Origin: Micromonospora sp. WMMD1102
GTDB taxonomy: Bacteria > Actinomycetota > Actinomycetes > Mycobacteriales > Micromonosporaceae
Direction of reading: 5' to 3'
DNA: 64,000 nucleotides
NCBI RefSeq assembly: GCF_029626265.1
Contig: NZ_JARUBN010000002.1
Span: 1 to 64,000, forward strand
A program made the translations under genes and the position numbers. Below the pieces are notes generated by a model that saw only the letters and a program-made list of their open reading frames with translations, ran no database searches and was not told the origin of the DNA. Position 1 is the first letter of the stretch; each line of letters starts with the position of its first letter. This document shows positions 1 through 64,000 of the stretch, piece by piece.

Positions 1-8
1 GGGGAGGA

Positions 9-494
9 TCAGGCCAGCACGATGTTGTCCCCGTCGACGGTGACCTTCTTCTCCGGCAGCGGCTTGTTGGCCGGGCCGCCCTTGGGCGAACCGTCCGCCA
101 CGGAGAACTTGCTGAAGTGGCAACTACAGTTGATCGTGCCCCCGTCGACCCCGGTCACCGGGCACTGCTGGTGGGTGCAGATCGAGCTGAAGGCCTTGAA
201 CTCGCCCTCGGTCGGCTGGGTGACCACGACCTGCTGGTCGGCGAAGATCTTGCCGCCGCCGACCGGGATCTCGCTCTTCTTGGCCAGCGGGGCGGCGGCG
301 CCGCCCTCGGCCGGAGCGCTCGCCGAACCGCTGGGGGCCGGAGCGCCGCCGGACGGGCTGCTTCCGGTGCCGTCGAGGGCGTCGTCGTCGCCGGTGCCGC
401 AGGCGGCCAGCACCACCGACACGCCCACCGCACCCGCACCCGCCAACAGCGCCCGGCGGGTCTGCGTGCCCGGCCCGGTCAGTTCGTCACTCAT
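9..494 (-). CDS. Rieske (2Fe-2S) lipoprotein with Tat signal
   Basis: A 161-residue exported Rieske iron-sulfur protein, probably an electron-transfer component at the outer face of the membrane. The N-terminus has a twin-arginine stretch (TRRALLAG), a hydrophobic segment and a lipobox (VLAAC) near residue 32. A linker rich in Ala, Pro, Ser and Gly follows to about residue 70. The C-terminal half carries both cluster-binding boxes, CTHQQC and CSCHFSKF, with the Cys and His ligands intact. It lies just downstream of uvrA on the same strand. The substrate or partner cannot be read from sequence. Confidence 0.9.
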   Translation of the reverse strand: MSDELTGPGTQTRRALLAGAGAVGVSVVLAACGTGDDDALDGTGSSPSGGAPAPSGSASAPAEGGAAAPLAKKSEIPVGGGKIFADQQVVVTQPTEGEFKAFSSICTHQQCPVTGVDGGTINCSCHFSKFSVADGSPKGGPANKPLPEKKVTVDGDNIVLA

Positions 495-588
495 GCCTAG
501 CCTTCCTCTTCGGCGCCGCGCCCTGGTCGTCCGCGGCCACGTCCGAAGACACGGATATATCCACCAACCGGTTCAACCGGGACCGGGG

Positions 589-3500
589 TCAGGACTTTCC
601 GGTACGCCGCCCGCCCGCCGCCGCACTCTTCGCAGCCGCGCTCTTCCCGGCCGTCGTACTCTTCGCCGCCGCCGTGCTCTTCGCAGCCGGGGCCTTCGCG
701 GTCCTGCCCGCGCGGGCGGCGGCGCCCTTCACGGTACCGCCGCCGGACCGGCCGTTGCCGGCCTTCGCGGTACCGTCGGCTGCTCCGGTCGGACCGCCGT
801 TCTCCCTGGTGGTGCCGGTGTTCGTGGCGGTGCCGTTGGCCCTGGCGGCCCGGACGGTCGCCGCGCTCGCGCCCCGGGGCGGCCCGGTCAGCCCGAGCAC
901 CGGCCGGAGGTACTGGCCGGTGTGGCTCTCCGGCACCTCCGCCAGCTCTTCCGGGGTGCCGGCGGCCAGCACCGTGCCACCCCGGTGCCCGCCCTCCGGA
1001 CCCATGTCGACGAGCCAGTCGGCGGTCTTGATCACGTCGAGGTTGTGCTCGATGACGATCACCGTGTTGCCCTTGTCGACCAGGCTGTCCAGCACCCCGA
1101 GCAGCTTGCGGATGTCCTCGAAGTGCAGCCCGGTGGTCGGCTCGTCGAGCACGTACACCGTCCGGCCGGTGGAGCGCTTCTGCAACTCGGAGGCGAGCTT
1201 GACCCGCTGCGCCTCGCCACCGGAGAGGGTCGGCGCCGGCTGGCCGAGCCGGACGTAGCCGAGGCCGACGTCGACAAGGGTCTTCAGGTGCCGGTGAATG
1301 GCCGGGATCGCCGAGAAGAACTCGGCCGCCTCCTCGATCGGCATCTCCAGGATGTCGGAGACCGTCCGCCCCTTGTAGTGCACCTCCAGGGTCTCCCGGT
1401 TGTAGCGGGCACCCTTGCAGACCTCGCACGGCACGTAGACGTCCGGTAGGAAGTTCATCTCGATCTTGATCGTGCCGTCACCGCTGCACGCCTCGCACCG
1501 GCCGCCCTTGACGTTGAAGGAGAACCGGCCCGGCCCGTACCCCCGGACCTTCGCCTCGGTGGTCTCGGCGAAGAGCTTGCGGACGTGGTCCCAGACCCCG
1601 GTGTACGTCGCCGGGTTCGACCTCGGGGTCCGCCCGATCGGCGACTGGTCCACCCCGACCACCTTGTCGACGTTGTCGATGCCGATGATCCGGGTGTGCC
1701 GTCCCGGCACCAGCCGGGCCCCGTTGATCTGGTTGGCCAGTACGGCGTAGAGGATGTCGTTGACAAGTGTCGACTTGCCGGAGCCGCTGACCCCGGTGAC
1801 CGCGATGAACTGCCCGAGCGGGAACGGGACGGTGAGGTTGCGCAGGTTGTGCTCGCGGGCGCCCTGCACCACCAGCTCCCGCCCCGGCGTCTGCGGCCGG
1901 CGCCCCTTCGGGGTCGGAATCGACCGGCGGCCGGAGAGGTACGCCCCGGTCACCGACTCGGTGTTGGCCAGCAGCTCCGGCACCGAACCGCTGTGCACGA
2001 TCTTGCCGCCGTGCTCACCGGCCCCCGGCCCGATGTCGACGATCCAGTCCGCCGTCCGGATGGTGTCCTCGTCGTGCTCCACCACGATCAGCGTGTTGCC
2101 CAGCCCCTTGAGCCGGACCAGCGTCTCGATCAGCCGGTGGTTGTCCCGCTGGTGCAGCCCGATCGACGGCTCGTCCAGCACGTAGAGGACCCCGACCAGG
2201 CCGGAGCCGATCTGGGTGGCGAGCCGGATCCGCTGCGCCTCGCCGCCGGAGAGGGTGCCGGCCGGCCGGTCCAGCGAGAGGTAGTCCAGGCCGACGTCGA
2301 CCAGGAAGCGGAGCCGGGCGTTGATCTCCTTGAGCACCCGCTCGGCGATCATCTTCTGCCGGTCGGTCAGGGTCATCCCGCCGAGCAGTTCGGCGCACTC
2401 GCCGACCGAGAGCGCGCAGACCTCGGCGATGTTCCGGCCGCCCAGGGTGACCGCCAGCACCTCCGGCTTGAGCCGGCTGCCCCGGCAGACCGGGCAGGGC
2501 ACGTCCCGCATGTACCCCTCGTACTTGTCCCGGGACCAGTCCGACTCGGTGTCGTTGTGCCGCCGCTCGATCCACTGCACCACGCCCTCGAAGCCGGTGT
2601 AGTAGGAGCGCTCGCGGCCGTACTTGTTGCGGTAGCGCACGTGCACCTGGTCGCCGGAGCCGTGCAGGACGGTCTTCTGCGCCCGGGACGGCAGCGCCCG
2701 CCACGGGGTGTCCAGGTCGAAGTGCTCGGCCTCGCCCAGCGCCTCCAGCAGCCGGAGGAAGTATTCCTGGGTCTGCCCGCCGGCCCACGGCGCGACGGCA
2801 CCCTCGCGCAGCGTCCGCTCCGGGTCGGGCACGACGAGTTCGGCGTCGACCTCCTTCTTGGTGCCCAGCCCGGTGCACTCCGGGCAGGCGCCGTACGGTG
2901 CGTTGAAGGAGAAGACCCGGGGTTCGAGGTCCTCGATCGCCAGCGGGTGGTCGTTGGGGCAGGCCAGGTGCTCGGAGTAGCGCCGCTCCCGGGCCGGGTC
3001 GTCCTCCGGCAGGTCGACGAAGTCGAGCAGCACCAGCCCGCCGGAGAGCCCGAGCGCGGACTCCACCGAGTCGGTGAGCCGCTGCTTGGCGCCCGCCTTG
3101 ACGGTGAGCCGGTCCACCACCACCTCGATGGTGTGCTTCTCCTGCTTCTTCAGCTTCGGCGGCTCGGTCAGCGGGTGGACCACCCCGTCGACCCGGGCCC
3201 GGGCGTATCCCTTGGCCTGGAGTTCGGCGAAGAGGTCGACGTACTCGCCCTTGCGGCCGCGGATCACCGGGGCGAGCACCATGAACCGGGTGCCCTCCTC
3301 CATCGCCAGCACCCGGTCGACGATCTGCTGCGGGCTCTGCTTGGAGATCTTCTGGCCGCAGACCGGGCAGTGCGGCTCGCCGACCCGGGCGAAGAGCAGC
3401 CGGAGGTAGTCGTAGACCTCGGTGATGGTGCCGACCGTCGAGCGCGGGTTGCGCGAGGTCGACTTCTGGTCGATCGAGACGGCCGGGCTGAGCCCCTCGA

Positions 3501-3729
3501 TGAAGTCGACGTCCGGCTTGTCCATCTGGCCGAGGAACTGCCGGGCGTACGACGACAGCGACTCGACGTAACGCCGCTGGCCCTCGGCGAAGATGGTGTC
3601 GAAGGCCAGGCTGGACTTTCCGGAACCGGAGAGCCCGGTAAAGACGATCATGGCGTCGCGCGGCAGGTCGAGGTTGACGTCGCGCAGGTTGTGTTCACGC
3701 GCGCCACGGATGATCAGTCGGTCGGCCAC
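589..3729 (-). CDS. uvrA: Excinuclease ABC subunit A
   Basis: DNA damage-recognition ATPase of nucleotide excision repair, which loads UvrB at lesions. The 1046 residues show two ABC ATPase halves: Walker [10 protein letters not shown] at residues 32-40 and GVSGSGKST around residue 645, each with an LSGGEAQR signature (around 495 and 835). Zinc-binding CxxC pairs are present, including CEACSGDG and CEVCKGA in the second half. GTG start with the typical [16 protein letters not shown] opening. The last ~100 residues are an added Ala/Lys/Thr/Gly-rich tail resembling histone H1; most UvrA proteins end near residue 950. Confidence 0.98.
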
Positions 3730-3892
3730 TGTCCGCGCACTCCCGGGGAGGAAAAGTATGTTCTGTCCGATTTGCTGGCGCAGAGAAGCGCCTCGGCAAC
3801 TCTAGCCCCGGGGTACGACAGTTTCCCGCGCCGTCAAATTCCCGCAGCTCAGCCGCGGCACCGCCATCGACCGACCGCGACCGAGCCCTGAC

Positions 3893-4963
3893 TCACCGCC
3901 CCGGACGACCCCGACTCCGCTGCTCCTTGCGAATCCGCTTCCATTTGTACCGCTCCTCGGCGGCCAGCCGCGCGTCCCGTCGGCGTGTCTCGTACGCCAC
4001 CTCGCGCTGGAGCTTCTGCCAACTCTCCCAGCGCCGCGGGCTCAGCTCGCCGCTCTCCAGCGCGATCTGCACCACGCACCCCGGCTCGCCCCGGTGCGCG
4101 CAGTCAGCGAACCGGCAGGCCGCGACGAGTTCCGCCACATCGGCGAAGGCCCGGTCCAGCCCGGCCGCCGCGTCCAGCAGACCCACCGCCCGCACCCCCG
4201 GGGTGTCCAGCACCGCTCCCCCGCCCGAAATCGGGATGAGTTGCCGGTGCGTGGTGGTGTGCCGGCCCTTACCGTCCACCCCGCGTACCCCCTGTGTCGT
4301 CATCACGGTCGCCCCGGCCAGGGCGTTCACCAGTGTCGACTTGCCGGCGCCGGAGGGCCCGAGCAGCGCCAGCGTACGGCCGGGCGCCACCCACGGGCGC
4401 AGCTCGGCCAACCCGGTGCCGCGCTGTGCGCTTACCGGCAGCACCGCCACGCCCGGGGCCGCCCGGCCGAGCTGGTCGGCCATCGCCGCCGGGTCGGCGA
4501 CCAGGTCGCACTTGGTGAGCACCAGCAGTGGGGTGGCGCCGGACTCCCAGGCCAGCGCGAGCAGCCGCTCGATCCGGGCCACGTCCGGCGACGGGTGCAG
4601 TGGCTCGACCACCGCCACGCCGTCCGCGTTGGCCGCCAGCACCTGACCGGTCGAGTCCTTGTCGGCGGTCCGCCGCACGATCGCGGTACGCCGGGGCAGC
4701 ACCGCCTGCACCGTCAGCCGCCGGTCCGGCCAGTGCCGGACCAGCACCCAGTCACCGGCACACGGCAGGTTGGCCGCGTCCCGGGCCGCCGCGACCAGCA
4801 GGCCGCCGCCGAGACTGGCCCGCAGCGGCCCGCTCGCGCAGAGCACCGTGCAGATTCCCCGGTCGGCCCGGACCACCCGGCCGGGTCGGAGGTCGTCGCC
4901 GCGTTCGGGGTACGCCGCGGCCAGTGTCGCGTCCCAACCGAGGGACGCCAGATCGAAGGTCAT
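3893..4963 (-). CDS. rsgA: Ribosome small subunit-dependent GTPase A
   Basis: Circularly permuted GTPase that acts in late maturation of the 30S ribosomal subunit. The 356 residues show an N-terminal OB-like part and then the permuted G motifs: TKCD (G4), VSAQRGTG (G5), GPSGAGKST (G1), a Thr-rich switch with TTTHRQ (G2) and DTPG (G3). A C-terminal zinc-binding Cys/His cluster begins CRFADCAHRGEPGC. I chose the ATG at 4963 because the OB-like part begins just after it. The frame stays open upstream to 5575, but that translation has no family features and covers the divergent neighbour. Confidence 0.93.
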   Translation of the reverse strand: MTFDLASLGWDATLAAAYPERGDDLRPGRVVRADRGICTVLCASGPLRASLGGGLLVAAARDAANLPCAGDWVLVRHWPDRRLTVQAVLPRRTAIVRRTADKDSTGQVLAANADGVAVVEPLHPSPDVARIERLLALAWESGATPLLVLTKCDLVADPAAMADQLGRAAPGVAVLPVSAQRGTGLAELRPWVAPGRTLALLGPSGAGKSTLVNALAGATVMTTQGVRGVDGKGRHTTTHRQLIPISGGGAVLDTPGVRAVGLLDAAAGLDRAFADVAELVAACRFADCAHRGEPGCVVQIALESGELSPRRWESWQKLQREVAYETRRRDARLAAEERYKWKRIRKEQRSRGRPGR

Positions 4964-5183
4964 CTCAACCCTTGTCGTCAGAGGTGGATTCAGCAGTCGA
5001 ATCCAGAAGTGGAAACGGTGACAACGCGCACGTCGTCCGCATGCCTCCCACCTCCTCACGCTCACGGGTGTGCCCTCGAACGGTAGGTCTGGTCCGGCCG
5101 GACCGAAAGCCAATTCCGGCTCCGCCACTCCCGGCGGAAGGCGTCCCGGCCCCGCCGACCGGCGACCGCTATCGTCGTGAGTC

Positions 5184-5939
5184 GTGACACTCGACCCACT
5201 CGCGCTGCTGCCCGAGGTGGACCGGGCGACCGAGCGGCTGTTGCGGACCGTCGACAGGCTCGACGACGCGGCGACCGGCGAACCGTCCCTGCTCCCCGGC
5301 TGGACCCGGGGCCACGTGCTCAGCCATCTCGCCCGCAGCGCCGACAGCCTGGTCAACCTGCTGACCTCGGCGCGTACCGGGGAGGACGTCCCGCAGTACC
5401 CGAGCCCGGCCGCCCGGAACGCGGACATCGCGGCCGGCTCGGCCCGGCCGGTCGGCACCCAGCTCGCCGACCTGCGGGACAGCGCCCGGCGCTTCGCCGA
5501 GGCGGCCGGTGAGCTGCCGGCACCGGCGTGGGCCGCCCAGGTCCGCTCGATTCGTGGGCTCCGCCCGGCCGCCACCCTGGTCTGGGCCCGGCTGCGCGAG
5601 GTGGAGGTGCACCACGTCGACCTCGACGCCGGTTACCGGACCGCCGACTGGCCGGACGCGTTCGGCCAGCGGCTGCTGCACGAGGTGGTGCACGACCTGG
5701 CCCACCGGGACGACCCACCCGCCCTGGTGCTGGTGCCGGCGGAGACCGGGCAACCGCTGACCGTGCACAGCGGCCGGGGCGGGCCGGTCGGCGTGCCGAC
5801 GGCGGACGGCGGCCCGGAACTGCGCACCGTCGCCGGCCCGGCGCACGAGCTGGCGGGCTGGCTGACCGGCCGGAGCGGCGGCGACGGCCTGGTCGTCACG
5901 CCCGCCGGGCCGCTGCCGGCACCTCCGCCCTGGATCTGA
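5184..5939 (+). CDS. Maleylpyruvate isomerase-family (DinB-like) mycothiol-dependent enzyme
   Basis: 251 residues, GTG start. The N-terminal four-helix region matches the mycothiol-dependent maleylpyruvate isomerase / DinB-like fold: a GWTRGHVLSHLARSADSL motif near residues 37-54 and a second His motif, EVEVHHVDLDAG, near residues 140-151. These His and Asp residues are the usual metal ligands. The C-terminal third resembles the family's MDMPI C-domain. It is divergent from rsgA across 220 bases. The substrate is unknown; members of this family use mycothiol for isomerase or transferase chemistry. Confidence 0.85.
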   Translation: MTLDPLALLPEVDRATERLLRTVDRLDDAATGEPSLLPGWTRGHVLSHLARSADSLVNLLTSARTGEDVPQYPSPAARNADIAAGSARPVGTQLADLRDSARRFAEAAGELPAPAWAAQVRSIRGLRPAATLVWARLREVEVHHVDLDAGYRTADWPDAFGQRLLHEVVHDLAHRDDPPALVLVPAETGQPLTVHSGRGGPVGVPTADGGPELRTVAGPAHELAGWLTGRSGGDGLVVTPAGPLPAPPPWI

Positions 5940-6065
5940 ACCCGCCGGACCCCCAGGCACCCGGCCCTCGACGGGACGACCCGACCTCTGGTTCGGCCCC
6001 GCCTCTCGACGGGAACGACCCGACCCGCCCGACCCTGATCCGCCGACAACCCGGAGGCACCGAAG

Positions 6066-6717
6066 ATGAGTTACACCGGCAACGTCGCCGCCGACGGCCC
6101 GCCCGACGTACGCGAGCTGAGCGGCCTCACGGTCAGCAAGCTCTCGGTCGGCCCGATGGACAACAACGCCTACCTGCTGCGCTGCACCGCCACCGGCGAG
6201 CAGGTCCTGATCGACGCGGCCAACGAGGCGCCCCGGCTGCTGGAACTCGTCGGCGAGGGCGGGCTGGCCGCCGTGGTCACCACGCACCGGCACATGGACC
6301 ACTGGGTCGCCCTGGAGGAGGTGGTGGCGAGCACCGGGGCCCGGTCGCTGGTGCACGCCGCCGACGCGGACGGCCTGCCGATCGACTCCGAGCCGCTCGC
6401 CGAGGGCGACCGGGTCCGGGTCGGTGACCGCGAACTCGAAGTGATCCACATCGTCGGGCACACCCCGGGCTCCGTCGCGCTGCTCTACCGGGACGAGACG
6501 GACGGCCTCCACCTGTTCACCGGCGACTCGCTCTTCCCCGGCGGGTCCTGGGAGGACAACTAACCCTGTCGAGTTTGCGCAGATCATGGACGACGTGGAG
6601 CACAAGATCTTCGATCGGCTGCCGGACGACACCTGGTTCTATCCGGGGCACGGCCGGGACAGCACGCTCGGCGCCGAGCGGCCGTCGCTACCGGAGTGGC
6701 GTGCCCGGGGCTGGTGA
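6066..6717 (+). pseudogene. MBL-fold metallo-hydrolase, frameshifted near 3' end
   Basis: Zinc-dependent metallo-beta-lactamase-fold hydrolase of the glyoxalase II-like type. The first frame shows THRHMDHW (HxHxDH metal box), VGHTPGSV (third His) and FTGDSLFPGG (bridging Asp), then stops at 6561-6563. The family's C-terminus continues in the +1 frame from about 6565: FAQIMDDVEHKIFDRLP, the last metal His in YPGHG, and the usual end LPEWRARGW, stop at 6715-6717. Removing one T at 6561 restores one frame through ...DNNPVEFAQI. This may be a true frameshift, a sequencing error, or the scar of recombination at the adjoining prophage end. Confidence 0.8.
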
Positions 6718-7131
6718 CTACACCGCCTTCCGCTCGTCCTCCGAGGTCGGTCCGTCGTCGGGTTGGTTGCGGAGTTGCCGCAGCAGGGTAAGTAGCGCCT
6801 CTTTCGCCGCTGTCGGGATGCGGGTGTCTTGGAGGACGTCGAGGAGTTCGTCTGCGCGCGGGTCGGTGGGCGGTGGTGGGGGTTGGTCGATTTCGTCGGC
6901 GTCGAGCAGGCCGAGGGCGATGGCGGCGTCGATGGGTCGAATGCCGAGGGCGATGCAGACGGCGCGGACCTGGTCGAGGTCTGGCCGTTCGGCGTCGCCG
7001 CCTTCCCATCTGGTCAGTGTTCGTCGGCTGACGCCGGATGCGGCTACTAGGTCTTCTTGTCGCCAGCCGCGTTGTTGCCGCCCCTGCTTGATCAGGTTGG
7101 CGAAGGCGTCCTTGCGGTCCGGTTGTGACAT
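6718..7131 (-). CDS. XRE-family phage repressor
   Basis: 137 residues from the ATG at 7131. The helix-turn-helix near residues 20-45 (QEDLVAASGVSRRTLTRWE) is a classic XRE/Cro-C1 domain, followed by a short helical tail with a Pro-rich turn. It is the only minus-strand gene at the phage left end and faces the Cro-like gene at 7336, which is the usual immunity-region layout. Upstream in-frame ATGs at 7173 and 7200 are possible; none has a clear Shine-Dalgarno. The ATG at 7173 lies within one of the TGCGCCAT repeats. Confidence 0.8.
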   Translation of the reverse strand: MSQPDRKDAFANLIKQGRQQRGWRQEDLVAASGVSRRTLTRWEGGDAERPDLDQVRAVCIALGIRPIDAAIALGLLDADEIDQPPPPPTDPRADELLDVLQDTRIPTAAKEALLTLLRQLRNQPDDGPTSEDERKAV

Positions 7132-7165
7132 GAGGGCACTGTAAAGGCTGGTCAGCGCATGATCG

Positions 7166-7370
7166 TGCGCCATATCTGGCATGCGTCGCGCGTCACTCAT
7201 GACGCACCGCCTTGTTTCCCCTGTAAGCTCCCCAGCTTCATTCGGTTATGATGCCGTCACTCATCGATTAAGACAACTAGCACAGGGTGTCGCAACCACT
7301 TGCGCGCCATGTATGGCGCATGGCATTCTTGCGCCATGCCCGACGCACAGACCAGCGAGCTACGCGCCAT
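7166..7370. promoter_or_regulatory. Operator-like TGCGCCAT repeats in the immunity region
   Basis: The octamer TGCGCCAT or its 7-base core GCGCCAT recurs between the divergent repressor and Cro-like genes: 7166-7173 (+), 7304-7310 (+), 7313-7320 (-), 7330-7337 (+) and 7364-7370 (+). The pair 7304-7319 forms a perfect 7-2-7 inverted repeat, and 7313-7337 forms an 8-9-8 inverted repeat. This is what an operator set for a dimeric XRE repressor looks like. Binding is inferred, not shown. Confidence 0.6.
7248..7276 (-). promoter_or_regulatory. Candidate promoter for the phage repressor
   Basis: On the minus strand, TTGTCT (7276-7271) and CATCAT (7253-7248) are 17 bases apart, resembling a sigma-70-type -35/-10 pair. 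They sit in the least GC-rich part of the immunity region, upstream of the repressor gene. The match to consensus is moderate. Confidence 0.35.
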
Positions 7371-7629
7371 ACCAAGCGCGTCCGCCCGTCTCAACTGGCC
7401 CCTCATCCGGGCCCGATGCGCCGAACTCGGAGCACGCACCAACCGCGACGCCGCCCGCCTCATGGGCATGGCCCCCCGCACCCTCGACCGGCTCCGCTAC
7501 GGCAGCGCGGCAACCAGCATCGAAACCGTCCTCCAAATGCAGGAGATGCTGGGCCTGTCCCTCGACGACATGTTTCCCCGCCCTGCCAAGCGCCGCCGCA
7601 GCTCCCTGACTGACAAGGCGGCAGCCTGA
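7336..7629 (+). CDS. Cro-like small HTH regulator
   Basis: 97 residues from the ATG at 7336, which overlaps a TGCGCCAT repeat. A helix-turn-helix lies near residues 30-50 (NRDAARLMGMAPRTLDRLRYG), followed by a helical region that includes IETVLQMQEMLGLSLDDMF. It is divergent from the repressor gene and is the first plus-strand gene, so it may be a Cro-like or early activator protein. An upstream in-frame ATG at 7300 would add 12 residues but overlap the operator palindrome. Confidence 0.7.
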   Translation: MPDAQTSELRAIPSASARLNWPLIRARCAELGARTNRDAARLMGMAPRTLDRLRYGSAATSIETVLQMQEMLGLSLDDMFPRPAKRRRSSLTDKAAA

Positions 7630-7823
7630 TGCCCGCCTACCGGCTCGACGACCCGGCACTCGACCAGGCGATGCGGGATCTCGCCGCCGAGACGGCCGCC
7701 GGATGGCCGGCACCGTCGGAGGAGCAGCGCGCCGAACTCGCACCCCTCCTCGCCCCGCCTGCCGAACCGGTGAAGGTCCGTCGTCGCCGTCGCGTCTCGA
7801 CTCCGAGGCGGCGGGCCGCGTGA
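7629..7823 (+). CDS. Small basic-tailed phage protein
   Basis: 64 residues, starting at a TGATG overlap with the Cro-like gene. The first 45 residues are acidic and Ala-rich; the last 15 form a strongly basic tail (VRRRRRVSTPRRRAA). No family recognised. Translational coupling to the regulator upstream supports it as a real gene. Confidence 0.6.
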   Translation: MPAYRLDDPALDQAMRDLAAETAAGWPAPSEEQRAELAPLLAPPAEPVKVRRRRRVSTPRRRAA

Positions 7824-8044
7824 GCGTCCGCAACCTCACCTCCCCCGCCGGTACCGCCACACCGCTGCTGTCCGGCGGATATGTGCTCGACCTCGGCGCC
7901 GGGCCGTTCTGGGTGCCGGACCGTGCGACAGCCCGAGCGGAACTCGGCATCCCAGACACCCCGGCCGGGTCAACAGCAGCTCATGTTGCTGGGTTCCCCC
8001 GTACCGCCCGGCCGGGGCCCACCCTCGCGGAGGTTCAGCCGTGA
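7820..8044 (+). CDS. Small hypothetical phage protein
   Basis: 74 residues, taken from the GTG at 7820 that overlaps the previous stop as GTGA. It includes GGYVLDLGAGPFWVPDRATAR, which reads as a compact beta-rich segment, and ends in a Pro-rich tail. No family recognised. It overlaps the antirepressor gene start by four bases. Confidence 0.55.
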   Translation: MSVRNLTSPAGTATPLLSGGYVLDLGAGPFWVPDRATARAELGIPDTPAGSTAAHVAGFPRTARPGPTLAEVQP

Positions 8045-8856
8045 CCCAGCTCGAACTCTCGGCCGGCGTCAGCCCGTTCGACGCCATCCGGCAGACCGAC
8101 GCCTACGGCGAGTTCTGGACCGGCCGGGCGCTGATGCCGCTCATGGAGTACGCCTCGTGGGAGAAGTTCGCGGCCGTCATCGAGAAGGCCAAGGCTTCCC
8201 TCGCCATCGTTCAGGGCGCGGAGCAGGCGGAGCATCACTTCACCACTTGGGGAAGTGATGGCGGCAGGTGGGGAAACCAGCGACTCGACGACTACCGCCT
8301 GACTCGCTTCGGCGCCTACCTCGTTGCGATGGCCGGCGACGACACCAAGCCTGCCGTCGCCCACGCCCGGGTGTACTTCGCGGTGAAGACCCGGGAGGCG
8401 GAGGTCGCTCCGGCGCCTCGGCAACTCTCTCGCCGCGACCTGGCGCAGATGGTGATCGACGAGGCGGACCGTGCCGACCGGGCGGAAGCACAACTGGCGA
8501 TTGCCGCTCCGGCTGCGGATGCGTGGAACACCCTCGCGGCGGCTGACGGTGACTGGTCGGTCGCCGACGCGGCCAAGGTGTTGTCCCGTGATCCGGCGGT
8601 CCGGCTTGGCCAGGGCCGGCTGTTCACTGTCCTGTTCCAGCTCGGCTGGACCTTCCGGCAGAAGGGCGACGGCCGGTGGCGGGTCTACCAGGACCAGATC
8701 AACGCCGGCCGAATGTCTGAGTTGCCGTCGTCGCACTACCACCCGCGTACCGGCGAGTTGGTGATCGATCCGCCGCAGGTGCGGGTGAAGGCGAAAGGGC
8801 TCGCGTTTCTGCTGCAACACCTTGGCGGCCGGGAGCCGCTGCAACTCAACCCCTAG
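8041..8856 (+). CDS. Phage antirepressor, DinD-like N-domain and KilAC domain
   Basis: 271 residues. The N-terminal ~115 residues (EFWTGRALMPLMEYASWEKF, then RLTRFGAYLVAMAGDD) match the BRO/DinD-type domain of phage antirepressors. The C-terminal part (DWSVADAAKVLSRDP, LFTVLFQLGWTFR, KAKGLAFLLQHL) is a KilAC DNA-binding domain. A coiled linker of about 45 residues joins them. Antirepressors of this type counter the immunity repressor during induction, which fits its position two genes after the Cro-like gene. A second antirepressor of another family lies at 18218. Confidence 0.85.
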   Translation: MTQLELSAGVSPFDAIRQTDAYGEFWTGRALMPLMEYASWEKFAAVIEKAKASLAIVQGAEQAEHHFTTWGSDGGRWGNQRLDDYRLTRFGAYLVAMAGDDTKPAVAHARVYFAVKTREAEVAPAPRQLSRRDLAQMVIDEADRADRAEAQLAIAAPAADAWNTLAAADGDWSVADAAKVLSRDPAVRLGQGRLFTVLFQLGWTFRQKGDGRWRVYQDQINAGRMSELPSSHYHPRTGELVIDPPQVRVKAKGLAFLLQHLGGREPLQLNP

Positions 8857-8937
8857 ATGCGGCGACGCCCGCCGGGCTGCATCCGACGGGCGCGACGTGC
8901 CGCCAGTACCGATCTCTGACTGAGAGGACATCGGCTC

Positions 8938-9153
8938 ATGGCTATACCGACGATACATGTCCCCCGAACGGCTGACGCACCCGCCTCCCCCGAACGGTCG
9001 TACTCGCCTGATCGCTTGATGGCTGAGACGTACCGGGCGCTGTGGGATCTGGGTCTGATCCCGGACGGGTCGAAGGTCGATCCGTACGCAACCGTGGCCG
9101 CCAGTGCCGATTTGCTGCGGGCGTTCGGCGTTACCCCGGCGGTGGGCGCGTGA
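8938..9153 (+). CDS. Hypothetical phage protein
   Basis: 71 residues, ATG start preceded by GAGAGG. It begins a long coupled run: its stop overlaps the GTG of the PP-loop gene as GTGA. The middle contains helical segments (DRLMAETYRALWDLGLI, YATVAASADLLRAFGV). No family recognised. The 81 bases upstream hold a weak hairpin (CGCCCG 8866-8871 with CGGGCG 8887-8892). Confidence 0.6.
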   Translation: MAIPTIHVPRTADAPASPERSYSPDRLMAETYRALWDLGLIPDGSKVDPYATVAASADLLRAFGVTPAVGA

Positions 9154-10244
9154 CCAGCCCGACGCTTCGGCTTCTGTCCCTCGGCGCCGGAGTGCAGTCC
9201 ACTGTCCTGGCCCTGATGACCGCCGATGGCACCCTGCCGAGGGTCGACGGTGCAATCTTCGCCGACACGGGCTGGGAGCCACGTCGGGTGTATAAGCATC
9301 TGGATCGGCTCGCAGTGGCACTCGGTGCGGCGGGTATCCCCCTCTATCGGGTTTCGAAGGGCAACCTGCGCAACGACGCAATCGATCCTGACCACGGCTT
9401 CGCGTCCATCCCGTACTACACCCAGGCACCTCCGAAGCCTTGTGTGGACTGCAACGCCACAGGGAAGATCGAAGACCCGGACCCGCTCATCAGTGACGAG
9501 CGGGGGGATGCCTTGCTCGTGAACTGTCCGCGTTGCCGGGGCACCGGCCGCGACGACGGTAGGGGAATGGGCCAGCGGCAGTGCACCAATCAGTACAAGC
9601 TCGCGTTGGTTCGCCGCAAGACCCGTGAGCTGCTTGGCGCGAAGGCACCCGCGTACCGGAGTGTGCCGCGCGGCCGTGTCGCGGAGACCTGGGTGGGGTT
9701 CTCTACCGACGAGATCGGCAGGGTGTCGGACGCGTACCCGGTGCTATATATCCGCAAGCGGTACCCGCTGCTGGATCTAGCCATGAACCGGAAGGCGTGC
9801 GAGCGGTGGTTGCGTGCACGCGGTTGGGGCTCGGTCGAGAAGAGTGCGTGCATCGGCTGTCCTCTCCACGGCAACCGGCAGTGGCGGGAACTGCGTGACC
9901 GCTGCGACTGCGGTCACCACATCAGCGGGCACCAGTCCGAACCGTTGGCCTACCCCGACGGGTGCCGAGCGATTGGCTGTGACTGCGACCGGTTCAAGAA
10001 TTCCGAGTGGCAAGACGCAGTCGCTTTTGACGAGGCGATCCGCCACGGGGGCGCCAACCCGTTACCCGAGGGGGTCCAGGCGTTCCTGCACAGCTCCCGC
10101 GTTCCGTTGTCCGTTGCGCGGATTGACCGCGTGACGTCCAAAGAGTGGGCAGATCGGTCACCAGACATCTTCGATGCGCTCGCTGAGCTAGGCGATCCGG
10201 ACGGCTGCTCGCCGTACGGCTGTCGTTCGGGGGTGGCCGCATGA
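9150..10244 (+). CDS. PP-loop (PAPS reductase-like) protein with zinc-binding inserts
   Basis: 364 residues from the GTG overlapping the previous stop. The N-terminus LSLGAGVQSTVLALM carries the SxGxxST PP-loop that binds ATP in PAPS reductase and adenine-nucleotide alpha hydrolases; FADTGWEP is the matching second motif. A DnaJ-like zinc insert follows (CVDC then CPRCRGTG). Later ACIGCP and a Cys-rich stretch beginning CDCGHH suggest more metal or Fe-S ligands. Such proteins are common in actinophages and their substrates are mostly unknown. Three small genes and a methyltransferase separate it from the transporter/dpdA pair, so a role in base modification is possible. It lacks the SGGxDST loop and C-terminal Cys set of QueC. 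Confidence 0.75.
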   Translation: MTSPTLRLLSLGAGVQSTVLALMTADGTLPRVDGAIFADTGWEPRRVYKHLDRLAVALGAAGIPLYRVSKGNLRNDAIDPDHGFASIPYYTQAPPKPCVDCNATGKIEDPDPLISDERGDALLVNCPRCRGTGRDDGRGMGQRQCTNQYKLALVRRKTRELLGAKAPAYRSVPRGRVAETWVGFSTDEIGRVSDAYPVLYIRKRYPLLDLAMNRKACERWLRARGWGSVEKSACIGCPLHGNRQWRELRDRCDCGHHISGHQSEPLAYPDGCRAIGCDCDRFKNSEWQDAVAFDEAIRHGGANPLPEGVQAFLHSSRVPLSVARIDRVTSKEWADRSPDIFDALAELGDPDGCSPYGCRSGVAA

Positions 10245-10549
10245 CCGCGACCCTGCCGCCGGTTCTGCGGACGCTCGACGAGACGCGGGAGCCGCTGCCG
10301 CTACCTGGCCCGTCGTCGCCCGCGTGGCAGGACCCGAAGATGGTGTGGCGGATCGCCACCTATGCGGAGCGGACCGTCAACCGGGCCGCACACGATCTGG
10401 CACATCCGTCCCCGGTGTGGGGCTGCCCGTGGTGCCCGCAGGCCGGTGTGTGCCCGTCGTGTGCCCTGCCGTCGCCGGAGTGCCCGGACGCGGCGGGACA
10501 TCGGCGGACGGCTGCGGGGGTCGAGTCGTCGTGGCGGGCTGCGGCATGA
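10241..10549 (+). CDS. Cys-rich small phage protein
   Basis: 102 residues, ATGA overlap with the PP-loop gene. The C-terminal half has a run of Cys pairs (CPWCPQAGVCPSCALPSPEC), a likely zinc ribbon. The N-terminal half is Pro-rich. No named family recognised. Coupled upstream and downstream by ATGA overlaps. Confidence 0.6.
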   Translation: MTATLPPVLRTLDETREPLPLPGPSSPAWQDPKMVWRIATYAERTVNRAAHDLAHPSPVWGCPWCPQAGVCPSCALPSPECPDAAGHRRTAAGVESSWRAAA

Positions 10550-10710
10550 CGGCGCCCGCTTGGACGGTGATCGCCCCGGAGGACCGCGCCCGGGTGGTGG
10601 AGGACTACCGCGAGTTGTGGCCGGATCTGGCGGCGGCCCGGGATGGGCTGCCGGTGGTGCGGGACGACAGGCCGGAGCGGGTCGAGCAGTCCGAGGCGGT
10701 GGCGTCGTGA
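10546..10710 (+). CDS. Small acidic phage protein
   Basis: 54 residues from an ATG overlapping the previous stop. The sequence is mostly helical and acidic (APEDRARVVEDYRELWPDL). No family recognised. Support comes from ATGA and GTGA coupling on both sides and from consistent third-position GC. Confidence 0.5.
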   Translation: MTAPAWTVIAPEDRARVVEDYRELWPDLAAARDGLPVVRDDRPERVEQSEAVAS

Positions 10711-11111
10711 CTGCCGCGATGGTTTGCGCTTGGTGCGGACGCCAGTTGACCCGCTACATGTGCTGCTGGGAGCGCGGTTCGGAGATCCGACCGCCTATCG
10801 ACTTGGACCTTGGGGTGGCGTTGCAGTTCGGCTACCACCGACCGCCTGCCCGGGTTGTCAACGGCCCGCCGCACCTGCTGAACCAGTGGCCGTCGTCGCC
10901 GAGTGTCGCCGCAGCCGTTTCTGTCCTGCTGTCCGGTGGCGTGGTGTTGACGACGACGGAGTTGGCGTCGCGGTTGAACCTGACCGAGAGAGAGCGGCAG
11001 AACTATCTGTGGCCGGCGCTGGTTCAGATGACCCGGCTTGGTCGGGTGGAACGAGCGGCTGGTCGTCGGCATCCGCAGCCGGTGTCGTGGCGGTTGGCGG
11101 CGGTGGCGTGA
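10707..11111 (+). CDS. Zinc-finger/winged-helix-like phage protein
   Basis: 134 residues from the GTG at 10707. The N-terminus has CAWCGRQLTRYMCC, a probable zinc site. The C-terminal part (LTTTELASRLNLTERERQNYLW then ALVQMTRLGRVERAAG) reads like a winged helix with its wing. This looks like a small DNA-binding protein. It overlaps the methyltransferase start as TGATG. Confidence 0.55.
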   Translation: MTAAMVCAWCGRQLTRYMCCWERGSEIRPPIDLDLGVALQFGYHRPPARVVNGPPHLLNQWPSSPSVAAAVSVLLSGGVVLTTTELASRLNLTERERQNYLWPALVQMTRLGRVERAAGRRHPQPVSWRLAAVA

Positions 11112-11794
11112 TGGCTTCGCAAACGATCATCTACACCCTCGACCCGGCCCTGTCGTACTTCCCGACCCCGCCGGAAACCGCCGATGACCTCGTGTATCAG
11201 GCCCTCACTCCCGGCCACGGGCAAGGTGAGGCAGCGAACGGGGTACCGCAGGTACGAATACTGGAACCATCCGCCGGTGAGGGTCACCTAGCCCGTGCCG
11301 TCCGCGACTATCTGCCGTACGCGCATCTGACCGCTGTCGAGCCGAGTCCGCAGAGGGTGCCGGCACTTCACAACGTCGCCGACGTGGTGGTGGCGACGAC
11401 GTTGGAGGACTATCTCGTCACCGTCGCCATGACCGCGCTCGGCGGCGGTTGGGAGCCGTTCGACCTGGTGGTGATGAACCCGCCGTACACCTTGGCCGGC
11501 AGGCCGGAGGCGTGGGCGGAGCATCTGCTGGCCGTCGTCGAGGATCCGCATCTGCTTGCACCGGGAGGCATGGTTGCGGCGATCGTGCCGTGGGCTGTCG
11601 TGCGGGGTAAGTCGCGGCTGGCTCGCCGGGCACGCGACCTTCTCGGTGATGTGGTGGGCCGCTACTCCGACGGCGAGGTCATTTTCCGGCGGGGGCGGGT
11701 GCAGCCGTGCGAGCGGGGCGCGTTCGATCCGGTTGGAGCTGGGATTCGACCGGTGATGGTGTGGATCGAGAAGCCCTCGGCGGTGGCGCCGTGA
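11111..11794 (+). CDS. N6-adenine-type DNA methyltransferase
   Basis: 227 residues. Motif I for S-adenosylmethionine binding is ILEPSAGEGHLARAV near residues 52-66, and the catalytic box is VVMNPPY near residues 118-124, in the order of N6-adenine methyltransferases. The protein is a bare catalytic domain with no obvious target-recognition domain. In this position it probably methylates phage DNA as a solitary methyltransferase; no restriction enzyme gene is nearby. It lies just before the transporter and dpdA-like genes. Confidence 0.8.
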   Translation: MASQTIIYTLDPALSYFPTPPETADDLVYQALTPGHGQGEAANGVPQVRILEPSAGEGHLARAVRDYLPYAHLTAVEPSPQRVPALHNVADVVVATTLEDYLVTVAMTALGGGWEPFDLVVMNPPYTLAGRPEAWAEHLLAVVEDPHLLAPGGMVAAIVPWAVVRGKSRLARRARDLLGDVVGRYSDGEVIFRRGRVQPCERGAFDPVGAGIRPVMVWIEKPSAVAP

Positions 11795-12327
11795 GCCTCC
11801 GCATCGGGCCCGTCAACCGGCTCGCGTCAATCGCCGTCGTTGTCGTTGCCTACGTCGGCACAATCGTTGCCGCGAACTGGGCTGTCGCCACATACGGCGC
11901 CATCCCCGTTGGCTTCGGCCTGCTTGCTCCCGCCGGAGTGTTGTTCGCTGGCCTCGCGTTCACACTGCGGGACCTGCTTCACGACGCGGCTGGCCCGGTC
12001 TGGACAATCGCCGCGATCCTCGCCGGCACCGGTCTGTCGTTCGCGGTTGCCGGGCCGGGGCTCGCCATTGCGGCCGGGACTGCGTTCTTGGTTTCCGAGC
12101 TGGCCGACCTTGCCGTGTACGCGCCGCTACGTCGCCGTCGCTGGCTTCTCGCCGTTGCTCTATCCAACGTTGTTGGGCTGGTTGTCGACTCGGCGCTGTT
12201 TCTGTGGCTTGCGTTCGGCTCGCTGGTGTTCTTTCCCGGCCAGGTCGTCGGCAAGGCGTGGATGACCCTCGCCGCTGTCGCGGTCCTCGCGTTTGTTCGA
12301 GGCCGTCGTCGAGAGGCGGTGGCGTGA
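11791..12327 (+). CDS. VUT-family (YhhQ-like) transporter, probable 7-deazaguanine precursor importer
   Basis: 178 residues, GTG start overlapping the methyltransferase stop. The protein is strongly hydrophobic with about six membrane segments. The motif ANWAVATYGAIPVGFGLLAP and the FTLRDLLHDAAG loop fit the VUT/YhhQ family. Established members of that family take up queuosine precursors such as preQ0 and preQ1. Its stop overlaps the start of the dpdA-like gene, the enzyme that would use such a base. Transport of preQ0 here is inferred from family and context. Confidence 0.72.
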   Translation: MSLRIGPVNRLASIAVVVVAYVGTIVAANWAVATYGAIPVGFGLLAPAGVLFAGLAFTLRDLLHDAAGPVWTIAAILAGTGLSFAVAGPGLAIAAGTAFLVSELADLAVYAPLRRRRWLLAVALSNVVGLVVDSALFLWLAFGSLVFFPGQVVGKAWMTLAAVAVLAFVRGRRREAVA

Positions 12328-13166
12328 TGGACACCTGGTATCTCGGCGTCCACCGGTCGAACTGGCTCAGCGACCCACGACTAGCCGACGTTCCCGTGTT
12401 TATCTCCCGCAACGTGTTCCCGAAGGGCCGGTTCCCCCGTGCCGTCGGCCGGTATGCGATCGACTCCGGCGGCTTCACCGAACTCCAGTACCACGGCCGG
12501 TGGACGATCACTCCAGAGGAGTACGTGGCGTTCCTTCGCCGGGCGTGGACGGAGTGCGGCCCGTTCGACTTCGCCGCCCCGATGGACTGGATGTGCGAAG
12601 ACATCGTGATCCACGGCGGTCAGGCCGGGCCGCTGCGGTTCGTCGGCACTGGGCTTTCTGTTGTCGAGCATCAGCGGCTTACGGTCGCCAACTTCGTTGA
12701 ACTGCGCAGCCTCGCACCCGAGTTGCCGATCATTCCGGTTGTCCAGGGGCAGCGTCCGGCCGACTACGTGCGGCACGTCGAAATGTATGCCGACGCGGGT
12801 GTGGACCTCGGCGCGGCCCAGCTCGTCGGGGTTGGTTCGGTGTGTCGCCGGCAGCACATGGATGAAGCGGTCGACATCATGCAGGCGCTTCGGGATGTGG
12901 GTGTGTCGAACCTGCACGGTTTCGGGTTCAAGATTGAAGGACTTCGGGCGTGCTGGTTCGTGTTGCGGACTGCCGATTCGATGTCGTGGTCGTTCGACGG
13001 CAGGCACGCGGGTCCTTGCCAGCATCCGCCGTACGCCCGTGGTCGGCAGCCCCGATCTGAGGCGAACTGCCTGTCGTTCGCGTTGTCGTGGCGGAATCGT
13101 CACGTCGCTCCGCCCCGGCGGGTGCCGTCCCGGCAGCTTGCCCTGTTTGAGGCGGTGGCGGCATGA
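12327..13166 (+). CDS. DpdA-like TGT homologue, DNA 7-deazaguanine insertion
   Basis: 279 residues, TGATG overlap with the transporter gene. It is a tRNA-guanine transglycosylase-fold protein of the DpdA type: AIDSGGFTEL places the base-binding Asp at residue 46, FDFAAPMDW follows, QLVGVGSVCRR matches the GxGS region, and RTADSMSWS gives a second candidate catalytic Asp at residue 217. Cys and His residues in the C-terminal part (CQHPPYARG then ANC) may bind zinc. DpdA enzymes exchange guanine in DNA for preQ0 or a relative, which protects phage DNA from restriction. No preQ0 synthesis genes (folE, queD, queE, queC) are in view, so the base would come from host or medium. Confidence 0.8.
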   Translation: MDTWYLGVHRSNWLSDPRLADVPVFISRNVFPKGRFPRAVGRYAIDSGGFTELQYHGRWTITPEEYVAFLRRAWTECGPFDFAAPMDWMCEDIVIHGGQAGPLRFVGTGLSVVEHQRLTVANFVELRSLAPELPIIPVVQGQRPADYVRHVEMYADAGVDLGAAQLVGVGSVCRRQHMDEAVDIMQALRDVGVSNLHGFGFKIEGLRACWFVLRTADSMSWSFDGRHAGPCQHPPYARGRQPRSEANCLSFALSWRNRHVAPPRRVPSRQLALFEAVAA

Positions 13167-13465
13167 CTTGGCAGTGGATCGCGGCCAGCCTGGCGGTGTC
13201 CGCCCTCATGTATGCCGCCGGCCGTTTCGACTGGACCCGTTCGGGGCGTCGCCGGGTGTGGAGCGACGCTCGGGCGCACTTCGAGACCGAGACGCGGGCG
13301 CTGGTTCGGCAACTCCTCGACGACGAGCGGGAGTTGGCGTGGCGTCGCGAGGTCGAGCACGCCGAGATCCGCGACCCGCGCTGCTGGAGCAACGGTGCCG
13401 GCTACCGCTCGTCCCGCTCCCCCGATTCCCGGCCTGCGAAGGAGTCCTTCCATGCGTCTGCTTAG
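13163..13465 (+). CDS. Small membrane-anchored phage protein
   Basis: 100 residues, ATGA overlap with the dpdA-like gene. One N-terminal membrane segment (WIAASLAVSALMYAAG) is followed by a charged helical domain with many Arg and Glu residues. No family recognised. It starts a group of small membrane or secreted proteins that runs to 17866. Confidence 0.6.
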   Translation: MTWQWIAASLAVSALMYAAGRFDWTRSGRRRVWSDARAHFETETRALVRQLLDDERELAWRREVEHAEIRDPRCWSNGAGYRSSRSPDSRPAKESFHASA

Positions 13466-13799
13466 TGCTGTCGCGTTTGTGCTGGCCGGTGCCGCATGTG
13501 TGGCGGTCGGTGTGGTCGACGTGCGCCGTGGTGTGTCGCCGCCGGTTGATCCGGTGCCGCCTCGGGTGGTGTTCACCCTGCCGACGTGTGATGGCCTGCC
13601 TGCCCGGGTGGATGTCACGAACGTCAACGAGGCCCGGTATGTGCTGGTCGGCTTCAACGACGACCCGGCGTCGCAGATCGAGCCGGGCGGGTCCGTCGGG
13701 TTCGAGTTCGACTCCGGCGAGGTGCAGGTGATGGTCGACGGCCGCCCGCACGGACACCCGTACGTGTATCTGCCGCCGTCGTGCCTGCAACTCCCCTAA
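13452..13799 (+). CDS. Secreted hypothetical phage protein
   Basis: 115 residues from the ATG at 13452, with GAAGGAG upstream. The N-terminus is a signal peptide or anchor (LLSAVAFVLAGAACVAVGVV). The rest is a beta-rich domain with two Cys residues (TCDGL near residue 45, and SCLQL at the C-terminus) that could form a disulfide. No family recognised. It overlaps the previous gene by 14 bases. Confidence 0.6.
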   Translation: MRLLSAVAFVLAGAACVAVGVVDVRRGVSPPVDPVPPRVVFTLPTCDGLPARVDVTNVNEARYVLVGFNDDPASQIEPGGSVGFEFDSGEVQVMVDGRPHGHPYVYLPPSCLQLP

Positions 13800-13843
13800 C
13801 TCCCCGGCCTACCTGGGTTCGGGGTTACCCAACAAGGAGATCG

Positions 13844-14806
13844 ATGTTCACGCGAAAGCTGGCCGGTGCCGTCGCGGCGCTGGCCCTGATCGGCGGGGCG
13901 GCGCTCGTCGCTGCGGTGCCCGCCATGGCGACCGGTAACGGCGGTTGCCCGACCACCACCCTGACCGGCACGAGCGGTGTCACCACCTCCGGTGACGCGA
14001 CCGCGACGGTGACCGAAAACGGGCTGCGGATGCGAACCCCGGTCCGGGCGTCTCGTGTCCGGTTCGAGCAGCCGTACTCGAACGCGTTCGCGAACCTGAC
14101 CGGCCTGTCGTACCGGACGTTCACCCACTCCGACGGGGACCGTGGTTTCGCGACTGTCGCCGCCCGGGTCGGTCTGGACACCAACGGGGACGCGAAGACC
14201 GATGTGACGTTGGTGTACGAGCCGTACTACAACGCCACCCTCGTCGAGGGCGAGTGGCAGTCGTGGGACACGGTCGCGGCCGGCGCCGGGAAGTGGTGGT
14301 GGGCGGAGGAACCGGGGAACCCGCAGACGCCTCGCCCGTGGTCGCACTGGCAGGACACGCATTCGGATGCGGTGCTGACGTTCGTCAACGTCGGGATGGG
14401 CACCTGGAACGAGGGTGCGGATGCGCGGGTGGATGACCTGCGGGTGTCGGTGAAGGGGCACGGGTGCAAGCGGTTCGGGTGGAAGAAGCCCGACCCGTCG
14501 CCGTCTGCGACCGGGTCCGCCACCCCGTCGGCGACGCCGACCAGGACTGCGGAGCCGACTCCGACCGCGACTGCTTCCCCGACTGCTACCGGTGAGCCGA
14601 CGTCGGAGCCGACCGGTACGCCGTCCGGGTCGGCGGAGCCTGAGCCGACGTTCTCGCCGTCGCCGGCCGCCGGTGGCGGTGGTGGTTTGCCGCTCACGGG
14701 GGCGCCGGTGTGGGTGTACGCACTCGCAGGGCTGGCGGTACTTCTGATCGGCACGGCCGCGTACCTGCTGGCCCGCCGTCGAAACGAGCCGACGTTCACG
14801 GCCTGA
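13844..14806 (+). CDS. LPXTG-anchored surface protein
   Basis: 320 residues, ATG start with AAGGAGA upstream. It has an N-terminal Sec signal peptide (LAGAVAALALIGGAALVAA), a beta-rich extracellular domain of about 180 residues, a Ser/Thr/Pro/Glu-rich stalk from about residue 215, then LPLTG, a membrane span and an RRRNE tail. That order is the standard sortase substrate. The protein would be attached to the host cell wall in the lysogen. The ligand is unknown; superinfection exclusion or lysogenic conversion are possible roles. A strong hairpin follows the gene. Confidence 0.85.
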   Translation: MFTRKLAGAVAALALIGGAALVAAVPAMATGNGGCPTTTLTGTSGVTTSGDATATVTENGLRMRTPVRASRVRFEQPYSNAFANLTGLSYRTFTHSDGDRGFATVAARVGLDTNGDAKTDVTLVYEPYYNATLVEGEWQSWDTVAAGAGKWWWAEEPGNPQTPRPWSHWQDTHSDAVLTFVNVGMGTWNEGADARVDDLRVSVKGHGCKRFGWKKPDPSPSATGSATPSATPTRTAEPTPTATASPTATGEPTSEPTGTPSGSAEPEPTFSPSPAAGGGGGLPLTGAPVWVYALAGLAVLLIGTAAYLLARRRNEPTFTA

Positions 14807-14815
14807 CCCTGTTTG

Positions 14816-14845
14816 GCCCGGCGGGGGCGACAACTCCCGCCGGGC
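14816..14845 (+). terminator. Hairpin terminator after the LPXTG gene
   Basis: A perfect 10-bp stem, GCCCGGCGGG (14816-14825) with CCCGCCGGGC (14836-14845), encloses a 10-base loop. It starts nine bases after the LPXTG stop codon. There is no U-tract, as is common for actinobacterial terminators. Confidence 0.6.
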
Positions 14846-14933
14846 TCGGGGTGGCCGGTTCAGCCGTACGGGCGTCGTAGTCCACCAGCCCCGCCAGTTC
14901 GAGACCACCACCAAAGACCGAGGGGAGATCAAA

Positions 14934-15158
14934 GTGGGGATTAAGTCCCGTCTATGGGATCTGTTTGTGGCGAACAGTCAGAGTCCCGCCATCGGCAGGG
15001 CTGCCGTCCCGGCCGCCGATGACCAGCCGACGCTCGGCCTGCCGCGTGCCCTGGCGCAGCTCAACGACCAGCGCGGCTACGTCGGCCTTCACAAGGACAT
15101 TAAGGCCCGGAACCGGTCGGGTGGCCCTCGCTACCGGTCGCCGGAGGTGGCGCTGTGA
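14934..15158 (+). CDS. Small hypothetical phage protein
   Basis: 74 residues, GTG start preceded by GAGGGGAGA. Basic and without membrane segments. No family recognised. Its stop overlaps the next gene as GTGA. The ~90 bases before it, after the hairpin, show no other clear signal. Confidence 0.55.
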   Translation: MGIKSRLWDLFVANSQSPAIGRAAVPAADDQPTLGLPRALAQLNDQRGYVGLHKDIKARNRSGGPRYRSPEVAL

Positions 15159-15400
15159 ACCCGGCAGCCGCAGTCGTCCTCGGCATCTACGCGTTCTCGG
15201 CGGTGGTGTTCGTCGGCCTGATGGTCGCCGACGGGCTAGGCCGGCGGTTTCGGATCAGGGCGCGTCGTCCGGTGCAGGTCGACGCGTACCCGTTCATCAG
15301 CGAGAAAGAGCAGACGGATTTGTATGCCCGCTTCGAGGCGATCGTCGCTCCCCTGCGAGTCCGGCAGACGCCGACGGTGCCCGGGGGTGAGTCCCGGTGA
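15155..15400 (+). CDS. Small single-span membrane protein
   Basis: 81 residues. One membrane span near the N-terminus (AAVVLGIYAFSAVVFVGLMV) is followed by a basic stretch (GRRFRIRARRP) and a soluble tail with a helical segment. No family recognised. Coupled by GTGA overlaps at both ends. Confidence 0.55.
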   Translation: MNPAAAVVLGIYAFSAVVFVGLMVADGLGRRFRIRARRPVQVDAYPFISEKEQTDLYARFEAIVAPLRVRQTPTVPGGESR

Positions 15401-15960
15401 GTCTCGTGACTGGCGAAGACCGGGCGATCGGAGTCGGGTTCGTTCTCTCGGTGGTAGCAATCTTCGGTCTGGTGGTGCTCTGCGGCTACGTCATTCCCCG
15501 CGAGATTTACCGGTACCGGCAGTCGCATGCCGAGCTGGACCCGGCTCAGGATGCGCTGCGGTGGCGGTGGGGGACGCAACTGCTGTCCGGAGTGGTGGCG
15601 CGCAGGTCGGATGCCCCGGTGTCGCACCGCGCGCCGTGGCAGCTACCGGCTTGGCTGCTGACGCTGGTAGCGCACGGACAGGCGAAGGAGCCGGCCGGGT
15701 ACGGTCCGCCGCCGCCGCTGGCCGTGGTGGAGCAGCCGACCGTCACCGCCTGGCCAACCTCCGACACGAACACCGTCCGCTGGCCGTCGAACCCGGTCCG
15801 GAACCCAACGCCCGTACAGGCCGCCTCCGACCCGTTGGATGCGGCGCTGACAGTCGGCCGGGTGCTCGCCGACCCAAGCCTGCGCAACCTGGTGCGGCAG
15901 CCGACGTCGATGGACGCCACCCAGCAGCTCGAACCGATCCGGGCGGAGGTCTTGAAGTGA
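15397..15960 (+). CDS. Membrane-anchored hypothetical phage protein
   Basis: 187 residues, GTG start overlapping the previous stop. One N-terminal membrane span (VLSVVAIFGLVVLCGYVI) and a soluble domain with Pro-rich segments. The C-terminal 50 residues are helical. No family recognised. Same operon as its neighbours. Confidence 0.55.
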   Translation: MSLVTGEDRAIGVGFVLSVVAIFGLVVLCGYVIPREIYRYRQSHAELDPAQDALRWRWGTQLLSGVVARRSDAPVSHRAPWQLPAWLLTLVAHGQAKEPAGYGPPPPLAVVEQPTVTAWPTSDTNTVRWPSNPVRNPTPVQAASDPLDAALTVGRVLADPSLRNLVRQPTSMDATQQLEPIRAEVLK

Positions 15961-16292
15961 TCGCGTGGATTCGGTCCCTGCGGCTGTGGTTCGTGCAACA
16001 ACGGGACCTGCGGGCCGAGGTGCTGCACCTTCGCCGAGAGGTGGTCGCCGTCCGCGCCGACTACGAACGCGACCTGCTGGCGTTGGCCGAGAAGCACCGG
16101 GAGCGAATCGCCGAACAGAACGAGACGATCGTCGCCCTCGAACGCGGGTGTGAGGACTGGAAGCAGCGGTGCGCCGACGCCGAAGAGAAGGTGCGGCAGG
16201 AGCGCCAGTTCGGCAACAAGGCGTGGCAGCAGGTCAGCCGGTTGAAGCGGCAGTTGGGTGAGCGGGCGGAGGTGCCTGCTGATGCCTTCTGA
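15957..16292 (+). CDS. Coiled-coil phage protein
   Basis: 111 residues from the GTG at 15957. Nearly the whole protein is a long charged helix with heptad-like spacing (RDLRAEVLHLRREVVAVRAD, then AEKHRERIAEQNETIVALER). A short N-terminal hydrophobic patch (AWIRSLRLWFVQQ) may touch the membrane. No family recognised; probably part of a membrane-associated complex with its neighbours. Confidence 0.55.
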   Translation: MIAWIRSLRLWFVQQRDLRAEVLHLRREVVAVRADYERDLLALAEKHRERIAEQNETIVALERGCEDWKQRCADAEEKVRQERQFGNKAWQQVSRLKRQLGERAEVPADAF

Positions 16293-16575
16293 GTTTGTGA
16301 TCGTCACACCGGTTCAACTGTTGGCCGCGTACGGCATCTGGCTGGCGATGGTGTTCGCCGCGTTGGGGATCGGCTGGTGGTTGGCGGGTGCTGACCGGTT
16401 GGAGTCGACGACCGATGACCCCGACTCGGTGGTGACGGTGGAGATCCCGGTCGAGTCGCGGACCCGGCGTCGTGGCCGCCCGCCGCGTACGGGTGCGATC
16501 CATGCCGCGCATCTACCTGTCCCGGATGAGTCGCCGACACAGGTGATCCGGCTTCCGAACGGTGGCCAGTCGTGA
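16282..16575 (+). CDS. Small membrane protein
   Basis: 97 residues from the ATG at 16282, overlapping the coiled-coil gene by 11 bases. One membrane span (LLAAYGIWLAMVFAALGIGWWLAG) is followed by a basic segment (SRTRRRGRPPRTG). No family recognised. Confidence 0.55.
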   Translation: MPSEFVIVTPVQLLAAYGIWLAMVFAALGIGWWLAGADRLESTTDDPDSVVTVEIPVESRTRRRGRPPRTGAIHAAHLPVPDESPTQVIRLPNGGQS

Positions 16576-16823
16576 TCGGCGAGTGGTGGATGTTGGTGGG
16601 GGTTGGGCTCATGGTTGTCGGTGCTGGCCTGCTGGTGCTGGTTTCTCGCCGGGCTCGGGGACGGCGTGTGCAGCGGGCTCGGGTTGCCGCCCGGTGGGTT
16701 GCGTACCGGCAGGGGCCGGAACCGCTGCCGCCGGTGCGGGCCGGGGTGTATCGGGGTGTTCCGGTGCGGGACCGGGACGCGACGGCGGTCATGGCCCGAA
16801 TTCCGGGTGGTGGCCGTGGCTAG
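16572..16823 (+). CDS. Small membrane protein
   Basis: 83 residues, GTG overlap with the previous stop. An N-terminal span (WWMLVGVGLMVVGAGLLVLV) is followed by a strongly basic stretch (SRRARGRRVQRARVAARW). The layout matches the gene before it, which suggests related roles, though the sequences are not clearly alike. Confidence 0.55.
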   Translation: MIGEWWMLVGVGLMVVGAGLLVLVSRRARGRRVQRARVAARWVAYRQGPEPLPPVRAGVYRGVPVRDRDATAVMARIPGGGRG

Positions 16824-17190
16824 CACCCGCAACGACGCCCGACTGTGGGCTCTGCTCGCCGATCTGTTTCGCCAGGCCGGCACTCAGTACCCGGACGATG
16901 CGCAACGCTACGCCCGTACTGCCGTCGCGATCGTTCGCCGCGAGCGCGCGACCGGCAACGCCCGGACGTGGGCACCCGGTGAGGCAATTCCGTACGACGT
17001 GGCCAAGGTGTACGACCTTGACGGCTGCGTGTGGGATCGCCAGTCGACGGATCCCGAGAGCACGATGCGGGACGCATGGAGGATGCGCGGCTTCGATCCG
17101 GGTGAGCACGAGCCGTCGTGCGGCGGAGTGCATCTCACGCCGTACCTGCTTGATGCGTGGGGGCCGCTGACGGAGGTGCGTCGTGGCTGA
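16816..17190 (+). CDS. Hypothetical phage protein
   Basis: 124 residues from the GTG at 16816. Soluble, with an N-terminal helical region (LWALLADLFRQAG, YARTAVAIVRRER) and a C-terminal half with Trp, Cys and His residues. No family recognised. Overlaps both neighbours by eight bases. Confidence 0.55.
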   Translation: MASTRNDARLWALLADLFRQAGTQYPDDAQRYARTAVAIVRRERATGNARTWAPGEAIPYDVAKVYDLDGCVWDRQSTDPESTMRDAWRMRGFDPGEHEPSCGGVHLTPYLLDAWGPLTEVRRG

Positions 17191-17431
17191 TCCCGACGGC
17201 ATGCACTGCGAGCTGATCACCGACGAGGCCGGGAAGGTTATCGCCCGCGCCCGGGTGTCTGCCGACATCGGCGAGGAAGGCCGGGCGGCTCTGCGGGAGC
17301 TGATCGCCGCCGCCTGCCGGTTGGATGACGAGCGGTTGGCGGCCGATCCGGAGCGGGCGGAGCTGCGGCGCAGGTCGGCGGAGCGGATCGCGGAACGGAA
17401 TCGGCGTTGGCGGGGTGAGGACCGTGGTTGA
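17183..17431 (+). CDS. Small hypothetical phage protein
   Basis: 82 residues, GTG start. A short N-terminal beta part (CELITDEAGKVIARARVS) leads into a long charged helix (ERAELRRRSAERIAERNRRW). No family recognised. Confidence 0.55.
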   Translation: MADPDGMHCELITDEAGKVIARARVSADIGEEGRAALRELIAAACRLDDERLAADPERAELRRRSAERIAERNRRWRGEDRG

Positions 17432-17684
17432 GCCTCGCCTACCCGGGCCGATGACACCCGAGCGCGCAGACCTGTTGGCGCAGCGGTGGCGGTGGGGCTT
17501 GTACACGTGCCTCACCGTCGACTTGGCCCTGTACTTCCTCAACATGCCGCCGGTGGTGCTGGCTGTGCCGCTACTCGGTGCCCTGTGGTGTATCGAGTCT
17601 CGGGCTGAGTGCCGGGGTTGGCGTGACGGCTACCGGGCAGGCCGGGCCGAGGAGTTGCGGCGCCATGCGGGTGGTTTTCGGTGA
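17424..17684 (+). CDS. Small membrane protein, one or two spans
   Basis: 86 residues from the GTG at 17424. A hydrophobic region of about 38 residues (YTCLTVDLALYFLNMPPVVL, then AVPLLGALWCI) is long enough for two closely spaced spans. A charged C-terminal helix follows. No family recognised. Confidence 0.5.
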   Translation: MVEPRLPGPMTPERADLLAQRWRWGLYTCLTVDLALYFLNMPPVVLAVPLLGALWCIESRAECRGWRDGYRAGRAEELRRHAGGFR

Positions 17685-17866
17685 CCGAGACGCGCGCCTA
17701 TCTGCTGGTCGGGGTGGTGTTCCTCGCCGCCGGTGCCGTCCTGGCCGGGTTGGTGTCGCCGTTGGAGTGGTTGGGGCTGACGGGCGCTGGGGCCGGGTTG
17801 GCGTCTGTGGTGTTCGGCCTGGTTGAGGTGTGGGACCGGTGGCGGGCGTCAGGTGATCCCCGATGA
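17681..17866 (+). CDS. Small two-span membrane protein
   Basis: 61 residues, GTG start overlapping the previous stop. Two hydrophobic segments (AYLLVGVVFLAAGAVLAGLV and LGLTGAGAGLASVVFGLV) account for most of the protein. No family recognised. It is the last gene of the membrane-protein group and faces the Phd-like gene. Confidence 0.55.
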   Translation: MTETRAYLLVGVVFLAAGAVLAGLVSPLEWLGLTGAGAGLASVVFGLVEVWDRWRASGDPR

Positions 17867-17871
17867 GGCGG

Positions 17872-18105
17872 TCAGGCAGGCTCGTCTTCGACCTCAACGC
17901 CAAGGTGCTCGGCCAGAATCTCCGCCGCCCTGTCGGCGCCACCTGCTCGGCGGATGAGCCTGCCCAGCTCGATCGGCACGACCGCCGCCGCCGGCTTGTC
18001 GCGGTTGGTGAGGAAGACGGTCCAGCGCAGAAGCCGAACGCGGTTGATCACTTCGGTGATGTTCGCGCGGGCCTCGGAGACGGGCACGTCGTCCTGGATG
18101 TTCAT
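17872..18105 (-). CDS. Phd/YefM-family antitoxin-like protein
   Basis: 77 residues from the ATG at 18105. VSEARANITEVINRVRLLRW followed by VFLTNRDKPAAAVVPIELG matches the N-terminal DNA-binding fold of Phd/YefM antitoxins. The C-terminal helix, which would hold a toxin, is short and acidic. No toxin gene is adjacent: a plus-strand membrane-protein gene ends six bases away and an antirepressor lies on the other side. It may act as a stand-alone repressor of the divergent gene at 18218. Confidence 0.7.
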   Translation of the reverse strand: MNIQDDVPVSEARANITEVINRVRLLRWTVFLTNRDKPAAAVVPIELGRLIRRAGGADRAAEILAEHLGVEVEDEPA

Positions 18106-18130
18106 GACGAGAACTTTAGCTTGCCGACTA

Positions 18131-18188
18131 CTTGTACAATTAGTCTCGACGTACATAGGATCGAAGTCTAAGGCACGGCGTCTTGTAC
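18131..18188. promoter_or_regulatory. Divergent promoter/operator between Phd-like and antirepressor genes
   Basis: The palindrome TTGTACAA lies at 18132-18139. Its half CTTGTAC (18131-18137) recurs at 18182-18188, 51 bases on. TTGTAC (18132-18137) and TAGGAT (18156-18161), 18 bases apart, resemble a promoter for the antirepressor, so a protein bound at the palindrome would cover the -35 box. Confidence 0.45.
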
Positions 18189-18217
18189 GTCACCTTGTGA
18201 TCTAGCGAAGGACTGAT

Positions 18218-19072
18218 GTGACACTCCCCGACGGCACCCCCGCAGCGGCGATCGTCCGCATCCCGTTCCATGGGACCGAGATCCACACCACACTCGTTGA
18301 CGGCGAGCCGCACGTGGTGCTCCGCCCGACGCTCGAAGCCATGGGGTTGGACTATTCGGCCCAACTCAAGAAGCTCAAGGGCAAGTCATGGGCAACCGTG
18401 GCAGAGACTGCCACGGTTGCCGAGGACGGCAAGGTCCGCGACATGGCCACGATCAACCTCGATGCCTGGGCGATGCTGCTGGCCAACATCGACGAGAACC
18501 GTGTTGCCCTCGCCATCAAGCCCCTGGTGATCGAGTACCAGAAGGAAAGCGCGAAAGCGCTCCGTGATTTTTGGACCAAGGGCGGCGCCATCAATCCGGG
18601 CGCTACTGACGACCAGCTCGCCGCGATGCAGGAAGAAATTCGCGCCGAGATGCGTGAACGGCGCATGCTGTCGATCGCTCACGGCCGCGTCTCCCTCTTG
18701 TCCGCCATGAACGGCGTCGATGAGGAGTGGCGCAACGGCCAGTACAAGCACCTGTACGCCGTTGTCACCGGCACCAAGCCGGACATCGCACCCGGCGACC
18801 GACTGCTCATGGCCGATCCGTACCTGACCGAGCGCGGGGTGGCCAAGGCCGACCTCGCCTCGATCAGGTCCACGTTCGGCAAGCGCCTCAAGGCTGCCTA
18901 CGTGCTGGCCTACGGCGAGGAGCCCGGCGAGGTTCCGGCGCAGATCAACGGCCGTGAGCGGATGGTCAAGGCGTACTACGAGCGGCATCGCCACCTGTTC
19001 GATGAGGTGTTCGCCCGCTATTACTCCCACCTCGCTGGCCCGGCTCAGCTTGAGCTTGGCGGTGCGGCGTGA
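18218..19072 (+). CDS. P22-type phage antirepressor
   Basis: 284 residues, GTG start with GAAGGA upstream. The N-terminal ~110 residues (VLRPTLEAMGLDYSAQLKKL, then LDAWAMLLANIDENRV) match the P22 antirepressor N-terminal domain. The rest is helical and contains YERHRHLFDEVFARYY near the end. It faces the Phd-like gene across a candidate operator, the same layout as the left immunity region. With the DinD/KilAC protein at 8041 the phage has two unrelated antirepressors. Confidence 0.82.
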   Translation: MTLPDGTPAAAIVRIPFHGTEIHTTLVDGEPHVVLRPTLEAMGLDYSAQLKKLKGKSWATVAETATVAEDGKVRDMATINLDAWAMLLANIDENRVALAIKPLVIEYQKESAKALRDFWTKGGAINPGATDDQLAAMQEEIRAEMRERRMLSIAHGRVSLLSAMNGVDEEWRNGQYKHLYAVVTGTKPDIAPGDRLLMADPYLTERGVAKADLASIRSTFGKRLKAAYVLAYGEEPGEVPAQINGRERMVKAYYERHRHLFDEVFARYYSHLAGPAQLELGGAA

Positions 19073-19341
19073 ACCTCGAACGCTACGTGAAGGTCATCAA
19101 CGGTGAGGAGTGCTTGTCGGCTGAGGCCGTTGGCATCCTGGCCGGTCTGACCGCCGAGGAGATCCGCGCCGAGGCAGCGATCCAGGAAGCGGTTACGCCG
19201 GGCCGGTTCGTCGTGCCGAAGTCGTGGCGGCGGGGCGCCAAGGAGCAGATGGCCAAGTACGGGACCCGCAATCCCGCCGAAATCCTCGTTCGCGTGTTGG
19301 CCGAGCGAGGCGAACTCGACCTCCCCACCGAACGGAGCTGA
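19069..19341 (+). CDS. Hypothetical phage protein
   Basis: 90 residues, GTG start overlapping the antirepressor stop. The middle part (LSAEAVGILAGLTAEEIRAE, then VVPKSWRRGAKEQ) reads like a small excisionase-like or HTH fold, but the match is weak. It may be a DNA-binding partner of the antirepressor. Confidence 0.5.
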   Translation: MNLERYVKVINGEECLSAEAVGILAGLTAEEIRAEAAIQEAVTPGRFVVPKSWRRGAKEQMAKYGTRNPAEILVRVLAERGELDLPTERS

Positions 19342-19347
19342 TCAACC

Positions 19348-19737
19348 ATGTCCGATACCGACCTGACCGCGCAGGACATCGTCTGCGCGGCACCCCGCAA
19401 CGGAACCCGGACCACCGTCTGCACCCTGCCGCCGAACCACGATGACGACCACCGGTCGACGGACGGTCAGACGTGGTTCAACCACGGACCGGTGCAGACG
19501 TACGAGATCACCTGGATGTCTGGTCACGTCGAGACGGTGCCCGCCCATCAGGTGTCCTTCCCGCACGCCGGGATGCTCGCGGCTGCTGCCTTTTCGGGGC
19601 ACGTGCCTGCGGATGGTGGCGCACCGCGTGTCCAGATCCATGCCGAGATCGACGGCCAGTGGTGGTTGATGTTGTCGGCTCGGGAAGAGGACATCCGGAC
19701 GATGCGGAACGTCACCGGCGGGGAGCGACTGCCGTGA
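19348..19737 (+). CDS. Hypothetical phage protein
   Basis: 129 residues, ATG start. Mixed beta-strand sequence with several His residues and a conserved-looking WMSGHVETVPAHQVSF segment. No family recognised. Its end overlaps the following GTG. Confidence 0.55.
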   Translation: MSDTDLTAQDIVCAAPRNGTRTTVCTLPPNHDDDHRSTDGQTWFNHGPVQTYEITWMSGHVETVPAHQVSFPHAGMLAAAAFSGHVPADGGAPRVQIHAEIDGQWWLMLSAREEDIRTMRNVTGGERLP

Positions 19738-19970
19738 CCGCCCTGCCGAACTCTGCCACCGTCGACTGCTGGCGCTGCGGCGACACCCCTGCCGCCGGCA
19801 CCTGCTGCTCGTCGCACGACAAGCTGCTGTGTCACCGCTGCTACCGGCTGACTCACTTCGTCGAGCGGTGCACCGACAGTTGCCGGGAGTGTGCGGCTGA
19901 GGGTTTGCCGTTGGTGCTCACCCCGGCGGTGGTCGCCGCGACGATCGGCCGGAAGTCGGTGACGTCGTGA
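19734..19970 (+). CDS. Small zinc-binding phage protein
   Basis: 78 residues from the GTG at 19734. Four Cys pairs or near-pairs (CWRCGD, CCSSHDKLLCHRC, CTDSCREC) suggest two zinc sites. No named family recognised. Coupled to both neighbours by GTGA overlaps. Confidence 0.5.
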   Translation: MTALPNSATVDCWRCGDTPAAGTCCSSHDKLLCHRCYRLTHFVERCTDSCRECAAEGLPLVLTPAVVAATIGRKSVTS

Positions 19971-20134
19971 CCATCCAGCATCTGTGCATCGAGTACCGGT
20001 GCGACGAGGCGCAGGCGTACGGCGCCGAGGGAGGTCGGTGTGACTGCCCGTGCCATGACATGACTGAGGTCGAGGTTGCTGCGTTTGTGAAGGCACTTCG
20101 GGCACCGATTCCGACGCCGGAGGTGGCGCGATGA
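19967..20134 (+). CDS. Small Cys-rich phage protein
   Basis: 55 residues, GTG start overlapping the previous stop and a stop overlapping the next ATG (ATGA). The middle has CDCPCHD, a likely metal site with an earlier Cys (IEYRCDE). No family recognised. The double coupling argues that it is translated. Confidence 0.5.
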   Translation: MTIQHLCIEYRCDEAQAYGAEGGRCDCPCHDMTEVEVAAFVKALRAPIPTPEVAR

Positions 20135-20436
20135 CGGGCCCACTGGACCTCGACGAGATCCGCGATCTGACCGAACTGCACGCGCGACTCGCCCAGATCG
20201 TCGACAAGGGCACCCGTGGCGCGCTCGCCCGGGACGACTACGTGGCGAACGCGCATCGGCTGGCCGCACTGGTGCCCGCACTGATCGCCGAGGTTGAGCG
20301 CCTGCGGCCGGTGGTCGAGGCCGCACGTCGGGTGGTCTACCCCGGCGGTGTGGACGAGTTCAACGGGCTTGTCGCCGCTGTCAGCGCGTTCAACGCGGAT
20401 TCTTCGGCAGTTCCGGGACCGGAGGTGCCGTGGTGA
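20131..20436 (+). CDS. Hypothetical phage protein
   Basis: 101 residues, ATGA start. The sequence is helical (LTELHARLAQIVDKG, ALVPALIAEVERLRPVVEAA), typical of small ead/Ea22-like phage early proteins, but no firm family match. Coupled to its neighbours. Confidence 0.55.
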   Translation: MTGPLDLDEIRDLTELHARLAQIVDKGTRGALARDDYVANAHRLAALVPALIAEVERLRPVVEAARRVVYPGGVDEFNGLVAAVSAFNADSSAVPGPEVPW

Positions 20437-21119
20437 CCGCGACTCTTCCGCCGCGCGCGCTGGCTGACCCGGACGCCGTCAACCGCCCGGATGCCGAGTA
20501 CCGGCGGACCCGCGCCTACTACATGGCCGCAGACGCAGTGAAGTGCCCCACCTGTAGGGCCGGATTCGGAAGCGCCTGCAAGTCAACCGGCGGCGGCAAC
20601 TCCGCCTTCGCCCCCACCCACAAGGCCCGTACCGCCCGGATCGCCGGCTGGACCGACGAGCAGCGCCACAAGTTCGGCGACGCGGTGTGGCGCTACCAGC
20701 GGCCGTCGTGGAACGCCCCGTCGATGCCCGTCGAGGAGATCGAGCGGTTCGCTGCCGAGGCGGAAGCCGCCGCCGCGCCGATCCCGGTCAAGGTAGAGAA
20801 GCGGCTGACTCCGAAGGGTGTCCGGCTGTCCGAGTTGCAGGCCGAGGAGATCGAGCGGGCGGCGCACGGCGGCGGGAAGACGTCGGCGTCGACCGCGCAT
20901 TTCCACGGCGACCACCAACACCGGCAGACGATCAACGCCCTGCGGGACAAGGGCATCCTCGCCGAGGGTTCGGTGTCCGGTGACGGCTACGCCCGCGAGT
21001 ACACGCTGACCTTGTTCGGATGGCGGGTGTACCGGCAGCACCGGCTGATCATCCGCCGTCTGTCGGATGCGCAGATCGACGCGTTCATGGCCGAGCAGGG
21101 CTGCGAGGTGTCGGCGTGA
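20433..21119 (+). CDS. Zinc-finger and winged-helix phage DNA-binding protein
   Basis: About 228 residues; GTG at 20430 or 20433 (the latter gives the usual GTGA overlap). The N-terminal zinc element CPTCRAGFGSAC followed by a THKAR box is the actinophage zinc-finger type with a CxxC/C/H ligand set. The C-terminal 100 residues (QTINALRDKGILAEG, then REYTLTLFGWRVYR) read as a winged helix. Probably a DNA-binding regulator. Confidence 0.6.
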   Translation: MTATLPPRALADPDAVNRPDAEYRRTRAYYMAADAVKCPTCRAGFGSACKSTGGGNSAFAPTHKARTARIAGWTDEQRHKFGDAVWRYQRPSWNAPSMPVEEIERFAAEAEAAAAPIPVKVEKRLTPKGVRLSELQAEEIERAAHGGGKTSASTAHFHGDHQHRQTINALRDKGILAEGSVSGDGYAREYTLTLFGWRVYRQHRLIIRRLSDAQIDAFMAEQGCEVSA

Positions 21120-21232
21120 TCGGCGATGGCTGGAAGTTGGCGCTTGCTCTGGCCGCGATCCTGTCGGCGGTCGCGCTGCCGTTCCTGTTCGGTTGGCTGG
21201 CGTCCCGGGATGGCCGGGGTGATCGGCCGTGA
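21116..21232 (+). CDS. Very small membrane protein
   Basis: 38 residues, GTG start overlapping the previous stop, stop overlapping the next GTG. One membrane span (LALALAAILSAVALPFLFGW) fills half the protein, with a charged tail (SRDGRGDRP). No family recognised. Confidence 0.5.
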   Translation: MIGDGWKLALALAAILSAVALPFLFGWLASRDGRGDRP

Positions 21233-21444
21233 CCGTGCTGGACCTCGGCTCTCTCCCGACTGTTGCCCTGTCTCCGCTACCGACTGACCTGCAAGGCGCG
21301 GTGGTTTCGCTTCCGTTTCACGCCGTGTGCCCGTGGTGCGGGGTGCGTCCGGCCGGGCTGCTGGCGGGGCACTGCGGCGACCCGGTGTGCCGAACCGCCT
21401 ACCTCGACGCCGACCGCGAGTTTGAGAGGGCAGCCGACCAGTGA
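21229..21444 (+). CDS. Small zinc-ribbon phage protein
   Basis: 71 residues, GTGA overlaps at both ends. The C-terminal half carries CPWCGVRP and, 15 residues on, HCGDPVC, a typical zinc-ribbon pair. No function known. Confidence 0.5.
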   Translation: MTVLDLGSLPTVALSPLPTDLQGAVVSLPFHAVCPWCGVRPAGLLAGHCGDPVCRTAYLDADREFERAADQ

Positions 21445-22448
21445 CGCAGACACTCGCCCGACCGGTGCCGCTGCTGGCGCCCGACGCCAGCCACGAAGCG
21501 TGGCTTGCCGCGCGCCGTAGCGGCATCGGCGGGTCCGATGTCGCCGCTGTCATCGGCATCAGTAAGTACGCCGGTCCAACCCGGGTCTATTACGAGAAGC
21601 TTGGCGTTCTCGGTGACGAAGACAACGAGTCGATGGAGTGGGGCCGTCGTCTCGAAGATGCCGTGCGGCAGAAGTTCGCCGACGAGCATCCAGAGTTCTA
21701 CATCACCAAGGGCCCCGGACTGGTCGCCCACCCGGAGCGTCGCTGGCAGTTGGCCACCATTGACGGTCTCGCCGCCGAATGCCCGGACGGTGATCCGGTT
21801 GCGATCGTTGAGCTGAAGACCGGCAAGGCCGGCGCCGACGACTGGGGCGACCAACTCACCGACGAAGTTCCCCTCCCGTACGTCTGCCAGGTCACCTGGT
21901 ATCTCGACGTGTACGGGCTGACCACCGGCTACCTTGCCGTGCTCCTCGACGGGCGGGACTACCGCGAATACCTCATCGAGTACGACGTCGAACTCGCGTC
22001 GAAACTTCGTGGCCACTGCTCGGCGTTTTGGCACGGCAACGTCCTCGCTTCTGTGCCACCGGACCCGGACGGGCTGGAATCGACCACGGATGTCCTGGCC
22101 AGCCAGCACAACCCGAAGGCGAAGACCAAGGGCGACCTGGACCCGAACGTGGTCGGGTGGGCGCAGATCTACGGCAACGCCCACCAAGACGAGCTGGCCG
22201 CGCAGGAGCGGAAGCGGGAGGCCGGCAACCACATCCGTGCCGCGTTTCTCGCCGCCGGGTCGCCGCACTACGGCTACGTCGGCGACCGGAAGATCGCCTC
22301 TTTCTCGAAGTCGACCGGCGGCACCGTTGCCGAGTTCGACGAGGAGCGCTTTGCCGCCGAGCAACCGGACCTCTACGCCAAGTACCTGACGACCAGGGTT
22401 GTCGACCCGGTACGTCGCCTGACCGTATCGAAGGAGTTCACCTCATGA
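21441..22448 (+). CDS. YqaJ-type viral recombinase (exonuclease)
   Basis: 335 residues. A lambda-exonuclease-fold nuclease that resects DNA ends for single-strand annealing. Landmarks are RRSGIGGSDVAAVIG near residues 30-44, the Asp in LATIDGLAAE, the ExK catalytic pair in IVELKTGK, and YVCQVTWYLDV with the conserved Gln. It is followed after a 4-base overlap by recT, the partner annealase. Confidence 0.92.
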   Translation: MTQTLARPVPLLAPDASHEAWLAARRSGIGGSDVAAVIGISKYAGPTRVYYEKLGVLGDEDNESMEWGRRLEDAVRQKFADEHPEFYITKGPGLVAHPERRWQLATIDGLAAECPDGDPVAIVELKTGKAGADDWGDQLTDEVPLPYVCQVTWYLDVYGLTTGYLAVLLDGRDYREYLIEYDVELASKLRGHCSAFWHGNVLASVPPDPDGLESTTDVLASQHNPKAKTKGDLDPNVVGWAQIYGNAHQDELAAQERKREAGNHIRAAFLAAGSPHYGYVGDRKIASFSKSTGGTVAEFDEERFAAEQPDLYAKYLTTRVVDPVRRLTVSKEFTS

Positions 22449-23290
22449 CGACTCGCACCGAACAGCTTCGCAACGCCATCCCCGAGGCACCTACCTCTCC
22501 CGCGCCCAATGGTGCCAGCAAGGCGCTCACCAAGAAGCCCGACCCGGCCCGGGACCTGCTCGCCTCTATGGAGAGCGAGTTCGCTGCCTGTCTGCCGAAG
22601 ATGCTGCCGCCGGACCTGTTCATGCGGGTCGCGCTGACCGGCTTCCGGAAGACGCCGGAGTTGCTGGAATGCACCCGTAAGTCACTGCTCGGCGCCCTAT
22701 TGGAGACTGCCCGCCTCGGGTTGGAGCCCTGCACCGAGCAGGCGTACCTCATCCCCTACAAGGCGGAATGCACGCTGGTCATCGGCTACCAGGGCTTCGT
22801 GCAGTTGATGTACCGCACTGGCCAGGTCGAGCAGGTCGAAGCCGAAATGATCTACGAGGCGGACGACTGGGAGGACTCGCGCGGCGACGGCGGCCGGTTC
22901 TTCCACAAGCCGAACTGGCTCGCCGAGGACCGTGGCCGACCGATCCTCGCCTACTCGTACGCCAAGCTGCTGACCGGCGGCCGAACCAAGGTGGAGATTT
23001 GCACCCGGCAGCGGGCCGAGTACATCAAGAACCAGTACGCCAAGTCGAACAAGTCGCCATGGAAGACCGGCAGCTTCGACGCGATGTGGCAGAAGACGCC
23101 GGTCCGGCAGTTGCAAAAGTGGGCACCGAAGTCCGCTGAGATGCGGCGGGCGCTGATCGTGGACGGGGCGACGTTCGACAACACGGGTGAGCCGGACGTG
23201 GACCCGAACGTCATCCAAGGCGAGTTCGTGGAACAGACAGCAGCCCCGGACGTGGCCCAGCCGTCCGACGCGCCCGGGGCTGGACAGTGA
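22445..23290 (+). CDS. recT: RecT-family single-strand annealing protein
   Basis: 281 residues from the ATG at 22445. The family core runs from about residue 60 (LLGALLETARLGLEPCTEQA, then LVIGYQGFVQLMYRTGQVE) to about residue 230 (FDAMWQKTPVRQLQKWAP). RecT coats single-stranded DNA and anneals complements. It pairs with the YqaJ exonuclease upstream. The C-terminal 40 residues are acidic and disordered. Confidence 0.92.
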   Translation: MTTRTEQLRNAIPEAPTSPAPNGASKALTKKPDPARDLLASMESEFAACLPKMLPPDLFMRVALTGFRKTPELLECTRKSLLGALLETARLGLEPCTEQAYLIPYKAECTLVIGYQGFVQLMYRTGQVEQVEAEMIYEADDWEDSRGDGGRFFHKPNWLAEDRGRPILAYSYAKLLTGGRTKVEICTRQRAEYIKNQYAKSNKSPWKTGSFDAMWQKTPVRQLQKWAPKSAEMRRALIVDGATFDNTGEPDVDPNVIQGEFVEQTAAPDVAQPSDAPGAGQ

Positions 23291-23502
23291 CCGACGACGG
23301 CGTGGTTGACGCCACGATCTATGCCGACGACGGTCTGACCGTCCGGGACGAGCGCGGCGCTTCGCTGGTCGTCGAGCGGTGGGATGACGGCAGCATCGCC
23401 GCCTGGATCGCCCCGCCCGGCGACAACGACGGCCCGTCGGTCCAGCTCAGCGCCGACGACCGGCGCCGCGTCGCCGCCTACCTGCTGGACGGATTGCCGT
23501 GA
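23287..23502 (+). CDS. Small acidic phage protein
   Basis: 71 residues, GTG start overlapping recT. Acidic and beta-rich (ASLVVERWDDGSIAAWIAPP) with a helical end (ADDRRRVAAYLLDGLP). Resembles small actinophage proteins of unknown role; no named family. Confidence 0.55.
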   Translation: MTDDGVVDATIYADDGLTVRDERGASLVVERWDDGSIAAWIAPPGDNDGPSVQLSADDRRRVAAYLLDGLP

Positions 23503-23990
23503 CCGTCCCGTGGGAGAACGCCCAGTTCGAGCCGTGGACGCCGGTCGACGCCGAAAACGCCCTTCGCTGGGTGCTGCGCGCCATGCACGAGGCATCTCAG
23601 GGTCTTCGGATGCTCCGCGACGAGGAGGTGGCGGCAAAGCACACCTTCGAGGCGGCAAGGCGGCGTGCGTTCTTCGCCGACGACCGTCCAAAGCCAACCC
23701 GGGGCGGTCACACGGTCGCGGACCGGGACGCGTACATCGAGCGGGAGACGGCGCCGGAACGTGAGGCGTACGAGTTGGCGACGACGGCGAAGGAAGCCGC
23801 TCAGGATCATTTGCGGACGTTGAACTCGCAGTCGGTGTTGGCGGAGCAGGTGGCCCGGTTCGGCGAGGTCCGGGATGTCGCCCCACTGCCTGCGGGAGAT
23901 CACACCCGGATCGGTCCGTTCACCGAGCTGGCGATGCACTACCCGGGTCTTCCGGTGACTCCGGTCGTGGTGGACGGGGCGTGGGACTGA
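23499..23990 (+). CDS. Helical hypothetical phage protein
   Basis: 163 residues. Two long helices (RWVLRAMHEASQGLRMLRDE and AYELATTAKEAAQDHLRTL) are separated by a charged loop. The layout suggests a coiled hairpin. No family recognised. TGATG overlap with the next gene. Confidence 0.55.
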   Translation: MTVPWENAQFEPWTPVDAENALRWVLRAMHEASQGLRMLRDEEVAAKHTFEAARRRAFFADDRPKPTRGGHTVADRDAYIERETAPEREAYELATTAKEAAQDHLRTLNSQSVLAEQVARFGEVRDVAPLPAGDHTRIGPFTELAMHYPGLPVTPVVVDGAWD

Positions 23991-24400
23991 TGTACGGCGA
24001 ACTTCCTGACGGCGTCAGCGCACCGCACGTCGGCGATGAAGTCCTCATCCGGGGCAAGGTCGTCCGCTGGGTCCCGACAGTTGGTGCCGTTGTCGAACTG
24101 TTCTCGAAGACCGACCAGTACGAGGTGTGGATCCGGCCTGACCGGATTGCCGAGGTCATCGTTCCGAACGTGCCGGACGAGCCCGCTGACGGGACGTGGC
24201 TCCTCGGTGAAGACCCACACGTTCGCAACGCTCGGGTCTTCCAGCGTGACGATGCCGAAGGGCACTGCGACCGGCCGGAGCGACGCCATGACCGGCACTG
24301 GTGGGACGTCGTCGCCGAGGAGTGGATTGATTGGCCTGAGGCGGTACGTCGGGGCGCGGATCCTGCACGACGGGTGCGGGAGGTGACCGATGCCGGCTGA
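23990..24400 (+). CDS. Hypothetical phage protein
   Basis: 136 residues from the ATG at 23990. The N-terminal half is beta-rich and reads like an SH3-like or KOW-type barrel (GDEVLIRGKVVRWVPTVGAV, then YEVWIRPDRIAEVIVP). The second half is charged with several Trp residues. No named family. Confidence 0.55.
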   Translation: MYGELPDGVSAPHVGDEVLIRGKVVRWVPTVGAVVELFSKTDQYEVWIRPDRIAEVIVPNVPDEPADGTWLLGEDPHVRNARVFQRDDAEGHCDRPERRHDRHWWDVVAEEWIDWPEAVRRGADPARRVREVTDAG

Positions 24401-24740
24401 TCTTCTCGACCGGCCGCCGGTCACAACCGTGGCCGCCGCCGACCGGATCCTGATCCGGCATGTTCTGTACCGGGCCCACCGGGACGGTTGGGTCATCCGC
24501 TGGTCCGACAAGCGCCGCGACGGCTTGTGGTCGTGGTGCTCCGTCGACTGGCCCCGGTTCGCCCGCCCTCCAGCGAAGGCGCAGCGGGTCACCTGGGACG
24601 GGCGGACTCTCGCCGTTCAGCGGGTGTCGGACGATCCGGTCGGCTGGGACACGGTGCTGTGGGGGCGGCCAAGGTCGGTACGTCAGGCGGTGTGGATGTT
24701 GGTTGCCGCTGGGGTGCTACCCGAGGCGGTGACCCGATGA
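24390..24740 (+). CDS. Hypothetical phage protein
   Basis: 116 residues, overlapping the previous gene by 11 bases. Mixed composition, rich in Arg and Trp (HRDGWVIRWSDKRRDGLWSW). No family recognised. ATGA overlap with the ASCH gene. Confidence 0.55.
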   Translation: MPADLLDRPPVTTVAAADRILIRHVLYRAHRDGWVIRWSDKRRDGLWSWCSVDWPRFARPPAKAQRVTWDGRTLAVQRVSDDPVGWDTVLWGRPRSVRQAVWMLVAAGVLPEAVTR

Positions 24741-25195
24741 GGGGAATCACCGTCCGCTATCCGTGGGCTGCCTGCATTGCCACTGGCCTGCCGGGCGCGA
24801 AGCGGGTCGAGAACCGGGGTGCGACCACCGCCTACCGGGGCGCACTGCTGGTGCACGCCGGGAAGACCGCCGACGTCAAGGCCGACACCGACCCGCGTGT
24901 CATGAACCTGTTCGGTCGGGATCCCCGCCTCGGCTGGCCCACCGGTTGTGTGATCGCGGTCGCGAACCTGGTCGACGCACACCAGGCCAACCTTGACGGT
25001 TGCTGCAAGCCGTGGGGTGAGGACTGGCACTACGGTCCCCGGTCCGCCCGGATCGCGACTCATCTCGTGCTCGCCGACGTTCGCCGGCTGCCCCGACCGG
25101 TGCCGTGCCGGGGTGCTCTCGGCCTGTGGACGCCGCCGGCCGATGTGATCGCTGCGGTTGAGGCGCAGTACACCGACATCGAGGTGGCGCGGTGA
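24737..25195 (+). CDS. ASCH-domain protein
   Basis: 152 residues. The opening ITVRYPWAACIATGLPGAKR, then VENRG and YRGALLVHAGK, match the ASCH fold, a PUA-related RNA or nucleotide-binding domain. Phage ASCH proteins are thought to bind RNA or modified bases; the ligand here is unknown. The C-terminus (PVPCRGALGLWTPP) is typical of phage members. Confidence 0.75.
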   Translation: MRGITVRYPWAACIATGLPGAKRVENRGATTAYRGALLVHAGKTADVKADTDPRVMNLFGRDPRLGWPTGCVIAVANLVDAHQANLDGCCKPWGEDWHYGPRSARIATHLVLADVRRLPRPVPCRGALGLWTPPADVIAAVEAQYTDIEVAR

Positions 25196-25638
25196 CCACC
25201 ATGACGAGCGTTCGCATCATCGTCGCCGGTGACCCGAAACCGAAGGGCAGCCTCAAGCACATCGGTCGGGGTCGGCTCACCGAACAGGTCGCCGGCTCCG
25301 GTACGTGGCGGCAGCGGGTCGCGTGGGCGGCGCGGCAGCAGTACTCCGGCCCGCCGCTGACCGATCCGGTCGCGGTGACGTTCGTCGTCTGCATCACCCC
25401 ACCCAAGAGCGCACCGAAACGGCGCATCACCTGGCCGGCAACCCGCTCGTCCGGCGATCTCGACAAGCACGCCCGGAATCTGCTCGACGCCCTGGTGGAC
25501 GGGCGGGTGATCGCTGACGACTCCCGGGTGGTGGAGCTGCGTTGCCGGAAGCGTCACTGCCTGCCCGGTGAGTCGTCCGGTGCCGTGATTCTGGTCCGCC
25601 CTATGTCCGCCCCTGACCTGACAGGAGATCTGACGTGA
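25192..25638 (+). CDS. RusA-like Holliday junction resolvase
   Basis: 148 residues, GTG start. The family features are the N-terminal GDPKPKGSLKH, the acidic box SGDLDKHARNLLDAL and the following IADDSRVVEL, which supply the Asp ligands for magnesium. RusA resolves branched recombination or replication intermediates and fits with YqaJ and RecT upstream. Confidence 0.88.
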   Translation: MTTMTSVRIIVAGDPKPKGSLKHIGRGRLTEQVAGSGTWRQRVAWAARQQYSGPPLTDPVAVTFVVCITPPKSAPKRRITWPATRSSGDLDKHARNLLDALVDGRVIADDSRVVELRCRKRHCLPGESSGAVILVRPMSAPDLTGDLT

Positions 25639-26045
25639 GTACCGAAACGACGACGACCAACGCCCCGGCGACGACGAAGGCGGGTCTGCCGAGCCGCCGG
25701 CAGCGTACCGAGTGGTTCTCTCCCCGCAGCGTCCCGTCCGACAGCTGGAACGTCACGGTGGGGCAGACGCCGGAGGGGGCGCAGAAGCTCGGGGATCAGA
25801 TCCAGGCAGCTTCCCGGCGTCTGGAACGGGACGGCGGCCAGTATGCGGCGTCGTCGGTGCAGGGCCGCCGTGTGCTGAAGCTGCTGGAAGCGGCGAACTA
25901 TCTGTCGGCGGCTGCGCAGCTTGGCCCGGATGACGACATGGGCCGGTATGCGCGGCGGTTGGCGCAGCAGGTGCGGACGTATGTGGGGCATCTGGTGCCG
26001 GTCCCTGAGGCGTCGGACATCCGGCCGGAAGTGCCCGGTGTCTAG
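25635..26045 (+). CDS. Hypothetical phage protein
   Basis: 136 residues, GTG start overlapping rusA. A disordered N-terminus rich in Thr and Ala precedes a helical domain (LKLLEAANYLSAAAQLG, RYARRLAQQVRTYVGHLV). No family recognised. It ends five bases before the minus-strand HTH gene. Confidence 0.55.
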   Translation: MSTETTTTNAPATTKAGLPSRRQRTEWFSPRSVPSDSWNVTVGQTPEGAQKLGDQIQAASRRLERDGGQYAASSVQGRRVLKLLEAANYLSAAAQLGPDDDMGRYARRLAQQVRTYVGHLVPVPEASDIRPEVPGV

Positions 26046-26049
26046 CCGG

Positions 26050-26328
26050 TCAGGTGTCGGAGCCTTCGTCGGCCGGGATGCGCTTGACGGTCGCGCGTCG
26101 GGTGGCGGGGATTCCGGCACCGCGCCGGATGCGGTCGATGTGCTGCCGGTCGTAGCGGCTGACTTTCTCGATCGCGGACGGGCCTGCCCCGGCGCGCAGC
26201 GCGCGGACGATCGCGGCGTGGTGGGCCTCGCGTCGGGCCTCTTCCTCGCTGATCGCCTGGGTGTGCTGCTCGGACGCTTTCGCGACCTCAGCCAGGGCTT
26301 CCACCTTGGGGTCCGTCTCCTCTGTCAT
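26050..26328 (-). CDS. Small HTH protein on the minus strand
   Basis: 92 residues. A charged helix leads to a helix-turn-helix (VRALRAGAGPSAIEKVSRYD, then RQHIDRIRRGAG) of the small actinobacterial type. Its orientation against the surrounding operon and the inverted repeat just upstream suggest a local repressor. A related layout appears at 34343. Confidence 0.6.
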   Translation of the reverse strand: MTEETDPKVEALAEVAKASEQHTQAISEEEARREAHHAAIVRALRAGAGPSAIEKVSRYDRQHIDRIRRGAGIPATRRATVKRIPADEGSDT

Positions 26329-26364
26329 GCGGCTGATTATGTCGCCGCCTCTTGTCTCCTCATG

Positions 26365-26392
26365 CTACAAGTCTGTAGTCTTAGGTTATAAC
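26365..26392. promoter_or_regulatory. Divergent regulatory region with inverted repeat
   Basis: CTACA (26365-26369) and TGTAG (26374-26378) form an inverted repeat around AGTC. TATAAC at 26387-26392 could be a plus-strand -10 box for the gene at 26450. The 120-base gap is clearly less GC-rich than its surroundings. It probably holds the operator of the HTH protein at 26328. Confidence 0.4.
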
Positions 26393-26449
26393 ACGATGAG
26401 ACGAACGGTCGCACGAACCCCCAACTTCCACCTCTGGAGCTGATGCCGC

Positions 26450-26653
26450 ATGCCCGAAACCGAGTACCGGATCACCTACACCATCGAACGCCGTGAACGC
26501 GGTGCCAGCGACTTCACGGAAATCGGCTTCGGCTCGTCGCACGCCACCGGCACGGTCGACGCGGCTGCGTACGACGTCGAGTCCCAGATCCAGAACAGGC
26601 AGTGGGAGACCGGCGACGGCATGCCCGACCCTTTGGAGGTGGGCCGTGGCTGA
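26450..26653 (+). CDS. Small hypothetical phage protein
   Basis: 67 residues, ATG start. Beta-rich opening (EYRITYTIERRERGASDFTE), then a helical part. Reads like a small single-domain protein. No family recognised. First gene after the divergent regulatory gap. Confidence 0.55.
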   Translation: MPETEYRITYTIERRERGASDFTEIGFGSSHATGTVDAAAYDVESQIQNRQWETGDGMPDPLEVGRG

Positions 26654-26978
26654 GCCGCTTGCGCCGCTCCACCCCGACGCGACCGGCTTCACCCTGTTCC
26701 GCATCATGCCGAACGGAGTGGGGCGGGCCTACTCGCAGGTTGAGTTCGTCCACGGACATCGAGGGGCCGCCGCGTTCCTGCACAGGTTGCGCGCTCTCGG
26801 CTTCGTCAAGAACAGCAGCACAGCCGCCGACGGCTGGCACGTGTTGGACGTCCTCAACGCCGACGGCGACATCGTCCAGGACTATGCCGTCCCGCCCACG
26901 GGGCCGGCATTCCAGTACATCAAGCGGAAGTTGCGGCTCACGGTCGCGCACGAGCCGTCGGAGGTGTCTCGTGGCTGA
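26646..26978 (+). CDS. Hypothetical phage protein
   Basis: 110 residues from the GTG at 26646, eight-base overlap with the previous gene. Contains GFTLFRIMPNGVGRAYSQVE and a helix (RGAAAFLHRLRALGFV). No family recognised. Confidence 0.55.
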   Translation: MAEPLAPLHPDATGFTLFRIMPNGVGRAYSQVEFVHGHRGAAAFLHRLRALGFVKNSSTAADGWHVLDVLNADGDIVQDYAVPPTGPAFQYIKRKLRLTVAHEPSEVSRG

Positions 26979-27180
26979 CGTTCTGTCTCCAGCCGAGGCC
27001 CCGACCGGCGAGTGCACGCACTGCACGAAGCCGGCAACGAAGTGGTGGCGTCTGCTCGGCGGCGGCGACCCGATGGGTTTCGGCTTCCGCAAGGTCTGCG
27101 ACGACCACTACGACGCCGAACGTGAGGACCGCAACGACGCGCTTCGTCAGGCGTTGGAGGCGATGCGCCGTGACCGCTGA
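26971..27180 (+). CDS. Small zinc-binding phage protein
   Basis: 69 residues, GTG start. CTHCTKPATKWW and the later CDDHYDAE form a C-C-C-H ligand set typical of a small zinc finger. A helical tail follows. No named family. Confidence 0.5.
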   Translation: MADVLSPAEAPTGECTHCTKPATKWWRLLGGGDPMGFGFRKVCDDHYDAEREDRNDALRQALEAMRRDR

Positions 27181-27493
27181 CCTGTCTCCGGTGGAGACCC
27201 TACGAGCAGCCGCCGACCGGGTGTGGACCGCACCGAACCCGCACCCGTGGGCGGCCGTCGACCCGGACGCGGCCCGCGCCTTGGCTGGCTGGTTCGAAGC
27301 TGTCGCCGTCCAGTACGACGACGAGACCGAGGTCGACGACACCCTGGAATGCGCCGGCTGCGGATACGACGGCGGCTGCGGTGGACACACCGACACCGTT
27401 CACGAGGTGTGCGGCCAGATCGTCAGCGCGTGCACCTGCATCAAGCCGGCACTGGCGGTGGCCCGGAATCTGCTGGGGGTGCCGAATGGCTGA
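27170..27493 (+). CDS. Hypothetical phage protein with Cys cluster
   Basis: 107 residues from the GTG at 27170. The C-terminal half has ECAGCGYDGGCGGH, then HEVCGQIVSACTC, a likely metal site. The N-terminal half is helical with WFEAVAVQYDDE. No family recognised. Confidence 0.5.
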   Translation: MTADLSPVETLRAAADRVWTAPNPHPWAAVDPDAARALAGWFEAVAVQYDDETEVDDTLECAGCGYDGGCGGHTDTVHEVCGQIVSACTCIKPALAVARNLLGVPNG

Positions 27494-28421
27494 GACCTCG
27501 ATCGAGTGGACGCAGCGTCCCGGCACCAGGGGCGTGACGTGGAATCCAACCACCGGGTGCGACAAGATCTCAGCCGGTTGTGGCCTGCCCCGTTTCCCTG
27601 GGGACGACACCGGCGGCTGCTACGCGATGGCGATGGCCAAGCGACTCAAGGGCATGGGGCAGGCGAAGTACCAGAACGACGGCGACCCGCGCACTTCCGG
27701 GCCCGGTTTCGGCGTCACCATGCACCCGGGCGTCCTACCTCAGCCGTTGAAGTGGCGCGACCCGCGCACCGTCTTCGTGAACTCGATGAGCGACCTCGGG
27801 CACGCCCGGATCTCCCGCGAGTTCGTGGCTCAGGTGTGGGCGGTCATGGCTGCCACGCCGCAGCACGTGTACCAGATCCTCTCGAAGCGTCCGGAGCGGA
27901 TGGCCCGAATTCTCAACGACGAATGCCGGTGTGGTAGCGGGCATGCGCCGGGTGTGCACTTCCGGTCAGCGATGGACTGGGCATCGACCCCGCACAGCCC
28001 GACGTACGTGCCCGGCCTGCAACCCGGGCTGTACCACCGGATCACCTGGCCGCTGCCGAACGTCTGGGTGGGCACCAGTATTGAGCTGGACAAGCACGTC
28101 GACCGGGCTGATGCGCTCCGTGCCACCCCGGCCGCCATTCGGTTCATCTCCGCTGAGCCGCTGCTCGGGCCGCTGCCCAGCCTGGACCTGACCGGCATCG
28201 ACCAAATCATCATCGGCGGTGAATCCGGTCCGGGCTCGCGTCCGATGGACCTCGGCTGGGTCCGCGAACTCATTGCCATGGCTCGGGACGCAGATACCGC
28301 CGTCTTCGTGAAGCAGCTCGGGCTCCGCTGGGCGGGCTCGGGTAAAGGCGGCGACTGGACGGCGTGGCCTGAGGATCTCCGGATCAGGGAGTACCCCGCT
28401 GACCGGGTGGCGGTGGCGTGA
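27486..28421 (+). CDS. DUF5131 (phage Gp37/Gp68-like) protein
   Basis: 311 residues from the ATG at 27486. TSIEWTQRP, then TWNPTTGCDKISAGCG and a third Cys in GGCYAMAMA, are the three-Cys motif of the DUF5131 family. FVNSMSDLGHARIS, YQILSKRPERM, FISAEPLLGPL and IIIGGESGPGSRPMDLGWV are its other conserved blocks. The Cys set and the barrel-like pattern suggest a radical-SAM-like enzyme, but no activity is established. The spacing between the second and third Cys is longer than usual. Confidence 0.85.
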   Translation: MAETSIEWTQRPGTRGVTWNPTTGCDKISAGCGLPRFPGDDTGGCYAMAMAKRLKGMGQAKYQNDGDPRTSGPGFGVTMHPGVLPQPLKWRDPRTVFVNSMSDLGHARISREFVAQVWAVMAATPQHVYQILSKRPERMARILNDECRCGSGHAPGVHFRSAMDWASTPHSPTYVPGLQPGLYHRITWPLPNVWVGTSIELDKHVDRADALRATPAAIRFISAEPLLGPLPSLDLTGIDQIIIGGESGPGSRPMDLGWVRELIAMARDADTAVFVKQLGLRWAGSGKGGDWTAWPEDLRIREYPADRVAVA

Positions 28422-28792
28422 TGCCTGAGCGGATCCAGAGGAGCCGAAAGCGCGGCTGGCGGATGCCGGACGGCGTGATCTACGTCGGTCGGCCGACGAA
28501 GTGGGGAAACCCGTTCATGGCCAGCCCCGTTGTCCAATCGTTCCCGAGTCTCACTGACCGGCAAGTGGCGCAGTTCGTCGTCAACGACTTCAAGGCGCTC
28601 GTCCGGACCGGTCGTGGACTGGCGGCGCGTGGGCTGCGGATGTCGTCGCCCGAGCAGGAGGAAGTCACCTACCCGTCGGTTGAGGAGATCCGCGCCGAGC
28701 TGGCCGGTAAAGACCTTGCCTGCTGGTGTCCGGTCGGCGACCCCTGCCACGCAGACGTTTTGCTTGAGATCGCGAACGGCGGTGGTCGGTGA
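28421..28792 (+). CDS. DUF4326-domain protein
   Basis: 123 residues; ATG at 28421 overlaps the previous stop. IYVGRPTKWGNPF and the end CWCPVGDPCHADVLLEIAN are the two hallmark blocks of DUF4326. These small proteins are common in actinophages and bind an unknown ligand. The Cys and His residues near the end may bind metal. It directly follows the DUF5131 gene. Confidence 0.82.
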   Translation: MPERIQRSRKRGWRMPDGVIYVGRPTKWGNPFMASPVVQSFPSLTDRQVAQFVVNDFKALVRTGRGLAARGLRMSSPEQEEVTYPSVEEIRAELAGKDLACWCPVGDPCHADVLLEIANGGGR

Positions 28793-29046
28793 TGGCTCTC
28801 CGCAGTGTCAACACCGGCAACGTCGAGTCGTTCCGGGCTTGCGCTATCGAACTCCGTGATGACCGGGTGGTGCTCATCGGCGTCTACGCCGGCTGGCGCA
28901 AGGAGCGCATGGACGGCCTGTGCCCGGTCCACAAGTCCGCCGCCTGCATCGAGACGTACTTCGCCGCCGAGGATCTGACCCGCTGGTCGTTGTGGACCTT
29001 CTGGGAGTGGCGGTCCCGCATGCGCCGGATGCGTGGTGGTCGGTGA
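28792..29046 (+). CDS. Hypothetical phage protein
   Basis: 84 residues, TGATG start. Contains RVVLIGVYAGWRKERMDGLC, two Cys residues and a basic C-terminus (SRMRRMRGGR). No family recognised. Confidence 0.5.
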   Translation: MALRSVNTGNVESFRACAIELRDDRVVLIGVYAGWRKERMDGLCPVHKSAACIETYFAAEDLTRWSLWTFWEWRSRMRRMRGGR

Positions 29047-29264
29047 TGGGGGTCCAGAGCCTCCGTGGCGGCAACGCCACCAACCGCCTTCAGGTCGCCG
29101 CCGACGAGAAGGCAAGGAAGAAGCGTGAGGACCGGGACAAGAACGCCCGGGGCAACCTCGCCGCGTTCGCCATGGACCGGCACCCCGAGGCGTGGGGAAC
29201 CCGCGACGACGAACCGCAGACCCCGGAGGTTCGGGCGTCCCGTCTGGACGCCGCCTGCTGGTAG
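29046..29264 (+). CDS. Small basic phage protein
   Basis: 72 residues, TGATG start. Very charged (ADEKARKKREDRDKNARGN) and probably disordered. No family recognised. Followed by a 44-base gap with the Shine-Dalgarno of the WhiB gene. Confidence 0.5.
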   Translation: MGVQSLRGGNATNRLQVAADEKARKKREDRDKNARGNLAAFAMDRHPEAWGTRDDEPQTPEVRASRLDAACW

Positions 29265-29308
29265 GACGAACTGCTCGACGCGCTCGGGCTTGAGAGAGGA
29301 GGCAAGTG

Positions 29309-29566
29309 ATGGACTGGCGCCATTTTGCGGTTTGTAGGGACGAAAGTCCCGAGTTGTTCTTCCCGGTTGGAACCTCCGGCCCGGCCGTTCTCCAGGTCGA
29401 GCAGGCCAAGGCCGTGTGCCGACGGTGCCCGGTCGTTGTCGAGTGCCTGGACTACGCCTTGACCAGCGGAGAAGACGCAGGTGTGTGGGGCGGAATGTCC
29501 GAGGAGGAGCGGCGTGCGGTGAAGCGCCGTGGCGGGCTTCGGGTCCTGCGAGCCCACCAGGCATGA
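29309..29566 (+). CDS. WhiB-family transcription factor
   Basis: 85 residues from the ATG at 29309, with AGAGGAGG upstream; a GTG at 29306 is also in frame but too near the Shine-Dalgarno. Four Fe-S ligand Cys residues (Cys 9, then CRRCP and VVEC), the GVWGGMSEEERR turn and a basic tail define the family. WhiB proteins are iron-sulfur regulators that contact the primary sigma factor. A phage copy could alter host development or septation. Confidence 0.92.
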   Translation: MDWRHFAVCRDESPELFFPVGTSGPAVLQVEQAKAVCRRCPVVVECLDYALTSGEDAGVWGGMSEEERRAVKRRGGLRVLRAHQA

Positions 29567-29784
29567 ACACCGAACCGCAGCCGATGACCGGCTTCACGGA
29601 TACCGGCGAGACGCCACATCTGGTGGCCGGTCTGCACCCGCACACCTCTTGCTGCGGTCAGCCTCTCGTCTCCATCCCGAACCACCAAAAGGCGTGGGAT
29701 CCGTTGCAGGTGTGCCGTGCATGCCGGCACTCCGGTGTCACCCCACTCCCCCACGACCACGACCCGACCAAGGACACCGCCTGA
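29563..29784 (+). CDS. Small His/Cys-rich phage protein
   Basis: 73 residues, ATGA overlap with the WhiB gene. Has HPHTSCCGQPL and CRACRHSG, a probable zinc ribbon. No family recognised. Confidence 0.5.
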   Translation: MNTEPQPMTGFTDTGETPHLVAGLHPHTSCCGQPLVSIPNHQKAWDPLQVCRACRHSGVTPLPHDHDPTKDTA

Positions 29785-30323
29785 TGCTCGCCATCACCGA
29801 CCTCCACCCCGACGACACCGCCGCCCGCGACCGGATCGCCGCCCAACTCCACGGCATCCGCGTCGCGGCCGGCGTCAGTCAACGCGCGCTCGCCGCCCGC
29901 CTACACGTCACCCAACGCCGTGTCGCCGTCCTCGAACACAACCGGTCATGGGAGGCACGGACCGTCCAGGGGTGGGCGAGAGCATTCGGGCACCGGCTGA
30001 CGTTGACGATCGTCGGGCTTGTCGTCCCGGACGACGGTGACGCGCTCGCCGCCGTCTACGACCAGCAGCACCCCGCCAGCCCGGCCGAAGAAGACCAGCT
30101 TGCGCTTCGCCGGGTTGTGAACGACCTTGCCCGGATCCGCCGCCGCCGGATGTCCGCGCACCGGTTCGGGCAGATCCTCGGCCGCTGCGAGTCGTCAATC
30201 CTTCAACGTGAGGACAACCCTGACGGGACACGGTTGGCGACGGTGCAGCAGACGGCGCGGGCGCTCGGTGGGCGTCTCGATGTTGGTCTGGCGCCGGTGG
30301 GGGTGTCCTGTGCTGCTGTCTGA
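29784..30323 (+). CDS. XRE-like regulator with two HTH segments
   Basis: 179 residues, TGATG start. The first helix-turn-helix is VSQRALAARLHVTQRRVAVL near residues 33-52. A second, weaker one (SAHRFGQILGRCESSILQRE) lies near residues 125-145. The duplication suggests a pseudo-dimer. It precedes dcd and the clamp gene and may regulate this replication block. Confidence 0.65.
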   Translation: MLAITDLHPDDTAARDRIAAQLHGIRVAAGVSQRALAARLHVTQRRVAVLEHNRSWEARTVQGWARAFGHRLTLTIVGLVVPDDGDALAAVYDQQHPASPAEEDQLALRRVVNDLARIRRRRMSAHRFGQILGRCESSILQREDNPDGTRLATVQQTARALGGRLDVGLAPVGVSCAAV

Positions 30324-30900
30324 CCGGGACCTTCGCCACGCCATCTACACGGGCCGGCTCGGCATCGACCCGTACGAGCCGGCGCTGGTGCAGCCGTCGA
30401 GCATCGACCTGCGCCTGGACCGGCATCTGCTGCTGTGGCCGCTCGACGGGCATGCGATCGACCCGGCGCAGGAACCGAACATGCGCCGGTTTGAGATCGC
30501 CGACGGGGAGACGTTCGCCCTGTGTCCGGGTGGGATGGCGCTCGCCTCGACGGTTGAGTGGGTGCGGCTGGCCGCCGACATCGCCTGCCGGGTGGAGGGC
30601 AAGTCGAGCCTTGCCCGTCTCGGCCTGGCAGCGCACATCACCGCCGGTTTCATTGACCCCGGATTCGCCGGCCACATCACGTTAGAGCTGGTGAATCACG
30701 CCCCGCGTCCGATCCTGCTTCGGGCGGGGATGCGGATCGCCCAACTGTGCGCGATGCCGATGCTCGGCAAGGTCGAGCAGCCGTACGGGACCGACCAGCT
30801 CGGCTCGCACTACCAGAACCAGCGCGGCCCGACCCCATCGCGTTCATGGCAGGGCTGGCGCACCTGGCCCACCCAAACCCCCGAAAGGAGCACCCCGTGA
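30310..30900 (+). CDS. dcd: dCTP deaminase
   Basis: 196 residues from the GTG at 30310, within the end of the previous gene. Converts dCTP to dUTP (or to dUMP in bifunctional members) for thymidylate supply. VQPSSIDLRLD, CRVEGKSSLARLGL and TAGFIDPGFAGHITLEL contain the conserved Arg, Ser and catalytic Glu positions; YGTDQLGSHYQNQRGP is the usual C-terminal motif. The gene ends four bases into the clamp gene, so the two are co-translated. Confidence 0.92.
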   Translation: MLLSDRDLRHAIYTGRLGIDPYEPALVQPSSIDLRLDRHLLLWPLDGHAIDPAQEPNMRRFEIADGETFALCPGGMALASTVEWVRLAADIACRVEGKSSLARLGLAAHITAGFIDPGFAGHITLELVNHAPRPILLRAGMRIAQLCAMPMLGKVEQPYGTDQLGSHYQNQRGPTPSRSWQGWRTWPTQTPERSTP

Positions 30901-32036
30901 AGCTTCGAGTAGCACCGCACGCCCTCGGCGACGCCGCCGGCTGGGTCGCGAAGAGCCTCCCCAACCGTCCGTCCGTGCCCGTGCTCGCCGGGGTGCTGCT
31001 CCGTGCTGTCGACGGCGGGTTGCAGGTGTCCGGCTACGACTACGACCGGTCGGCCCGGGACACGGTGCCGGCCGACGTTGCCGAGGGCGGCGCGGCCCTG
31101 GTGTCCGGCCGGCTGCTGGCCGAGATCGCGAAGGCGTTGCCCGCGAAGCCGGTCGACATCACGTCCGTCGGCGCGCACCTGGAACTCGTCTGCGGCAGTG
31201 CCCGGTTCACCCTGCCGACAATGCCGGTCGAGGACTACCCGGCCCTACCGGACCTGCCCGGCCCGGCTGGCACCATCGACGCCGCCGAGTTCGCCGCCGC
31301 TGTCGCACAGGTGGCGGTCGCCGCCGGCCGGGACGAAACCCTGCCGATGATGACCGGCGTCCGGGTCGAGATCGAAGGCGACCGGGTGGCGCTGCTGGCG
31401 ACGGACCGGTACCGGCTTGCGGTGCGGGAGTTCGAGTGGCAGCCGGACGACGCCGGCCTGTCCGCGACCGCGCTCGTGCCGGCGCAAACCCTGGCGGACA
31501 CGGCGAAGACGCTCGCCCAGCAGGGCGGGCAGGTACGCATCCACCTCGGCGAGTCCGGGCAGGGTGAGGGGGTCGTCGGCTTCTCCGGCACTGCACGGCA
31601 CACCACGTCCCGCCTGCTCGACGGCGGTAACTATCCGCCGGTCCGCACCCTGTTCCCCGACCCGGACAAGGTCACCAGCCACGCCACCGTGACGGTCGCC
31701 ACGCTGATCGAGGTCGTCAAGCGGGTGTCCCTCGTCGGCGGCAAAACCACCCCCGTCCTCCTGACGTTCGCTCCGGACGGGCTGACCGTGGAGGCGGGCG
31801 GCACCGAAGAGGCGCGGGCGTCGGAGGCGATGGACGTCACGTTCACCGGCGACACGCTGACGATCGGCTTCAACCCCGCCTACCTGGTCGACGGCCTGAC
31901 CGCGCTCGGGTCGGTGGTGGCCCGGTTCGAGTTCGTGGACGCGTTCAAACCCGCCGTCATCACACCGGCCGACGAGGGCGGGGAGAGCGTTCCCGGCTAC
32001 CGGTACCTGATCATGCCGATCCGGGTCAGCCGATGA
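30897..32036 (+). CDS. dnaN: DNA polymerase III beta sliding clamp
   Basis: 379 residues, close to the cellular length of about 376. GTG at 30897 with AAAGGAG upstream. Three clamp domains can be followed: [13 protein letters not shown] near residue 30, [14 protein letters not shown] near residue 180 and [13 protein letters not shown] at the C-terminus, the usual end of DnaN. The ring tethers the replicase to DNA. A phage-encoded bacterial-type clamp is unusual; no DNA polymerase gene is in view, so it would serve the host polymerase. Confidence 0.93.
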
Positions 32037-32803
32037 CCTGCACCACCCGCCGGCCGACATCCGTCGTCCGCGACCACCTTGCCTGGCTCGCCGCCGCAGG
32101 CATGACCCGGCAGGCGGTCACCGCCGACAGTGGTGTTTCGGACCGCACCCTTCGCAACGTCATCCACGGCACCAGACCATCAGTGAACGGCGACACGGCC
32201 GCACTACTGCTCGCCGTCCGCCCCCGGGCCGTCGTCGAGAACGGCCGCCTACCCGCCCTCGGCACCGTTCGTCGACTCCAAGCTTTGGTCGCCTACGGGT
32301 ACGGCATCGAACACATTTCAACCCTGTCCGGGCTCAGCATGCGCCACCTGTTCGACCTGGTTGCCGGTCGCCGACCGACCGTCACCATCCGGGTTCGTCA
32401 CATGGTTACGGACGTGTACGAGCGGTACTCCACCACCCCCGGCCCGTCGAAGTGGGCATGGGCCGCCGGCCGGGCACGCGGATGGGCACTCCCGGGCGCG
32501 TGGGACAACATCGACGACCCGGACGCTGTCCCGCAACGCGGCTACACCAGCCGCCCCGACAGGCTCCCCGGGGTACTCGTCGGCCGGGTCCTACGCGGCG
32601 AGGCATCAATTCACACCCTCACCGACGACGAGCGGGCCGAGCTGTGGCAACGCTGGGCCGCCGAACGTGCTGCCGAAGGCATCGCCCCGACGGTGAGTGC
32701 TTTCACCAGGACTTTCGGGCTGCGGTACGCCACCGCCGCCCGCATCAGAACCGCCGCTCTCAGCGGCACCGAGACCAACCCGTACGAGAGAAAGGTGGTC
32801 TGA
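32033..32803 (+). CDS. Helix-turn-helix phage protein
   Basis: 256 residues, ATGA overlap with the clamp gene. Three HTH-like segments can be seen: [20 protein letters not shown] near residues 24-43, [20 protein letters not shown] near residues 90-115, and a third near the end ([18 protein letters not shown]). Probably a DNA-binding regulator or replication accessory. No named family. Confidence 0.6.
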
Positions 32804-32805
32804 CC

Positions 32806-33342
32806 ATGGCAGGAGACACGACGATCACGGTCATCGGGAACCTCACCGACGATCCGGAGTTGCGGTTCACCCCGTCCGGCGCGGCCGTGGCGAAGTTCAG
32901 GGTGGCAAGCACCCCAACCCGTTTCGACAAGGAGCAGCAGAAGTACGTCGACATGGAACCGCTGTTCCTCTCATGCACCGTCTGGCGGCAGGCCGCCGAG
33001 CACGTCGCCGAGTCGTTGCAGCGCGGCGCCCGGGTGATCGTGTCGGGCCGGCTCCGGCAGCGGTCCTACGAGACCCGTGAGGGCGAGAAGCGCACCGTCA
33101 TCGAGCTGGAGGTCGACGAGATCGGCCCGTCGCTGCGGTACGCCACGGCGAAGGTGCAGAAGATGTCGCGCTCCGGCGGCGGCGGTGGCGGGTTCGGCGC
33201 CTCCGGTGGCGGTGGCGGCGGCGGTGGCCAGGGCGGTGGCGGCGGAGGCAACTTCGACGACCCGTGGGCCACGGCGGCTCCGGCCTCCTCGCGTTCGTCC
33301 AACTCGGGCGGAGGCAGCTTCGACGACGAACCCCCGTTCTGA
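32806..33342 (+). CDS. ssb: Single-stranded DNA-binding protein
   Basis: 178 residues. The OB fold spans about residues 1-110 ([20 protein letters not shown], then [19 protein letters not shown]). A Gly-rich linker of about 35 residues follows, and the acidic tip DDEPPF that recruits repair and replication partners closes the protein. It sits two genes after the clamp and covers single strands during phage replication and recombination. Confidence 0.95.
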
Positions 33343-33344
33343 TC

Positions 33345-33560
33345 ATGGAACTCGTTGGACGTCCGCGTCTGGACTCGCTGCTGCCCTGCGGTAGCGAGTC
33401 CGCCCGGCGTCGCCACCTCGCCCACGGCCGCGCGTGCGCCGTCTGCTGGCCCGACGGCGGCCTCCCCGCCATGCCCGACACCACCGTCGTACCCGGCTGG
33501 CTGGCCGACATGATCGCCGACGAGTTCGGCCCCGACATCCCCGAGGAGTTGGTCGCGTGA
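33345..33560 (+). CDS. Small zinc-finger-like phage protein
   Basis: 71 residues, ATG two bases after ssb. LPCGSESARRRHLAHGRACAVC suggests a C-H-C-C metal site. The rest is acidic. No named family. Confidence 0.5.
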   Translation: MELVGRPRLDSLLPCGSESARRRHLAHGRACAVCWPDGGLPAMPDTTVVPGWLADMIADEFGPDIPEELVA

Positions 33561-33718
33561 ACCGTCCCCCTTGCCCTGCCTGCCGTGCCCCGGTCCACAC
33601 CGCCCGCACCGTCCCCGGCGGTGTCAGCACCGTCTACCCGTGCGCGTGCTGGCTGGTGCCGGCTGACGGGGATGCGGTGGCGAGGGAACTGGAATGCCGT
33701 CGGGTGGTACGGCAGTGA
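33557..33718 (+). CDS. Small zinc-ribbon-like phage protein
   Basis: 53 residues, GTG start overlapping the previous stop. PPCPACRAPVHT and a later YPCAC give a short zinc ribbon. No function known. Coupled to both neighbours. Confidence 0.45.
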   Translation: MNRPPCPACRAPVHTARTVPGGVSTVYPCACWLVPADGDAVARELECRRVVRQ

Positions 33719-34161
33719 CCAACCCACTCATCACCGAGCCGGACGCCAACGAGGTCCACGGCCCCCACGGGTCCAAGTTCCGCCGGCAAGCCGACGGCCT
33801 CTGGTACCGGCTCAACCGCGCCTACTGGCCGACCGGGCGCCCGAAAACCTGGGCTGAACTGGTCGCCGAGGACGGGCCGCTCACCCTGCCGCCCGGACCA
33901 CCGCCGGAAGGCTCCGAGCTTCGCCCCAAGGTGCTGGCCGCGATGCTCGCCATCGCCGACGGGCTGATCGTCCGACGCGGCCGGTCAGCGATCAACATCC
34001 AGACCGGCGAGCGGTGTACCGATGCCGTCAACCGCGCCGTCGGCGGCGGAGCCGCCTACCTGGGCGTCCCCGACGCTGACGGGGTCCGGCGGTACGCCCT
34101 GAACCCCGGAGCCCAGGACTTCGTCACCCGGTACCGAGCCCGTTTCAGGGATACGCCATGA
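33715..34161 (+). CDS. Hypothetical phage protein
   Basis: 148 residues from the GTG at 33715 (an ATG at 33694 is also in frame). Contains GSKFRRQADGLWYRLNRAYW and a helical middle (PKVLAAMLAIADGLIVRRG). No family recognised. Confidence 0.55.
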   Translation: MTNPLITEPDANEVHGPHGSKFRRQADGLWYRLNRAYWPTGRPKTWAELVAEDGPLTLPPGPPPEGSELRPKVLAAMLAIADGLIVRRGRSAINIQTGERCTDAVNRAVGGGAAYLGVPDADGVRRYALNPGAQDFVTRYRARFRDTP

Positions 34162-34340
34162 CCGCCGTCGAGCCGGTCGGGAAGCCGTGCATCTGGGGTG
34201 GCGCCGACCCGTGCGGGGAGCCGGGTCGGCTGCATTTGGGCGGCTGGTATTGCGGCGATCATGACCCGAGGGCGTTGCGGGGGCGGCAGCAGGGGGCGGT
34301 ACGGCGGCTGGTCCGGCCCGTCGAAAGGCAGGCAGCGTGA
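34158..34340 (+). CDS. Small Cys/His phage protein
   Basis: 60 residues, ATGA start. PCIWGGADPCGEPGRLHLGG followed by WYCGDHDP gives a C-C-H-C-H set, likely one zinc site. Basic C-terminus. It ends two bases before the convergent minus-strand HTH gene. Confidence 0.5.
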   Translation: MTAVEPVGKPCIWGGADPCGEPGRLHLGGWYCGDHDPRALRGRQQGAVRRLVRPVERQAA

Positions 34341-34342
34341 GG

Positions 34343-34687
34343 TCAGCTAGCTTCCGGCGCCCAACCGTCTCGCTCGTTCGCCGCCTTCACCAGGTCGCTG
34401 ACGTACTCGCGGCTGTAGCCCGTGCGTCGAGCAGCTTCCGCCTTGCTCATGCCTGCGCGACATGCGGCCACGATCTTGTTCCAGAGGTCTTCGCGTTGCC
34501 GGTCGAGCAGTGCCTCCGTGCGCTGGAACGCGCGGGCAGCTTCGTCCAGCGCGGTTGCTTCCGCGCCGGTCTGCATCGCTCTACGCGCTCCCCTGGGCAC
34601 AGACGGCATTGTCACACAGGTGAGATCGCGAAACCAAGTCGCGGTGTCGGTTCGCGTTGGGAGTGTCAGTTGATTCTGTGAAGTCAC
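34343..34687 (-). CDS. HTH protein on the minus strand
   Basis: 114 residues as read from the ATG at 34687; an ATG at residue 27 is an alternative start. A long helix leads to a helix-turn-helix near residues 70-100 (VAACRAGMSKAEAARRTGYS, then REYVSDLVKAANE). The type is the same as the protein at 26050. It faces the replication initiator across 128 bases and may repress it. Confidence 0.6.
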   Translation of the reverse strand: MTSQNQLTLPTRTDTATWFRDLTCVTMPSVPRGARRAMQTGAEATALDEAARAFQRTEALLDRQREDLWNKIVAACRAGMSKAEAARRTGYSREYVSDLVKAANERDGWAPEAS

Positions 34688-34754
34688 TCCGCAATACTAG
34701 ACCACGGACGAAGATCGTAGGGAGAGTACGTGCCAGACGTGTGGGGAGTCATGC

Positions 34755-34783
34755 AGATTGCCAGGTGTAGCGCCGAGCAATCT
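34755..34783. promoter_or_regulatory. Inverted repeat upstream of the replication initiator
   Basis: AGATTGC (34755-34761) and GCAATCT (34777-34783) form a perfect 7-bp inverted repeat with a 15-base spacer. It lies 33 bases before the initiator start in the divergent gap, where an operator for the minus-strand HTH protein would be expected. Confidence 0.4.
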
Positions 34784-34815
34784 GGTGGCGCGCTCCCCGT
34801 GGTAGCGGGTGCCCA

Positions 34816-36090
34816 GTGGGCATAGACCTGATCACGGAAGTTCTCTTCCACGCGCCCGAGGACCTGACGCCGGCCGAACGCGTGGTCCTTCTGGTTATCG
34901 CCGAGGAGGCGAACGACGGCACCCGTCGCGGCTGGCCGGGACGAGACGCACTCATGCACCGCAGCGGGCTCGGCAAGACCGGCCTGGCACGCGTCTTCGC
35001 GCGTCTCGCCGAGCGCGACCTTGAGGTGCGGCTGGCGATCGGTACGGACAGCAAGGGCCAGCCGGTGTACGCGTTCCGGGGGCAGCAGACTCAGTACCAG
35101 TTGCCGAAGCTGTGTCCGCTGCCGAAGCACGACCGTCAGGGATGCCGAAAGGGTGGCCTGACGGCTACCCATTCCCAGGTAGAGACTGTGCCCGAGCCGG
35201 TTCAACCGCCCGTGGCCGCACCCGAACCCGAAAGGGTGGCCCCTGGGCTACCCATAGAGGCAGAAAGGGTAGCCGCCAAGCCACCCTTTCCGGAGCAATG
35301 GGTGGCCCCCGAGCCACCCATTAACCCGGAAAGGGTGGCCGGAGTGAAAGAAAGGGTGGCCCCCAGGCCACCCCTTCCCCTCATATCCCCTCAAGAATCA
35401 TCCCCTCAGTCCCGCGCGACCGTGAAGCCGAAGTGGCTCACCGACGACACCCAGGCCCCGGCAAAGACGGTGCCGATCAACGCACCCCACGCCAGCCAGT
35501 CGGCGCTGTTCTCCGCCGCCGCCCTCAAGCTCACCGAACGTGAACAGATCATCTTTGACTGGCTCCGCTGGAACGACTACCCCGACGCCATCGAAGCCGA
35601 CGCCAAAGCCATCGACAAGATCCTCCGACTGGAGTTCGCCGGCAAGGGGGTCGGCTACCTCCGGGGCATCGCCAAGCCAGACGGCTCCGGCTTCGGCGCC
35701 TGGTACCAGCGAATCCGCCGCGAACGCGCCGAGAAGGTCGACCAGCAGATCAAAGAACTGGAGCGCACAGAGCCGACCTGTGAGCACGGCTCTCTCGCCG
35801 GGCGCGCTCTGCACCCCACCTACGGCACCCCGCTCTGCGCCCAATGCCGGGCAGGTGTCCCCGCCACACCCGACGAACCCACCACCCCCGCACCCGTCAC
35901 CGCAGCCCTCGACGCTTTCCGGAGCGCACACAGCGGCCACCTCGCCACCTACGAACTGATCCTCATCACCCAGCAGATCACCGCCCTACACGCGGCAGGC
36001 GCCACCGAACAGCAACTCGTGACCGTCGCGGTCACCGCAGCCAAAGCAGGCGTCGGCATTCTGGCCGCCGCAGCACGGAAGGACTCCTAG
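34816..36090 (+). CDS. Phage replication initiator (lambda O / DnaD-like role)
   Basis: 424 residues, GTG start. The N-terminal ~100 residues form a winged-helix domain (LTPAERVVLLVIAEEANDG, then LMHRSGLGKTGLARVFARL) as in phage O-type initiators. Residues about 110-190 are a Pro-rich linker with an 11-residue repeat (ERVAP-x-PP type). The C-terminal domain contains IIFDWLRWNDYPDAIEADAK and a Cys/His set (CEHGSLAG, CAQC). The linker DNA is an array of palindromes, and dnaB follows directly, which together fit an initiator that binds within its own gene. Confidence 0.72.
   Translation: MGIDLITEVLFHAPEDLTPAERVVLLVIAEEANDGTRRGWPGRDALMHRSGLGKTGLARVFARLAERDLEVRLAIGTDSKGQPVYAFRGQQTQYQLPKLCPLPKHDRQGCRKGGLTATHSQVETVPEPVQPPVAAPEPERVAPGLPIEAERVAAKPPFPEQWVAPEPPINPERVAGVKERVAPRPPLPLISPQESSPQSRATVKPKWLTDDTQAPAKTVPINAPHASQSALFSAAALKLTEREQIIFDWLRWNDYPDAIEADAKAIDKILRLEFAGKGVGYLRGIAKPDGSGFGAWYQRIRRERAEKVDQQIKELERTEPTCEHGSLAGRALHPTYGTPLCAQCRAGVPATPDEPTTPAPVTAALDAFRSAHSGHLATYELILITQQITALHAAGATEQQLVTVAVTAAKAGVGILAAAARKDS
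35148..35376 (+). repeat. Palindromic iteron array, candidate phage origin
   Basis: Five 26-bp palindromes of the form AAAGGGTGGC-N6-GCCACCCTTT and one half-site. Units start at 35148, 35231, 35264, 35297, 35330 (left arm only) and 35351. The unit at 35297-35322 has perfect 10-bp arms; the others have one or more mismatches. Four units are spaced by exactly 33 bases, about three helical turns, and the last by 21. The array lies inside the initiator gene, as in lambda O. Origin function is inferred. Confidence 0.75.
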
Positions 36091-37448
36091 TGCACGAAAC
36101 CACCTTCGAAGGGCAGCGCCAGCAGCGTGGAGACCGCGCCCCCTCCTACGATCTGAACGCCGAACAGGTCGTCATCGGGATCATGCTGTCCGACCCGAAC
36201 GCACCCCGCGCCGTGGAGTCGCTGCTCACCGACGAAGACTTCTACAGCCCGAAGCACGCCGACCTGTTCCGCACGATCATGCGGGCGGAATCTGACGGCA
36301 CCCCCACCGAACCAATCGCCATCTCGGCGGTTCTCGCCGACCGAGGCGACCTGGAACGGCTCGGCGGCCCCCTCTACCTCAACGAGTGCGTAACGAAAGT
36401 TCCACTCGCCGCTCAACTCGGCTGGTACGCCAACCGCATCACCGAGTGCGCGCAGCGGCGCGCGTACGAGCAGACCGGTGTGCAACTCGTCAACGCCGCC
36501 ACCTCCCCCAACCGAGACGTGGACGACCTGGCGTCGCTCGCTCATTCGCTGTTGGAGAAGGCGCAGCCCCGTAGCCGCCAGTTGAAGATGACCGACTTGG
36601 GTTCGCTGATTAACCCCGGTCTGGATGAGATCGAAGCGCGAGGGAAGCGCCCGCCGGGTATCAGCACCGGCTACCACGACGTGGACAAAATGTTGGGTGG
36701 GTTGCGTCCGAAGCAGCTCACCACTGTGGCGGGCGCGACAAGTATGGGCAAGAGTGTTGCCCTGATCGACATGGCCCGCCATATTGCGATCAAGCTGCGC
36801 TTGAACGCCGCCTACTTCACCTTTGAAATGTCGAATGGTGACGTATTCGACCGGGTGTTGTCCGCCGAGTCGGCGGTTCCGTTCCGGCTGATCCGCGACG
36901 GCATGCTGGACGAACAGGACTGGCAGCGGGTCACCAACAGAATCGGGCCGATGTCGAATGCGCCCCTGTTCTTGACGGACAAGGCACCGATGACGGTGGC
37001 GAACATTAAGGACCACTGCAAGCGGCAACAGGACGGCCCCGGCCTCGATGTCGTGTTCGTGGACCACATGCACTTGGTGTCGCCGTCCAACCCGAGGATC
37101 GTGGACCGCACCGCGATCATGGCTGATGTCAGTCCGGCGTTGAAGATGCTCGCCATGGAGTTGGATGTCCCGGTGGTGGCCGCCGCGCAGCTCAACCGTG
37201 GACCGTCGGCCCGCCAGGACAAGTTGCCTGAGTTGACCGACCTCAAAGGTTCGTCGTCGATCGAGCAGGACTCTGATGTCGTGATTCTGCTGCACCGACC
37301 CGACTACTACGACCACAACTCGCCCCGCCGTGGCGAAGTGGACTTCATATTCGGCAAGAACCGGAACGGGGAGAAGGGCGTGGTCACGCTGGCCGCACAA
37401 CTGCACCTGTCCCGATTCGTTGACTTGGCCCTACCTGAGGGGAGCTAA
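36090..37448 (+). CDS. dnaB: Replicative DNA helicase DnaB
   Basis: 452 residues, GTG overlapping the initiator stop by one base. The N-terminal helical domain (NAEQVVIGIMLSDPNAPRAV) is followed by the RecA-like motor: Walker A GATSMGKS near residue 215, Walker B region LDVVFVDHMHLV, LKGSSSIEQDSDVVILLHRP and the R-finger region FGKNRNGEKGV. It unwinds DNA at the phage fork after loading by the initiator. Confidence 0.95.
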   Translation: MHETTFEGQRQQRGDRAPSYDLNAEQVVIGIMLSDPNAPRAVESLLTDEDFYSPKHADLFRTIMRAESDGTPTEPIAISAVLADRGDLERLGGPLYLNECVTKVPLAAQLGWYANRITECAQRRAYEQTGVQLVNAATSPNRDVDDLASLAHSLLEKAQPRSRQLKMTDLGSLINPGLDEIEARGKRPPGISTGYHDVDKMLGGLRPKQLTTVAGATSMGKSVALIDMARHIAIKLRLNAAYFTFEMSNGDVFDRVLSAESAVPFRLIRDGMLDEQDWQRVTNRIGPMSNAPLFLTDKAPMTVANIKDHCKRQQDGPGLDVVFVDHMHLVSPSNPRIVDRTAIMADVSPALKMLAMELDVPVVAAAQLNRGPSARQDKLPELTDLKGSSSIEQDSDVVILLHRPDYYDHNSPRRGEVDFIFGKNRNGEKGVVTLAAQLHLSRFVDLALPEGS

Positions 37449-37450
37449 CC

Positions 37451-37804
37451 GTGACCATCTGGCAAGAACTCGTTGACTGCGAGCCGCGCCTACAGCACCT
37501 CTGTGACGCCGCCGTGGATGTGGCCCGCACCGGAGAACGTCCCGACGTTGTCTACACCGCCGTCAAGCCGTTCGTGGACTTCCTTGTGGGGGTTCGGCGC
37601 GGCAACAACCGGGTCATGGCCGACAGCAACCGTCGCTGGCGGGAGTTCGACGACCGGTTTAAGCCGGTACTGCGAATCAACCCGAAGGAGATCTTCGACT
37701 ACCAGGTGGCGGTGCTGGAGAAGCAGTCGAACCGCGACCTCGCGGTGTCCCACATCTACAACGAACTGTGCGCCGTGCACGACCAGAGGCAGGTGGCGGC
37801 ATGA
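37451..37804 (+). CDS. Hypothetical phage protein
   Basis: 117 residues, GTG start two bases after dnaB. Helical and charged (VYTAVKPFVDFLVGVRRGN, then RWREFDDRFKPVLRI). No family recognised. The position suggests a replication accessory, but nothing in the sequence proves it. Confidence 0.55.
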   Translation: MTIWQELVDCEPRLQHLCDAAVDVARTGERPDVVYTAVKPFVDFLVGVRRGNNRVMADSNRRWREFDDRFKPVLRINPKEIFDYQVAVLEKQSNRDLAVSHIYNELCAVHDQRQVAA

Positions 37805-38196
37805 CCGAGCAGTTCCGGGTGGCGAAGGGCATCGACACCAACTACCGCCGGCTGGCCCCAACCTCGTGGCACGGTTGGCGTCTCGACCCGCAGGTGCTTG
37901 CCCTGATCTACGACGGGCCGGAATGCCCAGCCGGCTACCAGATCGACTTGGACCGCCTGGCGACCCCGGCCGACATGGTGTTCTGGGTGCTGCACGTGCA
38001 TGACAAGCCGTGGGCGGACACCGTCACCGTTGGGCTCGTTGAGGCGATCAGCACACTCCTCGCGCCGCACCAGGACTTGTTCCGGTTGTGCAACGGCGGC
38101 CAGGTGCAGCAGTTGCCGGGGTTGACGCCGGAGTCGGTTCGGGCGCGGGTCGCTCGGTACGTGGAGACCGGCGACACGGATGGGGTACTGGCGTGA
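37801..38196 (+). CDS. Hypothetical phage protein
   Basis: 131 residues from the ATG at 37801. Contains NYRRLAPTSWHGWRLDPQVL and VFWVLHVHDKPWADTVTVGL. No family recognised. Coupled to its neighbours by 4-base overlaps. Confidence 0.55.
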   Translation: MTEQFRVAKGIDTNYRRLAPTSWHGWRLDPQVLALIYDGPECPAGYQIDLDRLATPADMVFWVLHVHDKPWADTVTVGLVEAISTLLAPHQDLFRLCNGGQVQQLPGLTPESVRARVARYVETGDTDGVLA

Positions 38197-38429
38197 GCAG
38201 CCAGGAGACCGTGTCGAGCGTGGCCAAGCCGCCCCGTGGTGGCCATCTGCCGCCGCCTGCTCGCCCTGCCGGTGTCCCGGCAGTCCCGGTCGGCCCCGCC
38301 CCCGCCCCGGCCGATGTGGAGCTGCTGGCGTTGGGTGCGGTGGTATCCGCGCTTGATGGGATGACACGGGATGAGCAGCGTCGGGCGTTGGCGTTCCTCA
38401 CCGACCGGTACGGCGAGGATCGGTCGTGA
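38193..38429 (+). CDS. Small hypothetical phage protein
   Basis: 78 residues from the GTG at 38193. A Pro-rich N-terminal half (RGGHLPPPARPAG) precedes a helical half (LALGAVVSALDGMTRDEQRR). No family recognised. Confidence 0.5.
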   Translation: MSSQETVSSVAKPPRGGHLPPPARPAGVPAVPVGPAPAPADVELLALGAVVSALDGMTRDEQRRALAFLTDRYGEDRS

Positions 38430-39280
38430 TCACGCCGTACTGGTCGGACGACATGGTGACTCTCTACCACGGTGACTGCCGGGATATCTTGCCTCAACTC
38501 GACCTACGAGCGGACTGCGCTGTCGCCGACCCACCGTACGAGGAGACGTTGCTAGGCTGGGACCGTTGGCCGACCGGATGGCTCGAAGCGGTCGCGGCCG
38601 TCACGGATTCGATGTGGTGTTTCCTGCCGCTGCGTCAGTTCGCCGAGCCGCCGTACCGGGGACAGGAGTTTCGGGCAGCCGGCTGGAAGCTGTCACACGA
38701 CGTCGAGCCCGACTGGAATAGCCAACACGACCATGTGACATGGGAGAAGCACAACGGGTCTGGGTTCGTCAAAGATCGGTTCCGGCGCGTGCACGAACCC
38801 GCCAGCCACTGGTATCGGGGTAAGTGGTCTGCCGTGCATCACGAGGTGCCGCGCGTGCCGGCCGTACACAGGCGCGGTGGACAGAACTTCGTCCGGCAGC
38901 AACCGGCACACACCGGCGCGGTCGCCGGTCGCGGGTACGCCGACGACGGACTCCGCTTGATGCGCTCGGTGCTGCACGTCCGCAATGTCAACGGTCGCGC
39001 CATTCATCCGACCGAGAAGCCGGTGCCGCTTCTTGAACCGCTGATTCGGTACGGCTGCCCGCCCGGCGGCCTCGTGGTCGATCCGTGCGCTGGTTCGTGT
39101 TCGACGGGTGTTGCTGCCCGGCTCGCGGGTTGTCGGTCAATCCTGATCGAGGGCGACGAGGCGATGTGCGAGAAGGCCGTGACGCATCGACTGTCTCGCG
39201 TTGATGCGGGCGTTCCTGACAACGTCCTTGGTGGTCAGGGTGACGTGCCGGATCTGTTCTCTCTGGGCGGTGCGGCATGA
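38426..39280 (+). CDS. Beta-class DNA methyltransferase (N4-C or N6-A)
   Basis: 284 residues, GTG start. The catalytic box ADPPYEETLLGW comes first (near residues 35-46), and PTEKPVPLLEPLI plus the SAM-binding VVDPCAGSCSTGVAARL come late (near residues 195-235). This order is the beta class. The middle (VTWEKHNGSGFV, RVHEPASHWYRGKW) holds target contacts. It is a solitary phage methyltransferase and the second in the element. Confidence 0.85.
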   Translation: MITPYWSDDMVTLYHGDCRDILPQLDLRADCAVADPPYEETLLGWDRWPTGWLEAVAAVTDSMWCFLPLRQFAEPPYRGQEFRAAGWKLSHDVEPDWNSQHDHVTWEKHNGSGFVKDRFRRVHEPASHWYRGKWSAVHHEVPRVPAVHRRGGQNFVRQQPAHTGAVAGRGYADDGLRLMRSVLHVRNVNGRAIHPTEKPVPLLEPLIRYGCPPGGLVVDPCAGSCSTGVAARLAGCRSILIEGDEAMCEKAVTHRLSRVDAGVPDNVLGGQGDVPDLFSLGGAA

Positions 39281-39474
39281 CCGGTGTGTGTGCCAACAAG
39301 GGCTGCTCTCGTCCGGGTGTGGTTACGGTGTCGAGGTCGTCGGTCCGGGTCTCGTTCCGGATCGACCACGCCCAGCTCCCGGCCTGGGCTGACACGTTGC
39401 GTTGCTGGACGTGCGCGGGCGCAGAACTCGACGCGCTGATCGCCTCCGCTACCCCGGTCGAGGTGAAACCGTGA
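39277..39474 (+). CDS. Small zinc-binding phage protein
   Basis: 65 residues, ATGA start. CANKGCSRPG and CWTCAGAEL form a two-pair Cys site. No named family. Confidence 0.5.
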   Translation: MTGVCANKGCSRPGVVTVSRSSVRVSFRIDHAQLPAWADTLRCWTCAGAELDALIASATPVEVKP

Positions 39475-39860
39475 CCGTCACGATCTTCGCAGAGCTTGCC
39501 TGCATCCGCTGCGACGTCCTGTACGAACCCAAAGACGTGTTTGAGAGCCGGACAGCGATCCGGGCCGCCGCCTCGACCGACGGCTGGCTGACCAGATCCG
39601 ATGGCCAAGACCAGTGTCCGGGCTGCCGTCCGCCGGCCGGTCGGAAGCGTCCGTTGCGGTGCGCGGAGCGGCAACAGGACGAGATCGTCGACCGGTACAC
39701 GAAGCAGCGGCAGTCGGCGCCGCAGATCGGCCGGGAGTTGGGGATTTCGACGTCGGCCGTGTACACGGCCCTGACCCGTGCCGGTGTGCAGCGGGCGCCG
39801 AAGGGCTGGCCGAAAGGGCAACCGCGCGGCGCCCGGATCGGCGGCACCCATGTCCGTTGA
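39471..39860 (+). CDS. Zinc-ribbon and HTH phage protein
   Basis: 129 residues from the GTG at 39471. The N-terminal part has CIRCDVLYEP and CPGCRPPAG, a split zinc ribbon. The C-terminal part is a helix-turn-helix (SAPQIGRELGISTSAVYTAL) with a basic end. Probably a small DNA-binding regulator. Confidence 0.6.
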   Translation: MTVTIFAELACIRCDVLYEPKDVFESRTAIRAAASTDGWLTRSDGQDQCPGCRPPAGRKRPLRCAERQQDEIVDRYTKQRQSAPQIGRELGISTSAVYTALTRAGVQRAPKGWPKGQPRGARIGGTHVR

Positions 39861-40293
39861 CGGCCGCCGCATCGCCCGCCGGGTGTCCGCCTGCATGCGG
39901 ATACAGGTCCGGGTCGCCGATCTTGACCCCGCACCGCACGCAACCGCCGTCCTCATCTACGACCCCGCCGACCCACTGATGGTGCGCCTAGTCCTCGACG
40001 AGCAGGAGGCGAACCCGTGGCACATCGGCCGCGACCTCCTCGCGGACGGCTTAGCCACCCATGCGGGGTTCGGTGATGTGCGGGTGTGGCCGCTGTCGAC
40101 ACCCGATGGTGACGTGCTGTACGTGGTGCTGGCGACGCCGGAAGACCCGGACTACTGGGCGCTGCTGGAGTTCCCGGCACCGGAGGTACGCCGCTTTCTG
40201 AACCGCGCCTACCGGCAGGTGCCACGCGGCACCGAAGCCAACCTGATTGACCTTGACTGGTTGGTAGCGCGGCTACTGACCGAAACCCCCTGA
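39850..40293 (+). CDS. SsgA-like sporulation/cell division protein
   Basis: 147 residues from the ATG at 39850. The SsgA-family core can be followed: ADPLMVRLVLDEQEANPWHI, GRDLLADGL, GFGDVRVWPLSTPDGDVLYV, LLEFPAPEVRRFLNRAYRQV and the terminal PRGTEANLIDLDWLVARLL. SsgA-like proteins are confined to morphologically complex actinomycetes, where they place septa and the divisome. A phage copy suggests control of host septation or sporulation. Confidence 0.85.
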   Translation: MSVDGRRIARRVSACMRIQVRVADLDPAPHATAVLIYDPADPLMVRLVLDEQEANPWHIGRDLLADGLATHAGFGDVRVWPLSTPDGDVLYVVLATPEDPDYWALLEFPAPEVRRFLNRAYRQVPRGTEANLIDLDWLVARLLTETP

Positions 40294-40303
40294 GGAGGAA
40301 CCC

Positions 40304-40870
40304 ATGACCCAGACCACAACTACCCCACTGACGATGCGCCGTAATGGGCTCGCCATCGAGGCTGAAGACGCGTACCGCGACCACCAAGACAAGCCGACGA
40401 CGCAGACCGCCAACCGGCTGGTCGACCTGATCCCGTTCCTCGTCGCCGAGCTGGACGAGGCAGCCGAATGGGCCGCGATCGGCGGCCGGCACCGCGAGGC
40501 CCTCGCCCGACGGATCCGGGAGATCCGGGCCGAGCAGGACCGGTCGACGGTCATCGACGCCGCCCACCTTGCCCGGCAACGCGACTTCTCGGAGCGGACC
40601 TTCGGACCCGGCGCCCGCACGAAGGGCGTAGTCGACCACATCCGCAAGGAACTGGCCGAGATCGAGGCTGATCCGTCCGACCTCGGCGAGTGGGTCGACG
40701 TGGTCATCCTCGCCCTCGACGGGGCTTGGCGGGCAGGCCACGAACCGCAGCAGATCATTGACGCGGTCGTGGCGAAGCAGATCCGGAACGAGGCCCGGGT
40801 GTGGCCGGACTGGCGTACCGCCGACCCGAACCGGGCCATCGAACACGACCGATCCGCTGAGGTCGCGTGA
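40304..40870 (+). CDS. DUF550/MazZ-like nucleotide pyrophosphohydrolase
   Basis: 188 residues, GAGGAGG upstream of the ATG. The C-terminal ~90 residues (FSERTFGPGARTKGVVDHIR, KELAEIEADPSDLGEWVDVV) match the DUF550 (MazZ-like) family, with the paired Glu residues of a MazG-type helical metal site. Family members cleave dATP or dGTP to monophosphates. No purZ-like gene is visible here, so a role in 2-aminoadenine DNA is not supported; nucleotide-pool control is the safer reading. Confidence 0.75.
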   Translation: MTQTTTTPLTMRRNGLAIEAEDAYRDHQDKPTTQTANRLVDLIPFLVAELDEAAEWAAIGGRHREALARRIREIRAEQDRSTVIDAAHLARQRDFSERTFGPGARTKGVVDHIRKELAEIEADPSDLGEWVDVVILALDGAWRAGHEPQQIIDAVVAKQIRNEARVWPDWRTADPNRAIEHDRSAEVA

Positions 40871-41229
40871 TGGGCGACGTCACAACGACCGACCTCCGGA
40901 TCGAGTCCAAGGCCACCGAGTACACCGTGACCGCCGCCGGGCTGCCGGAGGACGACCTCGACGCCGCCGCGTTCACCATTACCGTCGCGTACCGGGGTCA
41001 CGGGCTGTGGGCGGTGCTACGGCGCCGCTGGTGTCTCGGCGCCGACGGTGAGTGGGAGTTCGAGCCGATCCCGTCGGAGCGGACTGCCGCGTGGCTGGCG
41101 GCCCACCGGTTCGACCTCGACACGGCACTCCGCCTGGCCGCCGCCGAGGTGCCGCATCTGCGGACGAACGGGCGGACCGTTCACGACGCCATCGCCGACG
41201 CCGCTCGCCGCCAGCAGGCAGGTTGCTGA
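40870..41229 (+). CDS. Hypothetical phage protein
   Basis: 119 residues from the ATG at 40870 (GTG at 40867 also possible). A beta-rich half (FTITVAYRGHGLWAVLRRRW, LGADGEWEFEPIP) precedes a helical half (RFDLDTALRLAAAEVPHL). No family recognised. Confidence 0.55.
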   Translation: MGDVTTTDLRIESKATEYTVTAAGLPEDDLDAAAFTITVAYRGHGLWAVLRRRWCLGADGEWEFEPIPSERTAAWLAAHRFDLDTALRLAAAEVPHLRTNGRTVHDAIADAARRQQAGC

Positions 41230-41232
41230 CCG

Positions 41233-41397
41233 GTGATCGACGCCCGCCCGTTGGGGTTGATCCGCCGCTATCCGGTGGCAGGCCGGGACCGGGGCAGGAT
41301 GAAACCGCAGCCGTGTGCCTGCCCCGGCCCGTACCCGCATGCCTTCTGCTGGCGGGTCGACTGCTGCTGCCCGAACCACGGCATCGGGGCACGGTGA
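41233..41397 (+). CDS. Small Cys-rich phage protein
   Basis: 54 residues, GTG start three bases after the previous stop. The last half has seven Cys/His residues in a compact stretch (CACPGPYPHAFC then DCCCPNHG), a likely metal cluster. No family recognised. The following gene begins five bases after its stop. Confidence 0.45.
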   Translation: MIDARPLGLIRRYPVAGRDRGRMKPQPCACPGPYPHAFCWRVDCCCPNHGIGAR

Positions 41398-41401
41398 CCT
41401 G

Positions 41402-41641
41402 ATGTCCGCCGACGCCCTGATTCCCGGCCCTCGACGTCTGGCCCGCTGCGACGACTGCGGCAGGCCGATTCCGAAGGGGCCGGTGATCGACGGCATGGGC
41501 ACGTCGTGTGCCCGAGAGCATGGGCTGTTGCCGCCGCGTAGGCCGAGGCCGTCGAAGCCGGTCAGGGAGCCGGCGGACGACGGGCCGAACCTGCTCGACT
41601 TGCTCAACAATGCGGAGTCAAATGAATGCGCCGAGCAATAG
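41402..41641 (+). CDS. DUF6011-like zinc-ribbon protein
   Basis: 79 residues from the ATG at 41402. LARCDDCGRPIPKGPVIDGM followed by TSCAREHG resembles the DUF6011 zinc ribbon common in actinobacteria and their phages. An acidic C-terminus follows. Function unknown. Confidence 0.6.
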   Translation: MSADALIPGPRRLARCDDCGRPIPKGPVIDGMGTSCAREHGLLPPRRPRPSKPVREPADDGPNLLDLLNNAESNECAEQ

Positions 41642-41719
41642 TGAATCGATGGCTATCGCGTGAGTCTCGGCGCATTCTTTAAAGTGGATTTGCCACACGA
41701 AACACAATAGAATGGGTGC

Positions 41720-41977
41720 GTGGTGACCAGCGAAAACGGCATCGTCAAGGCTGCCGCCGGTATCGCAGACCCGGCCGTCCGAGCCCGGCACTGCCAAGAG
41801 TTTCTGGTGAACGGCCGGGCGACCATCCGAGAGATGGAACGGCTCCGCGACGACGCGATCCGGGAAGCCCGCGCCGCCCGGCACCCGGAGGCGAAGACAG
41901 TCAACCGACTCGCCGAGTTCATCCGAACCCGCCGCAACGTCGTCGTTGACGCCCTACGCCACAGGGAGCGACCGTGA
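41720..41977 (+). CDS. HTH-like small phage protein
   Basis: 85 residues, GTG start. The sequence ARHCQEFLVNGRATIREMER followed by LRDDAIREARAAR reads as a helical DNA-binding fold. The 78 bases before it are rich in A and T (41680-41713), unusual here, and may hold a promoter. Confidence 0.5.
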   Translation: MVTSENGIVKAAAGIADPAVRARHCQEFLVNGRATIREMERLRDDAIREARAARHPEAKTVNRLAEFIRTRRNVVVDALRHRERP

Positions 41978-42219
41978 ACCTGCCGGAAGCAACCGAGCAC
42001 ATCGACGGCCCCGTCATCTGCCGCGCCCACTCGAAGATCCGTGAGGGCGTGGTTCGCGGAGTCTCGGAGAAGCGCCATCAGGTGCGGGTGGAGATGCGGT
42101 ACACGGCGACGCGCAACTACCAACTCTCCGGTCGGTGCGAGTGGTGGCATCCCAGCCGTCTGACAATCCCGCAGTGGTGGCTGGACAGGCAAGCCGAGCA
42201 AGAGGCGGTCGAGGCGTGA
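41974..42219 (+). CDS. Hypothetical phage protein
   Basis: 81 residues, GTG start overlapping the previous stop. A beta-barrel-like stretch (KIREGVVRGVSEKRHQVRVE) and several Trp residues near the end. No family recognised. Confidence 0.5.
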   Translation: MNLPEATEHIDGPVICRAHSKIREGVVRGVSEKRHQVRVEMRYTATRNYQLSGRCEWWHPSRLTIPQWWLDRQAEQEAVEA

Positions 42220-42431
42220 AGATCCGTAAGTGGCCACGTCGCTACGAGATCGAGGTGTCCGGCTGGCGCTACACCCGCCGCCTGCTGGTCGGCCTCCGTC
42301 GGGGTGAGTGGTGGATCGGCGCCCGCTACAACTTCCAGTGCGACTGGTGGGAGGTCGGCGCGTTCGGGCTGACGGTGTGTGTGCCGGCCGAGAAGACGCC
42401 ACGGCGAGCGATCGAAGTGAGGGCGACGTGA
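42216..42431 (+). CDS. Small basic phage protein
   Basis: 71 residues from the GTG at 42216. Rich in Arg and Trp (WPRRYEIEVSGWRYTRRLLV). Beta-rich. No family recognised. Confidence 0.5.
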   Translation: MKIRKWPRRYEIEVSGWRYTRRLLVGLRRGEWWIGARYNFQCDWWEVGAFGLTVCVPAEKTPRRAIEVRAT

Positions 42432-42736
42432 CCGACGACGCCAAGGTCCGCGACTGGCGTATCCGCGAGAACGAGCAGCACCGGCAGGCTGTGATGGACT
42501 GGCTGATTGAGAACGGGATCAACCCGAATGACGTGCCAATCAACACCATCGCGAGCGTTACCGATGGCAAGCTGACCATCTCGCTGTGGGTCGCGGATGA
42601 GCAGGGAAACCACCAGATCGACCCGGACAACCCTATCGAACTCGCCCGGCACACCATCACCGTGCCACTCAAGGTCCCGCCGACGTACCACGTCGAACTG
42701 TGGCTCGCCCCAACCTGCCCGACGTGCGGAAGGTGA
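42428..42736 (+). CDS. Hypothetical phage protein
   Basis: 102 residues from the GTG at 42428. A helical N-terminus (ENEQHRQAVMDWLIENGI) and a beta-rich rest ending in CPTCGR. No family recognised. Confidence 0.5.
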   Translation: MTDDAKVRDWRIRENEQHRQAVMDWLIENGINPNDVPINTIASVTDGKLTISLWVADEQGNHQIDPDNPIELARHTITVPLKVPPTYHVELWLAPTCPTCGR

Positions 42737-42739
42737 GGC

Positions 42740-43195
42740 ATGGGCGACACCAGTGAGATCCTGTCCTTCATTCGCGCCCGGCTCGACGAAGACGAGCAAG
42801 CAGCGATGAGGGCCGCCGGAACGTTCGGCGGCGATGCAGTATGGCGTCGGAACACCCTGGCAGACCCGGACTACCCCGCCGATCACGTGCTCGTCATCTT
42901 CCAGCGGGTGATTCCAGCAGGCTTGCCCGGAGATGACGAGGCGCCGCTACGGGTTGACGAACTCGACCACATTGCCGGCCACGACCCGGCGCGGGTACTG
43001 GCCGAGGTGAACGCCAAGCGGCGGATTCTCGAACGGCACCCGGGCGCGACAGCAACCGACGAATGCCCGGGTTGTAGCGCATGGCTCGACGGCACATGGC
43101 GCACCCCACCCGGCACCTTGTGCCCGGAGCAGGTGGACATGGCGCTGCCGTATGCCGGGCATGCCGACTACCGCCCCGAGTGGAGACCAACGTGA
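42740..43195 (+). CDS. DUF6221-like protein
   Basis: 151 residues. ILSFIRARLDEDEQAAMRA at the N-terminus and HIAGHDPARVLAEVNAKRRI near the middle are the hallmark blocks of DUF6221 proteins found in streptomycetes and their phages. The C-terminal part has CPGCSAW. Function unknown. Confidence 0.75.
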   Translation: MGDTSEILSFIRARLDEDEQAAMRAAGTFGGDAVWRRNTLADPDYPADHVLVIFQRVIPAGLPGDDEAPLRVDELDHIAGHDPARVLAEVNAKRRILERHPGATATDECPGCSAWLDGTWRTPPGTLCPEQVDMALPYAGHADYRPEWRPT

Positions 43196-44331
43196 GCGAC
43201 CTGCTGAACCGCATATCCGCTGCTGTCGATGGCCTCTGCCCCTGCGGTGCCCCACCGGCCGACGGCTCGGCGTACTGCTCCGACGACTGCCGCCCCACCC
43301 ACATCTCCGAAGACACTGACCAGCGCGAAGCCGGGGATCTCGCCACCCCGATGCGGTGGCGACCCGACCTCGTCACCGAAGCCGACGACACCGACCTGAT
43401 CCCACTCGGCACCGAAACCCTCGGCTACCGGGGCCGCTTCCACGCCCAACTGTTCGAGCACCGCAGCAACCCGGACAGGTGGCATCTCCGACTCGACGAC
43501 GGACACCGGTTCGTCGGCTGCGACCTGGACGGGGCGGGCGGCCGACAGGATCCGATCACCGACGGCTTGCGGGAGCGGGTCATGGACGCGTGGCAACGGC
43601 TCGAACGTGAGCTGGTCAACCCACGTCACATCGAACTGGATAACACTGACCCATTCGCGGACGTGATGCCGCCACGCGACACACCCCGCAGCGACCTGTT
43701 CACCTGGACGCGTCGGTGCCGTGCCTGCGGTCGGAGGTCCCAGCCAGTCGTCGGACACCGCGTCCGACTGACCGACCCTGCGCGGGTCTACAGCATCAGC
43801 AGCATTACCGACCTCGGCGCTGATCTCATCGAAGACATTGAAACCTGTGACCTGTGCGTGCACTGCCGGACGCCATTTCGCGGACCGTCGCTTGCGGCCG
43901 TCGTCTACTACCCGGACGACGCGGGAAGCGTGGAGTTCGGCATCGTTGCCCGACTGGTTCTTCGCTCACCACAGCACCAGCGGGAACGAGTCGTCACCGA
44001 TCGGGAACTCGCCGGGTTTCCTAGCAGCCCCCGCGAGCTAGTCGAGTGGATCTGGGACGAGATGGAGCGATCCCTACTTCGGCTGACCGACAGCGAACCC
44101 TCAACCGTGCCGCCATCGCAGCCGTCGAGTCGAGTCTTCTTCGCCCCACCCGGCACCGACCCCGTCTCCCCGGCCGACAACGGGCAGTGGGCTGAGGCCA
44201 CCGCCTACCTCACCGACGATGGACTTGCTGCTGCCGTCGGCTTGTCGCCGCCGATGGGCCGCGATGAGGTCATGGCCCGCTTCCGAGAGGCGTACGAGCG
44301 AGCACGGACACGCAGCCGGGGCCAGCAATAG
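43192..44331 (+). CDS. Large hypothetical phage protein with zinc sites
   Basis: 379 residues from the GTG at 43192. The N-terminus has a zinc cluster (LCPCGAPPADGSAYCSDDC). Residues about 180-225 contain CRACGRRS and a later CDLCVHC, a second zinc ribbon. The middle contains a Trp-rich block (RSNPDRWHLRLDDGHRFVGC). No named family. Confidence 0.55.
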   Translation: MSDLLNRISAAVDGLCPCGAPPADGSAYCSDDCRPTHISEDTDQREAGDLATPMRWRPDLVTEADDTDLIPLGTETLGYRGRFHAQLFEHRSNPDRWHLRLDDGHRFVGCDLDGAGGRQDPITDGLRERVMDAWQRLERELVNPRHIELDNTDPFADVMPPRDTPRSDLFTWTRRCRACGRRSQPVVGHRVRLTDPARVYSISSITDLGADLIEDIETCDLCVHCRTPFRGPSLAAVVYYPDDAGSVEFGIVARLVLRSPQHQRERVVTDRELAGFPSSPRELVEWIWDEMERSLLRLTDSEPSTVPPSQPSSRVFFAPPGTDPVSPADNGQWAEATAYLTDDGLAAAVGLSPPMGRDEVMARFREAYERARTRSRGQQ

Positions 44332-44334
44332 CGG

Positions 44335-44367
44335 AGGGGCGCCCGGCCCGCCAGCCCAGACGCCCCT
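44335..44367 (+). terminator. Possible terminator hairpin before the late region
   Basis: AGGGGCG (44335-44341) and CGCCCCT (44361-44367) form a 7-bp stem with a 19-base loop, four bases after the stop of the large hypothetical gene. The loop is long, so the call is weak. It would separate early from late transcription. Confidence 0.3.
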
Positions 44368-44444
44368 ACCGATCCCCCCACGACACGACACGGGTTGATC
44401 CACATCGACTGTAGCCGCACGCTGCACCGGAGGAGATCAGCCCG

Positions 44445-45224
44445 ATGGACACCACCACCCCCACCGACCGCCTCTGCGTCTCCGCCGAACGATGCCGCGC
44501 CTACGACCACCTGACCCGACAACCCGCCTACGTCGGCCCGGCCTACCTGTGCGACGCCTGCCTCACCGCAGCCACCCGCGACGTCCGCACGTTGGTCTAC
44601 GACTACATCGACCTCGAACAGCTCCAAATTCCCACCCTGTCGCAGGCCCTCGACGCCCAACCACGAGGCAAAGCCGGCCCGCCGATGCCGCTCCGCGCCG
44701 AACCAGAGGCGCTACAGGCCGAGATCCACCACGTCACCACCCTGTGGGCCGACGAACTCCGCCGCGAACACCGACTCCACAACCGCCAACGGGCCTACCT
44801 CGTCGGGGCGTGGCACACCACCAGCAGCAACCCGCCACCACCGCCCCGCAGGCTTCCCGGCGGCGAAGTCCAGGAAGCCGTCAACACCCTCACCCCACGC
44901 CTTCACGACCTCGCCGCACTCAGCCCGCGCACCGTCTTCCCATCCGGCGTAGACAGCACCCCTGAGGACATGGCCGGCTGGGAAGCGATCCACCACCTGC
45001 AACACCTCCGAGCCCGCGCCCGCTCCATGCTCGGCCGCACCCGCCGTACCCGACAACTTCCCGGCACCTGCTCAACCTGCGGCGGCAACCTCCACCAAGA
45101 CGAACCCCGCTACGAACAAGACCCCTGCGATGTCTACTGCGCCAGTTGCGACAGCCAGTGGACCCACGAGCAGTACGAGCAATACGTGGGTCTCATGCTC
45201 GCCCTCCCCCGGACCCGCGCATGA
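44445..45224 (+). CDS. Phage protein with N- and C-terminal zinc sites
   Basis: 259 residues, ATG with GGAGGAG upstream. The N-terminus has a zinc pair (CVSAERC, CDACL); the C-terminus has CSTCGGNLHQ and CASCDSQW. A helical Pro-rich middle lies between. The type is common in Streptomyces phages. Function unknown; codon choice (NNC-rich) differs from the NNG-rich genes further upstream. Confidence 0.55.
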   Translation: MDTTTPTDRLCVSAERCRAYDHLTRQPAYVGPAYLCDACLTAATRDVRTLVYDYIDLEQLQIPTLSQALDAQPRGKAGPPMPLRAEPEALQAEIHHVTTLWADELRREHRLHNRQRAYLVGAWHTTSSNPPPPPRRLPGGEVQEAVNTLTPRLHDLAALSPRTVFPSGVDSTPEDMAGWEAIHHLQHLRARARSMLGRTRRTRQLPGTCSTCGGNLHQDEPRYEQDPCDVYCASCDSQWTHEQYEQYVGLMLALPRTRA

Positions 45225-45646
45225 ACCCCGACTTTGATCGGCAACCCCAACGCAACCCGTGGCCGTTCCCCGGCGACACCGAACTCCAACGCGCCCGCCG
45301 ATACGTCCACGCCTACCGACAACACCTCAAAACTGCCAACCCAGACCTGTGCGCCGCCCTCGACGACGCCGCCCGCTCCTACGGCGACCACTGGGTCTGC
45401 GGCGGACTCCTCACCATCCCCGACGATCAGCTCATCACCACCGACCAAGCGGCCGAACTTGCCGGCGTCGACTCGGAGACAGTCCGGCAGTGGCGCAAAC
45501 GCGGCTACCTCTCCCGCAACGGGAACCGCGAATACCTACAGGTCAAAGGACTATCCGAACGACGGCGGCCGATGTTCCGCGCCAGCGACATCAAAGAGAT
45601 CGCCGAAACGACCAGGTGGCGCAGGACAACACGCACCACCACATGA
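45221..45646 (+). CDS. HTH (MerR/excisionase-like) regulator
   Basis: 141 residues from the ATG at 45221. The C-terminal half is a MerR-like helix-turn-helix with wing (ITTDQAAELAGVDSETVRQW, then RKRGYLSRNG). It directly precedes the packaging genes and may control late transcription. Confidence 0.7.
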   Translation: MNPDFDRQPQRNPWPFPGDTELQRARRYVHAYRQHLKTANPDLCAALDDAARSYGDHWVCGGLLTIPDDQLITTDQAAELAGVDSETVRQWRKRGYLSRNGNREYLQVKGLSERRRPMFRASDIKEIAETTRWRRTTRTTT

Positions 45647-45665
45647 TCCCCACACAGGTGGGACC

Positions 45666-45884
45666 GTGCTATCTTCCGCACAAGCCGAAGTGTCTCTTCG
45701 GCCAGATTCGGAATCTCCGCCCGTGCGAACAGACCACGCCGGAGGTGCCAATGTCCCCCCGGATCCGCCGAGCCCACAAGACATCCTCGGCCCCTCCTGT
45801 CCGGCAATCACCTCGGCGAGCACCGAACTGCTGACGTCCTCGCAGGTTCACGAGAAGCAGGGCAAGGACGGCAAACGGTCATGA
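45666..45884 (+). CDS. Small hypothetical protein before the terminase
   Basis: 72 residues from the GTG at 45666; its stop overlaps the next ATG as ATGA, which is the best evidence for it. Pro- and Ser-rich, with no fold suggested. A competing frame (45643-45834, 63 residues) overlaps it. Which of the two is used cannot be settled here. Confidence 0.4.
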   Translation: MLSSAQAEVSLRPDSESPPVRTDHAGGANVPPDPPSPQDILGPSCPAITSASTELLTSSQVHEKQGKDGKRS

Positions 45885-46561
45885 CAGCAGTCGATGAAGG
45901 CAAGGAGCATGACAAGCGCCTCTGCCTCGGCAAGAAGCGCATGAAGCAGCGCCCCGGCGCCAAGACTGGGAAAAATCCGGTCTTCGACGACGCAGGCAAC
46001 GAGCTGTGCACGCGCCCCGCCGGCTGGGGAACTTCGCACCCCGGGATCGGAAAGTGCAAACTTCATGGCGGCAACACACCGGATCACGTGACGCACGGGC
46101 AGAAGGAACGAGCCCGGCAAGCGGTCGCCACATTCGGCCTCCCTCGCCAGGTCGACCCCCGCGACGCGCTCCTTGAAGAGGTGTACCGCACAGCCGGCGC
46201 CGTTGACTGGCTCCACCAGCAGGTGCAGGCGCTCCGAGCCGACGACGTCATCTGGGGCAAGGCCGAAGAGGTCGAGAAGCAGGCTGGCGAGTTCCCTGGC
46301 ACCGACACGACGAGCAAGGCTGCCGTCCACGTCTGGGTGCAACTGTGGCAGGCGGAGCGGGCTCATCTGGTCAAGGTGGCGAAAGAGGCGATTTCGGCGG
46401 GTATTGAAGAGCGCCGTGTTCGTCTCGCCGAGCAGCAAGGCGCGCTCCTCGCTGGTGCGATCCGGGCGATCCTCGGGGATCTCGATTTGTCGCCGGAGCA
46501 GCAGACGCGGGCGGCGCAGGTGGTGCCGTTCCGGCTGCGTGAGGTTGCCGCAGCCGCCTAG
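45881..46561 (+). CDS. Putative terminase small subunit
   Basis: 226 residues. The N-terminal block ELCTRPAGWGTSHPGIGKCK and LHGGNTP is a zinc-like Cys/His knuckle found in actinophage small terminases. The rest is helical (RDALLEEVYRTAGAVDWLHQ). It sits directly before the large subunit and would recognise phage DNA for packaging. Confidence 0.7.
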   Translation: MTAVDEGKEHDKRLCLGKKRMKQRPGAKTGKNPVFDDAGNELCTRPAGWGTSHPGIGKCKLHGGNTPDHVTHGQKERARQAVATFGLPRQVDPRDALLEEVYRTAGAVDWLHQQVQALRADDVIWGKAEEVEKQAGEFPGTDTTSKAAVHVWVQLWQAERAHLVKVAKEAISAGIEERRVRLAEQQGALLAGAIRAILGDLDLSPEQQTRAAQVVPFRLREVAAAA

Positions 46562-46635
46562 CTCATCCGTCCGAACGATCCCACAGTGGTACGTGGGGTC
46601 CGTGCCGATAGCCGTACTTTCGGTCAGGTGATGGT

Positions 46636-48138
46636 GTGACCGTCGCCCCGATCTCGCCATGGGAAGCCGCCGCCCGCATGTTCGAGCCGGCGCCACCACC
46701 CGAGGAGCGGCAACCGCTTTGGCGCACTCCGGGTGAGATGGCTAAGGCACTGGACCGCAAGACGGTACAGACGCCTGCGCTGGACCTGATCGACGCGAGC
46801 TTGGTGGACGTAGCCGAAGGCCGCTGTGACCGGTTGATGATCTCACTCGCACCGCAGGAAGGGAAGTCGGAGCGGGCATCCAGGCGCTTCCCAACCTGGA
46901 TGCTTCACCGCAACCCGGACCTGCGCATCGCGATCGTCTCGTTCGCCCACCGCCGCGCCCGAAAATGGGGCCGGTCGATCCGCAACGACATCTCCCAACA
47001 CTCCGACCTGCTCAACCTCAGCGTCGACCCGTCGTCGTCCGCCGCCGACGAGTGGCGAATAGCTGGCCACATCGGCGGGGTTTACACCGTCGGAATCACC
47101 GGCGCACTGACCGGCGAGGCCGTCGACCTGCTGATCATCGATGACCCCTACCGAGACGGCAAACAGGCCGACAGTCCCGCATGGAAAGAAGTCGTTGAGG
47201 GGTTCTGGGAAGAGGTTGCCATCCCCCGCCTCGGACCTGGGGTCGCAGTCCTCATCATCCAAACCCGATGGCGGCACGACGACCTGACGGGATGGCTTCA
47301 AAAGCGCGAGGATGGCACCGACTGGCGCGTCATCAACATCCCAGCCCAAGCTGACCACGATCCGGCGAAAGGCGAGGTCGACCCGCTCGGCCGCGATCCG
47401 GGCGAGTATCTGATCTCGACGCGGGGTCGTACGCCTGAGCAGTGGGAGCAGCGGAAGCGGGAGATGGGCGCCCGCGCGTGGACCGCACTGTGTCAGGGCC
47501 GTCCGTCCCCGGCCGAGGGCAACATCTTCCAGCGCGAGTGGTGGCAGTTCTACGAGCAGCCCCAGTGGGTCGAGCGTGTCGACGGATCGCGCGTTGTGCA
47601 CTCCTTCGACGAAGTCCTGACCTCGTGGGATATGACGTTCAAGGACACTGAAGGCACCGACTACGTGTGCGGCCAGGTGTGGGGCCGACGCGGCGCCCAC
47701 GCGTACCTGCTCGACCAAGTTCACCGCCGGATGACGTTCGTCGAAACCTGCCAAGCGGTACGGACGCTGGCTGCGCGCTGGCCGCAATCGGCGGCGAAGC
47801 TCGTCGAGGACAAGGCCAACGGGACAGCGGTCATCAACTTCTTGTCCCGGACTGTCCCCGGGTTGATCCCGGTCGAGCCGGACGGGTCGAAAACCGCACG
47901 CGCCGCTGCCGTGTCGCCGTTCGTCGAAGCCGGGAATGTGTTCCTGCCGGCGCCCGAGATCGCGCCGTGGGTAGACGATCTGATCGAGGAAGCGGCTGGG
48001 TTCCCGGCTGCCGCCCACGATGACCGGGTGGACGCAATGTCGCAGGCGCTGAACCGACTGCTACTCAACCCGCTGTTGCTCGACGACAGCATCGTCGAGC
48101 CTGAAGACGAGTTCGATGAGCTGATCTCACCGGTTTGA
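46636..48138 (+). CDS. Terminase large subunit
   Basis: 500 residues, GTG start. The ATPase has a deviant Walker A, LAPQEGKSE at residues 71-79, and a Walker B with acidic pair in DLLIIDDPYRDG near residue 170. The C-terminal nuclease region includes SWDMTFKDTEGTDYVCG and HDDRVDAMSQALN, giving the metal Asp residues. It translocates and cuts the phage genome. Confidence 0.93.
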   Translation: MTVAPISPWEAAARMFEPAPPPEERQPLWRTPGEMAKALDRKTVQTPALDLIDASLVDVAEGRCDRLMISLAPQEGKSERASRRFPTWMLHRNPDLRIAIVSFAHRRARKWGRSIRNDISQHSDLLNLSVDPSSSAADEWRIAGHIGGVYTVGITGALTGEAVDLLIIDDPYRDGKQADSPAWKEVVEGFWEEVAIPRLGPGVAVLIIQTRWRHDDLTGWLQKREDGTDWRVINIPAQADHDPAKGEVDPLGRDPGEYLISTRGRTPEQWEQRKREMGARAWTALCQGRPSPAEGNIFQREWWQFYEQPQWVERVDGSRVVHSFDEVLTSWDMTFKDTEGTDYVCGQVWGRRGAHAYLLDQVHRRMTFVETCQAVRTLAARWPQSAAKLVEDKANGTAVINFLSRTVPGLIPVEPDGSKTARAAAVSPFVEAGNVFLPAPEIAPWVDDLIEEAAGFPAAAHDDRVDAMSQALNRLLLNPLLLDDSIVEPEDEFDELISPV

Positions 48139-48150
48139 TGGGGGTGACCG

Positions 48151-49845
48151 GTGTCGCCGACCATCACCACTCGCCGCTCCCGCCTTCGCGAGGCCGAACA
48201 GCAGGTTGCTGCCCTGTCGGAGCAGAATGCCGGCCTGGTCGGCACCGTCCAACTGCTTGAGGAGTCCGTCGCTGAGCTTCAGCTTGCGATGGAGGACGTC
48301 GGCTGGACGCGGATGCTCGCCGCCGCCGAGCAGGAGTTCACCCGCGACGGGTTGGTGCGGATCACTGCCGGCTGCCGTCTGTTCGCGGTCAAGAACCCGC
48401 TGATCGTGCGCGGATTGCAGCTCCGTCAGGCGTACGTGTTCGGGCAGGGTGTCGAGATTTCGGCCCGCGCGAACGGCAAGAATCGGGAGAACTCGCGAGA
48501 GCAGGATGTGCAGGCGGTTGTCCGGGCGTTTCTTGACGACGCCGGGAACCGTCAGGCGCTCACTGACGCGTCGGCGCAGATCCGCAACGAACGTGCCCTG
48601 GGCACGGACGGGAACCTGTTCTTCGCCCTGTGGACGAAACCGTCGACCGGCTGGGTGCAGGTGCGAACTCTGCCGTGGGACGAGATTCAGGATGTGATCC
48701 GGAACCCGCAGGACGCGTCGGAGCCGTGGTTTTACAAGCGGGTGTGGCATGAGGAAACGGTCGACTACACGACCGGGTTGCCGAAGACGGAAACGCAGAC
48801 CGCCTACTATCCGGCGCTCGGCTACCGGCCTACTGGACGGAACCGGCCGCGCACGATCGGCGGCCACAAGGTGCACTGGGATGCCCCGGTCCGGCATGTG
48901 AAGGTCAACGACCAGCAGGGGTGGAAGTTCGGCATCGGCGACGCCTACGCCGCCCTGGACTGGGCGCGGGCGTACAAGGAGTTCCTCGAAGCGTGGGCCA
49001 CCCTGGTCAAGGCGCTCAGCCGGTTCGCGTACCGGATGACGGCCAAGGGTAGCCAGCGGGCCCAAGCGAAGACTCGTCTTGCCGCCGCCCCACCTCGTGA
49101 CCCGCACACCGGCAACCCGCAGGAGGCCGGCGCGACAGCGATCCTGCCGCCGGACATGCTGTTGGAGGCGGTGCCGAAGACCGGGGCGACGATCGACTCC
49201 GAGTCTGGGCGTCCCCTCGCCGCGATGGTCGCCGCCGCGTTGGGTGTGCCGGTGACGATGCTTCTCGGCGACCCGGGTGTCACGGGTGCGCGGGCGACGG
49301 CAGAGACGCTGGATCAGCCGACCGAACTGGTGATGCAGCAGCGGCAGCAGGTGTGGACCGAAGTACTGCGGGACATTGTCGGCTATGTGATCGCGGAGGC
49401 GGTCCGGGCGACGAAGGGCCAGTTGACGGGTCGGATCGAGGTGGACCCGGTGACCGGCCGCGAGGTTGTCACCCTGGACGGGGACACGGCGGCAACGGTT
49501 GAGATCACCTGGCCCGACCTCGACGACGTGGATCCGAAGGCGCTTGTTGAGGCGATCAAACTCGCGTCCGATACGGGCACCGTTCCGCCGGAGACCATTC
49601 TCCGTCTGCTGCTGACCGCCTTGGGTGCCCGGGACGTGGACGAGATTGTTGACCGGCTCATCGGCGACGACGGCGAGTTCCAGTGGCCGACAACTCCAGG
49701 GCTGGGTGGGCAGGCGGTAGACGCGGCCCGTAGTGGGGGCGATCCGGCTACCGTCGGTGCGGGGCGGATGACACCAACTGACCCGGACCCACCCACAGGC
49801 GATCTGGAAACCGCGCCGACCCGCGAGGATTCCGAGTCGGGGTGA
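48151..49845 (+). CDS. Portal protein
   Basis: 564 residues, GTG start. Portal features: an N-terminal coiled stretch (LREAEQQVAALSEQNAGLV), a core with VQVRTLPWDEIQDVIRNPQD and WDAPVRHVKVNDQQGWKFGI, and a helical region ending the clip and stem (ALGVPVTMLLGDPG, ATAETLDQPTELVMQQRQQV). It forms the 12-fold DNA gate at one capsid vertex and follows the large terminase. Confidence 0.88.
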   Translation: MSPTITTRRSRLREAEQQVAALSEQNAGLVGTVQLLEESVAELQLAMEDVGWTRMLAAAEQEFTRDGLVRITAGCRLFAVKNPLIVRGLQLRQAYVFGQGVEISARANGKNRENSREQDVQAVVRAFLDDAGNRQALTDASAQIRNERALGTDGNLFFALWTKPSTGWVQVRTLPWDEIQDVIRNPQDASEPWFYKRVWHEETVDYTTGLPKTETQTAYYPALGYRPTGRNRPRTIGGHKVHWDAPVRHVKVNDQQGWKFGIGDAYAALDWARAYKEFLEAWATLVKALSRFAYRMTAKGSQRAQAKTRLAAAPPRDPHTGNPQEAGATAILPPDMLLEAVPKTGATIDSESGRPLAAMVAAALGVPVTMLLGDPGVTGARATAETLDQPTELVMQQRQQVWTEVLRDIVGYVIAEAVRATKGQLTGRIEVDPVTGREVVTLDGDTAATVEITWPDLDDVDPKALVEAIKLASDTGTVPPETILRLLLTALGARDVDEIVDRLIGDDGEFQWPTTPGLGGQAVDAARSGGDPATVGAGRMTPTDPDPPTGDLETAPTREDSESG

Positions 49846-49848
49846 CCG

Positions 49849-50928
49849 GTGGCCATCACTCCGGACACCGTCCAACAGGTGCGGGCACTCGTCACCGACG
49901 TCGGCGGGCACGTCGATGGCACGGTTCGCATCCTTACCGAGGCGTGGCTACGGGCGTGGAACGAACTCGAACCAGCATGGCAGGCAGCGGTCGGTGAGGT
50001 AGTGGCTGTCGCTGCGGCTACGAGCCGCTGGCCGTCGCCGTGGGAGTTGGCGCGGATCGACGCCATCGCATCCGCTGTGGTTCGCACCGAGCAGGCGTTG
50101 GCGCTACTGGCGGTCGAGGCGGGCCTTGTTGCCGGAGCTGCGGTCGCACCTGTTGTCGCGGCGACGACGGCAGCGGAACCGGTGCTGATCGCCTCGCAGT
50201 TACCGGCCGCGTTGGCTGCCGCCGCCGCTGCCGAGTACGCGGCCCGGGTTCTGCCGTCGGCCCTCGATGTGATCGTGCGCCGCACCTCGGAGCAGATCAC
50301 CTCCCTGACCCGACCACTGTCGGATGAGGCGCAGGAGGCGGTACGCCGGGCGCTGATCCGAGGGATCGCGGTCGGCGACAACCCGGTGGTGGCGGCCCGG
50401 GACATGGTCCGTCGGGTTGAGGGTGCGTTCAACGGCGGCCTGGCCAGGGCTATCAACGTGGCGCGGACCGAGATGGTCGGCGCCTACCGGGAGACGTCCC
50501 GTTACATCCACGAGGCGAACGCCGATGTCCTCGCCGGCTGGATCTGGTGGTCGGCGTTGCAGCCGAACACGTGTCCTGGTTGCTGGTCGATGCACGGCCG
50601 GGAGTTTCCAGTCGACACCTCGGGTCCGGACGATCACCAGTCTGGAAGGTGTGCCCGGCTTCCGAAGGTGAAGCCGTGGACGGAACTCGGCATCCACGAC
50701 GTGGATGAGCCTGCCGGCCTGACGCCGGACGCGAGGGCACGGTTTGCCGCACTCCCCCGCGCCCAACAGGTGGCGGTGATGGGGCGGGCAAGACTGGCGC
50801 TACTCGACGCCTACCCGGACCTATGGGACGACCTCGCCGTGCGTCGGGAGAACCCGAACTGGCGCCCGTCGTACGCGGTCCGGCCGGTACGGGACCTGCA
50901 AGCCATCGCCCGCCGTCGCGCCGCATAG
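49849..50928 (+). CDS. MuF-like minor capsid / head morphogenesis protein
   Basis: 359 residues, GTG start three bases after portal. A helical, Ala-rich N-terminal half leads to the phage Mu gpF-like domain (ARAINVARTEMVGAYRETSR, then WWSALQPNTCPGCWSMHGRE). The CxxC and later Cys may bind zinc. Such proteins attach to the portal during head assembly. Confidence 0.82.
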   Translation: MAITPDTVQQVRALVTDVGGHVDGTVRILTEAWLRAWNELEPAWQAAVGEVVAVAAATSRWPSPWELARIDAIASAVVRTEQALALLAVEAGLVAGAAVAPVVAATTAAEPVLIASQLPAALAAAAAAEYAARVLPSALDVIVRRTSEQITSLTRPLSDEAQEAVRRALIRGIAVGDNPVVAARDMVRRVEGAFNGGLARAINVARTEMVGAYRETSRYIHEANADVLAGWIWWSALQPNTCPGCWSMHGREFPVDTSGPDDHQSGRCARLPKVKPWTELGIHDVDEPAGLTPDARARFAALPRAQQVAVMGRARLALLDAYPDLWDDLAVRRENPNWRPSYAVRPVRDLQAIARRRAA

Positions 50929-50974
50929 CCCCCGATCGAACCCCTGCTGCTCGCACCCGTCGGGAGGAGTTGTC

Positions 50975-52540
50975 GTGTCCAACCGTCGGAAGCTACGGCC
51001 AGGCGCCTACAAGGTGCGGCTACGCGAATCCGCCGCCGTCCTCGGTCCGCCAGCGGACGTCGCCGCGTCGTCGGAGACGGTGATCGAAGGGTCGCAGCCG
51101 ACACCGATCGTGCTGCACGAGACGTGGACCGAGGCCCGCACCGAACCGACAGCGGACGGCGCCCGACAACTGGTGCAGATCATCGACGCCGGATGGGGCT
51201 CATCGGGGTTCTACTCGCCGGACATGCTCGCCGAAGCCGGTCGTAGGCGGGTCTTCGCCGCCGGCACCCACATGTACCTCGACCACCCGACCGAGTCTGA
51301 AGACCACGAACGTCCGGAACGGTCGGTACGGGACCTCGCGGCGGTACTCACCTCCGACGCCACCTACGACCCTGCTCGGCGGGCGCTGGTTGCCGAGGTG
51401 CGGGTGTTCGCCGACTACGCCCCGTTGATCAACGAGAAGCGGGAGCACATTGGCCTGTCGATCCGCGCGAACGGCGTATCTGAGTACGGGGAGGCCGAAG
51501 GCCGCCGGGGTGTGATCGTCAAGGAAATCACCGAAGCGGTGTCGGTCGACTACGTCACCAAAGCCGGCCGGGGCGGGAAGGTGCTCGCTCTGCTGGAGTC
51601 GACCCGCACCAACATGCGGGAGGCCCGCTCTGTTGGGGCGTGGCTGGAATCCCGGCTCCACCTGGCGCTCACCCAGTTGGGCGACGACATGTACGGCGAC
51701 GGGCGGTTGACCCGCGACGAACGAATCACGCTGTCGTCGGCGATCGGTGACGCATTGCAGGTGTGGACGGCCCGCGTTGAAGCCGACGCCCCGCAACTGT
51801 TCACCCGGGACCTGTACGACGAGCCGACACAGGCTGTCGAGGTCAACGAGTCCACCACCCCGGAAGCGGCCGTTGAGCCGGCCACTGACCCCGAGCCGGC
51901 GGTTTCCGGCGCCCCAGTGACGGACGGCCCCGAGCCGGCCGCACCCAACTACCCACCCATGGAGGCACCCGAGATGTCGGGAACTCAGACCGGCCCCGCG
52001 CCGGGCACGGCGGGGACGGCCACGGCAGCCGAGGCCCCGACCGTCAGCGCCGAAGCCCGCGTCGAAATCGTCACCGCCCAGCTCGGTGAGGCACAGTCGC
52101 GGATCACCGCCCTCGAAGCGCAGAACGCCGCCCTCACCTCCGAGCGGGACACCGCCCGCACCGAACTGCGGCGGATGCGGAACGTCGAAGCGGCCCGGGG
52201 TGTGTGCGCGAACGCGCTCGACACCCACACCGACCTGCCGTCGGCGACCCGGAATCGGATCGTTGAGGCTGTCACCCGTGACGTGCCCGTCACCACGACC
52301 GGCGACGTGGACACCGCCGCCCTGACCGCCGCGATCTCCCGCCATGTGGAGGCGGAGCAGGCGTACATCGCCCAGATCCGTGAGGCGGCCGGGGAGGGCA
52401 CCCCGACCGGGCTCGGCGGCAGCACCCCGTCCACCGTCGCCGACGTCGGCCAGTTCCAGCAGCAGCTCGCCGACCGGTTCGCCGGGTTCGGTCTGACGGA
52501 GTCGGCGGCCTTCGCCGCCGCGAAGGGTCGGGGGTTCTGA
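50975..52540 (+). CDS. Prohead protease-scaffold fusion
   Basis: 521 residues, GTG start with GGGAGGAG upstream. Residues about 50-240 form the capsid maturation protease (YLDHPTESEDHERPERSV, RREHIGLSIRANGV-type core, then AVSVDYVTKAGRGG). From about residue 330 a Thr/Ala-rich linker and a coiled coil (LGEAQSRITALEAQNAALTS) form the scaffold. The same gene has a second likely start for the scaffold part alone. Confidence 0.83.
   Translation: MSNRRKLRPGAYKVRLRESAAVLGPPADVAASSETVIEGSQPTPIVLHETWTEARTEPTADGARQLVQIIDAGWGSSGFYSPDMLAEAGRRRVFAAGTHMYLDHPTESEDHERPERSVRDLAAVLTSDATYDPARRALVAEVRVFADYAPLINEKREHIGLSIRANGVSEYGEAEGRRGVIVKEITEAVSVDYVTKAGRGGKVLALLESTRTNMREARSVGAWLESRLHLALTQLGDDMYGDGRLTRDERITLSSAIGDALQVWTARVEADAPQLFTRDLYDEPTQAVEVNESTTPEAAVEPATDPEPAVSGAPVTDGPEPAAPNYPPMEAPEMSGTQTGPAPGTAGTATAAEAPTVSAEARVEIVTAQLGEAQSRITALEAQNAALTSERDTARTELRRMRNVEAARGVCANALDTHTDLPSATRNRIVEAVTRDVPVTTTGDVDTAALTAAISRHVEAEQAYIAQIREAAGEGTPTGLGGSTPSTVADVGQFQQQLADRFAGFGLTESAAFAAAKGRGF
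51974..52540 (+). CDS. Nested scaffold protein from an internal start
   Basis: 188 residues in the frame of the protease-scaffold gene. An internal ATG at 51974 has GGAGG at 51961-51965, an ideal Shine-Dalgarno distance. The product starts MSGTQTGPAPG and contains only the scaffold coiled coil. Separate scaffold made this way is known from lambda C/Nu3; here it is inferred from the start signals. Confidence 0.5.
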   Translation: MSGTQTGPAPGTAGTATAAEAPTVSAEARVEIVTAQLGEAQSRITALEAQNAALTSERDTARTELRRMRNVEAARGVCANALDTHTDLPSATRNRIVEAVTRDVPVTTTGDVDTAALTAAISRHVEAEQAYIAQIREAAGEGTPTGLGGSTPSTVADVGQFQQQLADRFAGFGLTESAAFAAAKGRGF

Positions 52541-52881
52541 TGGCCACCAACCAGGTGTACGAGCACGGCGACGCGTTCGTTGTCGTCGCCTCCGACCCGA
52601 CGACCCCGCAGTCCGGTGACCCGATCATCGTCGGTCAGCTTCCCGGTGTCGCCCTCACTGACGAGAACGCCGACGGTGAGGTCACCGCCAAGTTCAACGG
52701 TGTGTGGGAGTTCCCGGTCGAGGCCGAGGGCGGGGCGATCACCCCGGGCGCGATCGTCTACTACGACGCCGCCGACGACGGCCTGAACAACTCGTCGTCC
52801 GGCAACATCCGGTTCGGCTACGCCCTGGATGCGGTCGACAACGCGGCGACCACCACCATCCGAGTCAAGATCGGCTACTGA
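52540..52881 (+). CDS. Capsid decoration (DUF2190-like) protein
   Basis: 113 residues, TGATG overlap with the scaffold gene. Beta-rich with VYEHGDAFVVVASDPTTPQS, GDPIIVGQLPGVAL, then FPVEAEGGAITPGAIVYYDA and a C-terminal TTTIRVKIGY. This pattern fits DUF2190-type decoration proteins placed directly before the major capsid gene. Confidence 0.78.
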   Translation: MATNQVYEHGDAFVVVASDPTTPQSGDPIIVGQLPGVALTDENADGEVTAKFNGVWEFPVEAEGGAITPGAIVYYDAADDGLNNSSSGNIRFGYALDAVDNAATTTIRVKIGY

Positions 52882-52895
52882 GGAGAGGCAGGCAC

Positions 52896-54107
52896 ATGTC
52901 TACCGCAACCCTGTCCGACCTCTCCCTGAGCGAGGCCGGCACGTGGACGGCGACGCACGACGCGCCCGTCACCCCCGCCCAGATCTACGCCGGTGAGCAC
53001 GTCGGCTACCAGACCGGGCGTGCCCGCCGGGACGCGGACCCGAAGTATCGGGAGTCGTTCCTCCGCACCCTCGACCTTCTCGACGCCGTCATGTCCGGCA
53101 ACGCATACGCCGCCCTCAGGTTCCGGGAGGCGATGTCGACCAGCGACTTCCCGCACCTGTTCGGTGACGCCCTCGACCGGATGGTGTACGGCGCCTACCA
53201 GCAGATCCCGATCCGGTGGGAGCCGATCGCCCGCCGGGGTACCGTCCGCGACTTCCGGCCGGTCGAGCGGTACGCGATCGACGGCGCCGAGTCGGCTCTC
53301 CCCGAGGTTGGGGAACTGTCCGAGTACCCAGCCGCGAAGCTGTCGGAGACCCCGTACACGTACCGGGTCAGCAAGCGGGGCCGGCGGGTGCCGATGTCGT
53401 GGGAGACGTGGCTCAACGGCGACCTCGGCCAGTTCCGGGACCTGCCGACCCGGCTCGCGAACGCGGCCCGGAAGACGGAGGAGAAGTTCGTCACCGAACT
53501 GTTCGCCACCGCGACCGGCCCGAACCCGACGTTCTTCACCGTCGGCAACGGCAACATCGTGGACGGCAACCCGGCCCTGAGCGTGCAGGCATTGCAGGAC
53601 GCGCTGACGCAGATGGGCAACCAGCGTGACGCCGAAGGCGAGCCGATCTACATCGAGGGTGTGACCCTCGTCGTCCCGCGTTCGCTTCAGGTGGTGGCGG
53701 AGAACATCCTCAACTCCACCGAGGTTGACGCGGCGACCGGCGGCGGCGACAACACCGGCAACAACATCCTCCGGGTCCGGAACTGGATGCGGGACCGGGT
53801 CAGCCTGGTCGTCAACCCGTGGCTTCAGATCGTTGACGGCGTGTCGGGTGACGACGCCTGGTACGTGTTCGCGAACGCGTCCAGCGCCCGCCCCGCCCTG
53901 GAAATCGGATTCCTGATCGGGCACGAGGCGCCGGAGATCTGGATGAAGTCCGCCGACGCGGTCCGGGTCGGCGGCGGTGCCGTCTCTCCGGAGATGGGAA
54001 CCTTCGACACGGACACGATCCAGTGGCGGGTTCGGCACGTTCTCGGCGGCACCCGCGTCGACCACAAGGCTGCGGTCGCGTCGACCGGCCAGGGCGACGG
54101 TTCCTGA
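52896..54107 (+). CDS. Major capsid protein
   Basis: 403 residues, ATG at 52896 with GAGGAGAGG upstream. HK97-fold capsid features: a helical N-arm (ADPKYRESFLRTLDLLDAVM), RWEPIARRGTVRDFRPVERY, WLNGDLGQFRDLPTRLANAA, and the P-domain segments near the end (ALEIGFLIGHEAPEIWMKSA, then FDTDTIQWRVRHVLGGTRVD). Position after scaffold and decoration genes supports the call. Confidence 0.92.
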   Translation: MSTATLSDLSLSEAGTWTATHDAPVTPAQIYAGEHVGYQTGRARRDADPKYRESFLRTLDLLDAVMSGNAYAALRFREAMSTSDFPHLFGDALDRMVYGAYQQIPIRWEPIARRGTVRDFRPVERYAIDGAESALPEVGELSEYPAAKLSETPYTYRVSKRGRRVPMSWETWLNGDLGQFRDLPTRLANAARKTEEKFVTELFATATGPNPTFFTVGNGNIVDGNPALSVQALQDALTQMGNQRDAEGEPIYIEGVTLVVPRSLQVVAENILNSTEVDAATGGGDNTGNNILRVRNWMRDRVSLVVNPWLQIVDGVSGDDAWYVFANASSARPALEIGFLIGHEAPEIWMKSADAVRVGGGAVSPEMGTFDTDTIQWRVRHVLGGTRVDHKAAVASTGQGDGS

Positions 54108-54541
54108 TGGGTCGCCGGCTGCCGACACCTCGTACTCCGGCTGACGAGTACGCGGCTGCGTCGTACGAGCTGCTGGGCGGTCTGGTGTCGGCGGTCGGCG
54201 AACTCAACCAACTGCTCCGTGACCGGCTTCCTTCGCCTGATCGGGAGGAGCCGGTCACGGGGGCGGTGCGGTTGACGGAACCAGCCCCACCGTCGGCACC
54301 CGAGCCGGCTGGGTCGGAACCTGTGCGGCTCACCGAACCGGACCCTCCTGTCGAACCTGTTCCGGCAGAACCCGAACCGTCGACAGACCGGCCCGCTCCG
54401 CCGCCGCGCAGCGGTCGAGGGTCCGGCCTTGACGCGTGGCGGTCGTTCGCCGAACAGGCGCAGGTCCGGTACGGGCTGGACGACAGCCGGGACGACATCA
54501 TCGCCGCCTGTGAACGCGCAGGCGTCCTCAACGGAAAGTAG
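54107..54541 (+). CDS. Hypothetical protein after the major capsid gene
   Basis: 144 residues, TGATG start. A helical N-terminus (ADEYAAASYELLGGLVSAVG) is followed by a Pro/Glu-rich linker with a repeated VRLTEP element, then a helical end (DDSRDDIIAACERAGVLNGK). The end recalls Rho-termination-like or head-tail connector tails. Function unknown. Confidence 0.6.
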   Translation: MGRRLPTPRTPADEYAAASYELLGGLVSAVGELNQLLRDRLPSPDREEPVTGAVRLTEPAPPSAPEPAGSEPVRLTEPDPPVEPVPAEPEPSTDRPAPPPRSGRGSGLDAWRSFAEQAQVRYGLDDSRDDIIAACERAGVLNGK

Positions 54542-54547
54542 GACAAC

Positions 54548-54793
54548 ATGGCGGACACTGCGAAGGGCCAGCCGAACGGGCTGGCAACTCTCGACGCGGC
54601 CGGCAAACTCGCGGCGGACCAGATCCCCGGCGACCTCGGCGGCATCAGCCAGGGGGCGGCGGTCGCGAACGTCGCCACCGCGAACGCCGACGCCACCTAC
54701 GGGCAGCCGGAAGCGGACCTGATCAACGAGCTGAAGACGAAGGTCAACGCGCTGCTGGCGTCGCTGCGGGCAGCCGGGGTCATCGACACCTGA
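54548..54793 (+). CDS. Head-fiber-like small protein
   Basis: 81 residues. NGLATLDAAGKLAADQIPGD is the repeat-like motif seen in phage head or tail fiber N-termini. The C-terminal part (DLINELKTKVNALLASLRAA) is a short coiled coil that could trimerise. Probably a capsid surface fiber. Confidence 0.6.
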   Translation: MADTAKGQPNGLATLDAAGKLAADQIPGDLGGISQGAAVANVATANADATYGQPEADLINELKTKVNALLASLRAAGVIDT

Positions 54794-54839
54794 TGGCCGA
54801 TGTGGTCACGAACCGGGTCAAGCGTTGGGAGGTCGGAAC

Positions 54840-55193
54840 GTGGCGCTCGTAGAGGCTGCTCTCAACCCCGCCGTGGAAGCGGTCACCGACCTGGCCGCCT
54901 ACATGTCGCTGCACTCCGCCGACCCCGGCTCCGGCGGCGCGAACGAGTTGTCCGGTGGCAGTCCGGCGTACGCCCGGCAACAACTGTCGTGGGCGGCGGC
55001 CGACGACGGCGAGGCGGCGATCACCGGAACGGAGACGTTCAACATCCCCGCCGGGTCGACGGTCGCCTACATCGGCCTGTGGACGGCCGTCACCGGCGGC
55101 ACGTTTCTCGGCGCCGACGAACTCGCCTCGTCGGAGACGTATACCGGGCAGGGCGTGTACGAGGTGACCGCCGCGACCCTGACCGCCACCTGA
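54840..55193 (+). CDS. Hypothetical virion-associated protein
   Basis: 117 residues from the GTG at 54840, with GGGAGG upstream. Beta-rich: YMSLHSADPGSGGANELSGG, then AGSTVAYIGLWTAVTGGTFL. The pattern occurs in small fiber- or decoration-like phage proteins next to head genes. No firm family. Confidence 0.6.
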   Translation: MALVEAALNPAVEAVTDLAAYMSLHSADPGSGGANELSGGSPAYARQQLSWAAADDGEAAITGTETFNIPAGSTVAYIGLWTAVTGGTFLGADELASSETYTGQGVYEVTAATLTAT

Positions 55194-55206
55194 TCCGGGG
55201 CCGGTC

Positions 55207-56127
55207 GTGCCGCTGATCGGAACCCTCACCGACGATTTCGAAGCCGGCGTGGTCGACGCCGTCAAGTGGCCCGGGAACTACGGCGGGATCTCGCAGACCG
55301 GCGGCCGGGGGCGGGTCGACTGCGCGGTCGCCTACTGGTCGGGTTGGAAATCGGCGACCGCCTACACCCTGACCGGATCAATGTGCGGCGGCCGGTTCTG
55401 GCCACCGCCGTCGGCCGGGGCGACGACCACCGCCTACATGTCGATTTTCGTCACGACGACGACGGCGGGCACCGACGCCGGGTTCAACATCGACGCCCAG
55501 TCGGGGTTCATGGGCGTCCTGCTCCGGGCCGGGTTCTCGGACGCTGGTGCCGTGTTCCTCGCCTACAGTCCGACCGACCATGCGTGGCTGCGGGTACGGG
55601 AGGACGCCGGGAGTTTGCTATGGGAGGCGTCTCCGGACGGCGACACGTGGACGACACTTCGGTCCGCCACCACACCGGCGTGGGCGTCCGATCCCGATCT
55701 GGCGCTGCTCGTCGAGTGCAAACGCAACGACGGGGCAGACAACTACGGCGAGATCGACAACATCAACCTGTACGCGGCAGCACCCGAGGAGCACGCCGGG
55801 ACCGCCGCCTACGGACTGACCTGCACCACAGTCGGGTCAGGGCGTAAGCAGGCAACCGGTACGGCGTCGACCGGTTTGACGCTCGCGGTTGCCGCCGCCG
55901 GACGGAAACACGCTGCCGGCACATCGGACCTCGCCCTGACCGCCGATGTCGCCGGGCTGGGACGCAAACGTACAGGTGGCGTTGTCGCCGCCGATTTGGC
56001 GGTTACCGCCAGTGGAGTCGGCATGGTGGTCGTGGAAACCGAGACGGTCGCCGCTCGCGGATCAGCGCGGGTTCCAGCGACCTCGACTGTTCGTGTCCCG
56101 GCCCGATCGGGGGTGCGGATCCGGTGA
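55207..56127 (+). CDS. Virion surface protein with lectin-like domain and repeats
   Basis: 306 residues, GTG start. The N-terminal ~190 residues resemble a concanavalin/LamG-type jelly roll (TDDFEAGVVDAVKWPGNYGG, then LLVECKRNDGADNYGEIDNI). Residues about 195-275 hold three to four imperfect repeats of about 24 residues centred on GLTxxxxxxGRK. A basic Val/Arg tail closes it. It may decorate capsids and bind carbohydrate. Confidence 0.62.
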   Translation: MPLIGTLTDDFEAGVVDAVKWPGNYGGISQTGGRGRVDCAVAYWSGWKSATAYTLTGSMCGGRFWPPPSAGATTTAYMSIFVTTTTAGTDAGFNIDAQSGFMGVLLRAGFSDAGAVFLAYSPTDHAWLRVREDAGSLLWEASPDGDTWTTLRSATTPAWASDPDLALLVECKRNDGADNYGEIDNINLYAAAPEEHAGTAAYGLTCTTVGSGRKQATGTASTGLTLAVAAAGRKHAAGTSDLALTADVAGLGRKRTGGVVAADLAVTASGVGMVVVETETVAARGSARVPATSTVRVPARSGVRIR

Positions 56128-56768
56128 ACACCCGCACCTACTGGCAAGGCTCCCGCTTCGTCGTCGAGTGGACGCTGACCGACCCGGAAGGCGCCTCGGT
56201 TACCGGCGCCACCGTCGCCGGAACCGTGTCCCGGCCGGACGGCACCACGGCGGCGATGACGGTCACCGACGACAGCAACGTCTATACCGCCTGGTATGAC
56301 GTGGCCGAGCCTGGTACTCACGGGTATCGACTGGTCGCATCTGGGACCGGCGTGGACGCCCACGAGGGTGTGTTCGTGGCGCACCGGTCGTTGGTCGGCG
56401 CCGCACCGATCACCGTCGACCCGACCTCCGACATCGGCCGGGTGCGGATTCTGGCCACCGACCTGAACGAGATCGAACCGCTTTTCACGGACGCGCAGGT
56501 CACCGCCTTCCTCGCTCTGGAGGCTGGTGTCAAGCGGGCTGCCGCGTTGGCATTGGAGACGATCGCCGTCTCCGAGGTTCTGATCTCGAAGAAGATCCGC
56601 ACCGGGGACGGGCTGTCCACCGACGGGCCGGCGGTGGCGAAGGAACTGCGGGAACGCGCGAAAGCGCTTCGTGACCAGGCGGACGTGGAGGACGGCGACC
56701 CCGACGACTACGGGATTGAAATCGTCAACTACGACCCGTACGCCGCCTACCGGGTCTGGGGCTACTAG
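56124..56768 (+). CDS. Head-tail adaptor with Ig-like N-domain
   Basis: 214 residues, GTG start. The N-terminal ~90 residues (FVVEWTLTDPEGASVTGATV, YDVAEPGTHGYRLVASG) form an Ig-like beta sandwich. The C-terminal ~120 residues (DIGRVRILATDLNEIEPLFT, ALEAGVKRAAALALETIAVS) match the helical gp6-type head-tail adaptor that docks on the portal. The fusion is unusual. Confidence 0.72.
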   Translation: MNTRTYWQGSRFVVEWTLTDPEGASVTGATVAGTVSRPDGTTAAMTVTDDSNVYTAWYDVAEPGTHGYRLVASGTGVDAHEGVFVAHRSLVGAAPITVDPTSDIGRVRILATDLNEIEPLFTDAQVTAFLALEAGVKRAAALALETIAVSEVLISKKIRTGDGLSTDGPAVAKELRERAKALRDQADVEDGDPDDYGIEIVNYDPYAAYRVWGY

Positions 56769-56770
56769 TC

Positions 56771-57232
56771 ATGGCACTCACCGGACGTCCCGGCCTCCGC
56801 GCCACCCATGTTGTGCCCGGTGCCTGGCAACACCACCACCGGCCGGTCAGCGACGACGGCATGCCCGACGAGTGTCTGATCGTCCGACCCACCAGCAGTG
56901 GGCGGGCTTGGAACGACACCACCGGCCGCAGCGAATATCCGACGCCGCCGACCGTCTACGACGGCCCGTGCCGATTGACGCGGGGTGGCACCGGCAGCAT
57001 GCCCGCCGGAACGCAGGTCACTGTCGGCCGGGCAACCACCCTGTCGGATTACACCTTGGTCATTCGCACGGATTCGGACCTGGTGCAGGTTGGCGACATC
57101 GCCGAAATGCGCCAGTGCGGCGGTGACCCGGGCTTGGTCGGCCAGCGACTGAGGGTCAAGAACGCACTGCGGGGCTCGTACACGTGGGAGCGGCTGCTGT
57201 CCTGTGAGCTGGAACCGCCAACCACCCGGTAG
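56771..57232 (+). CDS. DUF6093-like head closure protein
   Basis: 153 residues. Matches the DUF6093 pattern: CLIVRPTSSGRAWNDTTGRS, then YDGPCRLTRGG and a beta-rich end with DYTLVIRTDSDLVQVGD. The place between adaptor and gp10-like genes is that of a head closure or stopper protein. Confidence 0.7.
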   Translation: MALTGRPGLRATHVVPGAWQHHHRPVSDDGMPDECLIVRPTSSGRAWNDTTGRSEYPTPPTVYDGPCRLTRGGTGSMPAGTQVTVGRATTLSDYTLVIRTDSDLVQVGDIAEMRQCGGDPGLVGQRLRVKNALRGSYTWERLLSCELEPPTTR

Positions 57233-57242
57233 GAGGCGGACC

Positions 57243-57596
57243 GTGGGTGACCTTGATGCGTTGGCCGCAGACTTCGACGCCGCCGGGGATGAACTCGGCC
57301 GGCAGGTGTACGCGTTGGTGCGCGCTTCAACGCTGCGCACTGAGGCGTTGGGCAAGGTGAACTCGCCTGTCCGGACCGGGTTCATGCGGGGCAGCATCAC
57401 AAGCGAGTTCGACGGCGGCCCCGGCTCCAGCACTATGCGCGGCGAAACCGGGCCAACCGCCAACTACTCGCATTACGTGCACGACGGCACGTCGCGGCAG
57501 GCGCCGCAGCCGTTCATGGACCGGGCCGCCGACGTAACCGAGCCCGAGTTCTACGCCGCAGCCGAAACGCTGGGTGGGCGGGCCCTCGGTGGCTGA
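57243..57596 (+). CDS. HK97 gp10-like tail component
   Basis: 117 residues from the GTG at 57243, with AGGAGG upstream. KVNSPVRTGFMRGSITSEFD, followed by ANYSHYVHDGTSRQAPQPFM, is the characteristic gp10-family core. It connects head completion to the tail. Confidence 0.82.
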   Translation: MGDLDALAADFDAAGDELGRQVYALVRASTLRTEALGKVNSPVRTGFMRGSITSEFDGGPGSSTMRGETGPTANYSHYVHDGTSRQAPQPFMDRAADVTEPEFYAAAETLGGRALGG

Positions 57597-58044
57597 CGCC
57601 GACGTCGGCTGGGCACACGCCGCCGCTATCGGCGCCCTGCTCGACACCACCACATACCCCGTCTACATCGGCGAGGTCGACACCGCCGACGACGATCTGA
57701 CGTACCCGCACTTGGTGTGCTGGCCACCGCCGGCCAGCCGGCCTACGACAACCTTGGCCGGCTACGGCGGCGAGGCGTCCACCACGACACAGATCACCGC
57801 CGCCGGTCGAGACGTTCGCGAGGTCCTAGCCGCACTCGACCGGGCCTCGGCCGCGCTGCACCGCCGACGGCCCGCCATCGCCGGGCGACGCTGCTCGCTG
57901 ATCACCCAGATTCCGGCCGCCGAACCGCCGCAGCCGGAACGTGACCCGGACGTGTCAACGCCGGAACGGCCGGTGTTCTTCAGCTTCATCCAGGTCAGCC
58001 TGACGTCGTCGCCGGTCGAGCCTCTCGATGTCGGAGGTTCGTGA
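57589..58044 (+). CDS. Tail terminator-like protein
   Basis: 151 residues from the GTG at 57589. An N-terminal helix (AHAAAIGALLDTTTYPVYIG) and a beta-rich core (YPHLVCWPPPASRP, TTTQITAAGRDVREVLAALD) fit tail terminator proteins, which cap the tail tube. The place after gp10-like supports this. Confidence 0.68.
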   Translation: MADADVGWAHAAAIGALLDTTTYPVYIGEVDTADDDLTYPHLVCWPPPASRPTTTLAGYGGEASTTTQITAAGRDVREVLAALDRASAALHRRRPAIAGRRCSLITQIPAAEPPQPERDPDVSTPERPVFFSFIQVSLTSSPVEPLDVGGS

Positions 58045-58974
58045 GTGCGGCTCGTACTCCTCGGTAACCCTCGACTGCAACGAAGCTGGAAGAACTGCCT
58101 CGCCCACGCCGCACGCCTTCTCGGCTGGGACGTGACCATGTTGCAGGACGACGCGGTCACAGTCGGCCGGGTCATCGCCGAATGCTCGGGCGCTGACATG
58201 CTGTTGTGGGCCCGGTCCCACGGGCATTCCCCGAGCGGAGATGTGGAGTCGATGTGGCGGGCCGTCGAAGCCGGCGGCACGAAGACGGCGGCAGTGCATC
58301 TGGACCTGTACTGGGGTGTGCCGCACCGGCAGGCGCAGATTGGCCGGGACCCGTGGTGGCTGGCCCAGCACGTGTTCACCGCCGACGGCAACCCGGCACA
58401 CCGGGCACTGTTCGAGCAGCGCGGGGTCAACCATCACTGGCTTGTGCCACCAGCCGCCGACCGGTACGCCCATCCGGGCCGGTATCGCAGCGAACTCGCC
58501 TACGACATGGTGTTCGTCGGCTCGTGCGGGCGGGTCCATGACCAGACGCGGCGGCGGATGCTCGACTGGGCCACGCAGCGGTACGGCAACCGGTTCTGCT
58601 GGCTTGGTCGGGGCGGGCGGGCCGGGATCTGGGGCCAGGACCTCGCCGACCTGTACGCGTCCGCCAAGGTGGTCCTCGGCGACTCGGTACCGAACCCGTA
58701 CTACTGGTCGGACAGGGTCAGCAACACGCTCGGCATGGGCGGGGTGCTCGTGCACCCCGAGGTGGACGGGCTCGCCGACCAGTACGGTGCGGCGGTCGGG
58801 ACGTGGCCGCGAGGCAACCTGACCGCCCTCGGCGACCTTGTTGACGGGCTGCTCGACAACCCGATCCGCCGTTCGTGGATGCGCGGCGCTGGCGCCATGA
58901 CGGCCATGGGCCGGCACCTGTGGCGGCATCGACTACCGGAGATTGCCCGCGTCTGCGGAATCGAGGTGTCGTGA
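58045..58974 (+). CDS. GT-B glycosyltransferase (CgeB-like)
   Basis: 309 residues, GTG start directly after the tail terminator stop. The C-terminal half has the spore-protein CgeB/GT1-like pattern: YDMVFVGSCGRVHDQTRRRM, LADLYASAKVVLGDSVPNPY and WSDRVSNTLGMGGVLVHPE, with the Glu-rich sugar-nucleotide site. It probably transfers a sugar to a virion protein or DNA base. It opens a three-gene modification cassette inside the tail operon. Confidence 0.8.
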   Translation: MRLVLLGNPRLQRSWKNCLAHAARLLGWDVTMLQDDAVTVGRVIAECSGADMLLWARSHGHSPSGDVESMWRAVEAGGTKTAAVHLDLYWGVPHRQAQIGRDPWWLAQHVFTADGNPAHRALFEQRGVNHHWLVPPAADRYAHPGRYRSELAYDMVFVGSCGRVHDQTRRRMLDWATQRYGNRFCWLGRGGRAGIWGQDLADLYASAKVVLGDSVPNPYYWSDRVSNTLGMGGVLVHPEVDGLADQYGAAVGTWPRGNLTALGDLVDGLLDNPIRRSWMRGAGAMTAMGRHLWRHRLPEIARVCGIEVS

Positions 58975-59558
58975 CCGTACTCGACCACCTCGCCAACCTG
59001 ATACGCGAACAAGGCATCCCAGCCCGGGGGCTGGTGCACGTCGGAGCGCACAAGGCCGAAGAACTGCCCATCTATCGGCGGATGGGTTTCGCCCCGATCG
59101 TGCTCGTCGAACCAAACCCGGACCTCGCCGGCCGGCTCGTCGACACCCTGCCCGATGCGGAGGTGATCCAGGCTGCGTGCGGTGCCTACGACGGAACCGC
59201 CACCCTGTACATCACCGAGAACACGAAACTGTCGTCCCTCTACCAGCCGATCACCCGGCCGATAGCAGGCCAAGTTGAGGTGCCGGTGCGGCGACTCGCC
59301 GACGTCATCGATGAGCGGGTCAACGTCGCCGTGGTGGACGTGCAGGGCGCCGAACTGGATGTGATGGCAGGCGCCCCACTGGACCGGCTCGACCTGGTGG
59401 TGATGGAAACCCGAATCCGGGCCAAGTATGCCGGGGCGCCGCTGCACTCGGATGCGGTCGGGTGGATGGCCCGCCGGGGTTGGGAGGTCGCCGCCGTGTG
59501 GGCGCACGACCCGAAAGGCAAGCTCAACGACGTCGCGTTCACCCCGAGGCGTCGGTGA
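58971..59558 (+). CDS. FkbM-family methyltransferase
   Basis: 195 residues from the GTG at 58971. ARGLVHVGAHKAEELPIYRR holds the SAM-binding Gly loop, IVLVEPNPDLAGRLVDTLP the acidic ribose contact and VVDVQGAELDVMAGAP the FkbM block. These enzymes O-methylate sugars and other hydroxyls. Next to two glycosyltransferases it most likely methylates the attached glycan. Confidence 0.85.
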   Translation: MTVLDHLANLIREQGIPARGLVHVGAHKAEELPIYRRMGFAPIVLVEPNPDLAGRLVDTLPDAEVIQAACGAYDGTATLYITENTKLSSLYQPITRPIAGQVEVPVRRLADVIDERVNVAVVDVQGAELDVMAGAPLDRLDLVVMETRIRAKYAGAPLHSDAVGWMARRGWEVAAVWAHDPKGKLNDVAFTPRRR

Positions 59559-60877
59559 CGACGGTCATCGTCATCTGCGCCGGAGAAGCGTCAAGGTGGC
59601 AGAACTACACGGGCACCGCCAAGCATCTGATCGCACCGGAGGGTGAACGGCTGATCGACCGGACCGTCCGCCTATTCCGTGACGCGGGCGCCGAGCGGGT
59701 GTTGGTGGTCAGCAAGCCCGGCGACACACGGTATGAGGTCGACGGCGCCGAGCGGGTCGACGCCCAGCTACGCCCGGACAACGGAGACGCGGACAAGTTC
59801 CTGTCGTCGCGACACATGTGGTCCGACACCGGCCGGACCGTCGTCGTATACGGCGACGTGTGGTTCGAACATGCAGCCGTCACCGAGATCATGCGTGCCC
59901 GGGGCGACTGGACCCTGTACTGCCGGTCCGGCCCATCCCCAATCACCGGCGCCACCTCCGGCGAGTGTTTTGCTGTCGGCTTCCACCCGCAGCACCACAC
60001 CGAATACGAAACCGCTCTACGTCGGGTGGCGTCACTGTGGCGCTCTGGTGTGTTGAGGCGGTGCGGCGGCTGGGAGTCCTACCGCGCCATCGCCGGCGGC
60101 CCAAATGCCGACCTGCGCCGGCATCGCATGTACGGCCGGTATGTGGAAATCGGCGGCTGGGTGGAGGACTTCGACAAGCCCGCCGACCTCGACAAGTGGG
60201 TCGACCGGCGTAGCCGCAAGGTCAGCGTGTTGGTGCCGTACCGGGGTGACGGCGGTAGCCGCGACGCCGCCTGGGCGTGGGTCAGTCGCCGATGGCAGGC
60301 CGTCTACCCAAACTGGGAACTCGTCGTCGGCGTATGCCCGGACGGGCCGTGGCGTAAGGGCGCCGCGATCCGCGACGCCGCCAGCCGTGCCGCCGGTGAC
60401 GTGCTGGTTGTCGCGGACGCCGACTGCTGGTGCGACGGCGTGGCCGAGGCGGTGCAGGCCGCCTACGACGGCGCCGGCTGGGCCATCCCCCACCACAACG
60501 TGCACCGGCTCACCGAGTCCGCGACCGCACGAATCCTGGCCGGCGGTGAACTGCACGGCAACACCACCAGACGCCCCTACCGGGGCTTCGCTGGCGGCGG
60601 CATGTTCGCCCTACGCCGCGAAACCCTCGCCAAGGTTCCCGTTGACCCCCGGTTTGCGACGTGGGGTCAGGAGGACGAAGCGGCGGCGCTCGCGTTGGGA
60701 TGCCTCGCCGGGCAGCCGTACCGGGGCGTCGCCCCCCTGTGGCATCTCTACCACGATCCGGCGCCCCGGTTGACGAACTACGCCGGCTCGCACGAGTCGC
60801 TGGAGCTGTTGAAGCGGTACAAGCAGGCAGCCCGTTCCCCGAAGGCGATGCGGGCACTTCTCGCCGAAGTCGTCTGA
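59555..60877 (+). CDS. Nucleotidyltransferase-glycosyltransferase fusion
   Basis: 440 residues from the GTG at 59555. The N-terminal ~215 residues resemble a sugar nucleotidyltransferase (TVIVICAGEASRWQNYTGTA, then VVVYGDVWFEHAAVTEIMRA). From about residue 223 a GT-A glycosyltransferase starts: KVSVLVPYRGDGGSRDAAWA, the DxD motif in VVADADCW, RGFAGGGMFALRRETL and WGQEDEAAALAL, as in GT2/GT27-like enzymes. The N-terminal loop lacks the usual GGxGxR pattern, so its activity is uncertain. The fusion would couple sugar activation with transfer. Confidence 0.78.
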   Translation: MTTVIVICAGEASRWQNYTGTAKHLIAPEGERLIDRTVRLFRDAGAERVLVVSKPGDTRYEVDGAERVDAQLRPDNGDADKFLSSRHMWSDTGRTVVVYGDVWFEHAAVTEIMRARGDWTLYCRSGPSPITGATSGECFAVGFHPQHHTEYETALRRVASLWRSGVLRRCGGWESYRAIAGGPNADLRRHRMYGRYVEIGGWVEDFDKPADLDKWVDRRSRKVSVLVPYRGDGGSRDAAWAWVSRRWQAVYPNWELVVGVCPDGPWRKGAAIRDAASRAAGDVLVVADADCWCDGVAEAVQAAYDGAGWAIPHHNVHRLTESATARILAGGELHGNTTRRPYRGFAGGGMFALRRETLAKVPVDPRFATWGQEDEAAALALGCLAGQPYRGVAPLWHLYHDPAPRLTNYAGSHESLELLKRYKQAARSPKAMRALLAEVV

Positions 60878-60948
60878 CGACACCACCACACCAGCCGCCA
60901 CGCCATGCGTTGCGCGGCCGGTTCCGCACGCCCCTTGGGAGGAGCACC

Positions 60949-61287
60949 GTGGCGCACCGCCGCTGGATCTGGGTGGAAGACACCACCACCGGTCACCGGT
61001 TCGACGTCGACCATCGGCAGGTTGACCGGCTCGTACAGGAGGGGTCGGTGGTTCTCGTCGAGGGCTATCCCGTCAACGAGGGACCGAACGCGCAGCCGCG
61101 ACGGCCGAAGCACGCGACCGGTCTCGACGGCGAGCCTCGGCAGTTCGGTCCGCCCTCCGGCCCGACCTCGCCGGCCGATGTCGAGACCCCGGCCGCCCCG
61201 GCACCCGCTTCCGCGTCGGCCCGGCGCGGCACCACCCGACCGGCCACGGCGACGCCCACGGCCAGCAGTGAAGGAGTAGTGAGTTGA
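60949..61287 (+). CDS. Small protein before the tail tube gene
   Basis: 112 residues from the GTG at 60949, with GGGAGGAG upstream. The N-terminal half is ordered (RRWIWVEDTTTGHRFDVDHR); the C-terminal half is a Pro/Ala/Ser/Thr-rich tail. No family recognised. Stop overlaps the TTG start of the tail tube gene. Confidence 0.55.
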   Translation: MAHRRWIWVEDTTTGHRFDVDHRQVDRLVQEGSVVLVEGYPVNEGPNAQPRRPKHATGLDGEPRQFGPPSGPTSPADVETPAAPAPASASARRGTTRPATATPTASSEGVVS

Positions 61288-61787
61288 GCCAGCCAGTCGC
61301 TGTACCCGCCGACGGTAACCTTCGGGTCTTCTACGTGCAGACCATCGCCACCCCCGAGTTTCCACAACTCGCGGAACTGAACGCCGGCACCAGCAAGGAC
61401 GTGTCCTGCTACATCACCGGCGAGGGCTTCCAAACCACCCTTGAGGAGCAGGTCACCACCGATGACCGGCTCTGCTCCCGGGCGACGTTCGAGCAGCCCG
61501 GCCGCTGGCAGAAGCAGATGACGCTGTCGTACGTGTACAACATGGACGACCCGACCAACAACGTCATGTACCTGACTCTGCCGTACCTGACGACCGGGTT
61601 CATCGTCGCCCGCTGGGGTGTGCCGTACGAGCAGGCGTGGGCCGACGGTGACCTCGTGGACGTGTACCCGGTCAAGGCCGGGAAGCCGATGAAGAACGCC
61701 CCGACGGCGAACAGCATGCTGACCGTGACCCAGAAGATGTTCATCACCGGCGAGTCGATCGATGACGCGTTGGTCGGCGGAAGCTGA
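61284..61787 (+). CDS. Major tail (tube) protein
   Basis: 167 residues. Start is a TTG at 61284 with GAAGGAG upstream, overlapping the previous stop. Beta-rich tube-protein pattern: NLRVFYVQTIATPEFPQLAE, DVSCYITGEGFQTTLEEQVT and MTLSYVYNMDDPTNNVMYLT. It lies just before the tail chaperones. Confidence 0.85.
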   Translation: MSQPVAVPADGNLRVFYVQTIATPEFPQLAELNAGTSKDVSCYITGEGFQTTLEEQVTTDDRLCSRATFEQPGRWQKQMTLSYVYNMDDPTNNVMYLTLPYLTTGFIVARWGVPYEQAWADGDLVDVYPVKAGKPMKNAPTANSMLTVTQKMFITGESIDDALVGGS

Positions 61788-62407
61788 TGGGTCGCCAGGG
61801 GGGAACGGCGGCGAAGGGAGCCGCCGACGCGCCTGCGGACGGGGAGCCGCAGACGCTGTCAACGAAGGACAAGATCAGTCGGGCGACGTATCCGACCCGG
61901 ACCGTCGACATCTGCCTCGAAACCGACCTCCAGGCGGAGTACGAGGCGCTGCACGAGGAGCTTCGCCAGGCAGTCGTCCGGGAGTCCGGCGACCGGCGGC
62001 TCAATCCGGGTGGCGAGTCGAAGCGGATCGCCGAGCAGATCGAGGCGTTGCAGCAGCAGATGGCGGAGTACGTCATCCGGTTTCGGTTGCAGGCGCTCGG
62101 CTCGCGCGGGTGGGACAAGCTGTCGAAGGCTCACCCTCCCCGGGAGGGCGAGAAAGACGATGCGGCGCTGGGGTACAACCCGGACACGTTCTTCGACGCG
62201 GCGATCCGGGCGTGCACGGTCGATCCGTCGGACCTCGACGACGACGACTGGACTGCGCTGCTCGGCGACGACGACGTTGACGGGAAGTTGACGGCGAAGC
62301 AGTACAACGACCTGCACGATGCCGTGCTCGCCTTGAATGTCAGGAAGATCTCCGTCCCAAACTCGTTCGCCGCCTCTCGGATTCTCCGGCCCTCCGAGCC
62401 CGAGTAG
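61787..62407 (+). CDS. Tail assembly chaperone (gpG-like)
   Basis: 206 residues, TGATG overlap with the tail tube gene. The N-terminal part is charged and disordered; TRTVDICLETDLQAEYEALH begins the conserved chaperone domain, and the C-terminal helical part ends near the frameshift site. It holds the tape measure protein during tail assembly. Confidence 0.88.
   Translation: MGRQGGTAAKGAADAPADGEPQTLSTKDKISRATYPTRTVDICLETDLQAEYEALHEELRQAVVRESGDRRLNPGGESKRIAEQIEALQQQMAEYVIRFRLQALGSRGWDKLSKAHPPREGEKDDAALGYNPDTFFDAAIRACTVDPSDLDDDDWTALLGDDDVDGKLTAKQYNDLHDAVLALNVRKISVPNSFAASRILRPSEPE
62356..62362 (+). other. Programmed -1 frameshift site CCCAAAC
   Basis: CCCAAAC is a canonical X-XXY-YYZ slippery heptamer in the right phase (0-frame codons CCA-AAC). 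After a -1 shift, reading continues at 62362 in the second chaperone frame without a stop. The upstream frame stops only 45 bases later, at 62405-62407. Confidence 0.88.
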
Positions 62408-62799
62408 CGGCGGCACGCAGTCTCGGGATCAGCTACCGGGAGTTCATGGGCTGGACCCCGGAACGGATCACCGACTACGAGTACGACGATCGGGACCGGA
62501 TGGTCCGGTCGACGGAGTATGTCGAGTCGGCGTGGAACGAGGACGAGCGGGGCTGGATGCTCGCCCTCGCCGATTGGGAGGCGTCCCGCTGCCCGTCCTG
62601 CGGCGGCGATCCGGACGAATGCCAGAGCCCGACGGCGGACATCAACAACCCGTTCGGGACGTGGGTGTACGACGCCGAATGGGTGGAGTGTCATCGGGCG
62701 TCCGCCGCCCGACGGTTGGCACACGAGCCGGAGGATCGGCGGGCGTTGACACCTCGGGTGTCGCGGCGACGTAGAGGGTCGGCCAGGTCGAAGCGGTGA
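62362..62799 (+). CDS. Tail assembly chaperone gpGT extension (frameshift product)
   Basis: Read by a -1 shift from the gpG-like gene, this adds 145 residues, giving a fusion of about 337. RVAAARSLGISYREFMGWTP lies before any ATG, which shows that the frame is used from the shift point. A Cys pair (CPSCGGDPDEC) and a basic tail follow. The G-GT pair is a standard tail chaperone set in siphoviruses. Confidence 0.85.
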   Translation, partial: LVRRLSDSPALRARVAAARSLGISYREFMGWTPERITDYEYDDRDRMVRSTEYVESAWNEDERGWMLALADWEASRCPSCGGDPDECQSPTADINNPFGTWVYDAEWVECHRASAARRLAHEPEDRRALTPRVSRRRRGSARSKR

Positions 62800-62812
62800 G
62801 ACGGGGTGACCT

Positions 62813-64000
62813 GTGGCCCGTCGTCGTGTCGCCGTCGAGTTCGTTGCCGAGCTGGGCCAGTTCCGGCGCGGCACACGGGACGGTGCCGACGAGGTTCGAC
62901 GGCTCCGGAATGAGTCGAAGGCTGCGCAGGCCGAGGTGGCGAAACTTGCCCGGGAGTCGGTCCGGGCGCAGGCCGACCTGAAGCGGTTCGCTGACGGCCG
63001 CCGGCAACTCGTCGGCGTGGGGGCGGCTGCCCGGTCGCTGCGGCAGGACGTGTCCGCCCTGTCCGACCGGAGCCGGAAACTCGCGCACGACTTCGCCGCC
63101 GTCAACGGCACCGCAGCCGCCGCCCTGGCGACGTTCCGGCGCATCCCGTCGGCGGTGCAGGCGGCGGGCCGGTCGATCCGGTCCGCGAACTTCGGCCAGG
63201 CCGCGCAGACCGCGCAGGCGACCGCCCGGGGTGTTGGCCAGATCGGCGGGGCGGCGCCGCTTTCCACCGTCGTCGGACTCGCCGCCGTCCCGGCTGCGGC
63301 TGCGGCTGCTGCCGCGTCGCTGCAAACCATCCCGCCTCTGCTGGTTACCATCGGCGGTGGGCTCGGCGCCATTCCCGGCCTCGCCGCCGGAGCCGCTGCC
63401 GGGATCGGCACCCTCAAACTCGCGACTGTCGGACTAGGCGACGCCATCGAGGAGGTGTTCGAGGCACCGGACGGCGCCGACCCGTACGACCGGCTCACCG
63501 ACTCCGGCAAGCGCCTCGTGGACGTCCTCGCATCACAGAAGGCAGCCCTGCTCGGCGTGCAGCAGGTCGCCCAACAGCGGACGTTCGCGAACCTCGACAG
63601 CGAGCTACAGATGCTCGGCGCGGTCGCGATCCCGTTCGCTACCCGGCAGGCGGAGCGGTTCGGTACGACCTGGAACAGCACCCTGCGGCAGCTTGCCCGG
63701 GTGGGCCGGAACCCAGAGTTCCTGGCTGGCATCGACGCGGCTGCCGAGGGCGCGGACCGGTTCTTCGACAACGTCAACACGCGGATCGGGCCGACGTCCC
63801 GGTCACTGGGGCAACTGTTCATCGGTTCTCGCCCGTTCGTGGACGCGTTCGGTGACAGCCTGCTCGGCCACCTCGACGACTTCAACGCGTGGATCGACCG
63901 GGCCGCCGCGAACGGCGACCTTGAGGACTTCTTCCGGGATGCGGCCGAGCAGGCCGATGCGCTGCTCGACGTCGGCAAAGAGGTACTGGTCCTCGTCGGC
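62813..64000 (+). CDS. Tape measure protein, partial
   Basis: At least 396 residues from the GTG at 62813; open to the window edge. The N-terminus is a long helix-rich coiled coil (VRRLRNESKAAQAEVAKLAR), then a hydrophobic Ala/Gly-rich stretch (GGGLGAIPGLAAGAAAGIGT) typical of tape measure proteins. Tail length would follow the gene's full length, which is not in view. Confidence 0.85.
   Translation, partial: MARRRVAVEFVAELGQFRRGTRDGADEVRRLRNESKAAQAEVAKLARESVRAQADLKRFADGRRQLVGVGAAARSLRQDVSALSDRSRKLAHDFAAVNGTAAAALATFRRIPSAVQAAGRSIRSANFGQAAQTAQATARGVGQIGGAAPLSTVVGLAAVPAAAAAAAASLQTIPPLLVTIGGGLGAIPGLAAGAAAGIGTLKLATVGLGDAIEEVFEAPDGADPYDRLTDSGKRLVDVLASQKAALLGVQQVAQQRTFANLDSELQMLGAVAIPFATRQAERFGTTWNSTLRQLARVGRNPEFLAGIDAAAEGADRFFDNVNTRIGPTSRSLGQLFIGSRPFVDAFGDSLLGHLDDFNAWIDRAAANGDLEDFFRDAAEQADALLDVGKEVLVLVG

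Follow-up and report, generated by a model that had tools for sequence, protein, structure and literature searches.

The gene run, its prophage and its host

The window, by which we mean the whole 64,000 b stretch of DNA analysed here, covers the initial 64 kb of a contig of 131,506 b, which belongs to an assembly of 8.92 Mb in 8 contigs. The features on which the analysis centred are listed below, in window coordinates unless the contig is named.

6589-6717, no strand: 129 b direct repeat, left copy; presumed left prophage end
11111-11794, + strand: methyltransferase-like ORF, overlapping VUT by 4 b; phrog_799 (DNA methyltransferase), E 3.5e-9; NPPY motif by eye
11791..12327, + strand: VUT / QPTR-like membrane transporter, 178 aa, GTG start, TGA ending at 12327; PF02592, phrog_4899
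12327..13166, + strand: DpdA, TGT-fold base-exchange enzyme, 279 aa, ATG start, TGA ending at 13166; PF23859, phrog_1279
13163-13465, + strand: small ORF, putative extra member of the run, overlapping DpdA by 4 b
contig 123110-123238: right copy of the 129 b direct repeat, adjoining a serine recombinase

The VUT and DpdA genes were found where the preliminary description had placed them, and their junction reads TGATG, which confirms the one-base overlap claimed there and suggests that the two are co-translated. The gene run was longer than that description stated, with the neighbouring ORF on each side overlapping the pair by 4 b. Pfam matches to the methyltransferase-like ORF remained under cut-off, while the small ORF gave no PHROG match at E 1.

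The window contains phage genes for a terminase, portal and head proteins, a replicative helicase, a processivity factor and a RecE-like protein. The two copies of the direct repeat are identical at 123 of 129 positions, and the serine recombinase next to the right copy has 516 residues. Because phage structural and replication genes occur together with the direct repeat and the recombinase, the pair most probably sits in an integrated prophage of ~116 kb, in agreement with the prophage setting proposed earlier. In window 6066-6717 the left repeat comes after a gene of the metallo-beta-lactamase fold (PF00753, E 6.9e-12), whose end may therefore have been the point of entry of the phage. Also observed were a tRNA-Gly (gcc) gene within the prophage (window 16698-16784) and, in its early gene run, a surface-protein-like ORF with an LPXTG-type anchor (window 13781-14806; TIGR01167, 22.3 bits, above the cut-off of 15.9). 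A PP-loop (PAPS reductase-like) protein with a cysteine-rich insert is encoded at window 9129-10244 (phrog_424, E 4.9e-33); in phages Aoka and ReqiPine5, too, the pair has phrog_424 genes in its vicinity, and in phage Gilgamesh DpdA is close to a PAPS-like gene.

The transporter matched PF02592 (Vut_1) with 35 bits, above the gathering cut-off of 27.2 (profile positions 65-135 of 152), and phrog_4899 with E 2.6e-36 over most of its length, and hydrophobic segments were spread along the whole protein. The proposed VUT/YhhQ-like family was thus borne out, with the curated cut-offs being missed: the protein scored 34.1 vs 50.95 bits for TIGR00697 (queuosine precursor transporter equivalog) and 29 vs 252 bits for PRK11212. 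Since it fell under the TIGR00697 cut-off, we filed it as Vut_1-like and not as a TIGR00697 equivalog. VUT matched none of the solved structures when these were searched by sequence, and PADLOC matched neither VUT nor DpdA.

The second protein had been described as a DpdA-like TGT homologue, and it strongly matched both PF23859 (family name DeoxyPurine in DNA protein A; 217.1 bits against a cut-off of 27, E 3.3e-64, residues 3-261) and phrog_1279 (E 6.7e-71). Searching solved structures by sequence returned nothing relevant for it (best E 0.71, an ATP synthase). The structure prediction called for in the preliminary description was run on the 279-residue protein (pLDDT 92.8) and contained the TGT fold, with 7ui4, the solved DNA preQ0 insertase DpdA, as the top Foldseek match. 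Asp46 and Asp217, which had been named beforehand as a test, did not vary in any of the 47 aligned sequences, nor did Asp87 and His197, and a reading of the motifs marks Asp46 and Asp217 as the predicted catalytic pair.

In the host assembly there was no QueC, no TGT and no Vut_1 match beyond the window VUT; one PTPS gene and three DpdA genes, the window's included, were found. The other two DpdA genes are as follows.

G000 C1:6560981-6561763: second host DpdA (L001)
G000 C1:613837-614634: third host DpdA (L003)

One of these lies between primase-like and DUF3631-like frames and the other after a DNA methylase-like frame (by eye), and the stretches examined around both contained no VUT. The host's family was searched in 250 genomes: TGT matches occurred in 16, eight of them with E < 1e-40, and QueC matches in 141, of which 36 reached at least 80 bits. 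The transporter family phrog_4899 was matched in 12 of the 250, and 10 of the 12 had a TGT-type neighbour, counting the window's genome; in one genome (G627) the VUT and the TGT-type gene are both in pieces. Three of the 10 genomes with the pair (G457, G512 and G552) have a QueC match of at least 80 bits, indicating that the pairing needs no QueC-less host. We preferred this family-wide survey to a phylum-wide one (phrog_4899 in 65 of 396 genomes), most of whose matches resemble ordinary host transporters by score, with neighbours checked for a minority.

These data bear on whether the pair might modify RNA, with VUT importing a queuosine precursor and the enzyme placing it in host or phage tRNA, thereby tuning translation during infection. 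In the fold comparison DpdA tied with the archaeosine tRNA TGT, and therefore DNA is not singled out as the target. However, the DNA preQ0 insertase was the top-ranked Foldseek match, the protein is a member of PF23859, and the host has no TGT, which together with the 16 of 250 family genomes makes queuosine-tRNA biology look rare in this group. We therefore consider modification of RNA unlikely.

Pairing of the transporter with TGT-type enzymes in phages

Relatives of the window VUT were contained in 24 records of annotated phages. Eight of these were examined, and seven have a TGT-type gene at most 500 b away, namely StevieRay, RHph_X2_30, RHph_N3_2, Pam5, Aoka, phiLM21 and ReqiPine5. The partner enzymes belong to phrog_1279 (one), phrog_887 (three) and phrog_15826 (three); that of phiLM21 matches Pfam DpdA, while the six others gave no such match and are linked to TGT by PHROG names, annotator labels and one model. 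In the eighth record (MT837598.1, a faecal contig, L012) none of the three enzyme models matched. Filed as 'Bacteriophage sp.', this record resembles a piece of bacterial chromosome, with ferrochelatase-, GrpE- and DnaK-like frames (by eye) in addition to VUT.

A scan of viral contigs yielded 149 relatives of the window VUT, of which the best 80 were analysed. In 77 of these best 80 of 149 loci a TGT-type gene from one of three enzyme families lay at most 600 b from VUT, in 75 cases on the same strand, while a PAPS-like gene, used as a yardstick, was as close in 1 of the 80 (2 of 80 with a looser model). The exceptions were L014, which carries a preQ0 operon, and L052 and L058, in which VUT stands at the contig end. 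Counting by whole ORFs had given 78 of 80; the TGT-type neighbour in L014 proved to be a shadow frame, and the figure of 77 obtained from domain coordinates was used. When the search started from the enzyme, VUT was present within 1 kb in 29 of the best 80 loci of the window's family, 50 of the best 80 of phrog_15826 and 28 of the best 80 of phrog_887, always on the same strand. This VUT subfamily is recurrently linked with TGT-type enzymes in unrelated phages, and the earlier view of the transporter and the transglycosylase as a single unit is now supported by comparative data well beyond those available to the preliminary description. The partners include compact forms of ~205-230 residues, and in a quick tree of 117 VUTs, 49 of whose 114 inner branches had support below 80, the partner family changed 20 times. 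The PAPS-like PP-loop gene was rejected as a constant third partner, as it lay at most 4 kb from the enzyme in 4, 6 and 1 of the 80 best-match loci of the three enzyme scans.

The enzyme also occurs without the transporter. In 47 of the 80 best-match loci of the window's DpdA family there was room on both sides and no VUT. The window DpdA matched 399 phage records, 391 of them from Mycobacterium phages, and four phages bearing this family (Nibb, UncleHowie, BoostSeason and Streptomyces phage Gilgamesh) gave no VUT match within 3-4 kb on either side and are absent from the 24 VUT records. Mycobacterium phage Orion, which has a DpdA and no synthesis genes and whose host lacks the pathway, is reported to contain no 7-deazaguanine in its DNA (PMC6884629); it probably bears the window's DpdA family. 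All of this would suit an enzyme that is idle or serves another role, as is perhaps the case for stand-alone mycobacteriophage DpdAs, with VUT bringing in nothing that ends in DNA. Yet the active-site residues are invariant in all 47 aligned sequences, and it is difficult to explain why VUT should recurrently be coupled to three enzyme families if they had no substrate in common. As for Orion, both its host and its genome lack the pathway, so a lack of substrate would explain the unmodified DNA, although an idle enzyme fits as well. We regard an idle or otherwise employed enzyme as improbable.

Putative import and synthesis of the precursor

The preliminary description had noted that the usual synthesis genes were missing from the window. 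In agreement with this, purpose-built models of QueC, QueD (two models), QueE and FolE gave no match at E 0.1 over the whole 131.5 kb contig. Elsewhere, both gene families of the pair were found beside such genes. In viral locus L014, whose VUT shares 66% identity with that of the window, queC is followed by VUT, queD, a radical SAM gene resembling queE (below the Pfam cut-off) and a stretch that by eye looks like folE; a 317-residue protein with TGT-like motifs by eye and no Pfam match is encoded further on. L149 has matches to queD and queC at distances of 24 b and 398 b, respectively, from a member of the window's DpdA family (PF23859, E 4.3e-84), and in L153 a PF23859 DpdA and queC are 11 b apart. 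Searching 50 records whole (7 phages and 43 of the best 80 viral contigs, many of them fragments) gave QueC over cut-off in two and PTPS in one. At L062:7085-7939, immediately ahead of a VUT, a single frame fuses the initial portion of a compact TGT-type protein with a QueC domain (PF06508, E 1.7e-40).

The distance of the window VUT from the curated transporter models would be compatible with a different cargo, such as another purine or a vitamin, and with an enzyme that exchanges a base outside the 7-deazaguanine group. The VUT subfamily is nevertheless found inside a preQ0 operon (L014), and the window's DpdA family stands beside queD and queC (L149), which makes a substrate of another kind very improbable.

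To compare import with synthesis, we collected 318 viral loci from four scans, 315 of which matched one of the three enzyme models. At 80% identity 208 loci were left, and 125 of these had at least 4 kb on both sides. A short PTPS-like gene that was prominent in loci with neither function was added to the synthesis models. Among the 125 loci, one then had both transporter and synthesis genes, 62 the transporter only, 18 synthesis only and 44 neither (Fisher p 9.4e-6); with the original, narrower models, the corresponding numbers were 1, 62, 12 and 50 (p 0.001). In the same order, phrog_15826 gave 0, 25, 7 and 9 (p 5e-4) and phrog_887 gave 1, 16, 9 and 11 (p 0.01), while for the window's DpdA family the result of 0, 21, 2 and 24 was not significant (p 0.49). 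Before filtering, both functions were present in L062, L276 and L365 of the 315 loci, besides L014. The sample consists of the 80 best matches per scan and the queries were partly picked for having VUT, so VUT loci are favoured in these counts.

When kinship was controlled for, phrog_15826 and phrog_887 together provided 8 independent pairs over supported branches, in which synthesis changed in the opposite direction to the transporter in 2.4 cases on average and in parallel with it in 0.0 (median sign-test p 0.5); the window's family provided 4 pairs, 0.1 of them opposite (p 1). The direction of the trade-off was thus consistent and significance was absent. Around TGT-type enzymes, the transporter and the synthesis genes seem to stand in for one another. 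Among the twelve largest neighbour groups of the loci with neither function, no other shared membrane protein stood out. The short PTPS-like protein (L307:7675-8004 and similar neighbours; PF01242, 20.8 bits against a cut-off of 22.4) adjoins many phrog_887 enzymes and is possibly a divergent QueD.

A proposed salvage cassette and its relation to known systems

We propose that the pair serves a temperate tailed phage as a base-exchange cassette of the salvage type, and we assign this reading a probability of about 0.65. VUT would supply the QueC-less host with a free 7-deazaguanine base from outside, preQ0 being the likeliest; DpdA would exchange guanine in phage DNA for the imported base by the TGT mechanism, with Asp46 and Asp217 in its active site; and the modified phage DNA would resist some host nucleases. 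The transported base, the exchange reaction, the DNA target and the protection are what we infer. The core idea of the preliminary description is accordingly better founded than could be known when it was made, and it is weakest with regard to the chemistry and to DNA as the target.

Phages Rosebush and CAjan combine preQ0 synthesis with DpdA, preQ0 insertion into their DNA has been proposed, and dPreQ0 was measured (PMC6884629). They share a DpdA-type enzyme with the window, whereas the window's contig has no synthesis gene matches and a transporter overlaps dpdA instead. With a dpdA and no QueC, QueD, QueE or FolE match on the 131.5 kb contig, the window phage falls into the DpdA-only group 3, in which Orion and Salmonella phage 7-11 are found; unlike these, it adds a transporter in the same gene run. 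Phage 7-11, a DpdA phage with no synthesis genes, is reported to have a little dADG in its DNA, and the same report names precursor uptake as an option for DpdA-only phages and describes no correlation of phage YhhQ homologues with any phage group (PMC6884629). Uptake was likewise raised for MED16, a dpdA-only phage with dADG in its DNA (PMC8306585). A preQ0/preQ1 transporter stands within the synthesis cluster of Vid5 (PMC6266253) and of EC151 (PMC8310023), and YhhQ is next to pathway genes in HCTV-1 and HCTV-16 (PMC8651126). Such Vut_1/YhhQ-type phage transporters are proposed for preQ0 salvage alongside synthesis genes, while that of the window stands in for them. Import of a precursor by phages has thus already been proposed in print, and what may be new is the recurring cassette: the literature searched, mostly in the form of excerpts and hence weak as to absence, held no description of a recurrent transporter-plus-TGT cassette lacking synthesis genes.

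Whether this amounts to a widespread phage strategy, assembled many times, in which one importer subfamily with any of three TGT-type enzymes replaces preQ0 synthesis, we put at even odds. If so, the make-up of phage DNA would depend on bases released by neighbouring microbes, an epigenetic shield obtained from the community, and phage DNA protection would be linked to metabolites common to soil and water. A phage's own importer would answer where pathway-less phages obtain their substrate in hosts unable to make the base, could account for part of the phages that have a base-exchange enzyme and no pathway, and would predict which DpdA phages carry the modification and under which growth conditions. 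The characterised pair-bearing phages StevieRay, Aoka, phiLM21, Pam5 and ReqiPine5 allow direct testing.

Bacterial dpd islands resemble the window pair in combining a DpdA-type enzyme with a transporter as a possible precursor source, ~9% of them being reported to have YhhQ (PMC11888242). They differ in carrying dpdB, dpdC and often restriction genes, none of which was recognised among the Pfam and PHROG matches beside the window pair. In one genome of the host's family (G510 C93:142126-150481), a weak TGT match, a strong QueC match and a phage-type VUT occur within ~8 kb, and this locus is perhaps a bacterial dpd-like island with a transporter.
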